The position numbers were made by a program, and so were the translations under genes. A DNA stretch of 64,000 nucleotides, from positions 507,356 through 571,355 of the forward strand of contig NZ_KZ119600.1 of assembly GCF_002153425.1 (NCBI RefSeq), given 5' to 3'. Below, piece after piece: positions 1-64,000 of this stretch. The stretch is from Litchfieldia alkalitelluris (GTDB lineage: Bacteria > Bacillota > Bacilli > Bacillales > Salisediminibacteriaceae). Position 1 is the stretch's first letter, and each line of letters starts with the position of its first letter. Under the pieces are notes generated by a model. That model had not been told where the DNA came from. It did no database searches and worked only from the letters and a program-made list of their open reading frames with translations.

Positions 1-1
1 G

Positions 2-622
<621 letters not shown>

Positions 623-642
623 TCTCAAGTGGCAGACACAAA

Positions 643-757
643 GCAACTTTACACGGAGTGGCGGGTATGTTAGCCTCCTTGGCGAGCCACAGGTTCTGTA
701 ACCTATGTGGCTTCGTGGCTAGGAACACATGCCCGCAGAGGCTCCGTGTCAAGTTGC
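643..757. repeat. Long imperfect inverted repeat (about 115 bp hairpin) downstream of the transposase
   Basis: The outer arms GCAACTTTACACGGAG (643-658) and CTCCGTGTCAAGTTGC (742-757) pair almost completely. Inner stretches also pair: CGGGTATGT with ACATGCCCG, and GAGCCACA with TGTGGCT. It resembles the other folded intergenic elements in this window in form but not clearly in sequence. It may be the end of the insertion sequence or an independent palindromic element. From 758 to 907 I see no gene. Confidence 0.7.
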
Positions 758-907
758 GAAGAAACGAGAGAACCCAGCTGATGGACATCTAACCAAGTTA
801 TAAGAATATTAAGTATCAGAATTCTTTAACGGAAGTTTGTAAAATCAACTCATATAACCGATATTTCTCTCTAATTTTTGTCTACTTTCTTGACAGAGGA
901 CCAGAAA

Positions 908-1588
908 TGTCCGCAGCGTCGGTGCCAGCGGACAAAATCGAAGGGAAAAGTAGGTGAAATGTCCGCAGCGTCGATGCCAGCGGACAAAATCGAAGGGAAA
1001 AGTAGGTGAAATGTCCGCAGCGTTGATGGCAGCGGACAAAAGTGAAGGGAAAAGAAGTAGAAATGTCCGCAGGAGCGATGCCAGCGGACAAAAGCGAAGG
1101 AAAAAGAAGTAGAAATGTCCGTAGCGTTGGTGCCAGCGGACAAAATCGAAGGGAAAAGTAGGTGAAATGTCCGCAGAATCGATGCCAGCGGACAAAATCG
1201 TAGGAAACTGAAGTAGAAATGTCCGCAGCGTCGGTGCCAGCGGACAAAAGAAAAGGGAAAAGAAGCAGAAATGTCCGCAGCGTCGGTGCCAGCGGACAAA
1301 AGAAAAGGGAAAAGAAGCAGAAATGTCCGCAGCGTCGATGCCAGCGGACAAAATCGAAGGAAACTGAAGTAGAAATGTCCGCAGCGTTGATGGCAGCGGA
1401 CAAAATCGAAGTAAACTGAAGCAGAAATGTCCGCAGGGTCGATGGCAGCGGACAAAAGAGAAGGGAAAAGAAGCAGAAATGTCCGCAGCGTCGATGCCAG
1501 CGGACAAAAGCGAAGGAAACTGAAGTTGAATTGTCCGCACCCCCAATGCCAGCGGACAAAACAGAAGTAAAAAGCCCCAGAAATGTCC
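908..1588. repeat. 52-bp tandem hairpin array 1 (GGACA/TGTCC type)
   Basis: TGTCCGC recurs at 908, 960, 1012, 1064, 1116, 1168, 1220, 1272, 1324, 1376, 1428, 1480, 1532 and (as TGTCCAC) 1584, always exactly 52 bp apart. Each period holds GGACA, 25 A/G-rich bases, TGTCC (35 bp) and a 17-bp spacer of the form GCAGCGTCGATGCCAGC, giving 13 modules from 930. Because GCGGACA and TGTCCGC are complementary, each copy can form hairpins across the 25-base interior or across the spacer. Units differ at scattered positions. The minus strand is open in all three frames, but 52 is not a multiple of three and no ribosome binding site is present, so I treat it as non-coding. Confidence 0.97.
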
Positions 1589-1757
1589 ACAGCAGCACAA
1601 CTACCATCAAACATCCAAATACTGCATCAATCCCTCTGTTAACAAATATCCAATTCTAGTAATTCCCTGCACCCCTTTAATAGTTTTTGTCTAATATAAA
1701 TCGTTTTCCTCACTCTAACGAGTAAACAAAGATATGTTAAAATGAAAATTAGCTTAG

Positions 1758-1771
1758 TGTAAGCGTTTTCT
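1758..1771 (+). promoter_or_regulatory. Putative cre site (CcpA) upstream of the GH10 gene
   Basis: TGTAAGCGTTTTCT matches the catabolite-responsive-element core TGNAANCGNWNNCW at all fixed positions. It lies about 40 bp before the xylanase start, where CcpA binding would give glucose repression. Inference from motif match and position only. Confidence 0.65.
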
Positions 1772-1810
1772 TAATAAACTAAATCTATTAATATAATTGG
1801 AGGTACTATC

Positions 1811-3043
1811 GTGGGACAAAACAATGAATTTGCACATCGTATGGGAAACAAAACAATAAAGCTTGTGGACGCTTCAGGGAATCCTGTTGCAGGGAAGGAA
1901 GTTACACTTAATCTGACAAACCACAAATTCTTATTTGGTTGTAGCCTTTTTGATGCAATAGACGTAGCGAACGAAAATGTACCAGCAGATCGACTAGCTT
2001 TTCAAAAAGAAAAAATTGATAAATTCTTAGATGTATTTAACTCTGCAACTCTACCATTCTATTGGGCGCGCTTTGAGCCTGAGAGAGGGAAACCGCAAAC
2101 GAAGGAATTAAAGGCTACGGCGCAATGGTTAAAAGATAGGAACGTGGCTGTGAAAGGACACCCCCTTTGCTGGCATACGTTGGCAGCACCATGGTTATTG
2201 GAGATGAGTAACGAGGAAATACTAAAAGCTCAATTAGATCGAATTGAAAGAGACGTAACAGATTTCAAAGGTTTAGTTGATACTTGGGATGTTATTAATG
2301 AAGTAGTAATTATGCCGATTTTTGATAAGTACGATAATGGGATTACTCGATTGTCACAAGAGCTTGGTCGTGTTGGGATCGTGAAGGAAATGTTTGCGAA
2401 AACTCGTGAAATGAATCCTGATGCAACGCTCTTAATCAACGACTTCAATACTTCCATTAACTATGAAATTCTCATTGATGGCTGTTTAAATGCAGGCGTG
2501 CCAATTGATGTGATTGGAATTCAGTCCCATCAGCATCAAGGATATTGGGGGCGTGAGAAGTTAGAAGAAGTGTTAGAGCGTTTCTCTCACTTCGGTCTGC
2601 CAATTCATTTTACTGAGAATACGTTGACATCTGGACATATTATGCCGCCAGAAATCGAGGACTTGAACGACTACCAAATTGCTGACTGGCCAACAACGCC
2701 TGAATATGAAGAGCGCCAAGCGAGAGAAGTAGAAGAAATGTATACTATCCTATTTAAGCACCCACTTGTGGAGTCCATCACGACTTGGAAATTCAGTGAT
2801 GATGGGGCTTGGCTTGGAGCACCAGCTGGCTTTTTGAGAAAGGATAATAGTCCAAAACCATCTTATGACGTCCTTAAGAGATTGATTAAAGAAGACTGGC
2901 ATACAAATGTTACGGTAAAAACTGATCAGAATGGCCAACTATCATTCGAAGGCTACCTAGGAGAGTATGAACTTGATTGCGATGGTAAAAAAGCAAGCTT
3001 CCATCTGGAAAAAGAAAGTGGCGTAGAAAAAGTTGAAATTTAA
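1811..3043 (+). CDS. Intracellular GH10 endo-beta-1,4-xylanase
   Basis: Glycoside hydrolase family 10 enzyme that hydrolyses beta-1,4-xylosidic bonds with retention of configuration. The acid/base glutamate is E164 in the WDVINE motif and the nucleophile is E269 in IHFTEN; the GHPLCWH segment near residue 116 lines the -1 subsite. The 410-residue protein starts with GTG at 1811 behind GGAGG and has no signal peptide, so it should act in the cytoplasm on imported xylo-oligosaccharides. The first 45 residues form a short beta-rich lead-in and residues after about 365 look like a small beta appendage. It is a single-gene unit with a cre-like site upstream and a strong terminator downstream; no xylan transporter is adjacent. 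Confidence 0.93.
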   Translation: MGQNNEFAHRMGNKTIKLVDASGNPVAGKEVTLNLTNHKFLFGCSLFDAIDVANENVPADRLAFQKEKIDKFLDVFNSATLPFYWARFEPERGKPQTKELKATAQWLKDRNVAVKGHPLCWHTLAAPWLLEMSNEEILKAQLDRIERDVTDFKGLVDTWDVINEVVIMPIFDKYDNGITRLSQELGRVGIVKEMFAKTREMNPDATLLINDFNTSINYEILIDGCLNAGVPIDVIGIQSHQHQGYWGREKLEEVLERFSHFGLPIHFTENTLTSGHIMPPEIEDLNDYQIADWPTTPEYEERQAREVEEMYTILFKHPLVESITTWKFSDDGAWLGAPAGFLRKDNSPKPSYDVLKRLIKEDWHTNVTVKTDQNGQLSFEGYLGEYELDCDGKKASFHLEKESGVEKVEI

Positions 3044-3100
3044 GTGAAAGTGAAAACTTTACTTCATAATGGCTGAACTAGATAATGCCCTAAAAATCAA

Positions 3101-3147
3101 AAAGAAAACTTCCTTCGCTCTAATCGGTAGGAAGTTTTCTTTTTTAT
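3101..3147 (+). terminator. Rho-independent terminator after the xylanase
   Basis: AAGAAAACTTCC pairs with GGAAGTTTTCTT around a short loop, followed by a T run. Confidence 0.85.
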
Positions 3148-3359
3148 GTTATCCCTACATCTCAAAACCACTTATCTATACAAAAATGCATAAAAAAAAC
3201 GGTTGTAACGTTTTTAATACCTGTTCGTTGGTGCTACAGTAGACATAACATATTTTTTCCCAATTCAATACAAAGGAAAATACTTCCACATTTAATCAGA
3301 CGGATATAAAGGGAAAATAAGCAGAAAGCAACCATGTATAGGGGAAGAAGGGATATAAA

Positions 3360-4865
3360 ATGGCACAACACCAAAAGCCTCAATCTGAATATGCACAACA
3401 CCAAAGTAGTTTTAAGAAAGGCTGGAATTTGGAAAACAGTTATACAACTCTGCCAGATATGTTTCACTCGGCACAAAAGCCAGTCCCAGTAAGGGCGCCA
3501 AAATTAATTAAGTTGAACGAGTCTTTAGGAGAAGCGCTTGGATTGGACGTAAATGAACTCACGAATGATAAAGGCGTTCAAATATTTGCAGGAAATGACA
3601 TACCTGAAGGATCAGAACCTATTTCTCAAGCATATGCAGGTCATCAGTTTGGAAATTTTACGATGCTTGGAGATGGTAGGGCAGTTTTACTAGGAGAACA
3701 AATTACTCCAAACGGTGAGCGAGTAGACATTCAACTGAAAGGTTCAGGAAGGACGCCATACTCCCGTGGCGGAGATGGGCGTGCGACACTTGGACCGATG
3801 CTTAGGGAGTATATTATTAGCGAGGCGATGCATGGGTTGGGGATTCCTACTACGCGAAGCTTAGCAGTCGTAACGACGGGAGAAACGGTGATGCGTGAAA
3901 GGGTGCTACCTGGTGCTATTTTAACGAGGGTCGCCTCCAGTCATATTCGTTTTGGAACGTTTGAATATGCAAGGAGATTTTGTTCGGAGGAAGATTTGAA
4001 GGCTCTAGCAGACTACACCATCGAGCGACATTATCCACAAATAAAATCTTCAACTGAAAATCACTATCTTGTTTTGCTACAAGAAGTTATTCAAAAATAT
4101 GCGTCATTATTGAGTAAATGGCAGGCTGTTGGTTTTATCCATGGCGTAATGAACACGGATAATATGACGTTAAGTGGTGAGACCATTGATTATGGCCCGT
4201 GTGCATTTATGGATAGCTATGATCCTGAGACAGTGTTCAGTTCCATTGACAGGGAAGGGCGCTATGCTTATGGAAATCAGCCTTATATCGGTTCGTGGAA
4301 TCTTTCCCGTTTTGCAGAAACATTGCTACCTCTTTTACATGAAGACGAAGAGACAGCAGTGAATATGGCGCAGAAGGAAATTGCCACTTACAAAGAGCAC
4401 TATTTCTCTGAATGGTTTGGCCAGATGAGGGCTAAATTAGGGATTTTTGATAAAAAAGAGGAAGATGAGGCTCTCATTTCAGATTTACTTCAAATCATGA
4501 AGGGAGCTTCTGCAGATTATACGAATACGTTCCGAGCATTAACACAAAATAATTTAGATGTATTAGATTTATTTGAAAAACCGGAATTCAAGAGCTGGCA
4601 TGAAAGATGGGAGCAAAGGCGTCGGGAACAAGAGGAGTCTGAGGAGGATTCCTATGAGTTAATGAGGAAGACCAACCCTCAAGTTATTCCACGCAACCAT
4701 CTAGTGGAAGAAGCTTTGGACGCAGCTGTAGAAAAAGAGGATTTCAGTGTCCTGGAGAGTCTGTTAGACGTTTTAACTAACCCATTCGATTTTTCCAAGG
4801 AACAAGGAAAATATTGTTCACCAGCTGCATCAAATGCCCCATACCGAACGTACTGCGGGACTTAA
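3360..4865 (+). CDS. selO: SelO/YdiU-family protein adenylyltransferase
   Basis: Pseudokinase-fold enzyme that transfers AMP from ATP to protein side chains (AMPylation), linked in other bacteria to redox homeostasis. The 501-residue length is normal. The nucleotide-binding stretch [15 protein letters not shown] lies at about 127-141, the catalytic HGVMNTDN motif gives D267 and N268, and the metal-binding DYGP motif gives D277. The family tail PYRTYCGT is intact. It starts at ATG 3360 behind AGGGGAAGAAGGG. It appears to be monocistronic, with a 70-bp gap to the next gene. Confidence 0.94.
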
Positions 4866-4937
4866 TTCATGAAAAATAAAGGTCTGTCCATGAATAGAGA
4901 AGAGCTGTTTCCCAAAAACTAGTCTAGAGGTGATGAC

Positions 4938-5414
4938 GTGAGTAGAGGAATTATAACAGCGTTATTTGCAATAGGACTGGCACAGTTTTTAAAAATACCG
5001 TTAAAGCAAGTGAAATCAAAAAAAAGGTCTTGGGAAGCAATCTTTCAATCCGGTGGTATGCCAAGCTCCCATTCAGCAGGGGTAGCTTCTTTGGCAACCT
5101 ATACTGGGCTCCGCTTAGGGATGAGAAAGCTTGATTTTGCCTTAGCAGTCATATTTGGATTAATTGTCATGTATGACGCTCAAGGTATTCGCAGATATGC
5201 AGGGGAAACCTCCATGAAGGTAAATGAACTGGAAGAAAAGGTGGAGCGCCTAGCGGGAGAGTCTACAGGAAATTACCATGACAAAAAAGAAAAGCGGCTT
5301 AAGGAACAGTTAGGTCACCAACCTGAAGAGGTAGCAGTTGGGGCTATATTAGGAATTATCATTGGAACGTTCAGTTATTTGTTTTCAAGAAGAAGGAAAT
5401 TTATATTTAATTAA
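4938..5414 (+). CDS. YuiD-like divergent PAP2 (DUF212) membrane protein
   Basis: Small membrane protein of 158 residues related to the acid phosphatase/haloperoxidase fold. The MPSSHSAG motif (residues 41-48) corresponds to the conserved phosphatase motif, but the family lacks the full catalytic set, so its activity is unknown. Hydrophobic segments lie near residues 3-20, 45-60, 70-85 and 133-152. The start is GTG 4938 behind AGAGGTGATG. A homologue exists in Bacillus subtilis (YuiD) without established function. Confidence 0.85.
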   Translation: MSRGIITALFAIGLAQFLKIPLKQVKSKKRSWEAIFQSGGMPSSHSAGVASLATYTGLRLGMRKLDFALAVIFGLIVMYDAQGIRRYAGETSMKVNELEEKVERLAGESTGNYHDKKEKRLKEQLGHQPEEVAVGAILGIIIGTFSYLFSRRRKFIFN

Positions 5415-5423
5415 GTAAGGTAA

Positions 5424-5457
5424 CCGGCATTTCTATTGTAGAAGTGTCGGCTTTTCC
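5424..5457 (+). terminator. Rho-independent terminator after the YuiD-like gene
   Basis: CCGGCATTTCTA pairs with TAGAAGTGTCGG (a few mismatches), followed by CTTTT. Confidence 0.7.
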
Positions 5458-5512
5458 TAGTCCTTGAAATAAATGTTTAGTTAAAAGATAAAATGAAATA
5501 GGAGTCAACTTG

Positions 5513-6403
5513 ATGGAGAAGATATTCAAACAATTTTTTGCCAATCGTACTGCAGTCATTGCTACGATGCATCATAAGGAAAAGGTTATCGCTCCTTTGC
5601 TGGAAAGGGAACTTGGGGTTAAAACTATTGTCACTAAGCAGTTAGATACAGATGCATTCGGGACGTTTACAATGGAAGTGGAGAGGCCAGGAAATCAACT
5701 AGAAGCAGCTAGAAAAAAGTTAGCAGAGGCATTAAGGCAGACAAACACAACATTGGGGGTCGCAAGTGAAGGATCTTTCGGATCACACCCGGTTTTTCCC
5801 CTTGCCCCTTATAACAGAGAGTTAATGTTGTTTTTAGACAGGGAAATGGACATAGAGGTGACTGGCTATGTTGCAAATAGCAACACAAATTATTCCCAAA
5901 AAGAGATCAGGAGTTATGAGGAGGCGATGGAATTCGCCCTCGCAATCGGTTTTCCTGAACATGCAGTGATCTTAAAAAGGGTACGAAACACTTCAAATGA
6001 AGAAGTTGAGCTGGTCAAGGGGATAACAACGGAATCGGACCTAGCCAATGCAATGATAGATTTGCAAAGGTCAAATCGCAATGTCACTTCCATTTCTGAT
6101 TGCACTCTTGTCATAGAAACGGATATGCGGGCTATGTATAACCCAACTCGCATGAAGAATATTAAGTTAGCTACAGAAGATTTATTGGAGAAACTAAAGT
6201 CAGTTTGTCCAAAATGTGATACGCCAGGCTTTAGTCTTCATGATGTGAAGAAGGGATTACCATGTGAATGGTGTCATATGCCAACCAATGCGACCCTTGC
6301 TCATGTGTATCAATGCCAGAAGTGCACTTATGTAGAAGAAAAACAACGCCCTGATGGAATGAATTATGCCGATCCTGCACATTGTAACTTTTGCAATCCA
6401 TAA
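5513..6403 (+). CDS. DUF6671-like protein with C-terminal zinc ribbons
   Basis: Protein of about 296 residues whose function I cannot name. The N-terminal two thirds carry the conserved pattern I associate with DUF6671: TMHHKEKVIAP near residue 19, DTDAFGTFTMEV near 46 and the ASEGSFGSHP motif near 85. The last 80 residues hold four CxxC pairs (CPKC, CEWC, CQKC, CNFC), which suggests two bound zinc ions. A TTG at 5510 is also in frame, but GGAG at 5501 is better spaced from ATG 5513, so I chose that start. It stands alone between two terminators. Confidence 0.75.
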   Translation: MEKIFKQFFANRTAVIATMHHKEKVIAPLLERELGVKTIVTKQLDTDAFGTFTMEVERPGNQLEAARKKLAEALRQTNTTLGVASEGSFGSHPVFPLAPYNRELMLFLDREMDIEVTGYVANSNTNYSQKEIRSYEEAMEFALAIGFPEHAVILKRVRNTSNEEVELVKGITTESDLANAMIDLQRSNRNVTSISDCTLVIETDMRAMYNPTRMKNIKLATEDLLEKLKSVCPKCDTPGFSLHDVKKGLPCEWCHMPTNATLAHVYQCQKCTYVEEKQRPDGMNYADPAHCNFCNP

Positions 6404-6447
6404 GAAGCCAAGCGCTAGCGATTAAGTTAGGGCTTGGCTTCTTCATT
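6402..6447. terminator. Bidirectional terminator between convergent genes
   Basis: AAGAAGCCAAGC pairs perfectly with GCTTGGCTTCTT. It sits between the convergent DUF6671-like gene and the oxidase-like membrane gene and can serve both strands. Confidence 0.85.
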
Positions 6448-6832
6448 ACTTTAGTTTAAAGTTTTCTGGTCGAACATTTTTCAATACATTAATGGCAAAT
6501 AAAACGACACCAATTGTTAAGATAATTCCACCAATTCCAACGATAGGACCTAAGGCATCATTCCCAGTTTTGATTAAGGAAAAAAGAGCAATCATCATGA
6601 TGATCAAGCCGATATTGTGCAGTACAAAATGACCCTTACCTAGAATATCTTCAGTAGCTTTAGGAAATAGAAAATAAATTAGTCCTGCTAAAGTCATGGA
6701 CGTCCAGCCAAGTAAATTAATTTGTGCATGGACACCTGTGAGTGAATAATCATGAGTCATAGACATATAAAGACCTAGAGAAACCCCAATGACAAAGTAA
6801 ACTACTGAAATTTTTATAAACTGAATACCCAA
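6446..6832 (-). CDS. Small heme-copper-oxidase subunit I-like membrane protein
   Basis: About 128 residues with four predicted membrane segments. The motif GVHAQINLLGW and a later LHNIGL resemble the heme-binding histidine segments of cytochrome oxidase subunit I, but at a quarter of the normal length and without the CuB histidines. Such proteins are often labelled cytochrome c oxidase; a heme-binding or redox-sensing role is only inference. The start is uncertain: TTG at 6838 is only 3 nt from GGAGG, whereas TTG at 6832 has a 9-nt spacer and is preferred. Upstream, AGTGTT/AACACT arms (6862-6882) form a possible operator. Confidence 0.7.
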   Translation of the reverse strand: MGIQFIKISVVYFVIGVSLGLYMSMTHDYSLTGVHAQINLLGWTSMTLAGLIYFLFPKATEDILGKGHFVLHNIGLIIMMIALFSLIKTGNDALGPIVGIGGIILTIGVVLFAINVLKNVRPENFKLK

Positions 6833-7133
6833 CCTCAATCCCCTCCCTCTTGTGTTATTTTAGTGTTTTTAAACATAACACTTTCTATATATAGGTATTT
6901 TCAACCCTGTATAAAATGACAAAGAATATAAGCCGTTTTTCCTAAGCAGTTTGTATGTATTATATTTTTAACTAAGTCAAAAAGCCGTATAAGTATACTG
7001 AAATAACGAAATCGTTGCTTGATATGTTCAATCATTTGTTTTATTGGAGTTTGATACATTACCAGTTTGGTTTAAAAAGATGTATAAAGTGAATAGGGAT
7101 ATAACTTTTATTTTTATAAGGGGTAATTTTTTT
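6833..7133. other. Intergenic region before sda
   Basis: AT-rich spacer of about 300 bp holding the divergent control regions of the oxidase-like gene and sda. The only structure I see is the inverted repeat AGTGTT-N9-AACACT at 6862-6882. No further gene is recognised; an ATG-less extension of the sda frame back to 7044 has no ribosome binding site. Confidence 0.5.
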
Positions 7134-7286
7134 ATGTATCAATTAAGAGACGAAGAGCTAGTAAGGGCTTATGAGGACGCGAAGTATTTCTCATTAGATA
7201 TGGAATTTATAGAACTATTAGAAAAAGAAATAACAAGAAGAAGACTAGTAACACATGAAGATGGAAGAATGAAGAAGCTGTATTAA
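7134..7286 (+). CDS. sda: Sda-type sporulation histidine kinase inhibitor
   Basis: Fifty-residue helical-hairpin protein. Sda binds the dimerisation/phosphotransfer domain of KinA-type kinases and blocks phosphate flow to Spo0A when replication is disturbed. The core LRDEELVRAYEDA, then DMEFIELLEKEITRR, follows the Sda pattern closely. The true start is ATG 7134 behind AAGGGG; the reading frame extends upstream to 7044 but without a ribosome binding site. It has an extra basic tail (about 6 residues) compared with the shortest family members. The neighbours downstream are a response regulator and a histidine kinase, which makes a local target possible. Confidence 0.85.
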   Translation: MYQLRDEELVRAYEDAKYFSLDMEFIELLEKEITRRRLVTHEDGRMKKLY

Positions 7287-7386
7287 GTGGTAATGTGTAC
7301 CTATTATAATATGATCTTAGATAGGTAGTTAGATAATGATACAATAGAACTAATAAATATTAATTTTCTTTTAAGGGAGGCTTTTG

Positions 7387-8124
7387 ATGGACTCGAAAAT
7401 AAAAATACTCATTGCAGAAGATGATCTAGATACACAAGAAATTATTGCGAGTTTTATTAACCCTCTTAAAGCCTTTGAAATTATTGGATCGGTACATGAT
7501 GGTGAAAGTCTTGTTGAAATGATGGTAGACTTGGGTCCAGATTTAATCATTGCTGATATAAATATGCCAAATATTAACGGAATAGATGCCATAAGGCAAT
7601 GTATTCAAATTCGACCATCTATTAAATTTATATTCCTAACCGGTCATAAGGAATACGCCACTACTGCATTTGATTTAAACGCTGTAGATTATTTATTAAA
7701 GCCCCTTAAAAAAGACCGCTTATATGTTGGACTCGAAAAGGCTAAATGCTTTCTTCATAAGAAAAAGATGACAGAGAAGGATCGGAAAATACTAACCGTT
7801 AAGGTGGCTAGGGCATCATTTTTTATACATTTTAGCAGTATTCTTTTCATAGAGAAGGAAAATCGTAAGACAGTTATTCACACTCTTGATGAAAAGTATG
7901 AAACAAACGAAACATTGGAAAGTATTTATAAACGGTTAAATCTAGATTTTTTCCGAACCCATCGCTCTTTCATAGTTAATATCCATTGGATCTCTCATAT
8001 TACAGGAGAAGGGGAAACGTACTTTGCTCATCTCAGAAAGTATCCTCAATATGTTCATGTATCTAAGCTGCGACTCAACGAATTATATAAAGAGTTATCC
8101 ACTCATATAGAAACGACTAAATAA
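7387..8124 (+). CDS. LytTR-family response regulator
   Basis: Two-component regulator of 245 residues. The receiver domain (1-120) has acidic residues E11, D12 and D13 and the phosphoacceptor D57 in the IIADINMPN segment; the LytTR DNA-binding domain follows at about 140-238 with the FFRTHRSFIVN motif. The frame is open from TTG 7384, but GGGAGG at 7374-7379 is better spaced from ATG 7387. A small hairpin terminator follows directly, so it is separate from the hybrid kinase 150 bp further on, although the two may still act together. Confidence 0.92.
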   Translation: MDSKIKILIAEDDLDTQEIIASFINPLKAFEIIGSVHDGESLVEMMVDLGPDLIIADINMPNINGIDAIRQCIQIRPSIKFIFLTGHKEYATTAFDLNAVDYLLKPLKKDRLYVGLEKAKCFLHKKKMTEKDRKILTVKVARASFFIHFSSILFIEKENRKTVIHTLDEKYETNETLESIYKRLNLDFFRTHRSFIVNIHWISHITGEGETYFAHLRKYPQYVHVSKLRLNELYKELSTHIETTK

Positions 8125-8146
8125 CGCCTTTGCGTTATTTTTTTTT
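8121..8146 (+). terminator. Terminator after the LytTR regulator
   Basis: ATAACGC-CTTT-GCGTTAT followed by eight or nine T residues. Confidence 0.85.
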
Positions 8147-8275
8147 GAATAAACTACCCTGACAATAGATTCTGTATGGAGGTTTACCTAATTATTACCA
8201 GTTCTTACAACCTTTCCGTTTTAGTAGTCTTCTTATAAAATATATATATATCTATTTTTTATATGGAGGTATTTT

Positions 8276-10123
8276 GTGAATCAACAAAGAAACCAAACAT
8301 TGATAGAGTATCGTTCACACTTTTTAGAGCGAATATACGAAAAAAATAGCGCCCATGTCATGTATGTGTTTAGTGAGTATGAAATTTATTACAAAAATGC
8401 CCTGTTCTTTATATCTGATGGGTTAGAAAATGGAGAGTATATATTACTTATTGAAAAAGAAGAGTTTTACTCAACTATTAAGACAGATTTATTGTTAAGT
8501 GGTTACTCGGAGGAAAGAGTTGCTTTAATAAAGTTTGTTAACAGAACTGATTTTTATCTTAAAGATAACAAATTTAGCGCTGAAAATAGCTCTATCCAGT
8601 TAAATCAATTCCTTGAAGAGTACAGTGCTGCAGATGTGAGGGTAAGGATATGGGGACGAGTAAACACGAAGGCTGCCTCTATAATTAATCTAATAATATA
8701 TGAAAACGAATGTGACAAAGTAATAAATGATAGTAATGTTCTAACTGTTTGCAGTTATAATGGCTTGGAAACTCCTGCCTACTTCCAAAATGAACTCCTA
8801 AAAGTACATGAATACTTAATGGTCGATGATCAAATTGAAAAATCTCCATTATATAGTAGAAAAAACATAAATTTTTCAGATTCAGATCTAGAAAGGTTAC
8901 GCTCCTTAGAAGAAGAAAACAACCAATTAAAAGTAGCGAATGAAAAACTACTAGTAGAATCAGCGCGTCAAAGGGAATCGGAAATGTTCCTTAAAATTGA
9001 GAAAGAGAATGCTGAAAAGGCGAATTACGAAAAGAATATGTTTTTATCACATATGAGTCATGACTTGAGAACGCCCTTAAATACGATACAAGGATATTCT
9101 CAAATATTACTAATGAAAGAAGAGTACGCGAATAATAAAAAGGAAATCAATAAGATTTATGGTGCTTCGGAACAGTTACTGAAATTGATAGAAGAAATTT
9201 TAGATTTTACAGTAATAGACTCAGGAAAGATAAATGTAAATAAAGAGGTAATCGAGTTGAATTCCTTTTTAGAAAATTGTATTAGTTCCATACTGGATCT
9301 AAATACAACGGATGTAACCGTGCAGTTACATCACGTAGAGAATGATGTCTTTATCCAAGCAGACCCCGTACGTTTAAACCAAATAGTTACCAACCTCTTG
9401 AATAATGCAATTAAGTACAATAATCCAAATGGTGAAATTAGTATTTATTGTTGCGCTAATCAGAATGACGAGATTGTTATTCATTTTAAAGACTCAGGAA
9501 TCGGAATTGAAAAGGAAGAAACGCATTTAATTTTCGAACCATTTTATCGTTCTAAAAGTACGATGAATAGTTGGGAAGGTACAGGTTTAGGATTAGCAAT
9601 TGTTGCCCAGTTGACGAAGAGGATGGGTGGGCATTACGGAGTAGTTTCGGAAAAAGGCGTTGGTTCAACCTTTTGGGTTTCTTTCAAAAAAGCTGATTCA
9701 AATAGGGATATGATCAACGAGAAGTTGCAGGAAATCCAAGAACAAACGCTAGGTGAAAAAGTGCAAATAACCGTACTATATGTGGAAGATAATTCAGAAA
9801 ATATTGCAGTTATGTCCTCTATGCTAGATTTGATGGATCATGTTGAATTAATTGGTGTTGCAACAGGGAAAGAAGGCATAGAAAAAGCGTGCTCAATTCG
9901 TCCAGACATTGTATTGTTAGACCTGAGTTTACCAGATATTGATGGCTTTCAAGTCTTAGGAGAATTAAGATCTAATCCCATCACGAAACATATCCCGATT
10001 GTGGCTGTGAGTGCTGATGCTATGGAGTCAACTGTTAAAAAGGCTCTGAGAGAAGGATGTAAAGCTTATATTACGAAACCAATTCATTATGAAGAGTTAA
10101 GGAATATTATTGAGAGTTATTAA
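8276..10123 (+). CDS. MEDS-domain hybrid sensor histidine kinase with C-terminal receiver
   Basis: Cytoplasmic 615-residue kinase without membrane segments. Residues 1-180 resemble the MEDS (DcmR-type) sensory domain, 205-255 form a coiled coil, HisKA carries H262 in MSHMSHDLRTPLN, and HATPase_c spans about 365-472 with DSGIGIE and GTGLGLA boxes. A receiver domain (497-615) has phosphoacceptor D549 and lysine K601. The start is GTG 8276 behind GGAGG. MEDS-domain kinases are common in sporulating and methanogenic lineages, where the signal is mostly unknown. The terminal receiver implies a phosphorelay with another protein. Confidence 0.9.
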   Translation: MNQQRNQTLIEYRSHFLERIYEKNSAHVMYVFSEYEIYYKNALFFISDGLENGEYILLIEKEEFYSTIKTDLLLSGYSEERVALIKFVNRTDFYLKDNKFSAENSSIQLNQFLEEYSAADVRVRIWGRVNTKAASIINLIIYENECDKVINDSNVLTVCSYNGLETPAYFQNELLKVHEYLMVDDQIEKSPLYSRKNINFSDSDLERLRSLEEENNQLKVANEKLLVESARQRESEMFLKIEKENAEKANYEKNMFLSHMSHDLRTPLNTIQGYSQILLMKEEYANNKKEINKIYGASEQLLKLIEEILDFTVIDSGKINVNKEVIELNSFLENCISSILDLNTTDVTVQLHHVENDVFIQADPVRLNQIVTNLLNNAIKYNNPNGEISIYCCANQNDEIVIHFKDSGIGIEKEETHLIFEPFYRSKSTMNSWEGTGLGLAIVAQLTKRMGGHYGVVSEKGVGSTFWVSFKKADSNRDMINEKLQEIQEQTLGEKVQITVLYVEDNSENIAVMSSMLDLMDHVELIGVATGKEGIEKACSIRPDIVLLDLSLPDIDGFQVLGELRSNPITKHIPIVAVSADAMESTVKKALREGCKAYITKPIHYEELRNIIESY

Positions 10124-10135
10124 ATATTGGCAATT

Positions 10136-10171
10136 GGCGGCAACTCTAAAAACTAGAGTTGCTGCCCTTTT
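10136..10171 (+). terminator. Strong terminator after the MEDS kinase
   Basis: GGCGGCAACTCTA pairs with TAGAGTTGCTGCC (one G-T pair), followed by CTTTT. Confidence 0.9.
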
Positions 10172-10218
10172 AAAGTCAAGTCGTATCCAAAAGGGCTGTC
10201 ATATAACATTCTTTTCTA

Positions 10219-10512
10219 TTACATTTTACCTAGCTCTTTTCCGTTAAAGGAAATGATAACTTCCTTCATGGTTCTTTCTTCACCTTTTCCAGCAAGGTTA
10301 GTTAGTCCTCGGTGAATAAAGAAGAAAACTCCCCCAGAGTATACAAAACCAGCACCAATAATAGCTAAACGTAACTGAAGTTGTTGAAGTGGTGTGATGA
10401 TACTGCTGAAAAAGAAAGTGGTGATGAACAATACGGCAAGAGTGAGGGTTCCAAAAAGAAACAATTTTTTCCCCATAACAGTCAATTTATCAATTTTTTC
10501 TTGATTACCCAT
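10219..10512 (-). CDS. Hypothetical two-TM membrane protein
   Basis: About 97 residues with hydrophobic segments near 17-37 and 48-67 and a cytoplasmic, charged C-terminus. Not recognised. I chose ATG 10512 because AGGGGGAAGGAC ends just before it; a TTG at 10542 is in frame but precedes that site. It is followed, in the same direction but 110 bp upstream, by the AEC transporter. Confidence 0.6.
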   Translation of the reverse strand: MGNQEKIDKLTVMGKKLFLFGTLTLAVLFITTFFFSSIITPLQQLQLRLAIIGAGFVYSGGVFFFIHRGLTNLAGKGEERTMKEVIISFNGKELGKM

Positions 10513-10650
10513 TTGTCCTTCCCCCTTGTATGAGTTGTCCAATACCTTCCTGTTTGTATTAATGTATGAGGAGTGCTGGGGAAAAAGAACAAATGGGTGT
10601 AATTAGTTTACATTTTAATAGTCTGTTATGTTTTTTCACATACCGTATAG

Positions 10651-11628
10651 TCAAAAAATCATTGTTATAAAGTACAATACTGGTAGTACCAGGATTAGCA
10701 GGACCGTGTTTACAAACCAACTTGAATTGGCCAGGTCTTGATCTAAACCAAAGAGCTGGGGTGGAACGAGAGAGGTGAATCCTGGTGGCATCGCCGCTAA
10801 GATAATCACTGTTTTTAAAGCGATCCCGTCATAAATATCTTTCAAGCCCAAGGCAAGGGCGAGGAATGTCACTGTTACAGGGACGATGAGATATTTAATT
10901 CCAGCGATCATGAAGCTCTCTTTTAGAAAACCTTTTACCTTCGACACTTTTAAGTTAAAGCCAGTTGGGACAACAAGGAGGATCGTAAAGATTGGGACTA
11001 GGATACTGTTGAGATCAGCATATACCTCTGGCCTGTCCCAAGGAGATAGATTTAAACTCCCCCCGATAATAATAGCTGTAAGCGTCATAATGATAAATGG
11101 ATTCGTCCCGATTTTTTTCCAAAGGGGAACTGTCTGTTCTTTCAGCTTATTCTCCCCATAAGACTGTGAAATTGGGAATCCAACGGTATAATAGAGAAGG
11201 TCCTCAAACAGCCTAAATAAGGCTACGAAAACAAGGCTCGCTTCTCCGAAAAAAACGAAGCAAAATAAAGCGCCGAAGCTGCCTAAATTAGTAAATGTTC
11301 CTGATGCAAATAAGGCACCCTTTTGTTTGTTTTCTAGCTTTAAGAATTTTCCAGCCAAAAGGGCTAAAGAGCCTCCTAATCCAATGGCAAGCGCTCCTAA
11401 TATGGGAATGTAAACTAAACGGAAATCCTCAAGTTGAACAAACCAAAATGCTCCTAAAATAATGATAGGATTAATAACTAATAACGCAGTCATGGTAGAT
11501 CGTTTTAATACTTGATGCATTTTATTTGGCGATTCTATAAAAAGGCCTTTATCGAGCAAGAGTCTTAATCCTCTGCCGAATAATAGACCGATTACGATGA
11601 TTGACAGTGCAAATATAAAACCACTCAT
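10651..11628 (-). CDS. AEC-family (auxin efflux carrier-like) permease
   Basis: Membrane transporter of 325 residues with about ten predicted helices in two five-helix halves. The first half has the TNLGSFG motif near residue 115 and the second half the AAMPPGFTSLVP motif near 280, both typical of the crossover region of this family. Members export or import organic acids; the substrate here is unknown. It starts with ATG 11628 behind GAGGGAGCTAGG. Monocistronic. Confidence 0.85.
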   Translation of the reverse strand: MSGFIFALSIIVIGLLFGRGLRLLLDKGLFIESPNKMHQVLKRSTMTALLVINPIIILGAFWFVQLEDFRLVYIPILGALAIGLGGSLALLAGKFLKLENKQKGALFASGTFTNLGSFGALFCFVFFGEASLVFVALFRLFEDLLYYTVGFPISQSYGENKLKEQTVPLWKKIGTNPFIIMTLTAIIIGGSLNLSPWDRPEVYADLNSILVPIFTILLVVPTGFNLKVSKVKGFLKESFMIAGIKYLIVPVTVTFLALALGLKDIYDGIALKTVIILAAMPPGFTSLVPPQLFGLDQDLANSSWFVNTVLLILVLPVLYFITMIF

Positions 11629-12088
11629 TCTCCTAGCTCCCTCTTGTTAGCTGTTTTCTTATTCTTCTATAATAACAGTTTCATGATTCTATCACTGTTA
11701 AAATTTGAAGATGACCTATAAAAAATACTTAGGATTAGGCTTAGATAGGGGGACTATGAACTTTATTCAATATATATGGTTACTTTTACTAGGTACTTGT
11801 TTCTATTTTGAATTTTACAAAAACTAATTCCCATAATTATCCTACAATTTGCTATAATATAGAGGTTAATAAGCACGATGGGAAGGGTCTGGGGAGGTTC
11901 TTCTTATTGATTTTCCTATGTCCTATAATTCTGACATAAATGCTTCAAGTTGAAACTTTTCTACTTCATCAATCGTAAAATAGGTCCACATCAATTTTGG
12001 ATATAAACCAACATAATGAGAACTCTACGTATCTTGTGATTTCTATAGGATAAAACAAATTTAAAATAAATGAGGGAGGGTTGTTAAT
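11629..12088. other. Intergenic region ahead of the PspA operon
   Basis: Divergent control region of 460 bp. It contains the SigW-like promoter listed separately. A 23-codon hydrophobic frame at 11756-11827 has a G-rich stretch only 3 nt before its ATG and is not supported well enough to call. Confidence 0.5.
11951..11977 (+). promoter_or_regulatory. SigW-type ECF promoter of the PspA operon
   Basis: TGAAAC (11951-11956), a 17-bp spacer beginning TTTT, and CGTA (11974-11977) fit the Bacillus SigW consensus (TGAAAC, 16-17 bp, CGTA). In B. subtilis the orthologous pspA-ydjGHI operon is known to belong to the SigW regulon, so position and neighbour agree with the motif. Confidence 0.8.
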
Positions 12089-12769
12089 ATGAGCATGCTA
12101 CAAAGGTTTAAAACCATCATGGCCAGTAACGTAAATGCTCTGCTAGATACGTCAAATCCTGCGAAAATGGTGACTAAACATTTGAGAGAGTTAGATAAAG
12201 ATTTTCGCCAGGTGAAAATGGAATTGACAACTTTACAGACGGCAGAGCAAAGGGCGTTGAGGCTACTAAATGAGTGTAAGGCAGAGATAAACAAAATGCA
12301 CCAATACGCCTTGAAAGCAATGGAGACCAATAGGGAAGATATGGCAAGGAGCTTTTTGGAAAAAAAGGCATCATTAGCAACGAAGGAAGCGGACCTAGAG
12401 AAACAATATGAATCTGCAAAGGAATCGACTGGCCAACTGAAGCAAATGTACGAAAAGCTAGCTTCAGACATAGAAACACTAGAATCACGCCGTTCAACCC
12501 TAAAAGGGAAGGCATCTGTTGCATCAGCGCAAAAGAAGATTAATGAAGCAGGTGTTTCAATGTATCAATCCATGTCGTCATTAGACCAAATGGAGGAAGA
12601 GGTCATGCGAGCGCAGTTTGAAGCGGAAGCAATGGCCGAATTAAATGGTGTTCCATTGGACGCATTAGAAAAAAGCAGTAAGTCTGTTGAATCTGCCCCG
12701 AGTAAGCCTTCTCTGGAGGATGAATTAGCTAAGCTGAGGGAAGAGGTAAAGGGAAAGGATCAAACATAA
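12089..12769 (+). CDS. pspA: PspA/IM30-family phage shock protein (YdjF-like)
   Basis: ESCRT-III-related coiled-coil protein of 226 residues that assembles on stressed membranes. The sequence is nearly all helical: an N-terminal amphipathic segment (MSMLQRFKTIM), long coiled coil at about 25-190, and an acidic tail. Start ATG 12089 follows GAGGGAGG. Followed 100 bp later by a YdjG-like gene, and the gene order matches the ydjFGHI operon, so its partner is probably the membrane complex encoded downstream rather than PspC. Confidence 0.9.
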   Translation: MSMLQRFKTIMASNVNALLDTSNPAKMVTKHLRELDKDFRQVKMELTTLQTAEQRALRLLNECKAEINKMHQYALKAMETNREDMARSFLEKKASLATKEADLEKQYESAKESTGQLKQMYEKLASDIETLESRRSTLKGKASVASAQKKINEAGVSMYQSMSSLDQMEEEVMRAQFEAEAMAELNGVPLDALEKSSKSVESAPSKPSLEDELAKLREEVKGKDQT

Positions 12770-12868
12770 ATTTAAGATAATTTAAAGTCTGTTGTAGTGC
12801 GTTACGATTATAGTTTTCTCATCATAAATATCAATAATTAATTATGCAAAAATGGAGAGGTGATAAAG

Positions 12869-13897
12869 ATGATCCTACATTATAAATGTCAAAACTGTGG
12901 AGATGATATGGCATTTGAAACCGGCTCTGGCACGCTTTCCTGTCAGAGCTGTGGGAGACAAGATACGATCGAGAATTTCGATGAAGAGTACATAACAACG
13001 ACTTTTTCAGAGGATGAGGCGAGGGAGTATCATTGTGATAACTGTGGAGCGGATATCATTACAGATGCCGATACGACAGCAACCTCCTGTAGTTTCTGCG
13101 GAGCAGGAGTAGTATTGGCTGACAGGGTTTCTGGCGCTTTAGCTCCATCTAAGGTAATACCTTTTAAAATTAGTAAAGACGAAGCAAAGCAAGCTTTTAA
13201 GAAGTGGTGTAAAAACGGACTCCTTACTCCTGCTGGATTTATGTCTGGGAATCGGGTGAAAGAAATAACAGGAATTTATGTCCCTTTCTGGATGTATGAT
13301 TTAAACAGTCGGGTGAAAGTGAATGGGACTGGTACGAGAGTGCGGACGTATTCAAGGGGAGACTATATTTATACTGAAACAAAGTTTTATGATGTATACC
13401 GTGATATCGACTTGAATTATAAGAAAGTACCTGTTGATGCGTCGGAAAAAATGAATGATGAACTCATGGATAAGGTGGAGCCATATAATTACGAGGCCTT
13501 GAAGGACTTTAAAACACCTTATTTGGCAGGGTATTTAGCAGAGAAGTATAACTTCACAGATGAACAACTTTTTTCACGGGTGAAGTCAAAAATTCAAAGG
13601 TTTATAGATTCCTATGTTAGTTCTACCGTTTCTGGTTATTCTTCTGTTAGTTACCGAAATAAAGACGTACGCACTCGAAAAAGACGTAGTTATTATGTCC
13701 TTCTTCCAGTTTGGATGGTGTATTACGACTATGACAAGCAGGAGCACACCTTTGCCATGAACGGACAAACAGGAAAAGTAGTTGGGAAACCACCTATTTC
13801 TAGCGCAAAAGTAGCAGCATGGTTCGGTGGAATCGCAGGCTCCATCATACTTGTGATGAAGTCAATATCCTTCATTCTAGGTGGTGGTTTCTGGTGA
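12869..13897 (+). CDS. ydjG: YdjG-like zinc-ribbon membrane-associated protein
   Basis: 342 residues with two TFIIB-like zinc ribbons at the N-terminus (CxxC pairs at about 7-10/26-29 and 57-60/74-77 from this start), a conserved globular middle (SKVIPFKI, FWMYDL) and a C-terminal hydrophobic helix (about 317-337). The homologue in the ydjFGHI operon helps anchor PspA. GTG 12860 overlaps the ribosome binding site GGAGAGG, so ATG 12869 is the more likely start. It overlaps the next gene by 4 nt (GTGA). Confidence 0.85.
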   Translation: MILHYKCQNCGDDMAFETGSGTLSCQSCGRQDTIENFDEEYITTTFSEDEAREYHCDNCGADIITDADTTATSCSFCGAGVVLADRVSGALAPSKVIPFKISKDEAKQAFKKWCKNGLLTPAGFMSGNRVKEITGIYVPFWMYDLNSRVKVNGTGTRVRTYSRGDYIYTETKFYDVYRDIDLNYKKVPVDASEKMNDELMDKVEPYNYEALKDFKTPYLAGYLAEKYNFTDEQLFSRVKSKIQRFIDSYVSSTVSGYSSVSYRNKDVRTRKRRSYYVLLPVWMVYYDYDKQEHTFAMNGQTGKVVGKPPISSAKVAAWFGGIAGSIILVMKSISFILGGGFW

Positions 13898-14688
13898 GAA
13901 GTATGAATAGTAATAGGATAATATCGTCGCTGCTCTTATTATTTTTATTGTTTATTCCAGCTGGCGCATTTGTCTCTGCAGAAACCAGTTCTAATCAAGT
14001 AATCTATGATTATGCGGAAGTTCTTTCAGCAGAGGAAAAAGGGCAACTAGAAGTACTTGCCCGTGAATATGCTGATAAAAGAAAGACAGATTTTATCTTC
14101 TTGTCCACGAGAGATACAGGAGGAAGAGATGTAGAAGATTTTATGGGTGATTTTTATGATGATGAAAGGGTAGGTTATGATAAGCCCCATGGGAATGCAG
14201 CTATTTTAACAATAGATTTGGATAATGGTGATGTTTACTCAGCTGGATTTGGGATTGCGGAAGACCTCCTTGATGATCATCGATTAGACTTAATTATGGA
14301 TGAAATTATCGGTGATTTAAGAAGTGAAAACTATGCTAGTGCATTTGAGACATTTATAATCATGGCAGAGGATTATATGGGGTATAGAGCTGGAATTAGC
14401 CCTAATAATCTCATTTTTGAATGGTGGTTTCAAATTTTAGTAGCGGCAGGTGTAGCAGGTGTCGTTGTTGGAGGCATGGCCTATAATTCTGGCGGTAAAG
14501 TGACGGTGAATAAGAACACTTATATGGATGCTGAAAACTCTAGAGTTGTCTCCAGACGTGATACGTATCTAAGAAAAACCGTGTCAAAACGCAGAAAGCC
14601 ATCTAGTAATAATAGTAGAGGTGGCAGAGGCGGAGGCGGGGTTACTCGCGGAGGAAGATCACACAGCGGAAGTCGAAGGAGTTTATAA
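13894..14688 (+). CDS. ydjH: YdjH-like TPM-domain membrane protein
   Basis: 264 residues: signal sequence or N-terminal helix (about 10-30), extracytoplasmic TPM domain (about 38-165, with VIYDYAEVLS at its start), a transmembrane helix near 180-200, and a basic Gly/Arg/Ser-rich cytoplasmic tail ending in RGGRSHSGSRRSL. Starts at GTG 13894, overlapping the stop of the previous gene and preceded by AGGTGG. Topology and position match YdjH, which with YdjG recruits PspA. Confidence 0.85.
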   Translation: MRSMNSNRIISSLLLLFLLFIPAGAFVSAETSSNQVIYDYAEVLSAEEKGQLEVLAREYADKRKTDFIFLSTRDTGGRDVEDFMGDFYDDERVGYDKPHGNAAILTIDLDNGDVYSAGFGIAEDLLDDHRLDLIMDEIIGDLRSENYASAFETFIIMAEDYMGYRAGISPNNLIFEWWFQILVAAGVAGVVVGGMAYNSGGKVTVNKNTYMDAENSRVVSRRDTYLRKTVSKRRKPSSNNSRGGRGGGGVTRGGRSHSGSRRSL

Positions 14689-14735
14689 TACAATAAATTT
14701 GCACCATGTAGTGTGAGAATATATTCTTGAAATAA

Positions 14736-14940
14736 TTTGTTGGAACAAACGGCTGTTTGCGAAGTAACTGTCTCTTCCTCTACGAGCATAAGCTGCGAAT
14801 CCGTCGAGACTACTCGAAGCATACTCGTGATGTAAATGCTCGTTCCAGTGAGAAGGGCGAGCCAAGCAAGACCCCGTATGAACGAGGGGGCTTGCGGTTC
14901 GCCGACGGAAAGGGAGTAAATAGTATGTTGTTCCAACAAA
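14736..14940. mobile_element. 205-bp MITE-like element with 13-bp perfect terminal inverted repeats
   Basis: TTTGTTGGAACAA (14736-14748) and its exact complement TTGTTCCAACAAA (14928-14940) bound the element. Inside is a segment shared with the element at 26661-27030 (CTGTCTCTTCCTCTAC, GTCGAGAC, CTCGTGATGTAAA) and an internal imperfect hairpin around 14848-14895. It carries no gene. No clear target duplication is visible. Confidence 0.7.
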
Positions 14941-15030
14941 ACCTATTTTCAAGGTTGTATACCATTAATTTAAAAATTTTGCCATGGATGATGAAAAGAT
15001 TTAGGAACTAAGTTAGTGTAAGTGTAAGTC

Positions 15031-15120
15031 CATGAGACTCCTGCGGGATTGAAGGCAGGGGTAAGACCCCGCAGTGCGCATGCACGAGGAGGCTTACCAG
15101 CCGCCCGCGGAAAGCGAATA
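15031..15120. repeat. GC-rich palindromic intergenic repeat, copy 1
   Basis: Contains GACTCCTGCGGGAT, GCAGGGGTAAGACCCCGCAG and GGCTTACCAGCC before CCGCGGAAAGCG. The same blocks occur inverted at 21583-21704 and 26757-26892. Each end holds a small hairpin. It lies between ydjH and ydjI. Confidence 0.85.
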
Positions 15121-15231
15121 GACTGAAACGATCACCAACACATGATTTGTATTTTCACGATAGGCTATTTTTTTAAACGACTGTTTAAAAATGAAAGATA
15201 ATATATTTATAGAAAGGAATTGGTGAGTTAA

Positions 15232-16455
15232 ATGTCATTCTTTAGAGGTCAATTATCGAACGTTATAGAGTGGGATGAGTTTCGGGAAGATATGATCTTT
15301 TGGCGATGGGGAAACAAGGAAATCAAAAAGGGAAGTAGATTAATCCTCCGTCAAGGACAGGACGCTATCTTTTTTAACAATGGAAAAATTGAAGGGGTCT
15401 TTACAGAGAGTGGGGACTACGATATTGAATCTGATATTATCCCATTTTTATCAACATTAAAAGGGTTTAAGTTTGGATTTAATTCGGGCATGCGAGTAGA
15501 GGTTGTATTCGTAAATACGAGGACATTCCAGGTGAAGTGGGGAACGAAGGGACCAATTAACATACAGTCTACCTCTCCTCAATTGCCTGGTGGGATTCCA
15601 ATTCGTGCTAATGGAACCTTTAGCTTTAAAGTAAGTGATTACGTAGCATTAATAGATAACGTAGCTGGAGTGAGAGATTCGTATGTGGTCAAAGACGTGC
15701 GCACGAGGATCACGTCAAATATGAATCAGTTTCTAATGAAGTGGATAACGCGAGAAGGAAAAGATATCTTCAACCTTCAGGCAAATGCCTTTGAAATTTC
15801 AGAAGGGATTCGTCAGGATATTGACATGGAGGTTATGAAGAATGGGTTGTCTGTAGTTGAGTTTAATGTTGACGACTTTAACTATCCACCAGAAATTCAA
15901 GAAATGATTAATAAGAGTGCGTCTCAGTCCATGCTTGGAGATGTTGATAAATACCAAAGGCTCGCAATGACCGATGCGATGGCTGAGTCGATGAAATCTG
16001 GAAAAGGTGGCGGTGGTGCTGGCAGCGGGATTTCAGGCACTGCAACGGATATGGCTGGCATGATGATGGGTATGAATATGGCCAATGAGATGATGAAGAG
16101 TATGAATCCGAATCAAAATCAGCCGAATCAGCAGTTTCCAAATCAACAATATCCTAACCAGCAACAGCAATTTCAAGGCCAACAAGGTTTTCCAGGTGGT
16201 CAAGGCGGATCAGGTGGCCAAGGCGGTCAAGGTGGTCAAGGTGGTCAAGGTGGCCAAGGCGGGCAGCAGTGGAACCAATCACAACAGCAGCAATCTCCTT
16301 CTCAATCCCAGTCTAGTCAAGCTGGCGGTGCAGCAGCAGGAGGTAATGGTGGCGATGCTGGTGGTGCAAAGAGTATTCCGAACTTCTGTCCGAACTGTGG
16401 AAGTAGAACTGCCGGCATGAATTTCTGCGGCAACTGTGGACATAAACTAGCTTAA
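15232..16455 (+). CDS. ydjI: YdjI-like SPFH-domain protein with Gly/Gln linker and zinc ribbon
   Basis: 407 residues: an SPFH (band 7)-related domain covering about 10-240, a low-complexity linker at about 260-380 rich in M, then N/Q/P, then about six GGQ repeats, and a C-terminal zinc ribbon (FCPNCG and FCGNCG, residues 383-402). Such proteins form membrane microdomain scaffolds; YdjI is part of the PspA complex. The start is ATG 15232. It is separated from ydjH by 540 bp of repeat elements, so transcription through them or a new promoter is needed. Confidence 0.85.
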   Translation: MSFFRGQLSNVIEWDEFREDMIFWRWGNKEIKKGSRLILRQGQDAIFFNNGKIEGVFTESGDYDIESDIIPFLSTLKGFKFGFNSGMRVEVVFVNTRTFQVKWGTKGPINIQSTSPQLPGGIPIRANGTFSFKVSDYVALIDNVAGVRDSYVVKDVRTRITSNMNQFLMKWITREGKDIFNLQANAFEISEGIRQDIDMEVMKNGLSVVEFNVDDFNYPPEIQEMINKSASQSMLGDVDKYQRLAMTDAMAESMKSGKGGGGAGSGISGTATDMAGMMMGMNMANEMMKSMNPNQNQPNQQFPNQQYPNQQQQFQGQQGFPGGQGGSGGQGGQGGQGGQGGQGGQQWNQSQQQQSPSQSQSSQAGGAAAGGNGGDAGGAKSIPNFCPNCGSRTAGMNFCGNCGHKLA

Positions 16456-16464
16456 TCGTGTTTT

Positions 16465-16498
16465 AGCCAGTAGTGAAATAAACTGCTGGCTTTTTTGT
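16465..16498 (+). terminator. Terminator of the PspA operon
   Basis: AGCCAGTAGT pairs with ACTGCTGGCT, followed by six T residues. Confidence 0.9.
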
Positions 16499-16646
16499 TG
16501 TTTAGCGTACAATGTAAAAGTTTTCAGTCTAGTTTGTGAATATGTTGTTTAGATTGAATAAACTTCTGTTATTTAAGTGCGAAGTTAACATTAACGATTG
16601 TGTTTTTATGATGAGTGAGTTGTTTTAAGAAAGAAGTGTTTGTCAT

Positions 16647-16704
16647 GGACAGTTTTCTAGTTTTAGCAAGTGGAACTGTCCGAGGAAGCTCGTTCCATGG
16701 ACAG
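16647..16704. repeat. Near-solitary 52-bp hairpin module (GGACAG/CTGTCC type)
   Basis: GGACAG at 16647 and again at 16699 are exactly 52 bp apart. The first is followed by a 35-bp module ending in CTGTCC and then a 17-bp spacer, the same geometry as the three large arrays. The rest of 16499-16760 shows no gene. Confidence 0.8.
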
Positions 16705-16762
16705 ATTTCTATTCTTGAAAGCGTATCGAGTATAGGAAAAAGCGGTTGTTAAAATGTGTTTG

Positions 16763-16791
16763 CTGACATAGGGGGCATAATAGGCTATAAT
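16763..16791 (+). promoter_or_regulatory. SigA-type promoter of ctaB
   Basis: CTGACA (16763-16768), 17-bp spacer, TATAAT (16786-16791), ending 38 bp before the ctaB start. Confidence 0.75.
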
Positions 16792-16829
16792 TGCTGTTAG
16801 TTTGAAAAACTCCTTATGGAGGTCTTGTT

Positions 16830-17750
16830 ATGCAAAATGAAGTAATAAAAAATGTACAACCAACAATAAAAGAACACTCCGTTTTGGAGCAAATAAAGTA
16901 CCTAATAAAAGCGCCAGTTCTTATAGCGAATGTCGTTCCTGTCCTAACAGGTTTTTTGCTAGCTTTATTTTTTTCTGGGGCCACTTTTGCAGGTCATTTG
17001 GGCCTCTTACTCCTTACATTAATTGGGAGCACACTTGTGATAGCAGGGGCGTTAGTTATTAATAACTGGTACGATGTTGACATTGATACTGTAATGGGGC
17101 GGACGAAAAAACGACCTACAGTAACAGGAGATATCTCCTTGAAAACTGTGTTGACGATCGGCATCGTTTTATCGGGTGTAGGATTCATCATCATGTTTTT
17201 CACTACACTAGAAGCTACTCTATATTCTTTTATCGGGTGGTTTACGTACGTCTTCCTTTACACCATGTGGTCAAAAAGAAGGTATACGTGGAATACGATT
17301 ATTGGGAGTGTTTCAGGTGCTGTAACACCACTTATCGGTTGGGCAGCATTGGAACCTGCTTTTTCACATATTGTCCCATTAGTATTGTTTATGATCATTT
17401 TCATATGGCAGATGCCTCACACATACTCAATCGCGATGAGAAAGTATGACGAATATAAAGCGGCAGGGGTGAAAATGCTTCCTGTAGTTAAAGGATTTCG
17501 TGTTACAAAAATTCATTTTCTATTTTATGTAATATGTTTATTTCCTCTCCCATTCTTCTTAATGTCACTGGGAATGGTCTTTGTTATAACTGCAACTATT
17601 CTCAATATAGCCTGGCTTATATTATGTATTCAAGGCTTTATGACAAAGAACAACCATCGGTGGGCAACGAATAGCTTTTTCTATTCGGTGAATTACCTTA
17701 TGATACTGTTCGTGTTAATGATTGTGGTGACTTTCCCAATTTTTCAATAA
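16830..17750 (+). CDS. ctaB: Protoheme IX farnesyltransferase (heme O synthase)
   Basis: UbiA-superfamily membrane prenyltransferase that adds farnesyl to heme B to give heme O, the precursor of heme A for terminal oxidases. The 306-residue protein has nine predicted helices. The first aspartate-rich motif is NNWYDVDIDTVMGRTKKRP (about residues 74-92), and the YDEYKAAGVKMLP segment near 203-215 is the second conserved loop. Start ATG 16830 follows GGAGG. It lies 2 kb upstream of the heme-copper oxidase genes, consistent with supplying their cofactor. Confidence 0.93.
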   Translation: MQNEVIKNVQPTIKEHSVLEQIKYLIKAPVLIANVVPVLTGFLLALFFSGATFAGHLGLLLLTLIGSTLVIAGALVINNWYDVDIDTVMGRTKKRPTVTGDISLKTVLTIGIVLSGVGFIIMFFTTLEATLYSFIGWFTYVFLYTMWSKRRYTWNTIIGSVSGAVTPLIGWAALEPAFSHIVPLVLFMIIFIWQMPHTYSIAMRKYDEYKAAGVKMLPVVKGFRVTKIHFLFYVICLFPLPFFLMSLGMVFVITATILNIAWLILCIQGFMTKNNHRWATNSFFYSVNYLMILFVLMIVVTFPIFQ

Positions 17751-17759
17751 GAATCGGGA

Positions 17760-17951
17760 GTGCTGGTGAAGGTAGCTGTAACCGAAGACGTAATGATAGC
17801 TTTCGGGTTCATATTAGCTTTAATGATAGCCGTAACAGTGATTATGGCTGTGCAACTGCTCGGAGTATACGATTATGCGTATACTCCGGGCAGTTTTTTT
17901 TGTGTTTGGGGAAAGAATTTTATATTAGGTGAGTTGCTAGCGACAGATTAA
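17760..17951 (+). CDS. Possible small membrane protein downstream of ctaB (doubtful)
   Basis: A 63-codon frame beginning with GTG 17760 behind CGGGAG, 9 bp after ctaB. Residues 10-35 are strongly hydrophobic (MIAFGFILALMIAVTVIMAV). The frame runs through a strong terminator hairpin and into the repeat array, so a full-length message would be rare. It could be a read-through frame. Confidence 0.25.
   Translation: MLVKVAVTEDVMIAFGFILALMIAVTVIMAVQLLGVYDYAYTPGSFFCVWGKNFILGELLATD
17856..17901 (+). terminator. Terminator after ctaB
   Basis: CTGCTCGGAGTATAC pairs with GTATACTCCGGGCAG, followed by eight T residues. Confidence 0.92.
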
Positions 17952-18890
17952 TTATTTTTGTGGAAAAAACAGTTAATAAGCCGGGCTCATACCGACAGAT
18001 TTGAAGTTAGAAAACGGAAAACTGTCGATAAGAGTAAGGGTTACCGACAGATTTGATGCTAGAAAAAGCAAAACTGTCGATAAGAGCAAGGGTTACCGAC
18101 AGATTTGAAGTTAGAAAACGGAAAACTGTCGATAAGAACAAGGAATACCGACAGATTTGAAGTTTTGAGAAGGGAAACTGTCGATAAGGTGGGTTCATAC
18201 CGACAGATTTGAAGTTAGAAAACGCAAAACTGTCGATAAGGAGGGTTCATACCGACAGATTTGATGCTAGAAAAAGCAAAACTGTCGATAAGAACAAGGA
18301 ATACCGGCAGATTTGAAGTTTTGAGAAGGGAAACTGTCGATAAGGAGGGTTCATACCGACAGATTTGAAGTTAGAAAACGGAAAACTGTCGATAAGAGCA
18401 AGGAATACCGACAGATTTGATGTAAGAAAAAGCAAAACTGTCGATAAGAGCAAAGGTTACCGACAGATTTGAAGCTCAGGAACGCAAAACTGTCGAAAAG
18501 AGCAAGGGTTACCGACAGATTTGAAGTAAGAAAACGGAAAACTGTCGAAAAGAGCAAGGGTTACCGACAGATTTGAAGTTAGAAAACGGAAAACTGTCGA
18601 TAAGAACAAGGAATACCGACAGATTTGATGTAAGAAAACGCAAAACTGTCGAAAAGAGCAAGGGTTACCGACAGATTTGAAGTTAGAAAACGGAAAACTG
18701 TCGATAAGAACAAGGAATACCGACAGATTTGATGTTAGAAAACGGAAAACTGTCGATAAGGCGGGTTCATAACAACAGATTGGAAGCTTGGCGGGTTCAT
18801 ACCGGCAGATTTCAGATTTTACCACTGGAATCTGTCAATAAACCAAGACACATACCCGACAGTATCCAACTTTAGCAAAGAAAACTGTCT
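17941..18890. repeat. 52-bp tandem hairpin array 2 (CGACAG/CTGTCG type)
   Basis: CGACAG starts at 17941 and then every 52 bp from 17993 to 18721 (CGGCAG once, at 18305), with decayed copies at 18773, 18803 and 18857. A full module is CGACAG, 23 bases such as ATTTGAAGTTAGAAAACGGA..., CTGTCG (35 bp), then a 17-bp spacer like ATAAGAGCAAGGGTTAC. An A-A mismatch and three further T-A pairs extend the stem. About 15 central modules are very similar; units at both edges are degenerate. The minus strand is largely open in several frames, which I regard as a by-product. Confidence 0.97.
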
Positions 18891-18904
18891 TTTTGAATTT
18901 ACCT

Positions 18905-19011
18905 CTAATCCAATTCCCTCTCACCTTTCCCACCCACATCAGAATCCACATTCCCGCCCACTAAACCCCCACCCCCACCCCATCAACCCCACACCCCCAC
19001 CTTTTCACGTT
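18905..19011. other. C-rich low-complexity tract before the oxidase genes
   Basis: About 100 bp rich in CCC, CCAC and CCCACCCC, with almost no G on this strand. It directly follows array 2 and precedes the oxidase promoter region. No gene seen. Confidence 0.6.
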
Positions 19012-19042
19012 ATCTAAAGTGGAAAAATATTTTTCTTTCGAA

Positions 19043-19073
19043 AGTGATTCATCTCACCACGTCGATAATCACT
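19043..19073. promoter_or_regulatory. Inverted repeat in the oxidase upstream region
   Basis: AGTGATT (19043-19049) and AATCACT (19067-19073) form 7-bp arms 24 bp apart; the palindrome CTTTCGAAAG overlaps at 19035-19044. It could be an operator for a dimeric regulator. No known motif is matched. Confidence 0.35.
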
Positions 19074-19133
19074 CTCAATTAAGATGAATGTATGGGGAGT
19101 AGAAATCACTAAGACTTAGGGGAGGTTGAATCA

Positions 19134-19298
19134 ATGTTGAATGAGAAAGATAGTGCTGTCCGTAAAGAAGTCAATACGCCTGTAGAAGAGGAAGAAAAGG
19201 CGCCATTAATTGGTACATGGTTTTCCTTAGGTATATTGGGACTAGTCATCTTTGGAACTTATATATTAATGTTTTGGTTTTATTTTGACAGATACTGA
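19134..19298 (+). CDS. Cytochrome oxidase subunit IIa-like small membrane protein
   Basis: A 54-residue protein with a charged N-terminus (EEEEKAPLIGTWFSLG) and a single transmembrane helix (about 29-50), the form of the CoxIIa subunit of ba3-type oxidases that replaces the missing first helix of subunit II. Start ATG 19134 follows GGGGAGG, 12 bp before the subunit II gene. Confidence 0.8.
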   Translation: MLNEKDSAVRKEVNTPVEEEEKAPLIGTWFSLGILGLVIFGTYILMFWFYFDRY

Positions 19299-19310
19299 GG
19301 AGGGGAAAAG

Positions 19311-19778
19311 ATGAAAATGCATTTAGATGAAAAGATTTGGCTTATTTTAAGCTTTGGATTAATAATGGGATTCATGTTTTTCACAGGATATCAGACGTTT
19401 GTATTAGGGATGGGGCCGCCGAGTCACATGGAAACGATTGATCCACAGAACGTCGATAATATTGCACCATTTGATGAGCCTGGTGTTTATCAGGTTGGGG
19501 AGAATGAGTATGAAGTTGTGATGACGCTTGAGATATTCAGCTTCAATCCAGGGAATATTGAGATTCCGGCTGGGGCGACAGTTACGTTTATCATGACGTC
19601 GAAGGACGTTGTGCACGGCTTCCAAGTTGCAGATACGAACTTAAATGCAATGGTTATGCCAGGGCATATTCAAAAAATCACGCAGACATTCCATGAGCCA
19701 GGAGAGTATTTAGTTCTTTGTAATGAATACTGCGGTACTGGGCATCAACATATGGCAACAACGATTACGGTGAAATAA
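19311..19778 (+). CDS. cbaB: Heme-copper oxidase subunit II with CuA site (ba3/B-family)
   Basis: 155 residues: one N-terminal membrane helix (about 9-32) and an extracytoplasmic cupredoxin domain. The CuA ligands are complete: H102 in VVHGF, C137 and C141 in CNEYCGTGH, H145 and M148. This subunit accepts electrons from cytochrome c. Start ATG 19311 follows GAGGAGGGG. It lies between the subunit IIa and subunit I genes, forming one operon. Confidence 0.93.
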   Translation: MKMHLDEKIWLILSFGLIMGFMFFTGYQTFVLGMGPPSHMETIDPQNVDNIAPFDEPGVYQVGENEYEVVMTLEIFSFNPGNIEIPAGATVTFIMTSKDVVHGFQVADTNLNAMVMPGHIQKITQTFHEPGEYLVLCNEYCGTGHQHMATTITVK

Positions 19779-19792
19779 AGGGGGGAAACCAA

Positions 19793-21469
19793 TTGGAAAC
19801 AGCAGTAAAGAATTTTAAAGAGAAAACAAGTAACGTTTTTGGAATAAATCCACAAGATGCACTTTTATCAAAATCATATCTTTTAGTAGCTTTTGCAGCA
19901 CTTCTCTTAGGTGGTACTTTAGGTCTTCTCCAAGGTCTTAATAGAGCAGGACTACTTGAACTACCAAGATGGCTCAATTACTATCAAGTCCTCACAGCAC
20001 ACGGACTTTTACTCGTATTAGTACTTACAGCATTTTTCACAATAGGTTATTTCTATGCAGGTTTATCACATAACTTAGGAGGCTTACTACCGAAAGTTAG
20101 GAAGATGGCATGGATCGGTTTCACGTTGAAAATGATCGGTTTTGTTTTAGCCGTTATTCCAATATTGATGAACAATGCGACAGTCATGTATACGTTCTAT
20201 CCACCTATGGCAGCATCTCCTATTTTTTACTTCGGTTTAGTATTTATTGTCCTAGGTGTTTGGATGTGTGCATTTGGATCATTCATTCAAGTGGCAAATT
20301 GGAGAAAAAATAATAAAGGGAAACATGTTCCAATTTTATCTTACTTTGCAACAGGGGTATTTGTACTCTTGTTCTTCGGAAGTATCCCAGTAACGATTGA
20401 AGTATTGATGATTATTCCTTGGGCTATTGGTTGGGTAGAAACAATCAATGTCATGTTAACTCGAACGTTATTCTGGGCTTTCGGACACACGCTAGTAAAC
20501 ATTTGGTATTTAACAGCAGTTTCTGCATGGTATGTTATTGTTCCGAAGATTATTGGTGGAAGAAGATTTAGTGATACATTAACACGAGTAGTAATCATTC
20601 TTCTTGTGATCATGAACATTCCTGGGGGCTTCCATCACCAGATCATTGATCCAGGAATCCATGAATCTGTGAAATTTTTACACGTCTTTATGAGTCTTGC
20701 AATTGCCTTCCCATCATTAATGACTGCGTATGCAATGTTTGCAACATTCGAGCGCACTGCTAGAAAAAAAGGTGGAAAAGGATTATTCGGATGGTTTAAA
20801 AAGCTTCCATGGGGGGACGTGCGTTTCTTAGCTCCAATGCTAGCGATGATTGCGTTCATTCCAGGTGGAGCAGGTGGTATTGTTCAAAGCACAAACCAAC
20901 TAAACCAAGTTGTTCATAATACGATGTGGGTTGTTGGGCATTTCCATATCACAGTAGGTATTTCTGTAGTTCTTACGTTTTTTGGAATCTGTTACTGGTT
21001 AATCCCTTACATTTCCAAACGAGTTTTGACACCAGCAATGAATAAGTTAGGTGTTGCTACAACGATTATTTGGACAGTTGGTATGAGTTTAATGGCCTTT
21101 GCCATGCATTGGGTTGGGCTATTAGGTTCGCCACGTAGAACATCTTACACAACGTATATGGATCATGCCACAGCATTGAGCTGGGATCCGTACTTGTTCT
21201 TCCTTGCAATTGGTGGGACATTGCTCATGGTCGGCGTTATTCTTCAAGTGTATGCTGTTGTGCATATGATGTTCTTCGCACCAAAAGGGGAAACGGAATT
21301 CCCGATTGCTGATGAGGAAGATAATGCAACACCAACACCATATTGGACGGAAAAATGGGGTCGTATTATCGTGATTATGCTCATTGTAGTAGCAATGGGG
21401 TACGTCATTCCAGTGGTTGACATGATCGTTAACGCACCTCCAGGATCACCGCCATTTAGAACTTGGTAA
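19793..21469 (+). CDS. cbaA: B-family heme-copper oxidase subunit I, possibly CuA-type nitric oxide reductase
   Basis: 558-residue, 13-14-helix catalytic subunit. Heme ligands and CuB histidines are present: H70 (LTAHG), H232 (FGHTLVN), the HH pair in GGFHHQIIDPG and the HFH motif in VVGHFHITVG. In ba3 oxidases the first CuB histidine is followed four residues later by the cross-linked tyrosine (GHPxVY); here that position is N236 and the nearest tyrosine is Y239. Loss of this tyrosine is the feature of B-family nitric oxide reductases (CuA-NOR/bNOR) in Bacillus. Starts at TTG 19793 behind AAGGGGGG. Database annotation as b(o/a)3 oxidase would be expected; the true activity needs proof. Confidence 0.85.
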   Translation: METAVKNFKEKTSNVFGINPQDALLSKSYLLVAFAALLLGGTLGLLQGLNRAGLLELPRWLNYYQVLTAHGLLLVLVLTAFFTIGYFYAGLSHNLGGLLPKVRKMAWIGFTLKMIGFVLAVIPILMNNATVMYTFYPPMAASPIFYFGLVFIVLGVWMCAFGSFIQVANWRKNNKGKHVPILSYFATGVFVLLFFGSIPVTIEVLMIIPWAIGWVETINVMLTRTLFWAFGHTLVNIWYLTAVSAWYVIVPKIIGGRRFSDTLTRVVIILLVIMNIPGGFHHQIIDPGIHESVKFLHVFMSLAIAFPSLMTAYAMFATFERTARKKGGKGLFGWFKKLPWGDVRFLAPMLAMIAFIPGGAGGIVQSTNQLNQVVHNTMWVVGHFHITVGISVVLTFFGICYWLIPYISKRVLTPAMNKLGVATTIIWTVGMSLMAFAMHWVGLLGSPRRTSYTTYMDHATALSWDPYLFFLAIGGTLLMVGVILQVYAVVHMMFFAPKGETEFPIADEEDNATPTPYWTEKWGRIIVIMLIVVAMGYVIPVVDMIVNAPPGSPPFRTW

Positions 21470-21582
21470 AACCTTAACCTTTATCAATTCAAAAAATATT
21501 GGGATAGCTGACAAGGCTACTGAAAAAGTGCCAACATATGAAAAATTGGATTATATCTATAGGGCATTTGTATAAAGATGCT

Positions 21583-21704
21583 GATGAGTCCTGAGCAAAC
21601 TCGCTTTCCGCGGGCGGGCTGGTAAGCCTCCTCGATGCTATGCATCTGCGGGGTCTTACCCCTGCCTTCCATCCCGCAGGAGTCTCGCTTGCTCCGGTCT
21701 CATC
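21583..21704. repeat. GC-rich palindromic intergenic repeat, copy 2
   Basis: 122 bp with terminal inverted repeats GATGAGTCCTGAGCAA and its near complement ending CTCATC. Inside are CCGCGGGCGG, GGCTGGTAAGCC, GCGGGGTCTTACCCCTGC and ATCCCGCAGGAGTCTCG, inverted relative to copy 1. It fills the gap between subunit I and the SCO gene. Confidence 0.85.
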
Positions 21705-21818
21705 AACTTTTCTTCATATATAAATTCTTGAATAACGATTCATTAAAAAATCAATATTTTCACTTTTTCAGTGGCCATATAGCTGACAGATATCCCTTTT
21801 TTATAGGAAGTGATCAAG

Positions 21819-22451
21819 ATGGCAAACAACAAGAAGACGCTGATTTCACTCATTGTCGTGTTAGTTTTCGGAGTTTTATTGTTTTATATAGGCACTGATG
21901 GGTTCCGAGCTTATACAGCTGAAACGGCAAGAGTGATTCAGCTATTAGAAGACAAACCTAAATTTCCAGAAGTAATGCTGGAGGATAGTAACGAAGAGAA
22001 GTATCCTATTTCAGAGTTTAAAGGAAGCTATGTTTTTATTACCTTCATGTATACTGCTTGTGGGACGATTTGCCCAATATTGGAGATGAATATGGGGCAA
22101 GTGTATCGGCAAATTCCAGAAGAATATGTAGGAGAAGACATTACCTTTTTAAGCATCAGCTTTGATCCTGAGCGTGATGACCCTGAGACGCTGAAAGAAT
22201 ACATGGAATTGTTTTATGCCGATGGAGAAACGTGGAGAATGGCAAGGGTTAATGACGATGGGGAATTACAACATTTATTAGACGAAATCGGTGTAATTGT
22301 TATTCCAGATGGTGAAGGAGATTTCGCCCATAATTCAGCCTTTTACCTTGTTGACAGGGATGGTTATCTGATGGACGTCATGGATTTTACGGATGTGGAT
22401 GCAGCTGCAGAGCGTGTGATATCCATTCTCGAAGGGGATAAGGGGGATTAA
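21819..22451 (+). CDS. SCO1/SenC-type copper chaperone
   Basis: Thioredoxin-fold protein of 210 residues that delivers copper to the CuA centre. N-terminal membrane anchor at about 7-27; copper ligands C81 and C85 in TACGTICP and H171 in FAHNSAFYLVD. The frame is open from GTG 21810, but AGGAAGTGA is better spaced from ATG 21819. It overlaps none of its neighbours but is only 3 bp from the next gene and follows the oxidase genes, so it most likely matures subunit II. Confidence 0.9.
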   Translation: MANNKKTLISLIVVLVFGVLLFYIGTDGFRAYTAETARVIQLLEDKPKFPEVMLEDSNEEKYPISEFKGSYVFITFMYTACGTICPILEMNMGQVYRQIPEEYVGEDITFLSISFDPERDDPETLKEYMELFYADGETWRMARVNDDGELQHLLDEIGVIVIPDGEGDFAHNSAFYLVDRDGYLMDVMDFTDVDAAAERVISILEGDKGD

Positions 22452-22454
22452 GGT

Positions 22455-23012
22455 ATGACACAATTTATATGGGGATTCCTTTTACTAGTGTTTTTAGCGC
22501 TTCCTCCTGTTGCTAACTTATTGGAGTCGATCATGATAGTCCACATGCATATGCAAATGCCTTTGTTAGTAATAGCAGGATTCTTGATGGCCCGACTCGT
22601 TCAGCTGAAATTCCCTCGATTTTTTGAAAACTGGAATGGTAACGGCGTACCAGGGATTTTATTATTCGTCATAATTATGGGATATTGGACGCTTCCGAGA
22701 GCAATGGACGAGGCATTAACTGTGCCTGCAATTGAAATATTCAAATATATTAGCCTCCCTTTTTTAGCTGGCATTCCGTTACGTGATAGTTGGGGAAAGC
22801 TTAATAATCTTTGGAAAAATAGTGTGATTGGATTTTTCACAGTCCTGTTTTTTGCAATGGGCTGGCTTTATATCGCTTCACCAGAGCAACTATGTACGAA
22901 CTACTTAATCGTCGAACAAATCACCCTCGGATGGGGCTTTGTGACGATGGCATTATGTATGGTCATCTATCTTGCATACACTTACTTTGTGGATCCAGCA
23001 GATTATGAATAG
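22455..23012 (+). CDS. Membrane protein with HMHMQM motif, oxidase-associated
   Basis: 185 residues with five or six predicted helices. Residues 30-35 read HMHMQM at the start of the second helix, a likely metal or heme site; the arrangement distantly recalls CtaG-type assembly factors, but the protein is shorter than CtaG and I cannot assign it. Translational coupling to the SCO gene (3-bp gap) supports a role in copper delivery or oxidase assembly. Confidence 0.65.
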   Translation: MTQFIWGFLLLVFLALPPVANLLESIMIVHMHMQMPLLVIAGFLMARLVQLKFPRFFENWNGNGVPGILLFVIIMGYWTLPRAMDEALTVPAIEIFKYISLPFLAGIPLRDSWGKLNNLWKNSVIGFFTVLFFAMGWLYIASPEQLCTNYLIVEQITLGWGFVTMALCMVIYLAYTYFVDPADYE

Positions 23013-23083
23013 GCGCAAACTTTGATATTCCCTTTTGATTTCTGTACATTTAAGGTAACGCCACAAAAGTTGGAGGAGTTACC

Positions 23084-24064
23084 ATGAATGATTTAAAAGG
23101 GATTCACCATGTTACTGCGATTACAAGCAGTGCAGAGAAGAATTATGAATTTTTCACGTATGTCTTAGGAATGCGTCTTGTTAAGAAAACAGTTAACCAA
23201 GATGATATTCAAACCTACCATTTATTTTTTGCAGATGACACTGGAAGCCCAGGAACAGATATGACATTCTTTGATTTCCCTGGCATTCCAAAGGGAGTAC
23301 ATGGAACGAATGAAATATATAAAACGTCTTTTCGCGTGCCAAGTGACGCTGCTTTAGACTATTGGGTGAAACGCTTTGATCGCCTTCAAGTACAGCATAC
23401 AGGAGTGAAAGAGCAGTTTGGGAAAAAGACAATATCGTTTGTAGATTTCGACGACCAGAACTACCAATTAATTTCTGATGAGAAAAACAAAGGTGTTGAA
23501 GCAGGCACGCCATGGCAGGACGGGCCAATTCCGCTAGAGTATGCAATTACGGGCTTAGGACCGATTTTTATTCGAATCGAAAACTTTGATTACTTTAAGG
23601 AGATGCTTGAGAAAGTCCTGCTGTACAAGGAAATTGACAAAGATGGATCTCATCATTTATTTGAAGTAGGTGAAGGTGGGAATGGTGCCCAAGTGATTGT
23701 GGAGCATAATGTTGTCCTCCCATCTGCCCAGCAAGGGTTCGGTACAGTTCATCATGCTGCCTTTAGAATTGAAGATCGTGCCGAGTTGGACGCTTGGGAC
23801 CAACGTCTAAGAAGTTTTGGTTTTCAAACATCGGGATTCGTGGACAGGTTTTTCTTTAAGTCACTATATGCAAGGGTTGCTCCGCAAATATTATTTGAAT
23901 TCGCAACAGATGGTCCAGGATTTATGGGTGATGAACCATATGAGACCCTTGGGGAAAAATTGTCACTGCCCCCATTCCTTGAGGACAAACGGGATGAAAT
24001 TGAGAACCTTGTTCGCCCTATTGATACAGTTAGAAGTACGAAAAAGATGGAAAAGGAATACTAA
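23084..24064 (+). CDS. VOC-family ring-cleaving dioxygenase (MhqA/MhqE/MhqO-like)
   Basis: 326 residues formed by two vicinal-oxygen-chelate (glyoxalase-fold) modules, about 5-130 and 150-300. Metal ligands appear to be H8/H9 in GIHHVTAI, H223/H224 in VHHAAFRI and E272 in LFEFATDGPG. Relatives in B. subtilis are induced by quinones and catechol and are thought to open hydroquinone rings. Start ATG 23084 follows GGAGG. An MhqD-like hydrolase and a flavin reductase lie 30 kb away in this window. No operon partner; a terminator follows. Confidence 0.88.
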   Translation: MNDLKGIHHVTAITSSAEKNYEFFTYVLGMRLVKKTVNQDDIQTYHLFFADDTGSPGTDMTFFDFPGIPKGVHGTNEIYKTSFRVPSDAALDYWVKRFDRLQVQHTGVKEQFGKKTISFVDFDDQNYQLISDEKNKGVEAGTPWQDGPIPLEYAITGLGPIFIRIENFDYFKEMLEKVLLYKEIDKDGSHHLFEVGEGGNGAQVIVEHNVVLPSAQQGFGTVHHAAFRIEDRAELDAWDQRLRSFGFQTSGFVDRFFFKSLYARVAPQILFEFATDGPGFMGDEPYETLGEKLSLPPFLEDKRDEIENLVRPIDTVRSTKKMEKEY

Positions 24065-24071
24065 TGTTGAA

Positions 24072-24110
24072 AAAAGGCACCTGTACAAAGACTTGTCCAG
24101 GTGCCTTTAA
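24072..24110. terminator. Bidirectional terminator
   Basis: AAAGGCACCTG pairs perfectly with CAGGTGCCTTT between the convergent dioxygenase and peroxidase genes. Confidence 0.88.
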
Positions 24111-24129
24111 CTATTATTGTAAGTGCATT

Positions 24130-24606
24130 TTATAACAGCTTTTTAATGTCATCTTCAAGTTTTGCTGGGTCTGTTGTAGGGGCGTAACGTTCGACTACAT
24201 TCCCTTCTCGATCCACAAGAAACTTCGTGAAGTTCCACTTGATTTTTTTAGAGAGAACTCCTTTTTTCTGTTCCGTTAAAAACTTGAATAATGGTGCTGC
24301 ATTTTCTCCATTCACATCAGTTTTTGCGTAAATTGGAAAGGTCACGCCGTAATTCAACTTACAAAACTCGGTTGTTTCTTCAATGTTCTCGAATTCTTGA
24401 TTATTAAATTGGTCAGAAGGAAACCCGAGAATTTCAAGACCTTCGTCTTTATATTTATCGTATAACGATTGTAGCCCTTCAAACTGTGGTGTTAAGCCAC
24501 ATTTACTTGCAGTGTTAACGATAAGTAAAACCTTCCCGTTGTAGTCCGTTAAAGATTGCTCTGCGCCATTTACTTTAGTTACTTCAAAATCAAAAACATT
24601 TTCCAT
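24130..24606 (-). CDS. Glutathione peroxidase-family thiol peroxidase
   Basis: 158 residues, thioredoxin fold. The peroxidatic cysteine is C36 in [11 protein letters not shown] (selenocysteine in animals); the [10 protein letters not shown] motif near 78-87 carries the resolving glutamine and the [13 protein letters not shown] motif near 138 the tryptophan-asparagine pair. In bacilli such enzymes use thioredoxin rather than glutathione. Starts at ATG 24606. Monocistronic. Confidence 0.93.
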
Positions 24607-24857
24607 GTTAATCCCCCTTCATTTTGTAAGAGATCAAACCTCATTTGTAAACCGAATTTATCATAAAAACTTCCAATAAGCCATTTTTATAGACTGGTCT
24701 AGCGTTTATAATGAAATTAACAAGATATTATGGACCACCTTTGAAAAGGTGAGTTCAATTCATATGAGATTTTGTCAGAGGATCCTGGATTTGTTTAGTT
24801 CTATGTCTCTTCCGATTAAAGTAGATATACATCATTTTTTACCTGGGGGATTAGTTG

Positions 24858-25598
24858 ATGCAGTTTATGTTAGTTGGACCTGCAAGTATCATTGAGGTCA
24901 TTATAAGTTACATAACTTTAGGGTTAATTATTTATTTAATTTATCGTTACTATCAAAAACAAAAGAATCAAGACATTCACCCAAAAGCATGGAAAGCTTG
25001 TTTAGCAACTTTAGTAGGGGTATTTACATTTAGCATAAATATCCCCATGTTTCGTACGATGATTGAAATACCCATATTACCTATAGGGGTCTGGGTTTTA
25101 CTATGGTATGCCTCATCTAGAAAAGGGGCATGGGCCAAATATCGTCCTTTTGCATGGCTTGGATTTTACGCTAATTTTCTTTTTATTGTATCTGCATTAA
25201 TGAATGTTTTCGTACACGATATTATTTATCCGAAGGGAGAACTCTCTACTTATATAGGAGATTACGAGAATGGCGTGATCATTCAGCTTCATCCCTCTGC
25301 AAAGGATGTGAACCTTGATAAAACTAGTTTAGATCAACAATTAGGAATCGTTGAGGAAGTGCCAGTTAACAATATGGAATGGTACCACGATATGGTCACG
25401 TTCGATATGGAAGATTCGGAGGAAAAGGAAGAGCAGTTTCCCTATTTATTAAGTAGGACATCGTCAAGGTGGGGAAGCGGGATTCCGACTTTGATTTACG
25501 TGGAAAAGGACGGTAGAGGTTTTTTAATAGATTCTCCTTATGATCAAAGGTATTTTCGTACTGATGAATCCATTTTGAAGGGCGGTAATATAGAATGA
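24858..25598 (+). CDS. Hypothetical membrane protein with extracytoplasmic C-terminal domain
   Basis: 246 residues, not recognised. Four hydrophobic segments occupy about 8-30, 48-70, 73-92 and 100-122, followed by a soluble acidic domain (about 125-246). TTG 24855 is in frame, but GGGGGA suits ATG 24858 better. Its stop overlaps the start of the next gene by 4 nt, so the two are translated together. Confidence 0.6.
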   Translation: MQFMLVGPASIIEVIISYITLGLIIYLIYRYYQKQKNQDIHPKAWKACLATLVGVFTFSINIPMFRTMIEIPILPIGVWVLLWYASSRKGAWAKYRPFAWLGFYANFLFIVSALMNVFVHDIIYPKGELSTYIGDYENGVIIQLHPSAKDVNLDKTSLDQQLGIVEEVPVNNMEWYHDMVTFDMEDSEEKEEQFPYLLSRTSSRWGSGIPTLIYVEKDGRGFLIDSPYDQRYFRTDESILKGGNIE

Positions 25599-26329
25599 AG
25601 CGAAAAAAAACTTTGATTCTGATATTTATTACAGTCCTTCTTGGTATCGGGATTATCTATTATTACTTTTTATCAGGACCGGACGAATTTTTAACCGAAG
25701 AAAGCTTGAAAGAAGTATTTCGTAACTTTAGTGGGGGCTTTGATGTTGAAATACAACATATCGAGTTTTTGAGTGATAAACATGTTTTTGTACCATTTAA
25801 ATCAAATGATCAATACGGGACTAGTCATTGGGTCTGGAGAAATAGAAGCTGGGATCTAGGAGATATAAGTACGATCCAACAACCAAGCATCTGGAAAGTT
25901 GATCCAAAAGATCCTTCTACCTATAAAGTCCTTTGGAATATTGACGAAGATACAACCGTGACGGATTTTGATGTTTATCTGGTCAATCAGAGGGGCTATC
26001 GAGTAAGTAATAATGTTCATCAATATACACCTAAAATCCAGCTTCATTTTAATGTAGATTTTGAATCTGAAGAGAACTCTTATGGTATGAAAAATATACC
26101 TGCAGAATGGGTGCCAATTATAGAAAATTATATGGATGTAGAGGACGTAAGACAGCCTGATGCCTCCATCTTCGACTTTTTCCATCACAGTGGTTTATCT
26201 TTTGGTTGGATCCCATATGATGAAAATCGAGAAATTAAGTTTCCTGATTCTCCTAATGGTCATGGATCAGGTTATGGTGAAATACATCTTTATCACATGC
26301 CTATCATTCCAGAACATGATTTAGAATAA
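25595..26329 (+). CDS. Hypothetical anchored protein paired with the preceding gene
   Basis: 244 residues with an N-terminal KRKK plus hydrophobic helix (about 5-27) and a large extracytoplasmic domain rich in aromatic and acidic residues. It ends in several His residues (HGSGYGEIHLYHMPIIPEH). Not recognised. Overlap with the previous gene (ATGA) indicates a functional pair, perhaps sensor or cell-surface proteins. Confidence 0.6.
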   Translation: MKRKKTLILIFITVLLGIGIIYYYFLSGPDEFLTEESLKEVFRNFSGGFDVEIQHIEFLSDKHVFVPFKSNDQYGTSHWVWRNRSWDLGDISTIQQPSIWKVDPKDPSTYKVLWNIDEDTTVTDFDVYLVNQRGYRVSNNVHQYTPKIQLHFNVDFESEENSYGMKNIPAEWVPIIENYMDVEDVRQPDASIFDFFHHSGLSFGWIPYDENREIKFPDSPNGHGSGYGEIHLYHMPIIPEHDLE

Positions 26330-26445
26330 GAGAAACGGTGCTGATGCACTAGTAGGTAGGCTTATGTGTTTATTGAAAATAAAAACACAATCTGATATAT
26401 TCATTTATAATTCAATACAATAGTAATCAATGAAGTGACCAAGTA

Positions 26446-26650
26446 AATAAGAACTGTGGGACAGAAAATATAGTATATGCTGAGAGCTATATCACCTCTT
26501 CTTATTGAAAACCTACCACGGAGATGTTAGTTAAAAACTAACCGAGTAGTTTCGTTACCAACGTTTAGAGGACTTAATATTTATTATTAATGTCGAACTA
26601 AGGTGGTACCACGTCTAGCATAAAGACGTCCTTTTGGGGGCTCTTTATGT
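26446..26650 (+). promoter_or_regulatory. T-box leader (tRNA-Pro sensing) of proS
   Basis: The hallmark T-box sequence AAGGTGGTACCACG lies at 26600-26613 and is followed by the terminator hairpin ACGTCT-AGACGT-CCTTTT (26611-26635). Stem I appears to be bounded by AATAAGAA (26446) and TTCTTATT (26498); a CCT triplet at 26512-26514 just after it is a possible proline specifier codon. Uncharged tRNA-Pro would favour the antiterminator. The leader is separated from proS by a 370-bp inserted element. Confidence 0.85.
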
Positions 26651-26660
26651 TTTTTTATTT

Positions 26661-27030
26661 AGCTCTGTTAAACTTAGATGTTGATTTTTTGTTACAGGTA
26701 CTCGCTTTTACCACAGGCACAAGTGCGACATCTGCTCAACTTTCGCAGTGTCTTCTTTGCCGCGGGCGGCTGGTAAGCCTCCTCCAAATTCCGCCTAAGA
26801 ACTTGCCCACGTCCTGTGGGCAACGGCGTAATGTCGGCGTCCTGCCTCCTGCATCTGCGGGGTCTTACCCCTGCCTTTAATCCCGCAGGAACGAGCGTTT
26901 ACATCACGAGTAAGCTTCGAGTTGTCTCGACGGATATACTACAGAGCATTTGCTTGTAGAGGAAGAGACAGTCATACCTTCCACAAAAAATCAAAAGTTT
27001 TAAATATCAACATTATCCTTTAACAGAGCT
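26661..27030. mobile_element. 370-bp MITE-like element inserted between T-box and proS
   Basis: Terminal inverted repeats AGCTCTGTTAAA (26661-26672) and TTTAACAGAGCT (27019-27030) are exact, with ATGTTGAT/ATCAACAT extending them. The 8-bp direct repeat TTTTATTT flanks both sides (26653-26660 and 27031-27038), the mark of a target duplication, although the site is AT-rich. Inside it carries GC-rich repeat copy 3 (26757-26892) and the CTCGTGATGTAAA/CTGTCTCTTCC segment shared with 14736-14940. No gene. Confidence 0.75.
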
Positions 27031-27079
27031 TTTTATTTAATAAATTTAATAAATCACTATCTAAGGAGGATAAGGATAA

Positions 27080-28516
27080 ATGTCAAATAAAAAAATGGAT
27101 TTTTCAAAATGGTACATTGAGACGATTCAAAAAGCTGATTTAATGGATTACACACCAGTTAGAGGCTGTATCGCATTTAAGCCAGATGGTTACGAATTAT
27201 GGGAACACATTCAAGAAGAAATGGATAGGCGGTTTAAAGAAACAGGTCACCGTAATGCATATTTCCCTATGCTGATTCCTGAATCTTTTTTTCAAAAGGA
27301 GAAAGATCATATTGAAGGATTCTCTCCAGAACTACCTTGGGTAACAGAAGCAGCAGGAGAAAAATTAGAGGAGCGCTTAGCACTCCGTCCAACTTCTGAA
27401 ACAATGATTGGTCATTTGTATTCGGATTGGATTAAAAGTTATCGAGATTTGCCAGTGTTAATTAATCAATGGGCAAATGTTTTCCGTTGGGAAAAGAAAA
27501 CCCTTCCTTTCATTCGTACATCTGAATTTTTATGGCAAGAAGGTCATACAGCTCACGTAGATGAGGAAGATGCCCGTAAGGAAACCATGCAGATGTTAAC
27601 TATTTATAAGGAAGTTGTAGAAGGGTTGCTTGCGATTCCAGTATATGACGGACAAAAAACACCATCCGAGCGCTTTGCTGGAGCTGTGGACACATACTCC
27701 ATTGAAGCAATGATGAAGGATGGAAAAGCGGTACAAGCTGGGACCTCTCATTATCTTGGGACAAAATTCGCTGAAGCATTTGATATCAAATTTTTAACCA
27801 AAGAAAACAAACATGAATATGTGCATACAACCTCTTGGGGGACGTCCACACGTTTAATTGGCTCGGTTATCATGGTTCATGGCGATGAACAAGGTCTTGT
27901 ATTACCACCTAGAATCGCCCCGACTCAAGTAGTGTTAATACCAGTTGGTCCATGGAAGAAGAATCCTGCAATAATTGAGAAGTTAGATGAAATTTTTGCA
28001 ATTTTAAAAGGGAAAGGAATCAGAGTACGTCTAGATGACTCTGACCAATCACCAGGCTTTAAGTTCAATGAATGGGAGTTAAAAGGAGTGCCAGTTAGAA
28101 TTGAACTAGGACCACGTGATTTAGAAAAAAATCAAGTGATGATGAAGGCCCGTGATGAAGGGGATAAGATTTCTGTACCTTTAGATGATGTTGTTCCAAT
28201 CATTGAAAAAGAGCTTGAAACGATGCAAACTCGTCTTTACGACAAAGCAAAAGCTTTCCTTGCAGAAAACTCTCATACACACATTGATACAATTGAGCAG
28301 CTAAAACAACACCTAGCTGAAGCAGAGGAAAAAGAAATAATTCCAGGCTGGGTATTAGCTGGTTGGTGTGGAGATGATGCTTGTGAAGCAGCTATAAAAG
28401 AAGAAACTAAATTTACGACACGTAACATACCATTTAATCCACCTGTGAAAAAACATACTTGTATTTATTGTGATAAAGAAGCTGAGCATACAGTTTGGTT
28501 TGCCCGAGCTTATTAG
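27080..28516 (+). CDS. proS: Prolyl-tRNA synthetase, short archaeal/eukaryotic-type (ProS type 3)
   Basis: Class II aminoacyl-tRNA synthetase that charges tRNA-Pro. At 478 residues it lacks the INS editing domain of the usual bacterial enzyme and has the archaeal-type C-terminal zinc-like region (CGDDACE and CIYCDKEA) ending in WFARAY. Motif 2 (FRWEKKTLPFIRTSEFLWQE) and motif 3 (GTSTRLIGSVIMVHGDEQG) are intact. Start ATG 27080 follows AAGGAGG. A T-box leader lies upstream. Many bacilli carry a bacterial-type copy elsewhere; whether this genome does cannot be seen. Confidence 0.95.
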   Translation: MSNKKMDFSKWYIETIQKADLMDYTPVRGCIAFKPDGYELWEHIQEEMDRRFKETGHRNAYFPMLIPESFFQKEKDHIEGFSPELPWVTEAAGEKLEERLALRPTSETMIGHLYSDWIKSYRDLPVLINQWANVFRWEKKTLPFIRTSEFLWQEGHTAHVDEEDARKETMQMLTIYKEVVEGLLAIPVYDGQKTPSERFAGAVDTYSIEAMMKDGKAVQAGTSHYLGTKFAEAFDIKFLTKENKHEYVHTTSWGTSTRLIGSVIMVHGDEQGLVLPPRIAPTQVVLIPVGPWKKNPAIIEKLDEIFAILKGKGIRVRLDDSDQSPGFKFNEWELKGVPVRIELGPRDLEKNQVMMKARDEGDKISVPLDDVVPIIEKELETMQTRLYDKAKAFLAENSHTHIDTIEQLKQHLAEAEEKEIIPGWVLAGWCGDDACEAAIKEETKFTTRNIPFNPPVKKHTCIYCDKEAEHTVWFARAY

Positions 28517-28620
28517 AAGGGCGGGAGATTGTAGGCTGAAGGTGGGAGACGGAAGGTGGGGTAATACGCTTGACTAAAGGGCTGAGATAATATTGGATAC
28601 AGTCTTTGCTCTTTTGATTT

Positions 28621-28649
28621 CTGGCCGCATTTTGCGAAAATGCGGCCAG
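28621..28649. repeat. Perfect 13-bp-stem hairpin
   Basis: CTGGCCGCATTTT-GCG-AAAATGCGGCCAG is a perfect inverted repeat with no T tail on either side, so it is not a simple terminator. It sits in the 300-bp gap between proS and mqnD. Confidence 0.7.
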
Positions 28650-28716
28650 GAATTAGAGCTCACGAGTAATCTAGTCCGCAAACTCAAAAACGCATTCCAT
28701 AAATAGTCGTAACCAA

Positions 28717-28751
28717 AACAACCGAGCGCCCTTTGCTCGGTTGTTTTTAAA
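28717..28751 (+). terminator. Terminator in the proS-mqnD gap
   Basis: AACAACCGAGC pairs with GCTCGGTTGTT followed by TTTT; probably ends proS transcription, and could serve mqnD on the other strand. Confidence 0.85.
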
Positions 28752-28819
28752 TAAATGACATTTTTTGTGGCCGATGACCAAGGACCAAAGACCAAGGAGC
28801 CTAGCCTAAGCCTTCCTTA

Positions 28820-29656
28820 TTATCCTCTAAAACTAATTTTTTCCAAGTCGATTTGGGGTACTAGCCCTTCTTGCATCGCTCTTCCTAGTAATGATTCTAC
28901 AGCAGCGAATCCTGCATTACCTAGGTCGGCGCTAAACTCGTTCACATAAAGATCAATATGGGATTTGGCAACCTCTGGAGACATTTCCTGTGCGTGCTCT
29001 AATACATAGTCCATTGACGCTTCAGGGTTATCCCATGCATAGTTGACAGATTGACGGATCCAGTCCGTTAATTCCCCTAAATTTAACGATTTTTTTGCAA
29101 TAATAGCGCCTAAGGGGATAGGGGAACCTGTATCCTGTTCCCACCAGTCTCCAAGATCCGTGAGAAGCTTTAGGTTGAAATTCTGGTAAGTGAAGCGAGC
29201 TTCATGAATAACAAGGCCAGCATCAATTTTGCCATCACGAACAGCAGGCATAATCTCGTGGAAAGGCATGACGATGATTTTTCCTACTCCTCCTGGAATC
29301 TGTTGTGCTGCCCATAGACGGAAAAGTAGATAAGCAGTTGAACGTTCACTTGGTACAGCAACTGTTTTTCCAGCTAAGTCTTCTGCTTTCGTATAATCAT
29401 TGCTTAGGACAAGTGGCCCACAGCCTCTGCCCAGTGCCCCGCCGCATGGCAATAATCGATAGTCTTCGTGCATGTATGGAAGGGCTGCATAAGATATTTT
29501 CATAATTTCTGGACTGTCTCCCTTAACGGCTAGTCCATTTGTGATATCAATGTCCGCATAAGTTACATCAAACTTCGGTGTGTTAGGAATTAATCCATGG
29601 GTTAATGCGTGAAAAATAAACGTGTCGTTTGGACATGGTGAATAGACGATATTCAT
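28820..29656 (-). CDS. mqnD: 1,4-Dihydroxy-6-naphthoate synthase (futalosine pathway)
   Basis: MqnD converts cyclic dehypoxanthinyl futalosine to 1,4-dihydroxy-6-naphthoate in the alternative menaquinone pathway. The 278-residue periplasmic-binding-like fold is complete: SPCPNDTFIFHA at the N-terminus, GCGPLVLS near 78, VPSERSTAYLLF near 101 and the catalytic-histidine-containing VIHEARFTYQ near 143. The start ATG 29656 immediately follows the mqnB stop, with GGAGG embedded in the end of mqnB. Confidence 0.93.
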   Translation of the reverse strand: MNIVYSPCPNDTFIFHALTHGLIPNTPKFDVTYADIDITNGLAVKGDSPEIMKISYAALPYMHEDYRLLPCGGALGRGCGPLVLSNDYTKAEDLAGKTVAVPSERSTAYLLFRLWAAQQIPGGVGKIIVMPFHEIMPAVRDGKIDAGLVIHEARFTYQNFNLKLLTDLGDWWEQDTGSPIPLGAIIAKKSLNLGELTDWIRQSVNYAWDNPEASMDYVLEHAQEMSPEVAKSHIDLYVNEFSADLGNAGFAAVESLLGRAMQEGLVPQIDLEKISFRG

Positions 29657-30349
29657 TTATAATACCTCCTTCAAGGCAGAAAAAGTTTTTTCTAGTGTGG
29701 CAAATGCTTCTTTTATACGCCAGGACTCTCGATCTCTCGGGCCAACAGCGTTAGAAATCGCCCTGATTTCAAGACATGGAATGCCAAAGTTTTTCGCAGC
29801 AGAAGCAACACCGAAGCCTTCCATTGCTTCTGCGCAGGCAGTTGGAATTCTCGATAAAAGGTCCGTTGCTGTCTGTTCCGTCCCTGTAACTGTTGATAAA
29901 GTAAGGATTGCACCAGACGTGGTATGGACCTCCTTAGACTCTAGGGCTTGGACAATATTAGGAATGTATTCAGTTGCAGGTTCGATTTGGGAAAAACCGA
30001 ATCCAAGCTCTTCAATAGAAAGGAACTTTTCCGAAGTCTCTGCACCTAAATCAGCAGCGATGATCTTGTCTGCTATAACAATGGACTCTAGTGGCGCTTT
30101 CCCCTCAAAACCTCCAGCAATACCAGCACAAATGACGAGATCATAACTAGTTTGCATTAAAGCTTTTGTCGTATTTATGGCTGCTTCAACTGGGCCAACA
30201 CCAGCTAGGGCTGATTCGAATCGACTGTCATCTTGAAGCCCTTTCATTACAGCATTCTGTTCTGCAGAAACGGCTGTCATTATAAGGATTTTTTTGTTTC
30301 TCTGTGGGTTATGATGGTTAGATTGACCCGATGTACTAAAGTTAACCAT
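29657..30349 (-). CDS. mqnB: Futalosine hydrolase
   Basis: Nucleoside phosphorylase-fold enzyme of about 230 residues that removes hypoxanthine from futalosine. Visible motifs are CAGIAGGFEG near 95-105 and the EAMEGFGVASAA segment near 178-189 that contacts the ribose and base. I prefer ATG 30349 (behind GAGGAG) to the upstream in-frame start at 30373. It forms a two-gene operon with mqnD; the other futalosine genes are not in the window. Confidence 0.92.
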   Translation of the reverse strand: MVNFSTSGQSNHHNPQRNKKILIMTAVSAEQNAVMKGLQDDSRFESALAGVGPVEAAINTTKALMQTSYDLVICAGIAGGFEGKAPLESIVIADKIIAADLGAETSEKFLSIEELGFGFSQIEPATEYIPNIVQALESKEVHTTSGAILTLSTVTGTEQTATDLLSRIPTACAEAMEGFGVASAAKNFGIPCLEIRAISNAVGPRDRESWRIKEAFATLEKTFSALKEVL

Positions 30350-30629
30350 GAATAAACTCCTCTGAAAACTCATTATTTTAATACTTGATACAAATTTATC
30401 TTTTCCTGAATGACTTGTAAAGTAATGAGCGCAAAATGTAGATTTTTGTTAGATCTGGTTCCATAAGAAGCTAGAGTATAGAAGTAATGAAGAGATTTTA
30501 CATGAAATAGAACATGAATATATGGTATTGTTTATATATGTATTTTATTTCGGCGAGCGAATCTTTTAACTAACTATACATAAAATTATTAGAATTTTTA
30601 AACAGATAACATCGTTTGGAGGAACAGCT

Positions 30630-32348
30630 ATGAAGAAGGTATTATCATTTCTCATACCATATCGTTTAGCAGTAGGAGTAGCTTTGTTTTTCACATTTAC
30701 AGAATTGGGAGTTGAACTCATTCAACCGTTCTTAATGGCAAAGATCATTGATGATGGAATACTGGCTGAAGATCTATCTGTTGTGATGACTTGGGGAGGC
30801 ATCATGGTCGGGCTTTCACTGGTTGCCTTTGTCTCAGGTATTTTAAACTCCTTTTATGCTGCACATGCAAGTCAGAGTACTGGATTTGCTGTTCGAAGTA
30901 GCCTTTTTGAAAAGGTACAGTCTTTTTCATTTTCAAACTTTAGTAAATTTCCAACCTCATCCCTCATTACAAGAATGACAAATGATATTACACAGATTCA
31001 AAATACTATCTTTATGAGCTTACGGATTATGCTTCGGGCGCCACTCTTAATTATTGGTTCAGTCATCATGGCCCTATTGGTTAATGTTAAGTTAGCGTTG
31101 ATCCTTGTTGTCGCAGTTCCTTTCTTAATATTGTTTTTAATAACGATTATGAGGAAAGCAGGAAGTATGTTTAAGAAAGTGCAAGAAAGGCTCGATGTTG
31201 TTAACAGTGTGATGCAGGAAAACTTAGCTGGAATCCGCTTAATTAAGGCTTTTTTAAGAAGAAAGCATGAATCTAAACGATTTACTAAGGCAAGTGCGAA
31301 CTTAAGGGATCGTACCGTTTCGGCATTAAGGCTGATTGAGATCGCAATGCCTGTGACTTTATTAATCATGAATATAGGTATTATGGCAATTTTATGGTTT
31401 GGTACCTTTGAAGTTCAGGCGGGTGGAGCTACTGTGGGAGAAGTAGTAGCAATCATCAACTATACAATGAGAATTACAGCGGTTCTATCAGTGTTTTCCA
31501 TGATCATTATGATCTTCTCACGATTTAAAGCATCAGCACAAAGAATTGAGGATGTATTAACGACAGATGCTGACTTAGAAGATACAGATCATAGTGATGA
31601 AAAAATTAATATAGTTGATGGGAAAGTAAGCTTTGATAATGTGTCTTTTACATATCCAGGAACAGAGACAAAAGTTTTACAAAATCTTTCCTTTGAAGTG
31701 AAGCCAGGGGAGAGAGTGGCCATTTTAGGAGCTACAGGATCTGGGAAGTCAACTCTCTTTCAGTTAATTCCCAGGCTGTATGATGTTGATGGTGGAAGAA
31801 TTCTCATCGATGGTCACGATATAACAAACATGAAGCTTAATGTTTTGAGAAAACAAATAGGATTTGTTCCGCAAGAGGCCATGCTTTTTACTGGTCCACT
31901 AAAGGATAACATCGCTTGGGGAAAAGAAGATGCTGCCATGGAAGAAATCATTGAAGCAGCAAAACATGCACAAATTCATGAAACAATTGAAGAATTACCT
32001 AACAAATACGATACGTTATTAGGTCAAAAAGGAGTTAACCTTTCTGGAGGACAAAAACAGCGTCTTTCCATTGCGAGGGCGTTGGTAAGAAAACCGAAAA
32101 TACTCCTTTTAGACGATAGCACGAGTGCATTAGATGTAAAAACAGAGCAAAAATTATTAAAGGCTTTGGATCATTATGCTTGTACTACATTTTTAATTAC
32201 ACAGAAGATGAGCACAACCATGAATGCTGATACCATTCTTCTACTAGAAGATGGGGAATTGTCTGCAAAAGGAAGTCATGAAGAGTTGATGGCAGAATCA
32301 AGTCTATATCGTAAAATATATGAATCACAGCTGGGAGAGGTGATGTGA
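30630..32348 (+). CDS. ABC exporter half-transporter with degenerate ATPase motifs (YfiB-like)
   Basis: 572 residues: six-helix membrane domain (about 1-310) and nucleotide-binding domain (330-572). Walker A GATGSGKST and LSGGQKQR are normal, but the Walker B end reads LLLDDST with aspartate in place of the catalytic glutamate and the H-loop reads ITQKMST with glutamine in place of histidine. This is the inactive-site pattern of heterodimeric exporters. Start ATG 30630 follows GGAGG; the partner gene follows after 1 bp. Confidence 0.9.
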   Translation: MKKVLSFLIPYRLAVGVALFFTFTELGVELIQPFLMAKIIDDGILAEDLSVVMTWGGIMVGLSLVAFVSGILNSFYAAHASQSTGFAVRSSLFEKVQSFSFSNFSKFPTSSLITRMTNDITQIQNTIFMSLRIMLRAPLLIIGSVIMALLVNVKLALILVVAVPFLILFLITIMRKAGSMFKKVQERLDVVNSVMQENLAGIRLIKAFLRRKHESKRFTKASANLRDRTVSALRLIEIAMPVTLLIMNIGIMAILWFGTFEVQAGGATVGEVVAIINYTMRITAVLSVFSMIIMIFSRFKASAQRIEDVLTTDADLEDTDHSDEKINIVDGKVSFDNVSFTYPGTETKVLQNLSFEVKPGERVAILGATGSGKSTLFQLIPRLYDVDGGRILIDGHDITNMKLNVLRKQIGFVPQEAMLFTGPLKDNIAWGKEDAAMEEIIEAAKHAQIHETIEELPNKYDTLLGQKGVNLSGGQKQRLSIARALVRKPKILLLDDSTSALDVKTEQKLLKALDHYACTTFLITQKMSTTMNADTILLLEDGELSAKGSHEELMAESSLYRKIYESQLGEVM

Positions 32349-32349
32349 C

Positions 32350-34194
32350 ATGCTACGACAGAAATTAAAGGAGCCCTTCCAGCATGAAAAGATCGACATA
32401 AATAGTATAAAGGTCGAGGAAAACAAAGGGAAAAATCAGCCTAAGGCACAGAATTGGTGGTCCACTCTGAGGAGAATTTGGGGCTATCTCGCACAAAGTA
32501 AATGGCGCCTCGTTCTTGTTTTACTAATGGTAGTTTTAAGCTCTGTATTAGCTTTGTTAGGACCATTTCTAGTCGGAATGGCTATTGATGAATTTGTGGA
32601 GGTCCGAAATACATCAGGTTTAGGAATGCTGTTGGTGGGTCTTGCGTTTGTCTATGTGTTTCACTCCCTTTCTGTATGGTTACAAAATTACTGGATGATT
32701 CGCATTGCGCAGAAAACCATTTTCACTTTGCGCACACAGTTATTTAGACACCTTCATAAGCTTCCCATTCCGTTTTTTGACAAAAGACAGCATGGTGAGT
32801 TAATGAGTAGGATGACAAATGATATTGAAAATATTAGTGCCACATTAAACAGTTCTGTTATACAAATATTTGCTAGTGTCTTAACGTTAGTAGGAACGAT
32901 CTCTGTGATGCTTTGGCTGAGCCCTTTGTTGACACTGATCACCTTACTAACTGTACCAACGATGGTGTATGGAATGAAGTGGATTACAAAGCGCACGAGC
33001 AAGCTATTTAAAGAGCAACAGCGGAATCTAGGTGAACTGAATGGTCACATTCAAGAAACGATGTCTGGGCAGAGAATTGTAAAGACATTCTCGCAAGAAC
33101 AGAAAGTAATCAATGAATTTACTGAAAGAAATGTTCAGTTAAAAATTGCAGGTTTTTGGGCACAGGCAATTTCAGGTTTTATTCCAAAACTCATGAACGT
33201 CCTTAACAATTTGAACTTTGCAATTATTGCTGGTATTGGTGGGATTTTGGCACTCAATGGATTTATAACAATTGGTGTTATTGTTATTTTCGCAGAGTAC
33301 TCTCGACAATTTACCCGTCCTTTAAACGATTTAGCGAACCAATTTAATACATTATTGTCTGCAATAGCAGGGGCTGAGCGAGTGTTTAATGTCCTGGATG
33401 AAGAAGAAGAAAGGTCAGATGAGGAAAATGCTAGAGAGCTGGAGCGAGTTGTTGGAGAAGTGGAATTTAAAGATGTGTCTTTCTCCTATGATGGCGCAGA
33501 GGAAGGAGATACTGTCCACGATATTAGCTTCTCTGTTTCACCAGGTGAGACAGTAGCTTTTGTAGGACCTACAGGTGCTGGAAAAACAACGCTCATTAAT
33601 TTGATCTCGAGGTTTTATGATGCAGATAGTGGAAGTATCCTAATTGATGGTCAAGAGACGAAACAAATTAAGCGTGAGAGTCTACGGAGCCATATGGCTT
33701 TTGTTCTACAAGATTCCTTTCTATTCCACGGAACAATTCGGGAAAACATTCGATATGGCAGACTGAGTGCCACAGATGAAGAAGTGGAAGAAGCAGCTAA
33801 GCTTGCTAATGCCCATTCCTTCATTATGAAATTTCCAGACGAGTATGATACGGAAATTGATCAAGACGGTGGAGGTATTAGTCAAGGACAGAAGCAACTC
33901 CTGTCTATAGCGAGGGCTATTCTAGCAAATCCAAGTATCTTGATCCTAGATGAAGCTACAAGTAGTATTGATACAATCACAGAAATAAAGATACAGGAAG
34001 CCCTAGAGAGGTTGATGGAAGGCAGAACGAGCTTTGTCATTGCCCATCGACTTAATACGATTCAAAAAGCAGACCAGATTCTCATTCTAAGAGAAGGAGA
34101 ACTGATTGAACGGGGCACTCATGAAGAGTTATTGTCGCAAGAAGGCTTTTACGCAGATCTATACAAAAGCCAATTACGGAAAAAAGTGATGTAG
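32350..34194 (+). CDS. ABC exporter half-transporter with canonical Walker site (YfiC-like)
   Basis: 614 residues with an extra charged N-terminal region (about 1-40), six helices (45-330) and an ATPase domain. Walker A is GPTGAGKTT, Walker B ILILDEATSSID with the catalytic glutamate, H-loop AHRLNT; the signature is ISQGQKQ instead of LSGGQ. Together with the preceding protein this makes one active and one degenerate ATP site. Likely exports drugs or lipids; the substrate is unknown. Confidence 0.9.
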   Translation: MLRQKLKEPFQHEKIDINSIKVEENKGKNQPKAQNWWSTLRRIWGYLAQSKWRLVLVLLMVVLSSVLALLGPFLVGMAIDEFVEVRNTSGLGMLLVGLAFVYVFHSLSVWLQNYWMIRIAQKTIFTLRTQLFRHLHKLPIPFFDKRQHGELMSRMTNDIENISATLNSSVIQIFASVLTLVGTISVMLWLSPLLTLITLLTVPTMVYGMKWITKRTSKLFKEQQRNLGELNGHIQETMSGQRIVKTFSQEQKVINEFTERNVQLKIAGFWAQAISGFIPKLMNVLNNLNFAIIAGIGGILALNGFITIGVIVIFAEYSRQFTRPLNDLANQFNTLLSAIAGAERVFNVLDEEEERSDEENARELERVVGEVEFKDVSFSYDGAEEGDTVHDISFSVSPGETVAFVGPTGAGKTTLINLISRFYDADSGSILIDGQETKQIKRESLRSHMAFVLQDSFLFHGTIRENIRYGRLSATDEEVEEAAKLANAHSFIMKFPDEYDTEIDQDGGGISQGQKQLLSIARAILANPSILILDEATSSIDTITEIKIQEALERLMEGRTSFVIAHRLNTIQKADQILILREGELIERGTHEELLSQEGFYADLYKSQLRKKVM

Positions 34195-34417
34195 CAAAGT
34201 GTCTTTTGGAAACACCTCGCTGCTAAGCAGAGGAAAAGACAGTAATCGAGTTGATTTCCTTATGTTCCATCAAATAATAACATAGAAGAACAATGTGAAT
34301 ATTTCCGTGGAAATAGCCGTTTGTTCGACACTATCATTTGCAAGGTTTGTCACACATTTCCTAGTCTTGCTGTCGTAATCCCCTGTATATTTAAAAGAAT
34401 TATATCAATAATACACG
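34195..34417. other. Gap between the ABC exporter and the convergent protease gene
   Basis: GTCTTTT (34201) can pair with AAAAGAC (34232) around CTGCTAAGCAG, a plausible terminator-like hairpin for the exporter though not followed by a long T run. Nothing else is recognised. Confidence 0.45.
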
Positions 34418-34462
34418 AATCCCCAAGGGCACTAGCTATCGTTGCTAATATCCTTGGGGATT
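34418..34462 (-). terminator. Terminator of the serine protease gene
   Basis: AATCCCCAAGG pairs with CCTTGGGGATT; T residues follow on the minus strand. Confidence 0.8.
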
Positions 34463-34477
34463 GTTTAAAATCTATTT

Positions 34478-35563
34478 TTATTCATAATATTCGCCGAAGC
34501 GACCAAGTATTTCATCATAAAAGTATTCCCAATACTCTTCTCCAAATTCATTCCAGAACTCATGGTAGTCATACTCCCAATACTCGTAAAATTCCTCTTC
34601 TGAAAAGTCTCCACCATCGAAGTAACCTTCTTCATTTTCCCATGATTCACCGAAAAAGTAATCACCATAATTATCAAAGTATTGCTCTAATATTTCCTCT
34701 TGAGATAAGGGATCATCAATCCACGATTGTAATAATTCGTCTACTTGATATAAAGGTATACTAAACCCTATGGAAGAATCGTGTATATTTTGTGCTGAGT
34801 TAATGGCTACAATTTGTTCTTTATTTTTTGCTAATAGTGGACCACCGCTGCTCCCAGGTGAAATTGGAGCAGAGATTTGATACAGATTTTCATAAACAAA
34901 TGTGTCTATGACAAACTCTCGATTCGTTCCAGTAACATAGCCGATCGTGGCTGTATTTTCAAGTCCAAGGGGGCTACCTAAAGCAATTACTTCCTCCCCA
35001 ATTAAAACAGGCTCAGTAGTGTTTTTTGCAAAAGGGGTGTTACCAACTAAATCTGGCACATGAATGACAGCGACATCTGTTTCATTAGAATAGCCAATGA
35101 CTGTTCCGTCATATTCAGAGCCGTCCGCTGCAACTAGCTGCACATTTGGCTCTCCTTCAACAACATGTGCATTTGTAACGACTGCACCTGTTTCATTATA
35201 TAAAAATCCAGAGCCTTGGTTAAATGGCGTGTAAATTGTATAAACAGATTTTTGTGCATCAGAAATGATTTCTGTTAATTCTCGTCGTTGTGCTTCTTCC
35301 ATGACTCTTAATCTAGAAGTAGGGATGGAGATGATCATGTTTCTTTCATCAATTATTCTTTCTTCTAAGTAGTAAGCAGTTTTTTGAGGTTCAGTTGTAG
35401 CTTTATCAAATAAAAGATTGGAGCTTGCAAAAAAAGCACCTGAGAGAAAAGTTGCAATGAACAAGAGGGATATCATAATTTTTGAACGTCTTTTTTTCTT
35501 ACCGCAATATGGACAAAATCTATTTTTTTCTACAATAGGCTTTCCACAGTTCGGACAGTACAT
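34478..35563 (-). CDS. Zinc-ribbon, membrane-anchored trypsin-like serine protease with acidic-aromatic tail
   Basis: 361 residues: N-terminal zinc ribbon (CPNC at 3-6, CPYC at 17-20), one membrane helix (about 29-48), a linker, and a chymotrypsin-fold domain (about 95-280) with catalytic H133 (NAHVVEG), D163 (ETDVAVI) and S239 (SPGSSGGP). There is no PDZ domain. The last 70 residues are almost only E, D, Y, F and W. ATG 35581 is in frame, but AAAGGGG precedes ATG 35563, which I prefer. HtrA-like quality control outside the membrane is plausible. Confidence 0.85.
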   Translation of the reverse strand: MYCPNCGKPIVEKNRFCPYCGKKKRRSKIMISLLFIATFLSGAFFASSNLLFDKATTEPQKTAYYLEERIIDERNMIISIPTSRLRVMEEAQRRELTEIISDAQKSVYTIYTPFNQGSGFLYNETGAVVTNAHVVEGEPNVQLVAADGSEYDGTVIGYSNETDVAVIHVPDLVGNTPFAKNTTEPVLIGEEVIALGSPLGLENTATIGYVTGTNREFVIDTFVYENLYQISAPISPGSSGGPLLAKNKEQIVAINSAQNIHDSSIGFSIPLYQVDELLQSWIDDPLSQEEILEQYFDNYGDYFFGESWENEEGYFDGGDFSEEEFYEYWEYDYHEFWNEFGEEYWEYFYDEILGRFGEYYE

Positions 35564-35790
35564 AGGAGCGTCCCCTTTCATCAGTTAAATCTATCATACC
35601 ATGAAAATACGATATATTTCATGACTAGTGGATCATTTAATTTAATGTAATTCGTGTCTATTCTCACAGAAACAGACAAGTAGTTAAAGAGGATAAAAAA
35701 TATTTTTTTCTAAGTTAGAAAGAAAGTAGACAAGTTTTCCCCCTCTCATTGCATATATATGAATGAAGACATGCTGTTAGGAGGGAATGT

Positions 35791-36249
35791 ATGAGATTTA
35801 TTGTATTAAAGAGAAAAACTATTTTGGCTTTTGCAGTTTTTGCATTAGCTTTAGCCTCAGTTTGGGTATCAGCAAATATGTTTTCCAATGAGGTTCCAGC
35901 TATCAGTTTTGGAAATGAAAGTGAAGGGGAAATCAGGGAGATCCACATGGTCACAGGTGAGTTCAAGACTACTACAGAAGACGGTAGAGAAATTGAATCT
36001 TACCGCTGGGATCCTGGTACTATTTTTCTTGAGGCTGGAGAAAAGGCAAATTTAGTATTGTATGGTGTTAATGGTCACGAGCATCCTTTTAAAATTGAAG
36101 GCACTGATATTACTGGTAATGTAAAAAAAGGGGAAGAAACTGTTGTTCCAATCCAGTTTGAAGAGGAAGGAATCTACCGTTTAATTTGTGTGACTCATGC
36201 TGATAAAGACAATAACGGTCCAATGATTGCATACATTATTGTAGATTAA
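35791..36249 (+). CDS. Exported cupredoxin-domain protein
   Basis: 152 residues with a signal peptide or anchor (about 8-30) and a blue-copper fold. Candidate copper ligands are H96/H98 (NGHEHPF), C133 and H136 (LICVTHAD) and M145. Likely an electron carrier or copper-binding protein on the outer face of the membrane. Start ATG 35791 follows GGAGGG. A strong terminator follows. Confidence 0.85.
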   Translation: MRFIVLKRKTILAFAVFALALASVWVSANMFSNEVPAISFGNESEGEIREIHMVTGEFKTTTEDGREIESYRWDPGTIFLEAGEKANLVLYGVNGHEHPFKIEGTDITGNVKKGEETVVPIQFEEEGIYRLICVTHADKDNNGPMIAYIIVD

Positions 36250-36262
36250 TTTGGAAAAGAAA

Positions 36263-36312
36263 AAGGTCAAGCCAGTGGTTGTTCTTGTCACTTAGGCTTG
36301 ACCCTTTATTTT
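36263..36312. terminator. Terminator between cupredoxin and regulator genes
   Basis: AAAGGTCAAGCC pairs with GGCTTGACCCTTT around a long loop, followed by ATTTTT. It lies between convergent genes and may serve both. Confidence 0.8.
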
Positions 36313-36354
36313 TGGTGTGCGTTTTTAAGATATATGGCAAGTAAACAGATTACT

Positions 36355-37635
36355 TTAAGCACGTTGCTTATATAAATAATCCCTTGCTTCAAGCTCCATA
36401 TTTAAATAATAATAGGCTTTTTTATATTTTCTCTGTTCGAAGTAGTACTCAGCTAATTGTTTTGCAAAGTTTTCGATGTCTGGCCAATATTGATTACTAT
36501 AGAAGAAATTCAGGCATTTCTCCATTTCTTTTTCGTATTCGCTATAATGATTAGTATTATAGGCGAGTTGTGCTTCAAGAAGTTTAATTCGATTTTCATC
36601 ATATTTATTACAGCAATGAGGTTTGGCTGTATCAATTAGTTGCTCTATTCCGTTAAGGTCATTAGTTTTTAGCTTTACAAAAACTATACCAATGTAGGAG
36701 ACTAACATGTCTTCTTTTGTTGTAGCTTTCTTTTGATTAAGGCTTTTATCAAAATAATCTAAAGCCAGGGGCAACTCGTTACTTATGTAGTATACCATTC
36801 CTAAATTATGAAGTAACTTTCCTAATGGTTTTTCATGATCATGTTCTTTAACCAAAGCTAAAGCTTTCTCGTATGATTTAATAGCATTTTTGTATTCATA
36901 TAACTGTGTATAAAGAATACCTAGTAGGCCATACACATCAATTACTGATACCCAGTTATTGGAGTTAGAAAAGTGGTTAATTGCTCTTTCTCCAGTAGCA
37001 ATTGCTTTTCTTATATCGTTTGTATAAAAATATATTAATGAAATGTTGTATAAGATTTTACCTTTATATAAATCATCTTCAATCACTTCATATTTTAATG
37101 CAGTTTTGAACAGTTTCAAACTTTCTTCAAAGTTTCGTTTGAAGAATTGAAGTAGACCAGAACAATAGTAATAAAAAAATATAGTTTCGTTGGGTAGAGA
37201 TTCTATCCTTTTTTCATCTATATATATTAGTACCTCATTAAATATTTCCTGTGCTTTTTCAAGGTTGTCTATCTTTATATGGTAAGCACAATCTTGTAAT
37301 AAAAATGCTATCTCTTGTTTAATTGAAAGAATATATTCAAATTTATCTCTATATTTATTTTTGAATTCTTCAACTTTAGGAAGATCATATTCCAAAGTAT
37401 TCCTAAATTTACCAATCAAGTTATCAATATGCTTAGAGTTTTTATCAGTGTATAGCAAATAACTCTCTGGCACACCTAAACGTTGTGCTAAAGAAATTAA
37501 TAGATCTTCAGATGCTTCGTATCGACCTGCTTCAACATTACTGTAATGGGAAATTGAAATAATACCTTTACAAACAGATACTTGACCTAGCTGCTTAACT
37601 GTACGTATTCTTTTTAGCCTATTTCCGATATGCAT
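36355..37635 (-). CDS. RNPP-type HTH/TPR transcription regulator A
   Basis: 426 residues. Residues 1-60 form an XRE-type helix-turn-helix (KGIISISHYSNVEAGRYEAS around the recognition helix), and the rest is helical with TPR repeats such as WVSVIDVYGLLGILYTQL and KLLHNLGMVYYISNELPLAL. The layout is that of PlcR/NprR-like regulators that bind re-imported peptides. It is about 45% similar by eye to regulator B next to it. Start ATG 37635 follows GGAGG. No convincing peptide gene follows it. Confidence 0.88.
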   Translation of the reverse strand: MHIGNRLKRIRTVKQLGQVSVCKGIISISHYSNVEAGRYEASEDLLISLAQRLGVPESYLLYTDKNSKHIDNLIGKFRNTLEYDLPKVEEFKNKYRDKFEYILSIKQEIAFLLQDCAYHIKIDNLEKAQEIFNEVLIYIDEKRIESLPNETIFFYYYCSGLLQFFKRNFEESLKLFKTALKYEVIEDDLYKGKILYNISLIYFYTNDIRKAIATGERAINHFSNSNNWVSVIDVYGLLGILYTQLYEYKNAIKSYEKALALVKEHDHEKPLGKLLHNLGMVYYISNELPLALDYFDKSLNQKKATTKEDMLVSYIGIVFVKLKTNDLNGIEQLIDTAKPHCCNKYDENRIKLLEAQLAYNTNHYSEYEKEMEKCLNFFYSNQYWPDIENFAKQLAEYYFEQRKYKKAYYYLNMELEARDYLYKQRA

Positions 37636-37721
37636 TAGTTCTTACCTCCTAGTATGAGGAAGTTGTTAAAGATATAGTAACACATACAAATGAAAATAAA
37701 AAACCTCTATATTTTATGTAA

Positions 37722-37760
37722 AAAAAAGTTGCAAAAGAAAATATCCTTTGCAACTTTTTA
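37722..37760 (-). terminator. Terminator after the signalling-peptide gene
   Basis: AAAAAGTTGCAAA pairs with TTTGCAACTTTTT followed by T residues on the minus strand. It separates the regulator B/peptide unit from regulator A. Confidence 0.9.
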
Positions 37761-37771
37761 TTCAACCAAGA

Positions 37772-37903
37772 TTATAACAAGATGTCAATACTATGTGGTC
37801 TAGGTACATCAGAAAATCTTCCTGCAGAATCATCAAGAGAAGTCTGAAACAAAGCAAAACCAAAAGCAACAACAACAAGTAATCTAATAATATTTTTTTT
37901 CAT
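37772..37903 (-). CDS. Putative pre-pro signalling peptide (43 aa) coupled to regulator B
   Basis: An ATG overlapping the stop of regulator B by one base (TAATG) opens a 43-residue frame, with AAGGAGAG 8-14 bases ahead inside the regulator gene. The product starts MKKNIIRLLVVVAFGFALF, a typical Sec signal, then a polar stretch (QTSLDDSAGRFSDVPRPH) and the C-terminal end SIDILL. This is the plan of Phr, NprX and PapR precursors, which are exported, cut to 5-8 residues and re-imported by an oligopeptide permease. The mature form, perhaps the last 6-8 residues, is an inference. A terminator follows directly. Confidence 0.75.
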   Translation of the reverse strand: MKKNIIRLLVVVAFGFALFQTSLDDSAGRFSDVPRPHSIDILL

Positions 37904-39177
37904 TATGATCTCTCCTTATAAATTTTATTAATTGCTTGTAACTCTATATCTAAATAATAGTGAGCTTTTTTATAACGTCGGTTCTCTAAATGGTAGTTGC
38001 TAAAATGTTTTGCATTACCTTCCAATTCAATCCAAAAATTATTTGAATAATAATAAGAGATACAGTCTTCCATTAATTTTTCATATTTATCATAATTCAA
38101 TAGAAGATACTCCATCTGGGCCTCGATCTCCATTAGTTGGTATGCCTCCATTTTATTATTAGAAACTTTTAAAGCATCTTTTAATGTGATTTTCAATTCT
38201 CTAAAATTTTGTGTCTTAAGATAAACTCTTAAAATTGCAGCATAAGTAACAAAAACATTACTAGGGTCATGGACCAGCTTCATTTTACTACTCTTTGTTA
38301 AGTATTCTAAGCTCAAATCGTATTCTTCTTTTCTGAAATATAGCATACCTAGATTATGTAAGACTTGAGATGTTTGAAGACTTAGCTTTCTTTCAGTTGC
38401 TAGATTTAACCCCTTATTAAGTACCTCTACGGCCTTCTCGAAATTTTGTAAATCTGTATATAAAATACCTTGAATATTGTATACTTCGACTGTCTCTTTC
38501 CATTTGTGTAAATCCATATATACATTTTTAGCGTCTTGAGCGTATAGTAATGCTTTATGTTTGTCATTTATGTAATAACAAATTAATGATAGGTTAAACT
38601 GAATTCTGGCCTTATCCATTTCTGTACTAGTAAAATTTAATGCCTCACTGTACAGCTCAAAACTTTCTATAAAATCACGCTCATAGAATTTTAATAAACC
38701 AGATACGTAATAGTATTTATATTTAATATATCTAGACAAGGAGGATAAATTATCCTTCCCTATATAGTGTGAAACTTCTTTATGCAAATCTTGCGCCCTT
38801 GTAACATTAACTTTCTTCAACTGATGCAAACATTGTAGTAATAGATACTTTACTTCCTGGTGAATGGATGGGATATAGCTAAGCTGCTCCTGCCATTTTT
38901 CAAGATATTCATCAGCTTTTTCTAAATCACTATCAATGAGGTGATGGTATTCTGCCAGCTTCTCTGAGATCTTCGTAGATTCATCATGAACTTGAATTAG
39001 GTAATTTGATGGAATTTGTAATCTCTTAGCGATTAATTCTAGTATATCCTCAGAAGGCTCGTATCGTCCACTTTCAATATTGCTATAATGGGATGCAGAA
39101 ACGATTCCTCTACAAACTTTTGACTGAGGAATGTTCTTTAAACTACGGATTTTTCTCAACCTATTGCCTATATGCAA
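37903..39177 (-). CDS. RNPP-type HTH/TPR transcription regulator B
   Basis: 424 residues; HTH at 1-60 (CRGIVSASHYSNIESGRYEP), then TPR helices including VEVYNIQGILYTDLQ and SQVLHNLGMLYFRKEEYDLSL. Same family as regulator A and similar in length to NprR. It starts with TTG 39177 behind GAGGGGGAAG. Its stop overlaps the putative peptide gene, so peptide synthesis is coupled to it. The divergent acyltransferase-like gene 380 bp upstream is the natural first candidate target. Confidence 0.9.
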   Translation of the reverse strand: MHIGNRLRKIRSLKNIPQSKVCRGIVSASHYSNIESGRYEPSEDILELIAKRLQIPSNYLIQVHDESTKISEKLAEYHHLIDSDLEKADEYLEKWQEQLSYIPSIHQEVKYLLLQCLHQLKKVNVTRAQDLHKEVSHYIGKDNLSSLSRYIKYKYYYVSGLLKFYERDFIESFELYSEALNFTSTEMDKARIQFNLSLICYYINDKHKALLYAQDAKNVYMDLHKWKETVEVYNIQGILYTDLQNFEKAVEVLNKGLNLATERKLSLQTSQVLHNLGMLYFRKEEYDLSLEYLTKSSKMKLVHDPSNVFVTYAAILRVYLKTQNFRELKITLKDALKVSNNKMEAYQLMEIEAQMEYLLLNYDKYEKLMEDCISYYYSNNFWIELEGNAKHFSNYHLENRRYKKAHYYLDIELQAINKIYKERS

Positions 39178-39304
39178 AACTTCCCCCTCACTTTCCTAAA
39201 TAAATAGCCAAAAAAATAATTTCTTTTAAATTACAAAAACGTAGTTCGTTTGGGGTGTCGTATAATGTGTGCTTTGAACAAATGTTTTTGAATACAAGTG
39301 AAAT

Positions 39305-39350
39305 GAATCATGAAATTAGTACTTAAATAGCTAATTTCGTGATTCTTTTG
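39305..39350 (+). terminator. Terminator-like hairpin in the divergent regulator/acyltransferase region
   Basis: GAATCATGAAATTAG (39305-39319) pairs with CTAATTTCGTGATTC (39331-39345), followed by TTTTG. A TATAAT box lies 40 bp upstream at 39261. No annotated gene ends here, so it could be an attenuator, a short non-coding RNA end or an operator. The remainder of 39178-39556 shows no gene. Confidence 0.55.
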
Positions 39351-39556
39351 TACTACAGCAAAAGATTCAAAAAAACACTATGCGTGATATGATTTAAATA
39401 CGCAAAAAAACCAAAGTTTTGTAGCTATTGTAACACAGTTAACTCTAAAAAAGCTTTTAGTCAATATAATGGTTCTGAAAATTACTATATTATGGAATTG
39501 CGAAATTAGCAAGAGAAACTAGTGCGAGAACAATAATATTAAAGGAGGGGATGGAA

Positions 39557-40498
39557 ATGGTGATTAATGAAAAAATGCTTCATGATGATTTGTATGAAAT
39601 CATGCTAAAGCAAGTGAAAGAAGATTTGCAGGAAGGCCTTTTCGATGACCATTTATTAACACTATGGAATATGTCCTCAAAACTTAGACATTTAAATGAA
39701 GAACAACTAATGGATTTATGGGTGAAATACCGAGTGAATTATGAGATTCAAAAACTCTATTCTAACCAGCCCGAAATGTTTGGTGGTTTTAAAAAAATTA
39801 ATGGTGAGGAGAATGTAGATAAAGTTTTATCCATGGGAGGATTATTCCTAACTTTTCATTATGGTCATGATCGTTTCATTCCCATAACTCTTGCAGATAA
39901 ATTGAATGGTACTGATAAATATCTTCACCGCATATTAGATGAAGATGAACTAAGTAATGATAAAAAGTATTCTAAGTGGAAAGGTATCTATCACCAACAT
40001 AATATAGAAGATATCGTCGTTGATGATATCAGTACAGATAGTAAAGTCAATAATCGTATTTCCAAAAAAGATAGTTTAATTTTCTACTTAGATGGTAAAT
40101 TAGGATTTGATGATCCATATAAAAGTATAGATGTAAAATTCTTATCAACAAGTGTAAGTATCCCAACATCTATTTTTAGAGTAGCGGTTAAATTCCATAA
40201 ACCTGTATGTTTACTTATTTCAGAAACAGATGCGAATGGTGATGCAATCCTAACTGCCTATGAACCACTATGGATTCATGATGATAATATAGAAGAAAAC
40301 GCTAAAATTATATATCAATTGTTTGAGAATAAGTTTTTACAGAGGCCCGAATCATGGAGAAAGTGGGATCAATTAACGAGTGAGATAAAGTGTCAGCAAC
40401 TAAAGAAAATAGATAGGAAGCCTGATGTAGTGAATAGGTGGGGTACAAGGGGATTTAATTTTCGTTCAGGAAAAATATATGAAATAGCCCACTCTTAA
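39557..40498 (+). CDS. LpxL/LPLAT-like acyltransferase (tentative)
   Basis: About 313 residues, soluble, no signal peptide. The segment GLFLTFHYGHDRFIP (about 95-109) resembles the histidine motif of LpxL-type and other lysophospholipid acyltransferases, and the DSLIFYLDGKLGFDDP segment (about 178-193) the later conserved acidic glycine motif; WRKWDQL near the end also fits. The match is distant. GGAGGGG suits ATG 39557 better than ATG 39551. Divergent from the RNPP regulator B gene, so it may be peptide-controlled and modify a lipid or secondary metabolite. Confidence 0.55.
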   Translation: MVINEKMLHDDLYEIMLKQVKEDLQEGLFDDHLLTLWNMSSKLRHLNEEQLMDLWVKYRVNYEIQKLYSNQPEMFGGFKKINGEENVDKVLSMGGLFLTFHYGHDRFIPITLADKLNGTDKYLHRILDEDELSNDKKYSKWKGIYHQHNIEDIVVDDISTDSKVNNRISKKDSLIFYLDGKLGFDDPYKSIDVKFLSTSVSIPTSIFRVAVKFHKPVCLLISETDANGDAILTAYEPLWIHDDNIEENAKIIYQLFENKFLQRPESWRKWDQLTSEIKCQQLKKIDRKPDVVNRWGTRGFNFRSGKIYEIAHS

Positions 40499-40554
40499 AA
40501 GGTTTAATTTGAAGGTATATTTTTGATAGTAATCCCCATTACTATATAGATAGG

Positions 40555-40597
40555 AAACCTAAGCTGTGAATAAAAACAGTTTAGGTTTCTTTTTAAT
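40555..40597 (+). terminator. Terminator after the acyltransferase-like gene
   Basis: AAACCTAAGCTGT pairs with ACAGTTTAGGTTT, then CTTTTT. Confidence 0.88.
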
Positions 40598-40676
40598 TTG
40601 CTAAGCTAAGTTAAGGGCACCTAGAAAGCGTGTAAACTGATGCAAAAACTCTATCAATAGTTACGGAGGAAACAAT

Positions 40677-40692
40677 TTAAACGATCGTTTAA
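40677..40692. promoter_or_regulatory. 16-bp perfect palindrome upstream of the Dcu transporter
   Basis: TTAAACGATCGTTTAA is an exact inverted repeat about 105 bp before the gene. The form is typical of TetR-family operators; no such regulator is adjacent. Confidence 0.45.
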
Positions 40693-40795
40693 TTAGAAAG
40701 TTGTATATTTTGTGAATATATGCACATATTAAGTATTTATAATAAATAATAAAGTATGATGTATGTGAAAAGATATACAAAACTCAGATGAAGGG

Positions 40796-42127
40796 ATGTT
40801 AGATGAATCTATGTTTTGGATACAATTTGCAATAGTACTTATTTGTATTTTTATCGGAGCAAGAATCGGCGGTATTGGACTTGGAGTACTTGGTGGTGTA
40901 GGACTAGCAGTATTAGCGTTTGGCTTTCAGTTGCCACCTACAGCACCACCAATAGACGTGATGCTTATGATCGTTGCAGTAATTACTGCAGCAGGAGCAC
41001 TTCAGGCGTCTGGCGGTATGGATTATCTAGTTACATTAGCAGAAAAAGCATTAAGGAAAAATCCAGATCGAATCACGTTTATGGCACCTGCAGTAACGTA
41101 TTTATTTACTTTTTTTGCAGGGACAGGTCACGTGGCTTACACGTTACTTCCAGTCATTTCGGAGGTTGCGCAAGAGTCAAAGGTACGACCTGAGCGGCCA
41201 CTCTCCATTGCAGTTATAGCTTCACAACAAGCGATTACTGCAAGCCCAATTTCTGCAGCAACAGTAGCTTTACTAGCATTACTAGATCCATTTGGAATTA
41301 CATTACTTCAAATCTTAGGAATTACTATCCCAGCTACATTTATTGGTATAATGACATCAGCGTTTTTAATTCGTAAGAAGGGACTTGAGCTTGAAGATGA
41401 TCCAGAATACAAGGCCCGTATAGAAAAAGGATTGGAACCAATTCGTGAAGAACGAAAAGGAGAGAAGGTTACGAGCAAATCTAAAGTTGCAGTTGGTTTA
41501 TTCTTATTCGGAGCCTTACTTGTTGTATTGTTAGGAAGTTTCCCAGAATTAAGACCAACATTTATGGGGGCAGACGGGGAAACAACACAGCTCTCTATGC
41601 CATATGCGATTCAAATAATTATGTTATCGATTGCAGCTATCATCATTATTTTTTGTAAGGCAGATGTACACAAACTCGCAACAGGAAGTGTCTTCCGTGC
41701 TGGTATCGTGGCGGTCGTTGCCATATTCGGTATTGCATGGATGGGAGATACGTTCATTCAAGCTAATATGAGTACGATTGAATCAGGAGTACAGGGTATG
41801 GTAACTGCTTCTCCATGGATTTTTGCTTTTGCTCTGTTCTTGATGTCGGTATTATTAAACAGCCAGGCAGCAACTGTCCGAGCACTCGTTCCATTAGGAC
41901 TGAGTTTAGGGGTAAATCCATTGTTCATGATCGCTATGTTCCCTGCTGTAAATGGTTATTTCTTTATGCCGAACTATGGACCAATCATTGCAGCAATTGG
42001 CTTTGATAGAACAGGAACTACGAAGATTGGTAAATATGTCTTTAACCATAGTTTTATGGTACCAGGTTTAATAACAAGTGTCTGTTCCGTAGCACTAGGA
42101 TTTTTATTCGTATTTTTATTCCTATAA
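40796..42127 (+). CDS. Anaerobic C4-dicarboxylate transporter, Dcu family
   Basis: 443-residue, 10-12-helix carrier that exchanges C4-dicarboxylates such as fumarate, succinate, malate or aspartate. Conserved family stretches include GALQASGGMDYLV near 60 and FFAGTGHVAYTLLPVI near 106. The ATG at 40796 is only just behind AAGGG; ATG 40811 is an alternative. No dicarboxylate-metabolism gene is next to it. Monocistronic with its own terminator. Confidence 0.88.
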   Translation: MLDESMFWIQFAIVLICIFIGARIGGIGLGVLGGVGLAVLAFGFQLPPTAPPIDVMLMIVAVITAAGALQASGGMDYLVTLAEKALRKNPDRITFMAPAVTYLFTFFAGTGHVAYTLLPVISEVAQESKVRPERPLSIAVIASQQAITASPISAATVALLALLDPFGITLLQILGITIPATFIGIMTSAFLIRKKGLELEDDPEYKARIEKGLEPIREERKGEKVTSKSKVAVGLFLFGALLVVLLGSFPELRPTFMGADGETTQLSMPYAIQIIMLSIAAIIIIFCKADVHKLATGSVFRAGIVAVVAIFGIAWMGDTFIQANMSTIESGVQGMVTASPWIFAFALFLMSVLLNSQAATVRALVPLGLSLGVNPLFMIAMFPAVNGYFFMPNYGPIIAAIGFDRTGTTKIGKYVFNHSFMVPGLITSVCSVALGFLFVFLFL

Positions 42128-42135
42128 AAGCATGA

Positions 42136-42168
42136 AGAGGGTGTCCAGATGGGCACCCTCTTTCGTTT
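42136..42168 (+). terminator. Terminator after the Dcu transporter
   Basis: AGAGGGTGTCC-AGAT-GGGCACCCTCT followed by TTCGTTT. Confidence 0.85.
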
Positions 42169-42228
42169 ACGAGATATAGTTTACGGGCCTGACTTACTCA
42201 GTGGGAGAAATTGCGTTCATACCATATT

Positions 42229-43317
42229 TTAAATGGACTTATTGTCACTTTCGTTTGTTTTTGTTTCTATCGGTATCTTTTTAGGCTTCACTTCATCTGG
42301 ATCGAGCCCGTTGCCAAGTGATCCAAAGATTTTTTCACCATGTGGGTCCACGAGTTGGTTTTGTTCGAAGTATACTCTTGGCGTTTTCCACAGAGCAATG
42401 AGAGCTTTTCCCATTGGCATTTCATGATAACGCTCTGGCCACATACGTTTAATTTGTTTTTTCACCAAAGGATAGTATTTAGGGCTCATTGTTGGAAATA
42501 AGTGATGCTCTGTATGATACGAAAAATTAAAATGTAAAACATCTATCCATTTAGGGACGGTTACGGTTAAGCTATTTGCAAGTGGATCATTCACTGGTGT
42601 GATAGGATTTAGTCGATGGTTTGTAGAAATATATGACATAACAATTAGATTTGCAATGAATAATGGAATGAGATAGGCAAAAATCCACTTTTCAGTCCCA
42701 ATTAGAAATAGGAGAGCAATCCATGTTGCCCATGGAAGAATAGCTTGTAGCCAGACTTTGGGTTTTGTTTTAGGTTTGAAATCACCTAAATACATTTTAA
42801 AGCACTTTAGTGAATGTAATGAAAATTGTATGGTCAAAGATAAAAAGGCTGCAGTAGATCTTACAATGAATGGGAGTCGGTAAACCCAATTTACAAATTT
42901 CATCTTTGATATTTTTTCAAGCGTGGGCCATGAGTCAGGATCCTTTTCATCATTTTGAGTATGTACATGATGGTTCATGTTGTGCCATTTTCTCCAAAGC
43001 TGTGGACCAGTACATAAAGGCCAAAATGCAATCCCACCCAAGAGATTACGGAGCCATGGTTTTTTTACGACTGCACCATGAAGAATTTCATGTCCGAGAA
43101 AACCTAGTCCTGCAAAACATAGGCCTAGAATGAATGATAAAATTAGGTTAATCATAAGTGGTAATTGAAATAAGGAAATGGCTAATATACTAGTAATAGT
43201 AACAATTAGATATGCCAATCCCCCGAGTAACCTGGTTGGAACAGGCTTAAAAGCATTCTTTGGTAGATGTTTTGATATGCGAGAAGCATACCAGCCAAAA
43301 GTATGTAAATCGTGCAT
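42229..43317 (-). CDS. Membrane fatty acid desaturase
   Basis: 362 residues, four membrane helices, with the three histidine boxes that bind the di-iron centre: HEILH (76-80), HNMNHH (112-117) and HTEHH near 267-271. Introduces a double bond into acyl chains of membrane lipids or acyl-CoA, which helps fluidity in the cold. The C-terminal 60 residues are hydrophilic with KTKTNE-like sequence. Start ATG 43317. Monocistronic; no DesKR-like pair adjacent. Confidence 0.92.
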   Translation of the reverse strand: MHDLHTFGWYASRISKHLPKNAFKPVPTRLLGGLAYLIVTITSILAISLFQLPLMINLILSFILGLCFAGLGFLGHEILHGAVVKKPWLRNLLGGIAFWPLCTGPQLWRKWHNMNHHVHTQNDEKDPDSWPTLEKISKMKFVNWVYRLPFIVRSTAAFLSLTIQFSLHSLKCFKMYLGDFKPKTKPKVWLQAILPWATWIALLFLIGTEKWIFAYLIPLFIANLIVMSYISTNHRLNPITPVNDPLANSLTVTVPKWIDVLHFNFSYHTEHHLFPTMSPKYYPLVKKQIKRMWPERYHEMPMGKALIALWKTPRVYFEQNQLVDPHGEKIFGSLGNGLDPDEVKPKKIPIETKTNESDNKSI

Positions 43318-43517
43318 AAAACCAACCTTCCTACAATGTAAAATTTAAATTCCAAGCTATTTTTTCTTAGAAGAACATACTAGTTATGATGGAGAATTTT
43401 AGGTAAAATATACGGAAATATTTTATAAACCTTTAAACTAAGTACGGAAAGCGAATGAATTGTTGTGATAGTGTAACCAGTTTTCACGGTAACGAAAAAG
43501 AAAAGGAGTTGAAGGGA

Positions 43518-44396
43518 ATGGCAGAATTGCAATTAGTTGTAGATCAGAAAGCGACATTGGGTGAAGGCCCATGTTGGGATGCTGACCAAGGCGTTTTATA
43601 TTGGGTAGATATTATGAAAAAGAGGATACATATCTTTTCACCAAGTAAAGGAGTTAACGAGACAATTCAATTGGAGGAGTATGTTGGAGCGGTGGTTGTA
43701 AAAGAAGGGGAAGGATTACTTGTAGCATTAACCGATGGGATTTATGAATTGGATAAGAAAACGGATGATATTACTCCTGTGGCACTCCCTATTGGTGAGG
43801 ACTCTGATACGCGATTTAATGATGGGAAATGTGATCCAATGGGGCGTTTTTGGGCTGGGACGATGCATTTTGATGGAGACGAGCATAAAGGGAATTTGTA
43901 TTGTTTAATGAACAATCAAGAACTGAAAAAAAGAATTGGGGGAGTAACAATATCTAACGGATTAGCGTGGGATGTTGACCTTAATAAAATGTACTTTAAT
44001 GATTCCCCCACAAGAAATGTCTATCAGTTTGACTACAATTCAGAATCTGGAGAAATAACAAATCAGAAAGTTGCTATTAAGATTCCGAAAGATGCAGGTA
44101 TTCCTGACGGTATGACCATAGATAATGATGGAATGCTGTGGGTGGCTTGCTGGGGGGGAGGTCATGTTCTTCATTGCAACCCTAAAACTGGGGAAATTGT
44201 CTCAAAGATAGAAGTTCCAGCCACTAATGTTACTTCTTGTACGTTTGGGGGAGAAAAGATGGATGAACTATATATCACAACTGCAAGGCTAGGTATAAGT
44301 GAGGAAGAACTGAAAAAGGAACCGAATGCAGGGGGACTTTTTCGAATGAAGCTAAATGTAAAAGGCGCCCCTTCCTATAAGTTTAAGCAAATTTAG
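43518..44396 (+). CDS. SMP-30/gluconolactonase-family protein
   Basis: Six-bladed beta-propeller of 292 residues that hydrolyses sugar lactones. Metal-site motifs are present: LGEGPCWD near residue 17 (glutamate ligand), the RFNDGKCDPMGRFWAGTM segment near 100-117 (asparagine ligand) and GIPDGMTIDNDG near 195 (aspartate). The frame continues upstream to 43455, but AAGGAG suits ATG 43518. Monocistronic. Confidence 0.88.
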   Translation: MAELQLVVDQKATLGEGPCWDADQGVLYWVDIMKKRIHIFSPSKGVNETIQLEEYVGAVVVKEGEGLLVALTDGIYELDKKTDDITPVALPIGEDSDTRFNDGKCDPMGRFWAGTMHFDGDEHKGNLYCLMNNQELKKRIGGVTISNGLAWDVDLNKMYFNDSPTRNVYQFDYNSESGEITNQKVAIKIPKDAGIPDGMTIDNDGMLWVACWGGGHVLHCNPKTGEIVSKIEVPATNVTSCTFGGEKMDELYITTARLGISEEELKKEPNAGGLFRMKLNVKGAPSYKFKQI

Positions 44397-44408
44397 TAAA
44401 TGAAATGG

Positions 44409-44455
44409 AAAAAGCTGTTCATTGGTGACTATCGCTTATGAACAGCTTTGTTTAA
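44409..44455 (+). terminator. Terminator after the SMP-30 gene
   Basis: AAAGCTGTTCAT pairs with ATGAACAGCTTT, followed by GTTT. Confidence 0.8.
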
Positions 44456-44590
44456 TGGTATGAAGATTTTCCTTAATTGAGTGACCAAAGATGCTTTTAA
44501 TAAGGGAAGTTTTCCCCTTATTTTATCAATCCATGTTGCTATTTCCCTCATTGCAAGGTATGTGATTTAACGTAAAAGTAAATAGGATAA

Positions 44591-46756
44591 TTAAACTTTA
44601 GCAACACGAGTTTGTAAAAACAATCTAATTTGAAAGTAGGAGATATCTTCTGGTAAGGATTCTTTCAATGGTTTTAACCCATCTTCGAGTCCTGTTTCTT
44701 CAATCGCACGAACGATGACTTCCTTTTTGTCAGGCGGGAGGAGTTTATCCATATCTAGTTCATGTCCTTCCGATACTGCCTTTAATAAATGCCCTTCGAC
44801 AGTAGAGGGGCTTAGTCCTCTCCCAGCTGCGATCTCTTTCACTTCCATTCCACTTATAAATAACTCGTATGTCTCGAGGTGGCTTGGATGACCTTTCCCA
44901 CTTTTCGCGGGAGTGCTGCTTCCACTTGAACCGTTATTATCATCAAAATCATTACTCTTAGTGGAACTTTGATACGAAGGGTTGTTTTCAATAAACTCAT
45001 TAATGACTTCTAGTATATATTCTCCATAATTATCAACCTTTTGTTCACCAATTCCTTTAACTTGAAGTAATTCTGACTTTGATATTGGAAGTTTGTCGCA
45101 AATGTCATTTAATGTTTTATCCGAAAAAATCATATAAGGAGGAAGCTCTGCTGTTTTAGCTAAGTCCGAACGTAATTCCCTAAGTGTCTCAAATAAAGGA
45201 TGGCTTTTAGATAGAACCCTTGGCTTTCTTTCCACTTTTCTAGTTACTTGAAGCTCGCCTTTTAATACGCTGACTGCATTATCTGTAAGTTTTAACACTG
45301 GAAATCCGCTGTCACTCATTTCGAGAAATTGACTGGCAACAAGGTAATCTATAAATTGGCTGACTTCCTTTTGTGTCTTTTCCTTTAATAAACCGTAAGT
45401 AGTAAGTTCATGAAAGGAAAATTGTTTTACCTTTTTATTAGAAGAGCCTACTAACACTTGGGACACCATTGTTTTCCCAAAGCTTTCTCTCATCCGTTTA
45501 ATGCAGGAGAAAACCATTTGTGCTTCTTTCGTAACATCTTCTGCTTCCCGATCATCCACACAGTGGTGGCACCGTCCGCAAGGTATCTTTGCTTCTTCTG
45601 TATCCCCAAAATACTCTAGTATATAGCTTTGCAAACAGCTTTCCGTATGACAGTAATTCACCATGGATTGAAGTTTACGGTATTCATTTTCCTTACGACT
45701 GTCGCTTAAAGCCGTTTGTTCAATGAGAAATTGTTGAATTCTAGTGTCTTGAGGAGAGAAGAGCAGTATACACTCACTTTTTTCGCCATCACGCCCAGCA
45801 CGACCTGCTTCCTGATAATAGCTTTCTATGTTTCGAGGCATTTGGTAATGTATCACGTATCGCACGTTGGACTTGTTAATCCCCATTCCAAAAGCATTTG
45901 TAGCCACCATTACTTTAATGTTGTCATATACAAACTGTTCCTGCATGGATTGACGTTCATCATTTGTCATTCCACCATGATATTTTCCAACAGATACATC
46001 TAAAGATTGTAAGGTGGAAAAAATTCGGTCGACTTCTTTTCGTGTAGCAGCATAAATAATGCCAGAATCGTCATTATTTCGCTGAACATACTCCTTTATA
46101 TAACGGTCCCTGTCCACCCCTTTCAAAACATGAAAGGATAAATTACTTCTGGAAAACCCTGTTTGGATAGTATGTTCATCATCAATAGTCAATGCAGAGC
46201 AAATATCTTTAGTAACCTCAGGGGTGGAGGTGGCTGTTAATGCAAGGACTGGTGGCGTGTTTGGTATTTGTTGAACTAGTTCAGGAATCCTTAAATAGCT
46301 TGGTCTAAAATCGTGTCCCCATTGAGATAGACAATGGGCTTCATCCACTGCTACAAGTGATATTTGCATATTTTTTAAGGCACTAAGAAAAGAGGGGGCT
46401 TCTAAGCGCTCTGGGGCAACGTAAACAAGCTTATACTCTCCTATTTCCATAAGGAAGAGTTGCTCATTTACCTCACTTGCTGTAAGAGAACTATTAATGT
46501 ATGTCGATGGAATACCTATTTGATTGAGTTCGTCCACCTGATCCTTCATCAATGAGATAAGTGGTGATATGACGATTGTTACGCCAGGGAGGAGTAAGGC
46601 TGGGATTTGATAGCAGATAGATTTTCCTCCACCCGTAGGCATAATCCCCATCGTACGATTTCCATTTAAAATATATTCAATGATTTCCTCTTGTCCAGTT
46701 CGGAAAGAGTCGTATCCATAGTGTTTTTTCAATAAAGAATGTGCATCTGTAATCAT
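44591..46756 (-). CDS. recQ: ATP-dependent DNA helicase RecQ
   Basis: 721-residue 3'-5' helicase. Order of domains: DEXH helicase with MPTGGGKS (Walker A) and VDEAHC, helicase C-domain with [12 protein letters not shown] zinc/winged-helix region with four cysteines (CHTESC, CGRCHHC), HRDC domain at about 515-590, a low-complexity linker rich in N, D, S and G, and a C-terminal helix-turn-helix of the RecQ-specific type ([17 protein letters not shown]). Start ATG 46756 follows GGAGAGG. Processes forks and recombination intermediates. Confidence 0.95.
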
Positions 46757-46789
46757 ATAAATCCTCTCCTATATAGAAGGCTAGCCTGA

Positions 46790-46925
46790 AAATAGAATAA
46801 CTGCTGCATTTGAACTTGCTGCAGGCTACTCGCGTTCACACAAGATACCAGTGCGAAAACTCGAAGCTTGCTCGTGATGTAAACGCTCGTCAATGCAGGG
46901 TATCTGTTAACCTTTGAAAACTTCA
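46790..46925. repeat. Partial palindromic element related to the MITE-like copies
   Basis: Contains CTCGAAGCTTGCTCGTGATG and TAAACGCTCGT, the segment shared with 14736-14940 and 26661-27030, with AGATACC/GGTATCT arms around it. It fills the gap upstream of recQ and the lipoprotein gene. No gene found. Confidence 0.65.
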
Positions 46926-47040
46926 TGCCTTCATTATACCACTCTAGGTGCTAGAAATTATACGAAAGGATAATAGTTAATTATTGTTTACGGCGGTAAA
47001 ATTTTAATAAACCAAATAGTATGGAAGGCAGTGATGAAAA

Positions 47041-47616
47041 ATGAAACGGATTGTATTTATCCCGTTGAGTCTTATAGTGTCAATCATTTTTTTAACAGGG
47101 TGTTTTAATTTCGGAGATGGCTTTAAGATTCCTTTAGGTGATGGTGAATCAGTTACTATTGGTGGTGGGGATGACGATGAAATAATTAATATTAGTTTTG
47201 AAGGGGAAGAAGGATCTGTAAATCTTTCAAGTGATGGGGAAAGCTTCAAGTATGAAGGGGAAGACGGCAAGGTTACTGTACACAGAGATCTACCAGAGGA
47301 TTTCCCTGCAGATGTTCCTATTCCAGAAGATATAGACCCAGTTGGAAATTTCATTACTGAATTTGAGGATGATACGCTCACTGGCTACACACTTTCTTAT
47401 GCAATTGCAGAAGACAGGTTTGATGAGGTACGTTCCTTATATGAAAACTATTTGGCTGACAATAACTATTCCATAACTAATAAAAGTGAAGCTAGCGGTG
47501 ATGCGGGCAATGGCTTTGAAGTGGAAGCTGAAAAAGGGAATCGTAAATTCTCGATACTCATGTATGGTGATACCAACGGCCAATTCATCATGTTGCATGT
47601 TGCAGAAGAAAAATAA
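47041..47616 (+). CDS. Acidic lipoprotein of unknown function
   Basis: 191 residues. A lipoprotein signal ends in the lipobox FLTGC (C21 becomes lipidated). The mature part is very acidic, with glycine and aspartate-rich beginning (GGGDDDEIINISFEGEEG) and a C-terminal domain (about 85-190) that resembles small alpha/beta folds in other bacillar lipoproteins. Not further recognised. Strong terminator follows. Confidence 0.75.
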   Translation: MKRIVFIPLSLIVSIIFLTGCFNFGDGFKIPLGDGESVTIGGGDDDEIINISFEGEEGSVNLSSDGESFKYEGEDGKVTVHRDLPEDFPADVPIPEDIDPVGNFITEFEDDTLTGYTLSYAIAEDRFDEVRSLYENYLADNNYSITNKSEASGDAGNGFEVEAEKGNRKFSILMYGDTNGQFIMLHVAEEK

Positions 47617-47617
47617 T

Positions 47618-47662
47618 GGAGTAGGACTATTCTCAGAGTAATAGGAATAGTCCTCCTTTAAA
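47618..47662 (+). terminator. Terminator after the lipoprotein
   Basis: GGAGTAGGACTATTC pairs with GGAATAGTCCTCC, followed by TTT. Confidence 0.8.
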
Positions 47663-47803
47663 ACAAAAGGAATATTAATCTGAATTATTTTTATTGTCAG
47701 ATAATTATATTGAAAAACATTATGAATATAGGGATAATGGAGCTATGGGATAAATATAATCCTATTTGTTGCAAAATCATTGATGAGATGAGAGGTGTAT
47801 TCC

Positions 47804-50800
47804 TTGCGCTCCGTTATGTTGTTTCTAGTTTTCTTGTTCTTCGTAATCATATCTCTTCCCGCAAAAGCCTCTGCAAATGGGGAGGTGGTGATATCAGATG
47901 ACTCTGAATCGATACAGTTAAATCATTACATACATATATTAGAAGATCAAGATAACATGTGGACAATTGAGCAAGTGAGCTCTGATAGTTTTAGGCAGAA
48001 GTTTACACGAAACGATGGTCGACTCCCTAATTACGGTTATACTGATTCTTCTTATTGGGTTCGTTTTGATGTAACTAATCTTTCTAATAAAAACCTTTGG
48101 TTACTTGAATTGGACAATACAACGATGGATTATGTCACTTTCTATGTTCCTAGTGAGAGTGGAAGAAATGAATATGAAACACATATGACAGGTGATCTAT
48201 TCCCTTTTAAGCAGAGGGAGCTAAAGCATAGGAATTTTGTGTTGGAATTGGATTTACCACTGCAGGAAACATCATCTATATATATCCATTTCAAAACAGA
48301 GGGAGCGATGAATTTCCCCTTAACGATCTGGAGTGAAGATCGTTTTATTGAAAAGACACAACGGGAATACATTATCATTGGCTTGTTATTTGGAATAGTT
48401 AGTGTTATGGCATTATATAATTTATTTTTATATTTTGTTCTTCGAAACAAAAGCTATTTATTTTACGTTGTTTTTATAATAGCTAGTAGTTTAACACAAA
48501 TAGCATTTTTAGGGTTAGGATATCAGTATTTGTGGCCAGAAGCTATTTGGTGGAATAACCGTTCCATTGTATTTTTCATGTGTCTGTCTAATATAGCTGG
48601 GCTTTTATTTGCGAAAGTATTTTTAGATATGAAACGCTATACTCCAATGCTCAATAAATTGATAAAACCAATTATTATCTTTAATTTATTTTTAATTGTT
48701 CTGCTATATTTTTCGTATCCGATAGCACTTGTCGTTGTCATGGTTAGTTTGATGTTTTTTATTATATTTATTGTTGTATCGGCTTATTTAAGCTATAGAA
48801 GGGGATATCATGCTGCTCGTTTTTTCCTATTAGCATGGTGTATTCTTCTTCTAGGAGTTATCATTACAGGATTGGTTGATTCAGGCTTTCTTCCTTTAAT
48901 GCCTTATACAAAGTATGCTTGGCAAATCACCTCTGTCATTGAAGTAGTGCTATTTTCATTTGCCTTGGCAGATAAAATAAATATGATGAGAATAGAAAAG
49001 GATGAGGCAAAGAAAGACGCGATTGAGAGTAAGGAAATGGCTTTGGAGAGTCTTAAGCGAACGAATAAGTTGAAGGACGAATTTTTAGCCGTTACTTCCC
49101 ATGAAATTCGAACACCTTTGAATGGGATTATTGGAATTGCAGAGACGATGAAAGATGGAGCAGCAGGAGAGATAACAGACTCGATGAATAAAAATCTTGG
49201 AATGATTATCACAAGTGGACGAAGATTATCCCACTTAATAGATGACATACTCGATTTTTCGAGTCTCAAAAATGATGTTTTGGAATTAAATTTCAAAAGA
49301 GTTTACTTACACGAGTTAACGGAAGTTGTGTTGACCATGTGTAAAACGCTAGTAAAGCATAAAAATTTAAAGCTAGTAAATAAAATTCCTAAAACAATAC
49401 CTCCCGTATTAGCAGATGAAAATAGGTTACAGCAGATTTTGTACAATTTGATTGGGAATGGAATTAAGTATACTGAGGAAGGCTCAATAACTGTTTTAGC
49501 AACCTATGATGAACATGCTGTGGTGTTAACAGTTCAAGACACTGGAATTGGTATACCGGAAGACCAACTAGAATCTATTTTTCTACCTTTCCAACAAGGG
49601 GATCATACTTCAGCAGGTGGATATGGTGGTACGGGCATAGGTTTAAATATTACAAAGAGACTGATTGAACTACACCAAGGTTATATCACCGTTGATTCGA
49701 ATAAAGGAGAGGGGTCTACTTTTACTTTCACTCTCCCAAAATATGAAAATGAGAGTGAAAGAGAAGTTGCATCAAGTGTCTCTTCCTTACCATCAATAAA
49801 AGGTACAGAAACCATTACGCTTCAAGAATCAATTTTAAATCGACAGAGTGGTAAAACTGGTAAACGCATTATGGTTGCAGATGATGAACTAGTAAACCTT
49901 CAAGTCTTGATTAATCATTTGACTTTAGGAGGCTATGAGGTAGACATAGCAAAAAATGGATTGGATACGTTGAACCGAATAGATCAAAAGGAGTATGATC
50001 TCCTTATTTTAGATATTATGATGCCAAAAATGTCTGGATATGAAGTGTGTAGACAAATACGGGTGAAGTATTCCTTAACAGAATTACCAGTATTAATGCT
50101 TACAGCAAAAAATCAGCTTGATGATCGCATTACGGCCTTTGAACTTGGGGCAAATGATTATTTAACGAAGCCATTTGAAAGAGAAGAGTTATTGGCCCGT
50201 GTGAAAACATTAGTTGATTTAAAGCAAGCAACGAAAAAATTAAATGATCATGCTAACAAACTAGACAAAATGAACAATCAACTGAAGCATATGAATGATG
50301 AACTTGAAGATAAAGTAAGGGAAAGGACGAAGGAATTAAGGAATATCAACAGTCGTCTAGAGGAATTGAATGCCAATCTGCGAAAAACGGAGAAATCAAG
50401 AAGGCAACTTTTATCCAATATATCCCACGACTTAGGAACACCAATTACTTTTCTCCACTCCTATGTTCAATCTGTGAGGGAAGGGTTAATTGATTATGAT
50501 GATACCCGTTATTTGCAGCTTGTGGAAAACAAAATTCAAATGCTTGATCGTTTGACAGAGGACTTGTTTGATTTGGCAAAGTTTGAATCTGGCCAAATGA
50601 CACTAAATATTAAACAACATTATCTAGATGACTGGCTCGATGCAATATACAGTAAATTTGATGTTGACGTGTCGGAAAGAAACATTGCGTTTACGTACCC
50701 TGATATTATTGGTATAGAAAATGGGTTGGAAGTAAGCATCCTGATAGATTGTGAGAGAATGGACCAAGTATTTTCCAACCTCATCTATAATGCAATGAAA

Positions 50801-51136
50801 TATACACCTAAGGGAGGGCTCATCTCCATTACTGCAAATGTAAAGCGGTGGGAGGTAAGAAAAGATAAGGACTTCGATGGAGAAGCTATTATTAGTGTAA
50901 GTGATACTGGGCAGGGAATTGATCCAGAGTCACTTCCTCATATTTTCGACCGTTTTTATCAAGGTACTCCTTCCAACAAGCAAGATGCGGGTGGAACTGG
51001 CTTAGGACTAGCGATTACTAAAGAAATTATACAGTACCATAAAGGGGAAATTTGGGTGGAAAGTAAAGTAAATGGTGGAAGTACTTTTTACTTTACGTTA
51101 CCGATTGTGTTTAAGGGGAGGAAGGGGAAAAAATGA
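47804..51136 (+). CDS. Double-kinase hybrid sensor: 7TM-DISM, HK, receiver, HK
   Basis: Counting from GTG 47795 the protein has 1113 residues; I prefer TTG 47804, better spaced from GAGAGG. Order: signal peptide, 7TMR-DISM extracellular sensor (about 35-180), seven membrane helices (190-395), first HisKA with H436 (SHEIRTP) and ATPase (to about 648), receiver with D740, coiled coil (815-870), second HisKA with H878 (SHDLGTP) and ATPase (to about 1105). Two complete kinases in one chain with a receiver between them suggests an internal phosphorelay. The response regulator gene overlaps its end by 4 nt. Confidence 0.92.
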   Translation: MRSVMLFLVFLFFVIISLPAKASANGEVVISDDSESIQLNHYIHILEDQDNMWTIEQVSSDSFRQKFTRNDGRLPNYGYTDSSYWVRFDVTNLSNKNLWLLELDNTTMDYVTFYVPSESGRNEYETHMTGDLFPFKQRELKHRNFVLELDLPLQETSSIYIHFKTEGAMNFPLTIWSEDRFIEKTQREYIIIGLLFGIVSVMALYNLFLYFVLRNKSYLFYVVFIIASSLTQIAFLGLGYQYLWPEAIWWNNRSIVFFMCLSNIAGLLFAKVFLDMKRYTPMLNKLIKPIIIFNLFLIVLLYFSYPIALVVVMVSLMFFIIFIVVSAYLSYRRGYHAARFFLLAWCILLLGVIITGLVDSGFLPLMPYTKYAWQITSVIEVVLFSFALADKINMMRIEKDEAKKDAIESKEMALESLKRTNKLKDEFLAVTSHEIRTPLNGIIGIAETMKDGAAGEITDSMNKNLGMIITSGRRLSHLIDDILDFSSLKNDVLELNFKRVYLHELTEVVLTMCKTLVKHKNLKLVNKIPKTIPPVLADENRLQQILYNLIGNGIKYTEEGSITVLATYDEHAVVLTVQDTGIGIPEDQLESIFLPFQQGDHTSAGGYGGTGIGLNITKRLIELHQGYITVDSNKGEGSTFTFTLPKYENESEREVASSVSSLPSIKGTETITLQESILNRQSGKTGKRIMVADDELVNLQVLINHLTLGGYEVDIAKNGLDTLNRIDQKEYDLLILDIMMPKMSGYEVCRQIRVKYSLTELPVLMLTAKNQLDDRITAFELGANDYLTKPFEREELLARVKTLVDLKQATKKLNDHANKLDKMNNQLKHMNDELEDKVRERTKELRNINSRLEELNANLRKTEKSRRQLLSNISHDLGTPITFLHSYVQSVREGLIDYDDTRYLQLVENKIQMLDRLTEDLFDLAKFESGQMTLNIKQHYLDDWLDAIYSKFDVDVSERNIAFTYPDIIGIENGLEVSILIDCERMDQVFSNLIYNAMKYTPKGGLISITANVKRWEVRKDKDFDGEAIISVSDTGQGIDPESLPHIFDRFYQGTPSNKQDAGGTGLGLAITKEIIQYHKGEIWVESKVNGGSTFYFTLPIVFKGRKGKK

Positions 51137-51828
51137 CCAATGAAAGAATCTTAATAGTGGAAGATGATCAAGATATACGAGAACTTACAACACTTTATTT
51201 AGGAAAAAAAGGTTATGAAGTATTTCCAGCAGATAATGGATTTGATGCAATTAATATTGTCAAAAGGGAATCTCCTCACCTTATCCTATTAGATATTGTT
51301 CTACCTGGAATGAAAGGTTTTGAAATTTGTGAGAAAGTTCGTGAGTTAACACAGGCACCTATTTTATTTATCAGTAGTAAAAGGGACTCTGTAGATAAAA
51401 TTAAAGGATTAGAAGTGGGTGGAGATGATTATATAACAAAACCTTTTGACTTCGCCGAATTAGAAGCGAGAGTGAGGGCCAACTTGCGGAGGAGCTTGAT
51501 ATCGTCCGATCAGAAGGAAAAGAAGAAACTATCATATGGACACTTAACTATTGATCTCGAAAGCTATGAAATAAAAGTGAATGATCAACCGATCCGCTTA
51601 TATGCCAAAGAACTACAGTTATTGCTACTCCTTGTAAATAATCCGAACCAGGTTTTTAGTGCTGAACAGCTTTATGACCAAATCTGGGGGATAGACAGTT
51701 ATGGTGAATTGAAAACAGTCTTAGTTCACATTAGTAAGCTAAGACGAAAAATAGAGGTTAATCCGTCAAGACCAAAGTTAATAAAAACGGTCCGAGGATT
51801 TGGATATAAATTTTCTCCGCCTGAATGA
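51133..51828 (+). CDS. OmpR-family response regulator
   Basis: 231 residues: receiver with D54 (LLDIVLPG) and K103 region (ITKPF), then a winged-helix output domain (about 135-230) ending in KTVRGFGYKF. The start overlaps the kinase stop (ATGA), so it is the cognate partner of the double-kinase sensor. Confidence 0.93.
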   Translation: MTNERILIVEDDQDIRELTTLYLGKKGYEVFPADNGFDAINIVKRESPHLILLDIVLPGMKGFEICEKVRELTQAPILFISSKRDSVDKIKGLEVGGDDYITKPFDFAELEARVRANLRRSLISSDQKEKKKLSYGHLTIDLESYEIKVNDQPIRLYAKELQLLLLLVNNPNQVFSAEQLYDQIWGIDSYGELKTVLVHISKLRRKIEVNPSRPKLIKTVRGFGYKFSPPE

Positions 51829-51964
51829 GGTTTCGTGTTTTCCTAATTTCGGGCTTATTCGATTTAAATATTTTGAAAATTACAATTAAATTTAACTCCA
51901 ATTTAACCTTCCCGTTTTATAGTAAGTGAGGATAGGAAATGCACTTATTCTTTAAGGGGGAAGA

Positions 51965-52225
51965 ATGATGGGAAATGCTCGTTTGAAACAGGAAGTGGAG
52001 ACGGATTATCATAACCTGCTAACTAAAAGAGAGTTAGAGGTACTTGAGGAGCTGTGTACAGGAAGTACAAATCGAGAAATATCGGAAAAACTATTTATTA
52101 GTGTCATCACAGTAAAAGTTCATTTAAAGCATGTTTATGAAAAACTTGGTGTAAAGAACCGATCACAAGCTATCATCTTAGCCAGTCAAATGAATCTAAT
52201 TCGATCGAATAAACACATTGGCTAG
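51965..52225 (+). CDS. Stand-alone LuxR/GerE-type HTH protein
   Basis: 86 residues consisting of little more than a LuxR-type helix-turn-helix ([19 protein letters not shown] to [11 protein letters not shown]), closely resembling spore regulator GerE in size and pattern. Start ATG 51965 (or 51968) follows AAGGGGG. It sits 137 bp after the OmpR regulator and 20 bp before the SinI-like peptide. Confidence 0.85.
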
Positions 52226-52245
52226 GAAGGAGGGCAAGGGGGAAG

Positions 52246-52374
52246 ATGCACAAGAAAGATAAGAAACGATATGAAGAGTGGAAGCTACTAATTGATGAAG
52301 CAAGGAAAATGGGCATCACACCTGCAGACATCAGAGAGTTTTTAAAGCAAAAAAATTATAATTTGACTAGCTAA
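52246..52374 (+). CDS. sinI: SinI-like anti-repressor peptide
   Basis: 42 residues, basic N-terminus, then EEWKLLIDEARKMGITPADI and REFLKQ, matching the SinI dimerisation helices (EWxxLxxEAKxxxISxEEIRxFL). SinI binds SinR and frees biofilm genes. Start ATG 52246 follows AAGGGGGAAG and the gene overlaps no other; too short to be picked up by length filters. No SinR-like HTH partner lies in the window. Confidence 0.78.
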   Translation: MHKKDKKRYEEWKLLIDEARKMGITPADIREFLKQKNYNLTS

Positions 52375-52475
52375 TTTCACATGGAAATGTAAGTGCATGA
52401 GCCAGGCAGGGTTTTATGCATTTTTTTTCATTTCAAATTGTCGATTGTTGACGATAAGGGCGATTAATCCATTAG

Positions 52476-52511
52476 AAAAGCCTAGCTTTATTTTTTAAAA
52501 GCTAGGCTTTA
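52476..52511. terminator. Bidirectional terminator
   Basis: AAAGCCTAGCTTT pairs with AAAGCTAGGCTTT between the SinI-like gene and the convergent membrane protein. Confidence 0.88.
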
Positions 52512-52518
52512 TTGAAGT

Positions 52519-52740
52519 TTATACACTTTTTTGATGGTTATTGTTCGTTGTTTTACAAGTACTTATGCCGAATAGGCGATATAAGGGGCAAAAACTAATG
52601 AAGGCTGTCATAATTGGTATTAACCCAAGTAATCCAAACCATCTAATACTATCTGGGATAAGTAGCATAGACAAGATGATGATTCCAATAATACTTCTTA
52701 TTCCTCTATCTACCGAACCAACATTTGATTTAATATTCAT
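52519..52740 (-). CDS. DUF2892 (YgaP-type TM) membrane protein
   Basis: About 73 residues: SNVGSVDRGIRSIIG, then two helices separated by LIPDSIRWFGLLGLIP, and a cysteine at GISTCK. This is the YgaP-like transmembrane module found fused to or next to rhodanese proteins; here it is alone. ATG 52740 is preferred because GGGGAGGGG precedes it; a longer frame to 52782 lacks a site. Confidence 0.8.
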   Translation of the reverse strand: MNIKSNVGSVDRGIRSIIGIIILSMLLIPDSIRWFGLLGLIPIMTAFISFCPLYRLFGISTCKTTNNNHQKSV

Positions 52741-53050
52741 ATTAATCCCCTCCCCGCAATATTTTCCTATAAAAGGAAACATTCTCTAATTAAAATATAG
52801 CACAAAATAGAATGAAAAGGTTTACAAAGTTTTGCAATTATCAAAATTTCTTTAGGTATATATAATCGTATGTTTTGATATTCGATTAAATTCATTATAG
52901 AATGACATTACACTTACTTTTTGTAAGCAGGAATGATGACTGACTGTTTTTTAGACATATATGTACCAGGTCTGCAACGTACACCAACACATGATTAGTA
53001 TTTTCATGGTAGATCTATTTCAAGATAGGCTAAGAAAAATAAGGAAGGTG
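52741..53050. other. Intergenic region with repeat remnant
   Basis: 52982-53006 is CACCAACACATGATTAGTAT plus TTTCA, differing by one base from 15133-15157, which flanks the GC-rich repeat there. It suggests a decayed copy of the repeat's flank. Otherwise no gene. Confidence 0.5.
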
Positions 53051-53677
53051 ATGAAAGTGAAAATGAAACATGTTTTTAAAGAGGGAAAAGGAAACAGTAA
53101 GCAAACATTATTATTACTTCATGGTACAGGTGGAGATGAGAATGACCTACTGCCAATAGGAAATATGATTGATCAAGATGCTGCTGTCCTCAGCGTAAGA
53201 GGAAATGTTGATGAAAATGGAATGAATCGATTTTTTCGTAGATTAGGGGAAGGTGTGTTTGACGAAGAAGACCTCATTTTCAGGACCAAGGAATTAGGCG
53301 AATTTATAGATGAAGCTGCGGCCGAGTATCAGTTTGACAGGGAAAATGTCATTGCAGTGGGCTATTCAAATGGAGCTAATATAGCTGGTAGCCTGTTATA
53401 TCACTACGAGAATTCCTTGAAGGGGGCTGTTTTACTACACCCAATGGTTCCGCGAAGAGGGATTGAATTGCCAAATATGCAAGGTCTTCCCGTGTTTATT
53501 GGTGCCGGAAAAAATGATCCTATTTGTCCAGCAGAGGAAACGATTGATTTGGAGAAGGATCTATCAGGCGCTGGTGCAAAAGTGGAAGTGTATTGGAGCA
53601 ACCACGGTCACCAATTGACAAGAGAAGAAATTGAGCATGCAACTGACTGGTATAACAAAAACTTAAAAGGAGAGTAA
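53051..53677 (+). CDS. MhqD-like carboxylesterase/thioesterase (alpha/beta hydrolase)
   Basis: 208 residues. Nucleophile S106 in GYSNGAN, acid D156 in KNDPICP and H185/H187 in NHGHQL form the triad; oxyanion loop HGTGGDEND. Relatives such as MhqD are induced by quinone electrophiles. Start ATG 53051 behind AAGGAAGG; longer frames upstream lack a site. Followed 4 bp later by a flavin reductase, the same context as in quinone detoxification clusters. Confidence 0.88.
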   Translation: MKVKMKHVFKEGKGNSKQTLLLLHGTGGDENDLLPIGNMIDQDAAVLSVRGNVDENGMNRFFRRLGEGVFDEEDLIFRTKELGEFIDEAAAEYQFDRENVIAVGYSNGANIAGSLLYHYENSLKGAVLLHPMVPRRGIELPNMQGLPVFIGAGKNDPICPAEETIDLEKDLSGAGAKVEVYWSNHGHQLTREEIEHATDWYNKNLKGE

Positions 53678-53681
53678 TAAA

Positions 53682-54287
53682 ATGCTATCCCTTCAACCTA
53701 ATGCATTAACGAAGAGGGAAAACTACCACCTTCTAAGTACTACGATTGTTCCTAGGCCGATTGCATTTGTAACATCTTTATCGGACAGCGGTGTATTAAA
53801 TGGGGCACCATTTAGTTTCTTTAATGTCGTATCTGCGGAACCACCTTTGATATCCATTTCCATTGGGAGAAAAAATGGGGTGAAAAAGGACACGGCTAGG
53901 AATATTCTTGATAATGAGGAATTCGTCGTTCATGTTACAGATGAAACTAACGTGATTGGCGTAAATCGAACAGCGGCAAATCTTCCTCCTGATGAGAGTG
54001 AAATCTCGTTAGTTGACTTTAATCGTGTAGAAAGTACTGTCGTCAAAGTTCCTGGAATTGCGGAATCTCCAGTCCGTATAGAATGTAAGCTAGAAAAACA
54101 TCTAGTCTTTCAAGAAGGGGAAACGATGACAGACTTCATCATTGGAAGGGTTGTTCACTATCATATTAAAGAGGATATGTATGTTGATGGCAAAGTGAAC
54201 CCCAGTGAAATGAAGCCTGTTGGAAGGTTAGGTGGAGCGGAATACTCTAAGATTGGAGAAGTGTTTGAACTGCAGAGGCCAAAGTGA
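53682..54287 (+). CDS. Flavin reductase-like (DIM6/NTAB) FMN-binding protein
   Basis: 201 residues, split-barrel FMN fold: TTIVPRPIAFVTSLSDSG near residue 22, GAPFSFFNVVSAEPPLISIS near 40, and the NFVVHVTDE-type motif (here EFVVHVTDE) near 88. Binds FMN and reduces it or acts on flavin-linked substrates. Operon with the hydrolase upstream. Confidence 0.88.
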   Translation: MLSLQPNALTKRENYHLLSTTIVPRPIAFVTSLSDSGVLNGAPFSFFNVVSAEPPLISISIGRKNGVKKDTARNILDNEEFVVHVTDETNVIGVNRTAANLPPDESEISLVDFNRVESTVVKVPGIAESPVRIECKLEKHLVFQEGETMTDFIIGRVVHYHIKEDMYVDGKVNPSEMKPVGRLGGAEYSKIGEVFELQRPK

Positions 54288-54319
54288 AAATTGTGCGGGA
54301 CCTGGTCCCGCACAATTTT
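54287..54319. terminator. Palindromic terminator/repeat with GGGACCTGGTCCC core
   Basis: AAAATTGTGCGGGACC pairs with GGTCCCGCACAATTTT, followed by GTGTCTTTTT. The same core occurs at 55512-55557. Confidence 0.85.
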
Positions 54320-54527
54320 GTGTCTTTTTAGACTGGATACGGTTTGAATTAATACATATATCTTGTTTAATTGTAAACCTGTACCAATGATGGTATGGTA
54401 AGGATAGGGACGTTCCACGAACTAGGTGGGATGTCTTTTGTAGTATCAAAAAGTATGTTAGGGAGGTGATTCCATTGCCCAAAGTAATTATATATCCATT
54501 ACTAGAATAATAGAGGAGGTGTTAGAT

Positions 54528-54707
54528 ATGGCAACCACGACTAGAGGAAAGGTTCTGCGATCGATAGAAGGAAGGACAAGGGGACAATGTCCAGTCTGTG
54601 AAAGAACAGGAATCAAATTATTATATGAATTAACTAATAAAGAAGGGGAGACAATGCAAGTTTGTAAATATTGTCGTCCTAAAAAGGAACTTAAAAAACG
54701 AAAATAA
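54528..54707 (+). CDS. Small zinc-ribbon protein
   Basis: 59 residues with CPVC (21-24) and CKYC (44-47) pairs, basic C-terminus KKELKKRK. ATG 54528 follows GAGGAGG. Function unknown; likely nucleic-acid binding or structural. Confidence 0.7.
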   Translation: MATTTRGKVLRSIEGRTRGQCPVCERTGIKLLYELTNKEGETMQVCKYCRPKKELKKRK

Positions 54708-54794
54708 TTGCTGAAATATAGATGAGTCCTAAAGCGTTGTCCAATTTTTAATTTTGGGAAGTTAAGTTTAGTAGATTTTAAGGGAGGAATGATA

Positions 54795-54869
54795 GTGAAT
54801 TATAATCAAGTATATCGAGTAGGGGATACGATTAATGATATGTATAAGGCTTTGATATTCGACCCTTAG
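54795..54869 (+). CDS. Possible 24-aa micro-ORF
   Basis: GTG 54795 is preceded by AGGGAGG and opens 24 codons (VNYNQVYRVGDTINDMYKAL then IFDP). It may be a truncated gene start; nothing recognisable follows in the remaining 54870-54901. Confidence 0.25.
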   Translation: MNYNQVYRVGDTINDMYKALIFDP

Positions 54870-54901
54870 TAAATTCTTATGTTGTTAGGAGAACTTGATA
54901 T

Positions 54902-54939
54902 AACCGTCCTAGATGTTTGACTCTTCTACGGACGGTTTA
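54902..54939 (+). terminator. Terminator in the gap before the Gre-like gene
   Basis: AACCGTCC pairs with GGACGGTT, then TTAC; stem shows a long loop. Confidence 0.5.
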
Positions 54940-55040
54940 CTTATATAGTTTCATATCAATCTAGTAAAGGAGAGAGAAAATGAGGATGTTATGCATTAAT
55001 CCTAAAGAAGATATCATTAAAAAGGGAGGTGCTTTTCCAT

Positions 55041-55490
55041 ATGAGCCATAAAATTGAATTAAATATGCAAAAAGTGGAAGATGAGCTAATCCATCAAGTT
55101 AGTTATTTCAAAACGAACATGGGAAAGTTTGTAGATCAATTTTCTAATGATTGGTCCTATAAAAAACGAAAAACGTTAATTGATTTTATAGAAGAATATG
55201 TTGCTTATTTAGAAGCAATTTTAGAGAATTTATCTGAGGAAAAGTTACGTACTACTGTCTTGATTGGTAGTAAAGTTGATGTACTTTATGTGGACGAGAA
55301 TGAAATAGATACAATAACAATTGTTTTTCCAGATCAAGCTAATTTAGATGAGAATAAAGTCTCCTTTCTGTCTCCATTTGGTTATCAATTACTTATGAAA
55401 GAAAGTGGTTCGAGGATTTCTTTAGATTTACCTGCCGGGGAAACTACAGTTAGTATTGAGGACATTGAATTTAGTATAGCGCACATTTAA
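55041..55490 (+). CDS. GreA/GreB C-terminal-like factor
   Basis: 149 residues: helical N-terminal half (1-70), then a beta-rich FKBP-like half (about 72-149) with TTVLIGSKVDVLYVDENEID and SFLSPFGYQLLMKESG, the Gre C-terminal pattern (as in Rnk/GreA). It lacks the full coiled coil of GreA, so it may bind RNA polymerase without cleavage activity. GTG 55029 overlaps the ribosome binding site GGGAGG; ATG 55041 is preferred. Confidence 0.7.
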   Translation: MSHKIELNMQKVEDELIHQVSYFKTNMGKFVDQFSNDWSYKKRKTLIDFIEEYVAYLEAILENLSEEKLRTTVLIGSKVDVLYVDENEIDTITIVFPDQANLDENKVSFLSPFGYQLLMKESGSRISLDLPAGETTVSIEDIEFSIAHI

Positions 55491-55511
55491 GTGTAGCTTT
55501 ACATATAATTG

Positions 55512-55557
55512 TCAGGGACCAGGTCCCGCACAAATCTGTGCGGGACCTGGTCCCTGA
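55512..55557. repeat. Perfect 20-bp-stem hairpin with GGGACC core
   Basis: TCAGGGACCAGGTCCCGCAC pairs with GTGCGGGACCTGGTCCCTGA around a short loop. Shares CGGGACC/GGTCCCG with 54287-54319. T residues follow the right arm, and the ABC-F gene is convergent, so it may also terminate both. Confidence 0.85.
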
Positions 55558-55580
55558 ACTTTTCTTGAACTTTCTATGTT

Positions 55581-57137
55581 TTAAAATACTTTTGTCGTCC
55601 ACTTTTCTCCGTTCCATACATCTGTTACAACATCTTGATAGAACTCTGGTTCATGGCTAATAAGCAAGATACTGCCTGGGTACTCTTTTAATGCTCTTTT
55701 AAGTTCTTCCTTGGCGTCCACATCTAAATGGTTTGTTGGCTCGTCTAAGACAAGTAAATTTGTTTCATTGTTAATGAGCTTACAAAGACGTACTTTCGCC
55801 TTTTCGCCACCACTTAATACAGAAACTTTACTTTCAATATGCTTCGTCATTAGTCCGCACTTGGCAAGGGCAGCACGCACTTCATATTGAGAATAGGAAG
55901 GGAATTCACTCCATACTTCCTCGATACATGTATTGTTATTTTCAACTTTAATCTCCTGTTCAAAATAACCGATCTCAAGAAACTCTCCGCGCTCTACATG
56001 ACCACTAATTGGTTGAATTTCCCCGAGTAAGCTTCTTAATAGCGTCGTCTTCCCAATTCCATTTGCTCCAACTAAGGCTATTTTTTGGCCGCGTTCCATG
56101 CGCAAATTTAATGGAGCAGATAACGGCTCATCATAACCGATGACAAGATCTTTCGTCTCGAATATAGTTTTACTTGGTGTTCTTGCTATTTTAAAGTGAA
56201 ACTCAGGTTTTGGCTTTTCCTTGGCTAGCTCAATGACATCCATCTTGTCCAGCTTTTTCTGCCTAGACATGGCCATGTTTCTTGTTGCGACACGTGCTTT
56301 GTTTCGAGCAACAAAATCCTTTAATTCAGAAATTTCCTGCTGCTGTTTTTTGAAGGCAGACTCAAGCTGTTGTTTCTTCACCTCGTAAACATGCTTGAAG
56401 TGATCATAATCTCCTACATACCTGTTTAATTCCTGGTTCTCCATATGATAAATCAAGTTAATTACGCTATTTAAAAATGGGATATCATGTGAGATTAAGA
56501 TAAAGGCATTCTCATATTCTTGTAAATATCGTTTTAGCCACTCAATGTGTTGTTCGTCCAAATAGTTCGTAGGCTCGTCCAGCAACAAAATATCTGGCTT
56601 TTCAAGAAGGAGCTTTGCCAGTAATATTTTCGTGCGCTGACCACCACTTAAATCATTCACATCGCGATCTAAACCAATTTCATCTAGTCCTAACCCGCGT
56701 GCCACTTCTTCTACCTTTGCATCAATCGTGTAGAAGTCGTTATTCGTGAGCATGTCTTGAATGGTTCCAACCTCTTCGAGAAGCTTTTCCATTTCCTCAG
56801 GGCTCACATCTCCCATTTTTTCATACATGCCATTCATATCTGCTTCCATATCATATAAATACTGAAATGCGTTTTTTAACACGTCACGAATGGTTAAGCC
56901 CTTTTCTAAGACTGTATGCTGATCTAAAAATCCGATGCGGACATTTTTAGCCCACTCTATTTTTCCCTCATCAGGTTCAAGCTGTCTGGTTACAATATTC
57001 ATAAAGGTGGATTTTCCTTCACCATTAGCACCGATTAATCCGATGTGCTCTCCCTTTAGGAGTCGAAAGGAAACATCATTAAAGATAGCTCTGTCGCCAA
57101 AACCGTGACTTAAGTTTTTTACAGTTAATATGCTCAT
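55581..57137 (-). CDS. ABC-F family ATPase (translation factor type)
   Basis: 518 residues with two ATP-binding domains and no membrane part. Walker A GANGEGKST and GANGIGKTT; signatures LSGGQRTK and LSGGEKAK; Walker B LLLDEPTNYLD and LVLDEPTNHLD. A linker at about 250-310 rich in K, Q and R is the ribosome-contacting arm. Such proteins rescue stalled or antibiotic-bound ribosomes; without a recognised subfamily I assign no resistance. Start ATG 57137. Convergent with the Gre-like gene. Confidence 0.92.
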   Translation of the reverse strand: MSILTVKNLSHGFGDRAIFNDVSFRLLKGEHIGLIGANGEGKSTFMNIVTRQLEPDEGKIEWAKNVRIGFLDQHTVLEKGLTIRDVLKNAFQYLYDMEADMNGMYEKMGDVSPEEMEKLLEEVGTIQDMLTNNDFYTIDAKVEEVARGLGLDEIGLDRDVNDLSGGQRTKILLAKLLLEKPDILLLDEPTNYLDEQHIEWLKRYLQEYENAFILISHDIPFLNSVINLIYHMENQELNRYVGDYDHFKHVYEVKKQQLESAFKKQQQEISELKDFVARNKARVATRNMAMSRQKKLDKMDVIELAKEKPKPEFHFKIARTPSKTIFETKDLVIGYDEPLSAPLNLRMERGQKIALVGANGIGKTTLLRSLLGEIQPISGHVERGEFLEIGYFEQEIKVENNNTCIEEVWSEFPSYSQYEVRAALAKCGLMTKHIESKVSVLSGGEKAKVRLCKLINNETNLLVLDEPTNHLDVDAKEELKRALKEYPGSILLISHEPEFYQDVVTDVWNGEKWTTKVF

Positions 57138-57225
57138 AGGATCAACATCCTTTTAAATTTGGATTCATTACTCGATTGCGGTAAACTCAATACATAAAAA
57201 CGTTATGCGAAAAAGGAGATAAGCA

Positions 57226-58350
57226 ATGAGTAACACATGGTCTATCATACCGAGTTTACAGCCATTTTTACAAGAGGCTTGGAGAAATTCTAATTTTACC
57301 CAACCGACAGCAATACAGGAAAAAGCAGTTCCAACCATTCTTGAAGGGGGAGACGTGATTGCAGAATCCCCTACTGGTACGGGAAAAACTTTGGCATTCC
57401 TTTTGCCAATATTAAATAAAATCGACGTTTCAAAAAAAGATGTACAAGCTGTGATTCTTGCGTCATCAAAGGAATTAGTGATGCAAATCATGGAGGAAAT
57501 TCGCATCTGGTCTATCGGTAGTGGGATCGAGCGCGCTTCCCTAATTGGTGGAGCGAATGTAAAAAGACAGCTTGATAAATTAAAAAAGAAGCCCCATATT
57601 ATCGTGGGGACTCCAGGCAGGGTTCAAGAACTAATTCAAATGAAAAAATTAAAAATGCACGAGGTTCGTACGGTTGTGTTAGATGAAGGGGATCAAGTTT
57701 TTTCAAACGAGCATGTAAAAACGGTTGATCAAATTATAAAATCAACATTAAAGGATAGGCAGCTACTTGTTTTTTCCGCAACTTTAAGCAGTGAAGTGGA
57801 GGAGAAAGCTAGGGAGAGAATGAAGGATCCTACGCTCATTCGAGTTGGTGAATCAGAATCTGCAGGGCATGTGGAGCACGTTTATATCGTTTGTGAAGAA
57901 CGGGATAAAATCTCTGTTTTGAGGAAGTTAATGAACCTGGAGAATATGCGCGCTTTAGTTTTTTCTAATAATATCGATGTGTTGTCTGTTTATGCAGCAA
58001 AACTTGAGTATCAAGGTCTCCCACTGGGCGTTCTCCACAGTGAAGTGTCGAAGCAGGAGCGGGAAAGGTCCTTGAAGCAGTTCAGGGAGAGTAAGTTTCC
58101 TTTATTACTGACAACAGATGTAGCTTCCAGGGGCCTTGATATAAAAGGCCTGAACCATGTGATTCAGCTTGAAGTGCCGAAAGAGGCTCGTCAGTACACG
58201 CACCGAGCTGGTAGAACTGGCAGGGCTGGTGAAGGTGGTACTGTCATTTCCATTTTGGCTGATTATGAGGTGAAGAAGCTGCTTCGGATTGGTGAGGAAT
58301 TGGGATTGACGATGGAAGAGAGGCGCTTGTATAAAGGTGAGTTAATATAG
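57226..58350 (+). CDS. DEAD-box RNA helicase (YfmL-like), DEGD variant
   Basis: 374 residues. Q motif NFTQPTAIQ, Walker A ESPTGTGKT, then the Walker B box reads DEGD (152-155) where the family has DEAD, SAT at SATLSS and HRAGRTGRAG at the end. The protein has no C-terminal extension, as in YfmL/CshC, which act in ribosome assembly. Start ATG 57226 follows AAGGAG. The DEGD change is in the motif II alanine and probably tolerated. Confidence 0.9.
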   Translation: MSNTWSIIPSLQPFLQEAWRNSNFTQPTAIQEKAVPTILEGGDVIAESPTGTGKTLAFLLPILNKIDVSKKDVQAVILASSKELVMQIMEEIRIWSIGSGIERASLIGGANVKRQLDKLKKKPHIIVGTPGRVQELIQMKKLKMHEVRTVVLDEGDQVFSNEHVKTVDQIIKSTLKDRQLLVFSATLSSEVEEKARERMKDPTLIRVGESESAGHVEHVYIVCEERDKISVLRKLMNLENMRALVFSNNIDVLSVYAAKLEYQGLPLGVLHSEVSKQERERSLKQFRESKFPLLLTTDVASRGLDIKGLNHVIQLEVPKEARQYTHRAGRTGRAGEGGTVISILADYEVKKLLRIGEELGLTMEERRLYKGELI

Positions 58351-58475
58351 GGTGCTGGATTTGGAGATGTTTTGGTGTTGCTGTTTGGTGGTTGTTGGTT
58401 CTGGGCGGGATTCGGAACCGGGACTGGATCAAAAAATGGAATTGTTAATACTTAGAAAGTCATAGTTATAAAGTG

Positions 58476-58518
58476 AGAGGTCGTCCTGATCGTGATTTTT
58501 TTGGACGACCTCTTTTTT
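58476..58518 (+). terminator. Terminator after the DEAD-box gene
   Basis: AGAGGTCGTCC pairs with GGACGACCTCT, followed by six T residues. Confidence 0.9.
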
Positions 58519-58601
58519 GTATGGAAAACTGTTAGCTTAACTGGTGATAACACAGATTTTTGTTTTATCCACTGGAAAGGGTCAAAAAGGTGAGGTAATA
58601 C

Positions 58602-58900
58602 TGACAGATTTGAGAATTTTCCACTGGAAACTGTCGATTAAAGAAGCTGATACCGACAGATTTGAGAATTTTCCACTGGAAACTGTCGATTAAAGAAGGT
58701 AATACCGACAGATTTGAGAATATTCAATTGGAAACTGTCGATTAAAGAAGGTGATACCGACAGATTTAAGATTTTTCCACTGGAAACTATCAATTAAAGA
58801 AGATAATAAAGACAGATTTCCGTTTTCTCCACAGAAACCTGTCAATAAGCCATGGCAATAACCACAGAATTATTTTTTCCAATAAAAACAGTCCAGTAAT
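58602..58900. repeat. 52-bp tandem hairpin array 3 (CGACAG/CTGTCG type, diverged)
   Basis: CGACAG (or TGACAG, AGACAG) at 58602, 58654, 58706, 58758 and 58810, exactly 52 bp apart, with a degenerate CCACAG at 58862. Module: CGACAG, 23 bases such as ATTTGAGAATTTTCCACTGG, CTGTCG, and spacer ATTAAAGAAGGTGATAC. Interior and spacer sequences differ from array 2 while geometry is the same. The edges are decayed. From 58901 to 59045 there is AC-rich, repetitive-looking sequence with no gene. Confidence 0.93.
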
Positions 58901-59045
58901 AACCCCGCAAGACTCAAAAATACAGCGCAACACACAATTACCAGCGTTGCATTCAAAAAGACCTCGCAGCACTCAAAAAAACCGCGCAACACACCAAAAA
59001 CAGAAAAACACTCCAAAAACCCGCGCTCTCAAAAGACTCAGTCAG

Positions 59046-60257
59046 CTAATTATCTGTCTCGCTCTCTTTCCTCGCCTTATCTATTTGTTTTATCAACACT
59101 TTTATGGCTGCTTTAAAAGCGGCTCTTTCTTTTCGGGCAACATCTTCCTCGCCGTATCTGACTTTTTCATACGTATCTATAACTTGACCCTTGATCTCAG
59201 CGTCCCCAGGTAATCTAGCAAACCAGTCATCAACAGTTTCATTACGTTTCCTTCCCAATCCCATCCTACTGAGTCTCCGTTCAAGTTGAAACAATCGCCG
59301 CCTAACAACATCATCAGGAGCAAAGAATTTTTTGTTAAAAAAATTATCAGCTGTAGCTAACGATCGTTCCTCGAGTCCTTCAACTGCAATACGTTCAGGT
59401 TGTAGCCTTCTGAAGTTAAGAATACTGCGAATGATTAAGAACAGGATTATCAGAAAGAAGATGGCTAGAAACATAGGTCCTGCATAGGAGGCTTCAACAT
59501 ATTCATCGAGCCCCATCTGCATATTACCAGTCTCACCCCCACTTTCCTCACTATCAAATATATCAGTTTCAATTTCGGCATCAGGCAGAAACACCCGTCC
59601 TAACACGCTAAGAAGCGGTGCAGCTAAATAACTTATGATGGAAAGGAAACTGCTCCAAAGGAATGTCACTGCTTCTCTGATCGCTGGTTGTCCAAGTCCT
59701 GCGATAATTGCAACCCCTGCAATGGAACAGAGACCACCGAGTGTCCATTTGATCTGATAGGATATTTGCTTTGCAGTCAAACCTGATTGCATGCTTGCGC
59801 TTACCATTTTTGAAAAAAGAAGCAGTAGGAATTGAATGTAGATGATGACCAAAACGCCAACGATCCCCTCAAAGGAATGAAACAAAATATAATATAGTAT
59901 TCCGAAAAGGAAAGTTACAAAGAACACAGCGACTTGGTTCGTTTGCTCATGATGCTCCATATAGGCGAGACCGCGCCAGGTCAATACCATCGCAAGAAAG
60001 ATAGCTAGGACAAGATGGAAACTCAAAAGTAAGGCAACCCCGATGATGAAAAGGAAGCTTAACAACACCCATTTCTTGTTAATTCTCCTTACTATAATCA
60101 TTGTGATGCCAAATCCACAAATGGTTAACAGGAGAAAGGAAAACAAAGGTGGGAACCTTCCTTCTGTGATATAGAGTGGAGCTATTAGTAAGTAAAGAAG
60201 TGTCATATCTAATGAAAAACTTAACCAGCGACTAACTTCCAAGTGCCACTTTTTCAT
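59046..60257 (-). CDS. DUF4129-like membrane protein (no transglutaminase domain)
   Basis: 403 residues: six or seven helices in the first 220 residues, an extracytoplasmic acidic loop (residues 220-250), another helix (258-276), then a cytoplasmic C-terminal region (about 280-403) with RRRLFQLERRLSRMGLGR and a DUF4129-like WFARLPGD motif. In B. subtilis the equivalent third gene of the MoxR/DUF58 operon (yebA) is a 700-residue protein with a transglutaminase core; that core is missing here. Overlaps the DUF58 gene by 4 nt. Confidence 0.75.
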   Translation of the reverse strand: MKKWHLEVSRWLSFSLDMTLLYLLIAPLYITEGRFPPLFSFLLLTICGFGITMIIVRRINKKWVLLSFLFIIGVALLLSFHLVLAIFLAMVLTWRGLAYMEHHEQTNQVAVFFVTFLFGILYYILFHSFEGIVGVLVIIYIQFLLLLFSKMVSASMQSGLTAKQISYQIKWTLGGLCSIAGVAIIAGLGQPAIREAVTFLWSSFLSIISYLAAPLLSVLGRVFLPDAEIETDIFDSEESGGETGNMQMGLDEYVEASYAGPMFLAIFFLIILFLIIRSILNFRRLQPERIAVEGLEERSLATADNFFNKKFFAPDDVVRRRLFQLERRLSRMGLGRKRNETVDDWFARLPGDAEIKGQVIDTYEKVRYGEEDVARKERAAFKAAIKVLIKQIDKARKESETDN

Positions 60258-61459
60258 GAAATCCTCTCCTTGTTACTGACAGCACTTAAAACTGCTTCAC
60301 TCTCCTCCGTATTTACGTAAAACACTCTCCCACCTCGCTGCATGCATGCCCGATACTCTTGTTCTTCAGCTTCACTAACAGCTCCGAAGTGCAAGATAAG
60401 GGGAGGCGTTATTCTCTCCTTGAAAACGTATGATAATAAATGATCAGAAGGGACAGAAAGGTTTGACTTCCGAATGCGAGCTAATGTTTCCAGCACCCTT
60501 GTGAGGTGTTTATCACCTTCACCGGCTGAAATATGTAGTCCATATTTTGAGCCCGGAACCCTTAGATTAATGAATAATTCAAATGAAATTCGGTGTCTTG
60601 TTGCAAAGTGGGATGCATATGCAACGTGACTCAGGACCTCTTCCAAGTTTTCTATAGTAGGGTGAGCCCTATTCTCATTTCGTATGTTTAACACAAATGT
60701 CCATTGGGATTTTATGACCTTTTCATACATTTTTGTTTGAAGTTGATCGGTTTTTGCAGTCGCCTTCCAATTGATTCGATTAAAAGGGTCCTCTGACACA
60801 TATTGTCTGTTTCCTCTCATGAGCATTTCTTCATGAAGAGAGTAAGGTTGAAAATAATCACCTTTCTCCTGTTGCACCATTTGCTCAAATCCCTTTATAG
60901 GCAAAGGCTTTGGATAAACGACGAGCTCTCCCCTAAATGGCCCTTCATAATATAGTTTCATATGACCAAATAGAAATAAATCTGACACTCTTAGTTCAAT
61001 GGTTCGAAGCTCAGCAGTCCCTCTCTTGAGTGCCTTCCCTTGCATGTTGATTGTTCTCCTAGAAAAAGGGGAGATAGCAAAGGGATACTCATAGTTTGTC
61101 ATGTGCTGCTTTGTGCCTTGTTCTTCTATGACTTCAATTGACTTATCCACATCGAATAAAAATAAGTTAGCTTTCACTCGGAAAATAGGAATCTTTCCTC
61201 TATTTTCGAACGGAACCAATAGGTTAGCTTCATCCCCTATAAACAAACGCTTTGTAAACTTCTCTCCAGGAATAATAATTTTCTTCGATACATAAGTCAT
61301 ATAATGTGCATTTACGCCAAGTGCTAACAACAATAAAATAGTCAGGCTAAATAAAAATCTTTCATTTGAAAAAAACGAAATGATTGCCAGAAAAGGGACA
61401 ATATAAGTTAAGATATAATAACTATTTTTAAATTGAATCTCTTTTCTCCATTGTGTCAT
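60254..61459 (-). CDS. DUF58 protein (YeaD-like)
   Basis: 401 residues: two N-terminal helices (about 15-50), a beta-rich middle (55-180) and the DUF58 vWA-like domain (about 190-390) whose conserved start SEDPFNRINWKATAKTDQL matches the family motif. Usually encoded with MoxR ATPases and thought to act as metallochaperone or assembly factors. Overlaps the MoxR gene by 4 nt (ATGA). Confidence 0.88.
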   Translation of the reverse strand: MTQWRKEIQFKNSYYILTYIVPFLAIISFFSNERFLFSLTILLLLALGVNAHYMTYVSKKIIIPGEKFTKRLFIGDEANLLVPFENRGKIPIFRVKANLFLFDVDKSIEVIEEQGTKQHMTNYEYPFAISPFSRRTINMQGKALKRGTAELRTIELRVSDLFLFGHMKLYYEGPFRGELVVYPKPLPIKGFEQMVQQEKGDYFQPYSLHEEMLMRGNRQYVSEDPFNRINWKATAKTDQLQTKMYEKVIKSQWTFVLNIRNENRAHPTIENLEEVLSHVAYASHFATRHRISFELFINLRVPGSKYGLHISAGEGDKHLTRVLETLARIRKSNLSVPSDHLLSYVFKERITPPLILHFGAVSEAEEQEYRACMQRGGRVFYVNTEESEAVLSAVSNKERIS

Positions 61460-62412
61460 TCCTCCACAGCTCCAGCTTCAACAGGGACAATAATTTTTTC
61501 CAAAATGCCTTGTAAGACATCTGCCTTTGTATACCTTAGTGAGCTGTCGATGCTTAAAACGAGTCGATGGCACAGAACAAAAGGTGCTAACATCTGCACA
61601 TCTTTTGGTGTGATATAGTTACGGCCATGTAGATAAGCCCTCGCCTGTAAGCTACGCATAAAAGCAATGGTTCCCCTAGGACTGACACCGACTTCAACCT
61701 CTTTCGATTCCCTAGTAGCACGGATGATAGATAACACATAGTTCTGGACTGGATCTGACATGTTTACATGGCGAATCTCATGTTGCATCTCTAGCATTTC
61801 ATCGATTGTTAGTATTGGTGTGATGGACTCAAAAGGTTGCTCTTCCTTGTACATATTCATCATGAGATGCTCTTGCTCGTATGTCGGATATCCTACCTTA
61901 ATCTGCATCATGAACCGATCCATTTGTGCTTCAGGCAACGAGAAAGTACCTTGTTGAGATTCTACTGGATTCTGTGTGGCGATGACGATAAACGGCTTCG
62001 GTAGTGGCAAGGTTTGTCCATCAATGGTCACTTGTCCTTCCTCCATGACTTCCAATAAGCTTGATTGGGTTCGTGGTGTGGCCCTGTTGATTTCATCTGC
62101 GAGGAGTATGTTAGTCATCACTGGACCAGGACGCATTTCGAAAACTTTATCCTTTGGATTGTAAAACTGGATTCCAGTTACATCACTTGGTAGGACATCA
62201 GGTGTAAACTGGATTCTACGGAAGTCGAGGGAAATGGACTTCGCGAGCGTTTTAGCCAACATAGTTTTTCCCGTACCAGGAACATCCTCAAGGAGTATAT
62301 TTCCTTTACTAATCATAGCTATCATGACAAGTTCTACAATCTCCTCTTTCCCAACTAACACTTTTCCAATGGATTCTTTCAGCTTCAAAAGCTTTTCTTG
62401 TTGTTTCGGCAA
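61456..62412 (-). CDS. MoxR-family AAA+ ATPase (YeaC-like)
   Basis: 318 residues. Walker A EDVPGTGKT, Walker B ILLADEINR, then the ATQNP sensor motif; C-terminal lid with SPRGTIAFMRSLQARA. The frame runs on to 62598, but a good ribosome site GGGGTGGG precedes TTG 62412 and a TATAAT box lies at 62446-62451, between the two, so translation from TTG 62412 is more likely and gives the usual family length. Confidence 0.9.
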   Translation of the reverse strand: MPKQQEKLLKLKESIGKVLVGKEEIVELVMIAMISKGNILLEDVPGTGKTMLAKTLAKSISLDFRRIQFTPDVLPSDVTGIQFYNPKDKVFEMRPGPVMTNILLADEINRATPRTQSSLLEVMEEGQVTIDGQTLPLPKPFIVIATQNPVESQQGTFSLPEAQMDRFMMQIKVGYPTYEQEHLMMNMYKEEQPFESITPILTIDEMLEMQHEIRHVNMSDPVQNYVLSIIRATRESKEVEVGVSPRGTIAFMRSLQARAYLHGRNYITPKDVQMLAPFVLCHRLVLSIDSSLRYTKADVLQGILEKIIVPVEAGAVEE

Positions 62413-62445
62413 CGTATCCCACCCCTGTTTAGTAGTAATAAAACT

Positions 62446-62451
62446 ATTATA
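62446..62451 (-). promoter_or_regulatory. Putative -10 box of the MoxR operon
   Basis: TATAAT on the minus strand about 34 bp ahead of TTG 62412; no good -35 match. Confidence 0.45.
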
Positions 62452-62593
62452 CTGTAAATGACTTACTTTTTCGGGAGGTAGGGGACTTTTATGAGTATTT
62501 TTATGAACTTCATGCATGAAAGTACTTTTAATTAGTAGTGTACTGGCATATCCCATTTCAACTTCAGTTTTCACAGAGTCAAAATGTTTACGA

Positions 62594-62630
62594 AACAAAA
62601 AGTTCCTGATTGTTGCCGAATCAGGAACTC
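62594..62630 (-). terminator. Terminator after the SpoIIP-like gene
   Basis: AGTTCCTGATT pairs with AATCAGGAACT; on the minus strand it is followed by TTTTTG. Confidence 0.88.
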
Positions 62631-62644
62631 TCGTATTGTTTTGG

Positions 62645-63562
62645 TTATTGAATGAATTCTGTAATCACATCAGCTAATACTTCAACGGAGCGGTTTACTT
62701 CTTCTAGTGTGTTATGGACGCCACCGATTTCAATGAGGGTGCTTTGTGGGTGTAAATCTAAATTGTATGGGTTGGACCTTTCTGGACCTCCACCTGGATC
62801 GAACACACCACGGGAAAGTCCAGGATGTGAAGCTTCCAACGCATCATGCAGTTGTGTGGCAAAGGCAAGGTTCTCTTCGTATAGCTGGCTGCTACTAGAA
62901 ACGATAAATAGTATTTGAGCCATTTCAACACCTTCGACCGTCGCTGTAGTGTTCCTTCTTGATTGTGTATCACGGTGCACATCAAATATCATTTTTATCT
63001 CGCCATGTTCCTTTAATGCAGTATCTACAATTTCCCTTGAGACATTGTAGGAGTCCTCGTAACCTAACTCCCTTTCTTGAAGCTCGGCAGTTATATTAGT
63101 GTTGTCATGGAGGGCAGGTACTCCGCTTTCCTCAAGAGTAGCCGCTAATTTATCCCCAACTAGGGTGACGTTTATTTCATCATCAAATGCAGCTTCAGGG
63201 GCCTTGTCACCTGATAGGAGGGGGAGGTAGGATTCCGTCGAGTGAGTATGATAGACGAATATAAGCGGCTCCTCATCGTCATTACCACTACTATCCACAA
63301 AGGGTACGACAAACTGATTCATGAGACTACTACTAGTATTCCCTATTGTTTGTACACCGCCTAATAGGGTCAGCCACAGTGCGAAGGATGCAACTGCCGC
63401 TGTGCTAAAAAAAATGTAGCTGAGTTTCTTAACCTTGTTTTTCCGTTCAAGTCTTGCTGCTTCTATCTTCAAATAGCTCTTTGTATCATGGACGAATGAC
63501 TGTCTCGGGACTAGTGCTTCGGAATTCTTAAAGCGTGTGAGAAATTCTTTAACAGTTTGCAT
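62645..63562 (-). CDS. SpoIIP-like cell wall amidase with N-terminal cytoplasmic segment
   Basis: 305 residues: cytoplasmic N-terminus (1-45), one membrane helix (about 46-69), then an extracytoplasmic SpoIIP domain with FVYHTHSTESYLP (H105, H107), IFDVHRDTQSR (H196), ENLAFATQLH and STLIEIGGVHNTLEEV. SpoIIP is an amidase/endopeptidase that thins peptidoglycan during engulfment. Here the gene overlaps an ECF sigma gene by 14 bp, in the place usually taken by an anti-sigma factor. Start ATG 63562. Whether the N-terminal segment holds the sigma factor is not known. Confidence 0.88.
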   Translation of the reverse strand: MQTVKEFLTRFKNSEALVPRQSFVHDTKSYLKIEAARLERKNKVKKLSYIFFSTAAVASFALWLTLLGGVQTIGNTSSSLMNQFVVPFVDSSGNDDEEPLIFVYHTHSTESYLPLLSGDKAPEAAFDDEINVTLVGDKLAATLEESGVPALHDNTNITAELQERELGYEDSYNVSREIVDTALKEHGEIKMIFDVHRDTQSRRNTTATVEGVEMAQILFIVSSSSQLYEENLAFATQLHDALEASHPGLSRGVFDPGGGPERSNPYNLDLHPQSTLIEIGGVHNTLEEVNRSVEVLADVITEFIQ

Positions 63563-63998
63563 TTTCTAAAACCCCCTTCGATTTCCCCATGAGCTCTTCC
63601 TTTAGCTTTTTTAGGGCGCGATGGTATGTGACCTTTACTTTTGCTTCGCTCCAATCCATGATTTCAGCTGTCTCTTTAATGGAATACTCATTGACTCCCC
63701 TCAGAATAAAGACCATACGATATTGAGGCTTTAGCGTGGTGAGGGCAGTGTTAATTTCCGTTCTTTTTTCAAGGTTTTCTGCGATTTCATCAGGTTGCTT
63801 TTCCTTAGATAAAAGCTGTTTGAAAAAGTTGTCCTCAAACAAAGAATAAAACTTCTTTTTCCGAAAATGGTCGATTGCGGTGTGTTTTGCGATGGATAAA
63901 ACCCATGTTTTTAGTTTGTAGTGCTCATTAAATTTCGGTAACGACTTTAGCACTCTGATAAAAACATCTTGTGTTAAATCCTCCGCATCACTTTGGTT
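63549..63998 (-). CDS. ECF-type RNA polymerase sigma factor (5' end outside window)
   Basis: The open frame runs from the window end and includes NQSDAEDLTQDVFIRVLKSL, the end of sigma region 2, so the N-terminus lies beyond 64000; the GTG at 63953 is internal. Region 4 (about 63560-63720) has LRGVNEYSIKETAEIMDW and KVKVTYHRALKKLK, the -35-binding helix-turn-helix. It overlaps the SpoIIP-like gene and is transcribed with it. Confidence 0.9.
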   Translation of the reverse strand, partial: NQSDAEDLTQDVFIRVLKSLPKFNEHYKLKTWVLSIAKHTAIDHFRKKKFYSLFEDNFFKQLLSKEKQPDEIAENLEKRTEINTALTTLKPQYRMVFILRGVNEYSIKETAEIMDWSEAKVKVTYHRALKKLKEELMGKSKGVLENANC

Positions 63999-64000
63999 GC

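Follow-up and report, generated by a model that had tools for sequence, protein, structure and literature searches.

Tandem repeats of constant size and variable sequence, 51-53 nt in length, were catalogued in Bacillus by Subirana and Messeguer (IJMS 2021, PMC8161180), who left their function open. These repeats occur in Bacillus and other Firmicutes, are non-coding and form several sequence families per genome (PMC8161180). In two reports (PMC8161180; PMC8625621), the class comes in two sizes, 20-21 and 51-53 nt, its taxonomy is patchy and its conservation between strains partial, a polymerising protein or RNA is suggested for it, and transcription of the arrays is reported for B. coagulans. 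CRISPR arrays, which likewise have a regular period and a partly palindromic repeat, were compared with the class and rejected (PMC8161180); unlike in CRISPR, arms and interior both repeat within the arrays studied here and there are no unique spacers.

The arrays found in a 64,000-nt stretch of the Litchfieldia alkalitelluris genome (hereafter the window) belong securely to this published group of intergenic Bacillales satellites, whose length is constant at 51-53 bp. They share its constant length (52 bp in all window arrays, 51 or 52 bp in an 864-kb sample of the genome), the presence of several sequence families of the same length in one genome, the occurrence of a short sequence and its reverse in one repeat (here the GACA/TGTC arms) and a patchy distribution in Firmicutes, the strict pattern having 12 carriers among 60 relatives and 8 among 398 genomes of the taxonomic class, with L. 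alkalitelluris counted in both. Family 8_52_18 of B. coagulans and others in Table 1 of the 2021 paper also carry TGTC...GACA arms (PMC8161180). The three window arrays, with 13, 15 and 5 units, pass the threshold of at least four repeats applied there, which a near-solitary copy at 16648 would fail. The first-pass annotation of this DNA knew of no described family with this form, but the class is in print together with the idea of a polymerising protein (PMC8161180). The GACA-N25-TGTC-N19 grammar across genera, the stem covariation, the placement beside terminators and the polarity relative to replication go beyond the text of PMC8161180, in which palindrome, hairpin, terminator, leading strand and replichore do not appear; this concerns the 2021 paper and not the 2020 J Bacteriol one.

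Arrays in the window

A total of 33 exact GACA-N25-TGTC matches were found in the window, against a mean of 0.54 and a maximum of 3 in 100 Markov-1 simulations, which confirms the earlier observation of a 52-bp module repeated in four places. The features are listed below by window coordinates.

903-1593, + strand: array 1, 13 exact units at 931-1587 (unit starts 931 to 1555, step 52); arms GCGGACA/TGTCCGC; the purine-rich strand is the + strand
16648-16703, + strand: near-solitary copy, a single exact unit with another GACA after it at +52
16830-17750, + strand: UbiA-family prenyltransferase gene (Pfam PF01040), upstream of array 2, used as the anchor for cross-species comparison
17857-17892, + strand: intrinsic terminator of the UbiA-family gene, a 15-bp stem and then a T-run (score 22.5), between this gene and array 2
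17941-18890, + strand: array 2, 15 units at 17994-18754, of which 14 are exact, between decayed edge units; arms CGACAG/CTGTCG
19311-19778, + strand: COX2-domain gene (Pfam PF00116), downstream of array 2
58593-58872, + strand: array 3, 5 units (4 exact) in a gap between convergent genes, found by TRF and the exact-unit search

TRF reported 13.3 copies for array 1, with 84% matches and 0% indels, and 15.3 copies for array 2 (17989-18786), where it also detected a 156-bp higher-order repeat. The exact units of array 2 start at 17994 to 18722 with a step of 52, with one 7-of-8 match at 18306 and another at 18804; the units of array 3 start at 58603 to 58811 with the same step, the one at 58759 being a 7-of-8 match. 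The C or G that had been described as flanking the arms breaks down at the edges of array 3 (TGACA, AGACA). One exact match at 61516, inside an ORF, is probably due to chance.

Other elements were seen near the arrays. A fragment or gene of an rve (integrase-core) transposase lies at 29-622, a little before array 1, and low-complexity C- and A-rich DNA immediately follows array 2 (18900-19010) and array 3 (58949-59026). At 845-1614, array 1 reads on the minus strand as three ORFs of 242-251 aa, one in each frame, which overlap; they are a by-product of the stop-free repeat, and an annotator may call false genes there. A T-box leader was observed at 26421-26636, followed by a Bacillaceae-1 RNA match at 26779-26848 (Rfam). 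At the gathering score, Rfam gave two matches in the window and none in the arrays.

Period, spread and pairing of the units

The pattern GACA-N25-TGTC-N19-GACA has 502 forward and 498 reverse exact matches in the L. alkalitelluris genome, against 0 and 1 for the pattern read backward. As both strands count the same arrays, the genome holds about 500 units. Within the 864-kb sample (355 bases missing), GACA-Nk-TGTC gave 150 matches at k=25, where the median for k=0-129 was 7; TGTC-Nk-GACA gave 140 at k=19. After merging, TRF arrays with a period of 51 or 52 numbered 43 in this sample, covering 28.8 kb (3.3%). Only some of the 43 carry GACA/TGTC; other arms include CGGGCACTA/TAGTGCCCG, TGCGGACT and TCTCATACC. 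The same-genus genomes G002-G004 have no GACA match, yet they contain 51/52-bp arrays with other arms. The GACA/TGTC arms, presented in the first-pass annotation as kept along with the geometry, do recur at many loci and in many genera, but they are only one of several arm motifs at the same period. Two near-perfect 128-bp tandem arrays (C1:213337-214661 and C1:808996-809780, 97% and 99% identity) were also seen in this genome; their period is no whole-turn multiple.

Among arrays of at least four copies in DNA not selected by motif, period 52 was represented by 40 rows and period 51 by 11, followed by period 21 with 8; one of the 51 rows at 52/51 is a duplicate, and a few loci had been chosen for a neighbouring gene. 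It should be noted that TRF counts can test the period, whereas our table of chained-array spacings, forced within 2 bp of multiples of 52, cannot. A scan of named genomes returned at least 115 loci with the pattern, and 108 of the 115 listed were Bacillales by record title. The GACA-N25-TGTC-N19 grammar, with its period of 52, is common to many Bacillales genera, while being patchy within a genus (279 matches in G001, 25-32 in four species and none in three). The fixed geometry despite changing sequence that had been proposed holds in L. alkalitelluris and its relatives: the geometry is present at other loci, and the period does not range freely between 45 and 60 bp. A viral collection yielded nine stretches with one 84-bp match apiece and no long arrays among the matches listed, and viral carriage of the arrays was rejected.

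Four loci with non-Bacillales titles (L141, L135, L148 and L162) were dropped before the period, stem-anticorrelation, polarity and consensus-motif counts, and L141 alone before the relatives' wobble count. Arrays of fewer than three units were left out of the covariation, relatives' wobble, stem-anticorrelation, period and consensus-motif counts, and those of fewer than two units out of the polarity counts.

Because the arms of a tandem array can pair with the neighbour on either side, two hairpins are always possible. Covariation was analysed with one consensus per array for 104 arrays of at least three units; the invariance of GACA and TGTC is imposed by the search pattern and carries no information in this set. 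Inner pairs 1 to 6 of TGTC-N19-GACA were Watson-Crick in 79, 72, 84, 85, 75 and 56 of the 104 arrays, against 47, 32, 36, 36, 38 and 30 after column shuffling, and pair 7 was at chance level (29 against 34). The pairs of GACA-N25-TGTC showed weak covariation across the same consensus units, which come from many species. The GACA-N25-TGTC hairpin first proposed is therefore one of two possible pairings, but the covariation is far stronger for the other. The two alternative stems were anticorrelated (Spearman -0.40, P 2e-5), with a weak cross-table (Fisher 0.07). Column counts over the 104 arrays did not bear out GAAG at interior positions 6-9 as a general feature. Pieces of 140 nt from the three window arrays, on both strands, folded better than shuffled sequences (z from -3.0 to -6.4 as DNA and from -2.4 to -6.5 as RNA). 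Covariation and folding together suggest that the inverted-repeat arm pair of each unit can form a hairpin with a short stem.

The period has also been read in terms of duplex DNA, as a lattice in which a polymerising or nucleoid protein would make one contact per five turns, with all units facing one side. Subirana and Messeguer put this forward (PMC8161180), and the period of 51/52 across unrelated arms, with 20-21 as the next class, is consistent with it, both sizes being near whole turns. The five helical turns assigned to 52 bp in the first-pass annotation do fit, as do two turns for 21 bp, but the period alone is no proof of helical phasing. Moreover, unrelated arm motifs in one genome would require several proteins or a sequence-blind one, covariation of a variable stem is not expected from one fixed binding site, and there is neither a candidate protein nor an extra length constraint inside the arrays. 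Indeed, the number of mismatches for each indel event was 50.8 over 163 arrays with periods of 51-53 and 41.7 over 7 arrays of period at least 60, which shows no difference; rare indels were thus rejected as proof of length selection. We consider a duplex lattice rather unlikely.

Orientation relative to replication

Mapping the arrays relative to the origin, as had been suggested, revealed that their orientation mostly follows the direction of replication in L. alkalitelluris and in the complete genome G311. In the former, where dnaA is at 4.768 Mb, all 55 forward matches of an oriented repeat form lie at 0.105-0.790 Mb, and 77 of the 83 reverse matches were located, all at 3.689-4.457 Mb (six were not located). 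The purine-rich strand is the leading strand in 26 of 32 arrays; this holds for 12/12 arrays of the GACAAA subfamily and 14/20 of the GACAG subfamily, in which six break the rule. Among the matches listed in a thinned map, the GACA arrays of L. alkalitelluris seem concentrated less than about 1.1 Mb from dnaA, and those of G311 do not.

The purine-rich strand of G311 is leading in 17 of 18 array clusters, with one tie. It is the + strand from dnaA (4.461 Mb) to 2.109 Mb and the - strand from 2.150 Mb to 4.290 Mb, so that it changes at dnaA and again in the interval 2.109-2.150 Mb; the computed antipode is at 2.111 Mb when the genome length is rounded to 4.7 Mb. Four further oriented matches agree with the leading-strand rule, as do 55 of 67 arrays of relatives judged by local GC skew. 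One contig of the draft genome G432 carries both orientations.

The purine sign alone failed its control as proof of polarity, since arrays (68/83) did not differ from ordinary control gaps (89/119; Fisher 0.30), and size-matched windows of 44 bp, a fair size for a repeated unit, were used instead. In relatives, the purine-rich side matched the local GC-skew strand in 77% of 92 arrays, compared with 54% of 845 size-matched windows from array-free gaps; none of 20,000 resamples was as high, and the mean purine excess was 0.088 against 0.021. On the right arm of L. alkalitelluris, the value was 82% of 38 arrays against 57% of size-matched windows (P about 0.001). Because ordinary gaps share the purine sign, the arrays are distinguished only by the size-matched comparison, by how strong their bias is and by the arm-to-arm flip of related sequences. 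Leading strand and gene sense largely coincide, and 19 of 25 codirectional arrays of this genome agree with gene sense as well. In the few cases where gene sense and fork conflict, L130, L181 and 4345320/4345498 follow the fork and 839633 follows the genes.

The arrays are therefore likely polar. Statistically, the purine-rich strand is preferentially the leading one, that is, the parental lagging-strand template, which is transiently single-stranded at the fork. The first-pass annotation had favoured a polymerising protein or a topological or replication site, both of which stay putative, but the polarity does point to replication.

Chi, KOPS and the SpoIIIE recognition sequence are, like the arrays, biased to the leading strand and flip at ori and ter. 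Sites of this type were not supported as the common content of the arrays, as most units share no short motif: GAGAAGGG was found in 3/38 arrays of L. alkalitelluris and 0/109 consensus units, and AGCGG in 15/109 consensus units on the leading strand and 3 on the other.

Genomic placement and possible origin

The 43 arrays of the 864-kb L. alkalitelluris sample occupy 26 codirectional, 14 convergent and 3 divergent gaps, the background numbers being 311, 89 and 97. These classes come from a simple ORF caller, and ORFs overlapping arrays were removed before all gene calls; no array (0/43) lay inside another ORF, a count to be read with that prior removal in mind, and the period of 52 is no multiple of 3. 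Of 40 gene-3' sides facing an array, 25 have an intrinsic terminator between the end of the gene and the array; the corresponding figure for array-free gaps is 40 of 126. At C1:698662, 833727 and 840836, terminators next to an array have stems similar to that array's own arms, a possible clue to the way arrays begin.

Array positions differed between species. The gap downstream of the UbiA orthologue contains a 52-bp array of unrelated sequence in G004, 101-bp arrays in G003 and G002, and no array in G006, G007 and G008. Of 42 gaps comparable between L. alkalitelluris and G004, one had an array in both and two had an array in G004 only; the gaps available in G002 (12) and G008 (3) are too few for this comparison. 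No such array was found in 215.8 kb of the same-genus G008. Clustering of 777 neighbouring proteins revealed no gene family linked to the arrays, the largest recurring one, which by eye looks like an ABC ATPase, being present at 8 loci.

REP/BIME elements with RAYT are likewise extragenic, hairpin-forming, clustered and numerous in a genome, and Y1 transposases prefer the lagging strand. RAYT was not supported as the partner, as none of 20 RAYT loci had a 51/52-bp array adjoining the gene. Y1_Tnp was found in 47/60 genomes, many of them without GACA arrays, although arrays of other motifs may be present there. Three of the 20 RAYT loci adjoin arrays of other periods (77-91 bp): at L241:4148-5651, L249:4163-4807 and L247:4114-4518, arrays with periods of 91, 89 and 77 bp are found within about 80-210 bp of RAYT-like genes and represent a second array type, linked to RAYT, in these genomes.

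Transcription of the arrays, with hairpins working as an sRNA, a sponge or a 3' structure, is an unlikely explanation. The stem pairs broken on the gene-sense strand of codirectional L. alkalitelluris arrays had become G.T in 88 cases and A.C in 55 (73 and 33 without the mis-phased array 377288; 24 and 14 in relatives), as would suit RNA, and transcription is reported for B. coagulans (PMC8161180; PMC8625621). The G.T excess may nevertheless be mutational, and the arrays of relatives in convergent gaps lean the opposite way (11 and 23 on the + strand, strand not assigned). The terminators that precede arrays, the frequency of convergent gaps and the lack of an Rfam family match also argue against RNA. 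A neutral or selfish satellite is improbable. In this reading, hairpin DNA duplicated in tandem by chance would grow through slippage and unequal exchange and be tolerated where harmless, and the polarity would be strand-biased mutation copied along with the unit. It would suit the rapid turnover (an orthologous gap with unrelated arrays, none in the G008 sequence), the scarcity of arrays in promoter-bearing divergent gaps (3/43 against 97/497) and the purine bias of ordinary gaps, but by itself it accounts neither for a 51/52 period common to unrelated sequences and many genera nor for related sequences reversed between the two arms.

We favour a link to the lagging-strand template, where the units may spread or act as single-stranded hairpins, although we would put this at somewhat below an even chance. 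Units with purine-rich linkers would spread, expand or act on this template through a putative host machinery; insertion behind terminators, in untranscribed gaps, would lower the cost, and the arrays would turn over fast. The spacing of 52 bp could be the length that the machinery measures or the need of a bound protein (five turns), which is a guess. The complete version of this model is doubtful: a replication-coupled satellite whose 52-nt hairpin units the machinery would copy or expand on the lagging-strand template, five turns setting their length. On both arms, each family's arrays would then run in the origin-to-terminus direction and serve as polar landmarks or as structures in single-stranded DNA. 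Several observations weigh against a lagging-strand model, namely the exceptions in the GACAG subfamily and on the G432 contig, the purine sign of ordinary gaps, the overlap of leading strand and gene sense, the wobble counts favouring the gene-sense strand as RNA, the reported B. coagulans transcription, indels that are no rarer than at other periods, and the lack of a machinery, with no gene family beside the arrays at more than 8 loci.

Published since 2020-2021, the class had no explanation for its constant length. Polarity separates fork models from transcript or duplex-DNA models and is countable in any complete genome, and the GACA/TGTC grammar common to genera provides a defined sequence for pull-downs.
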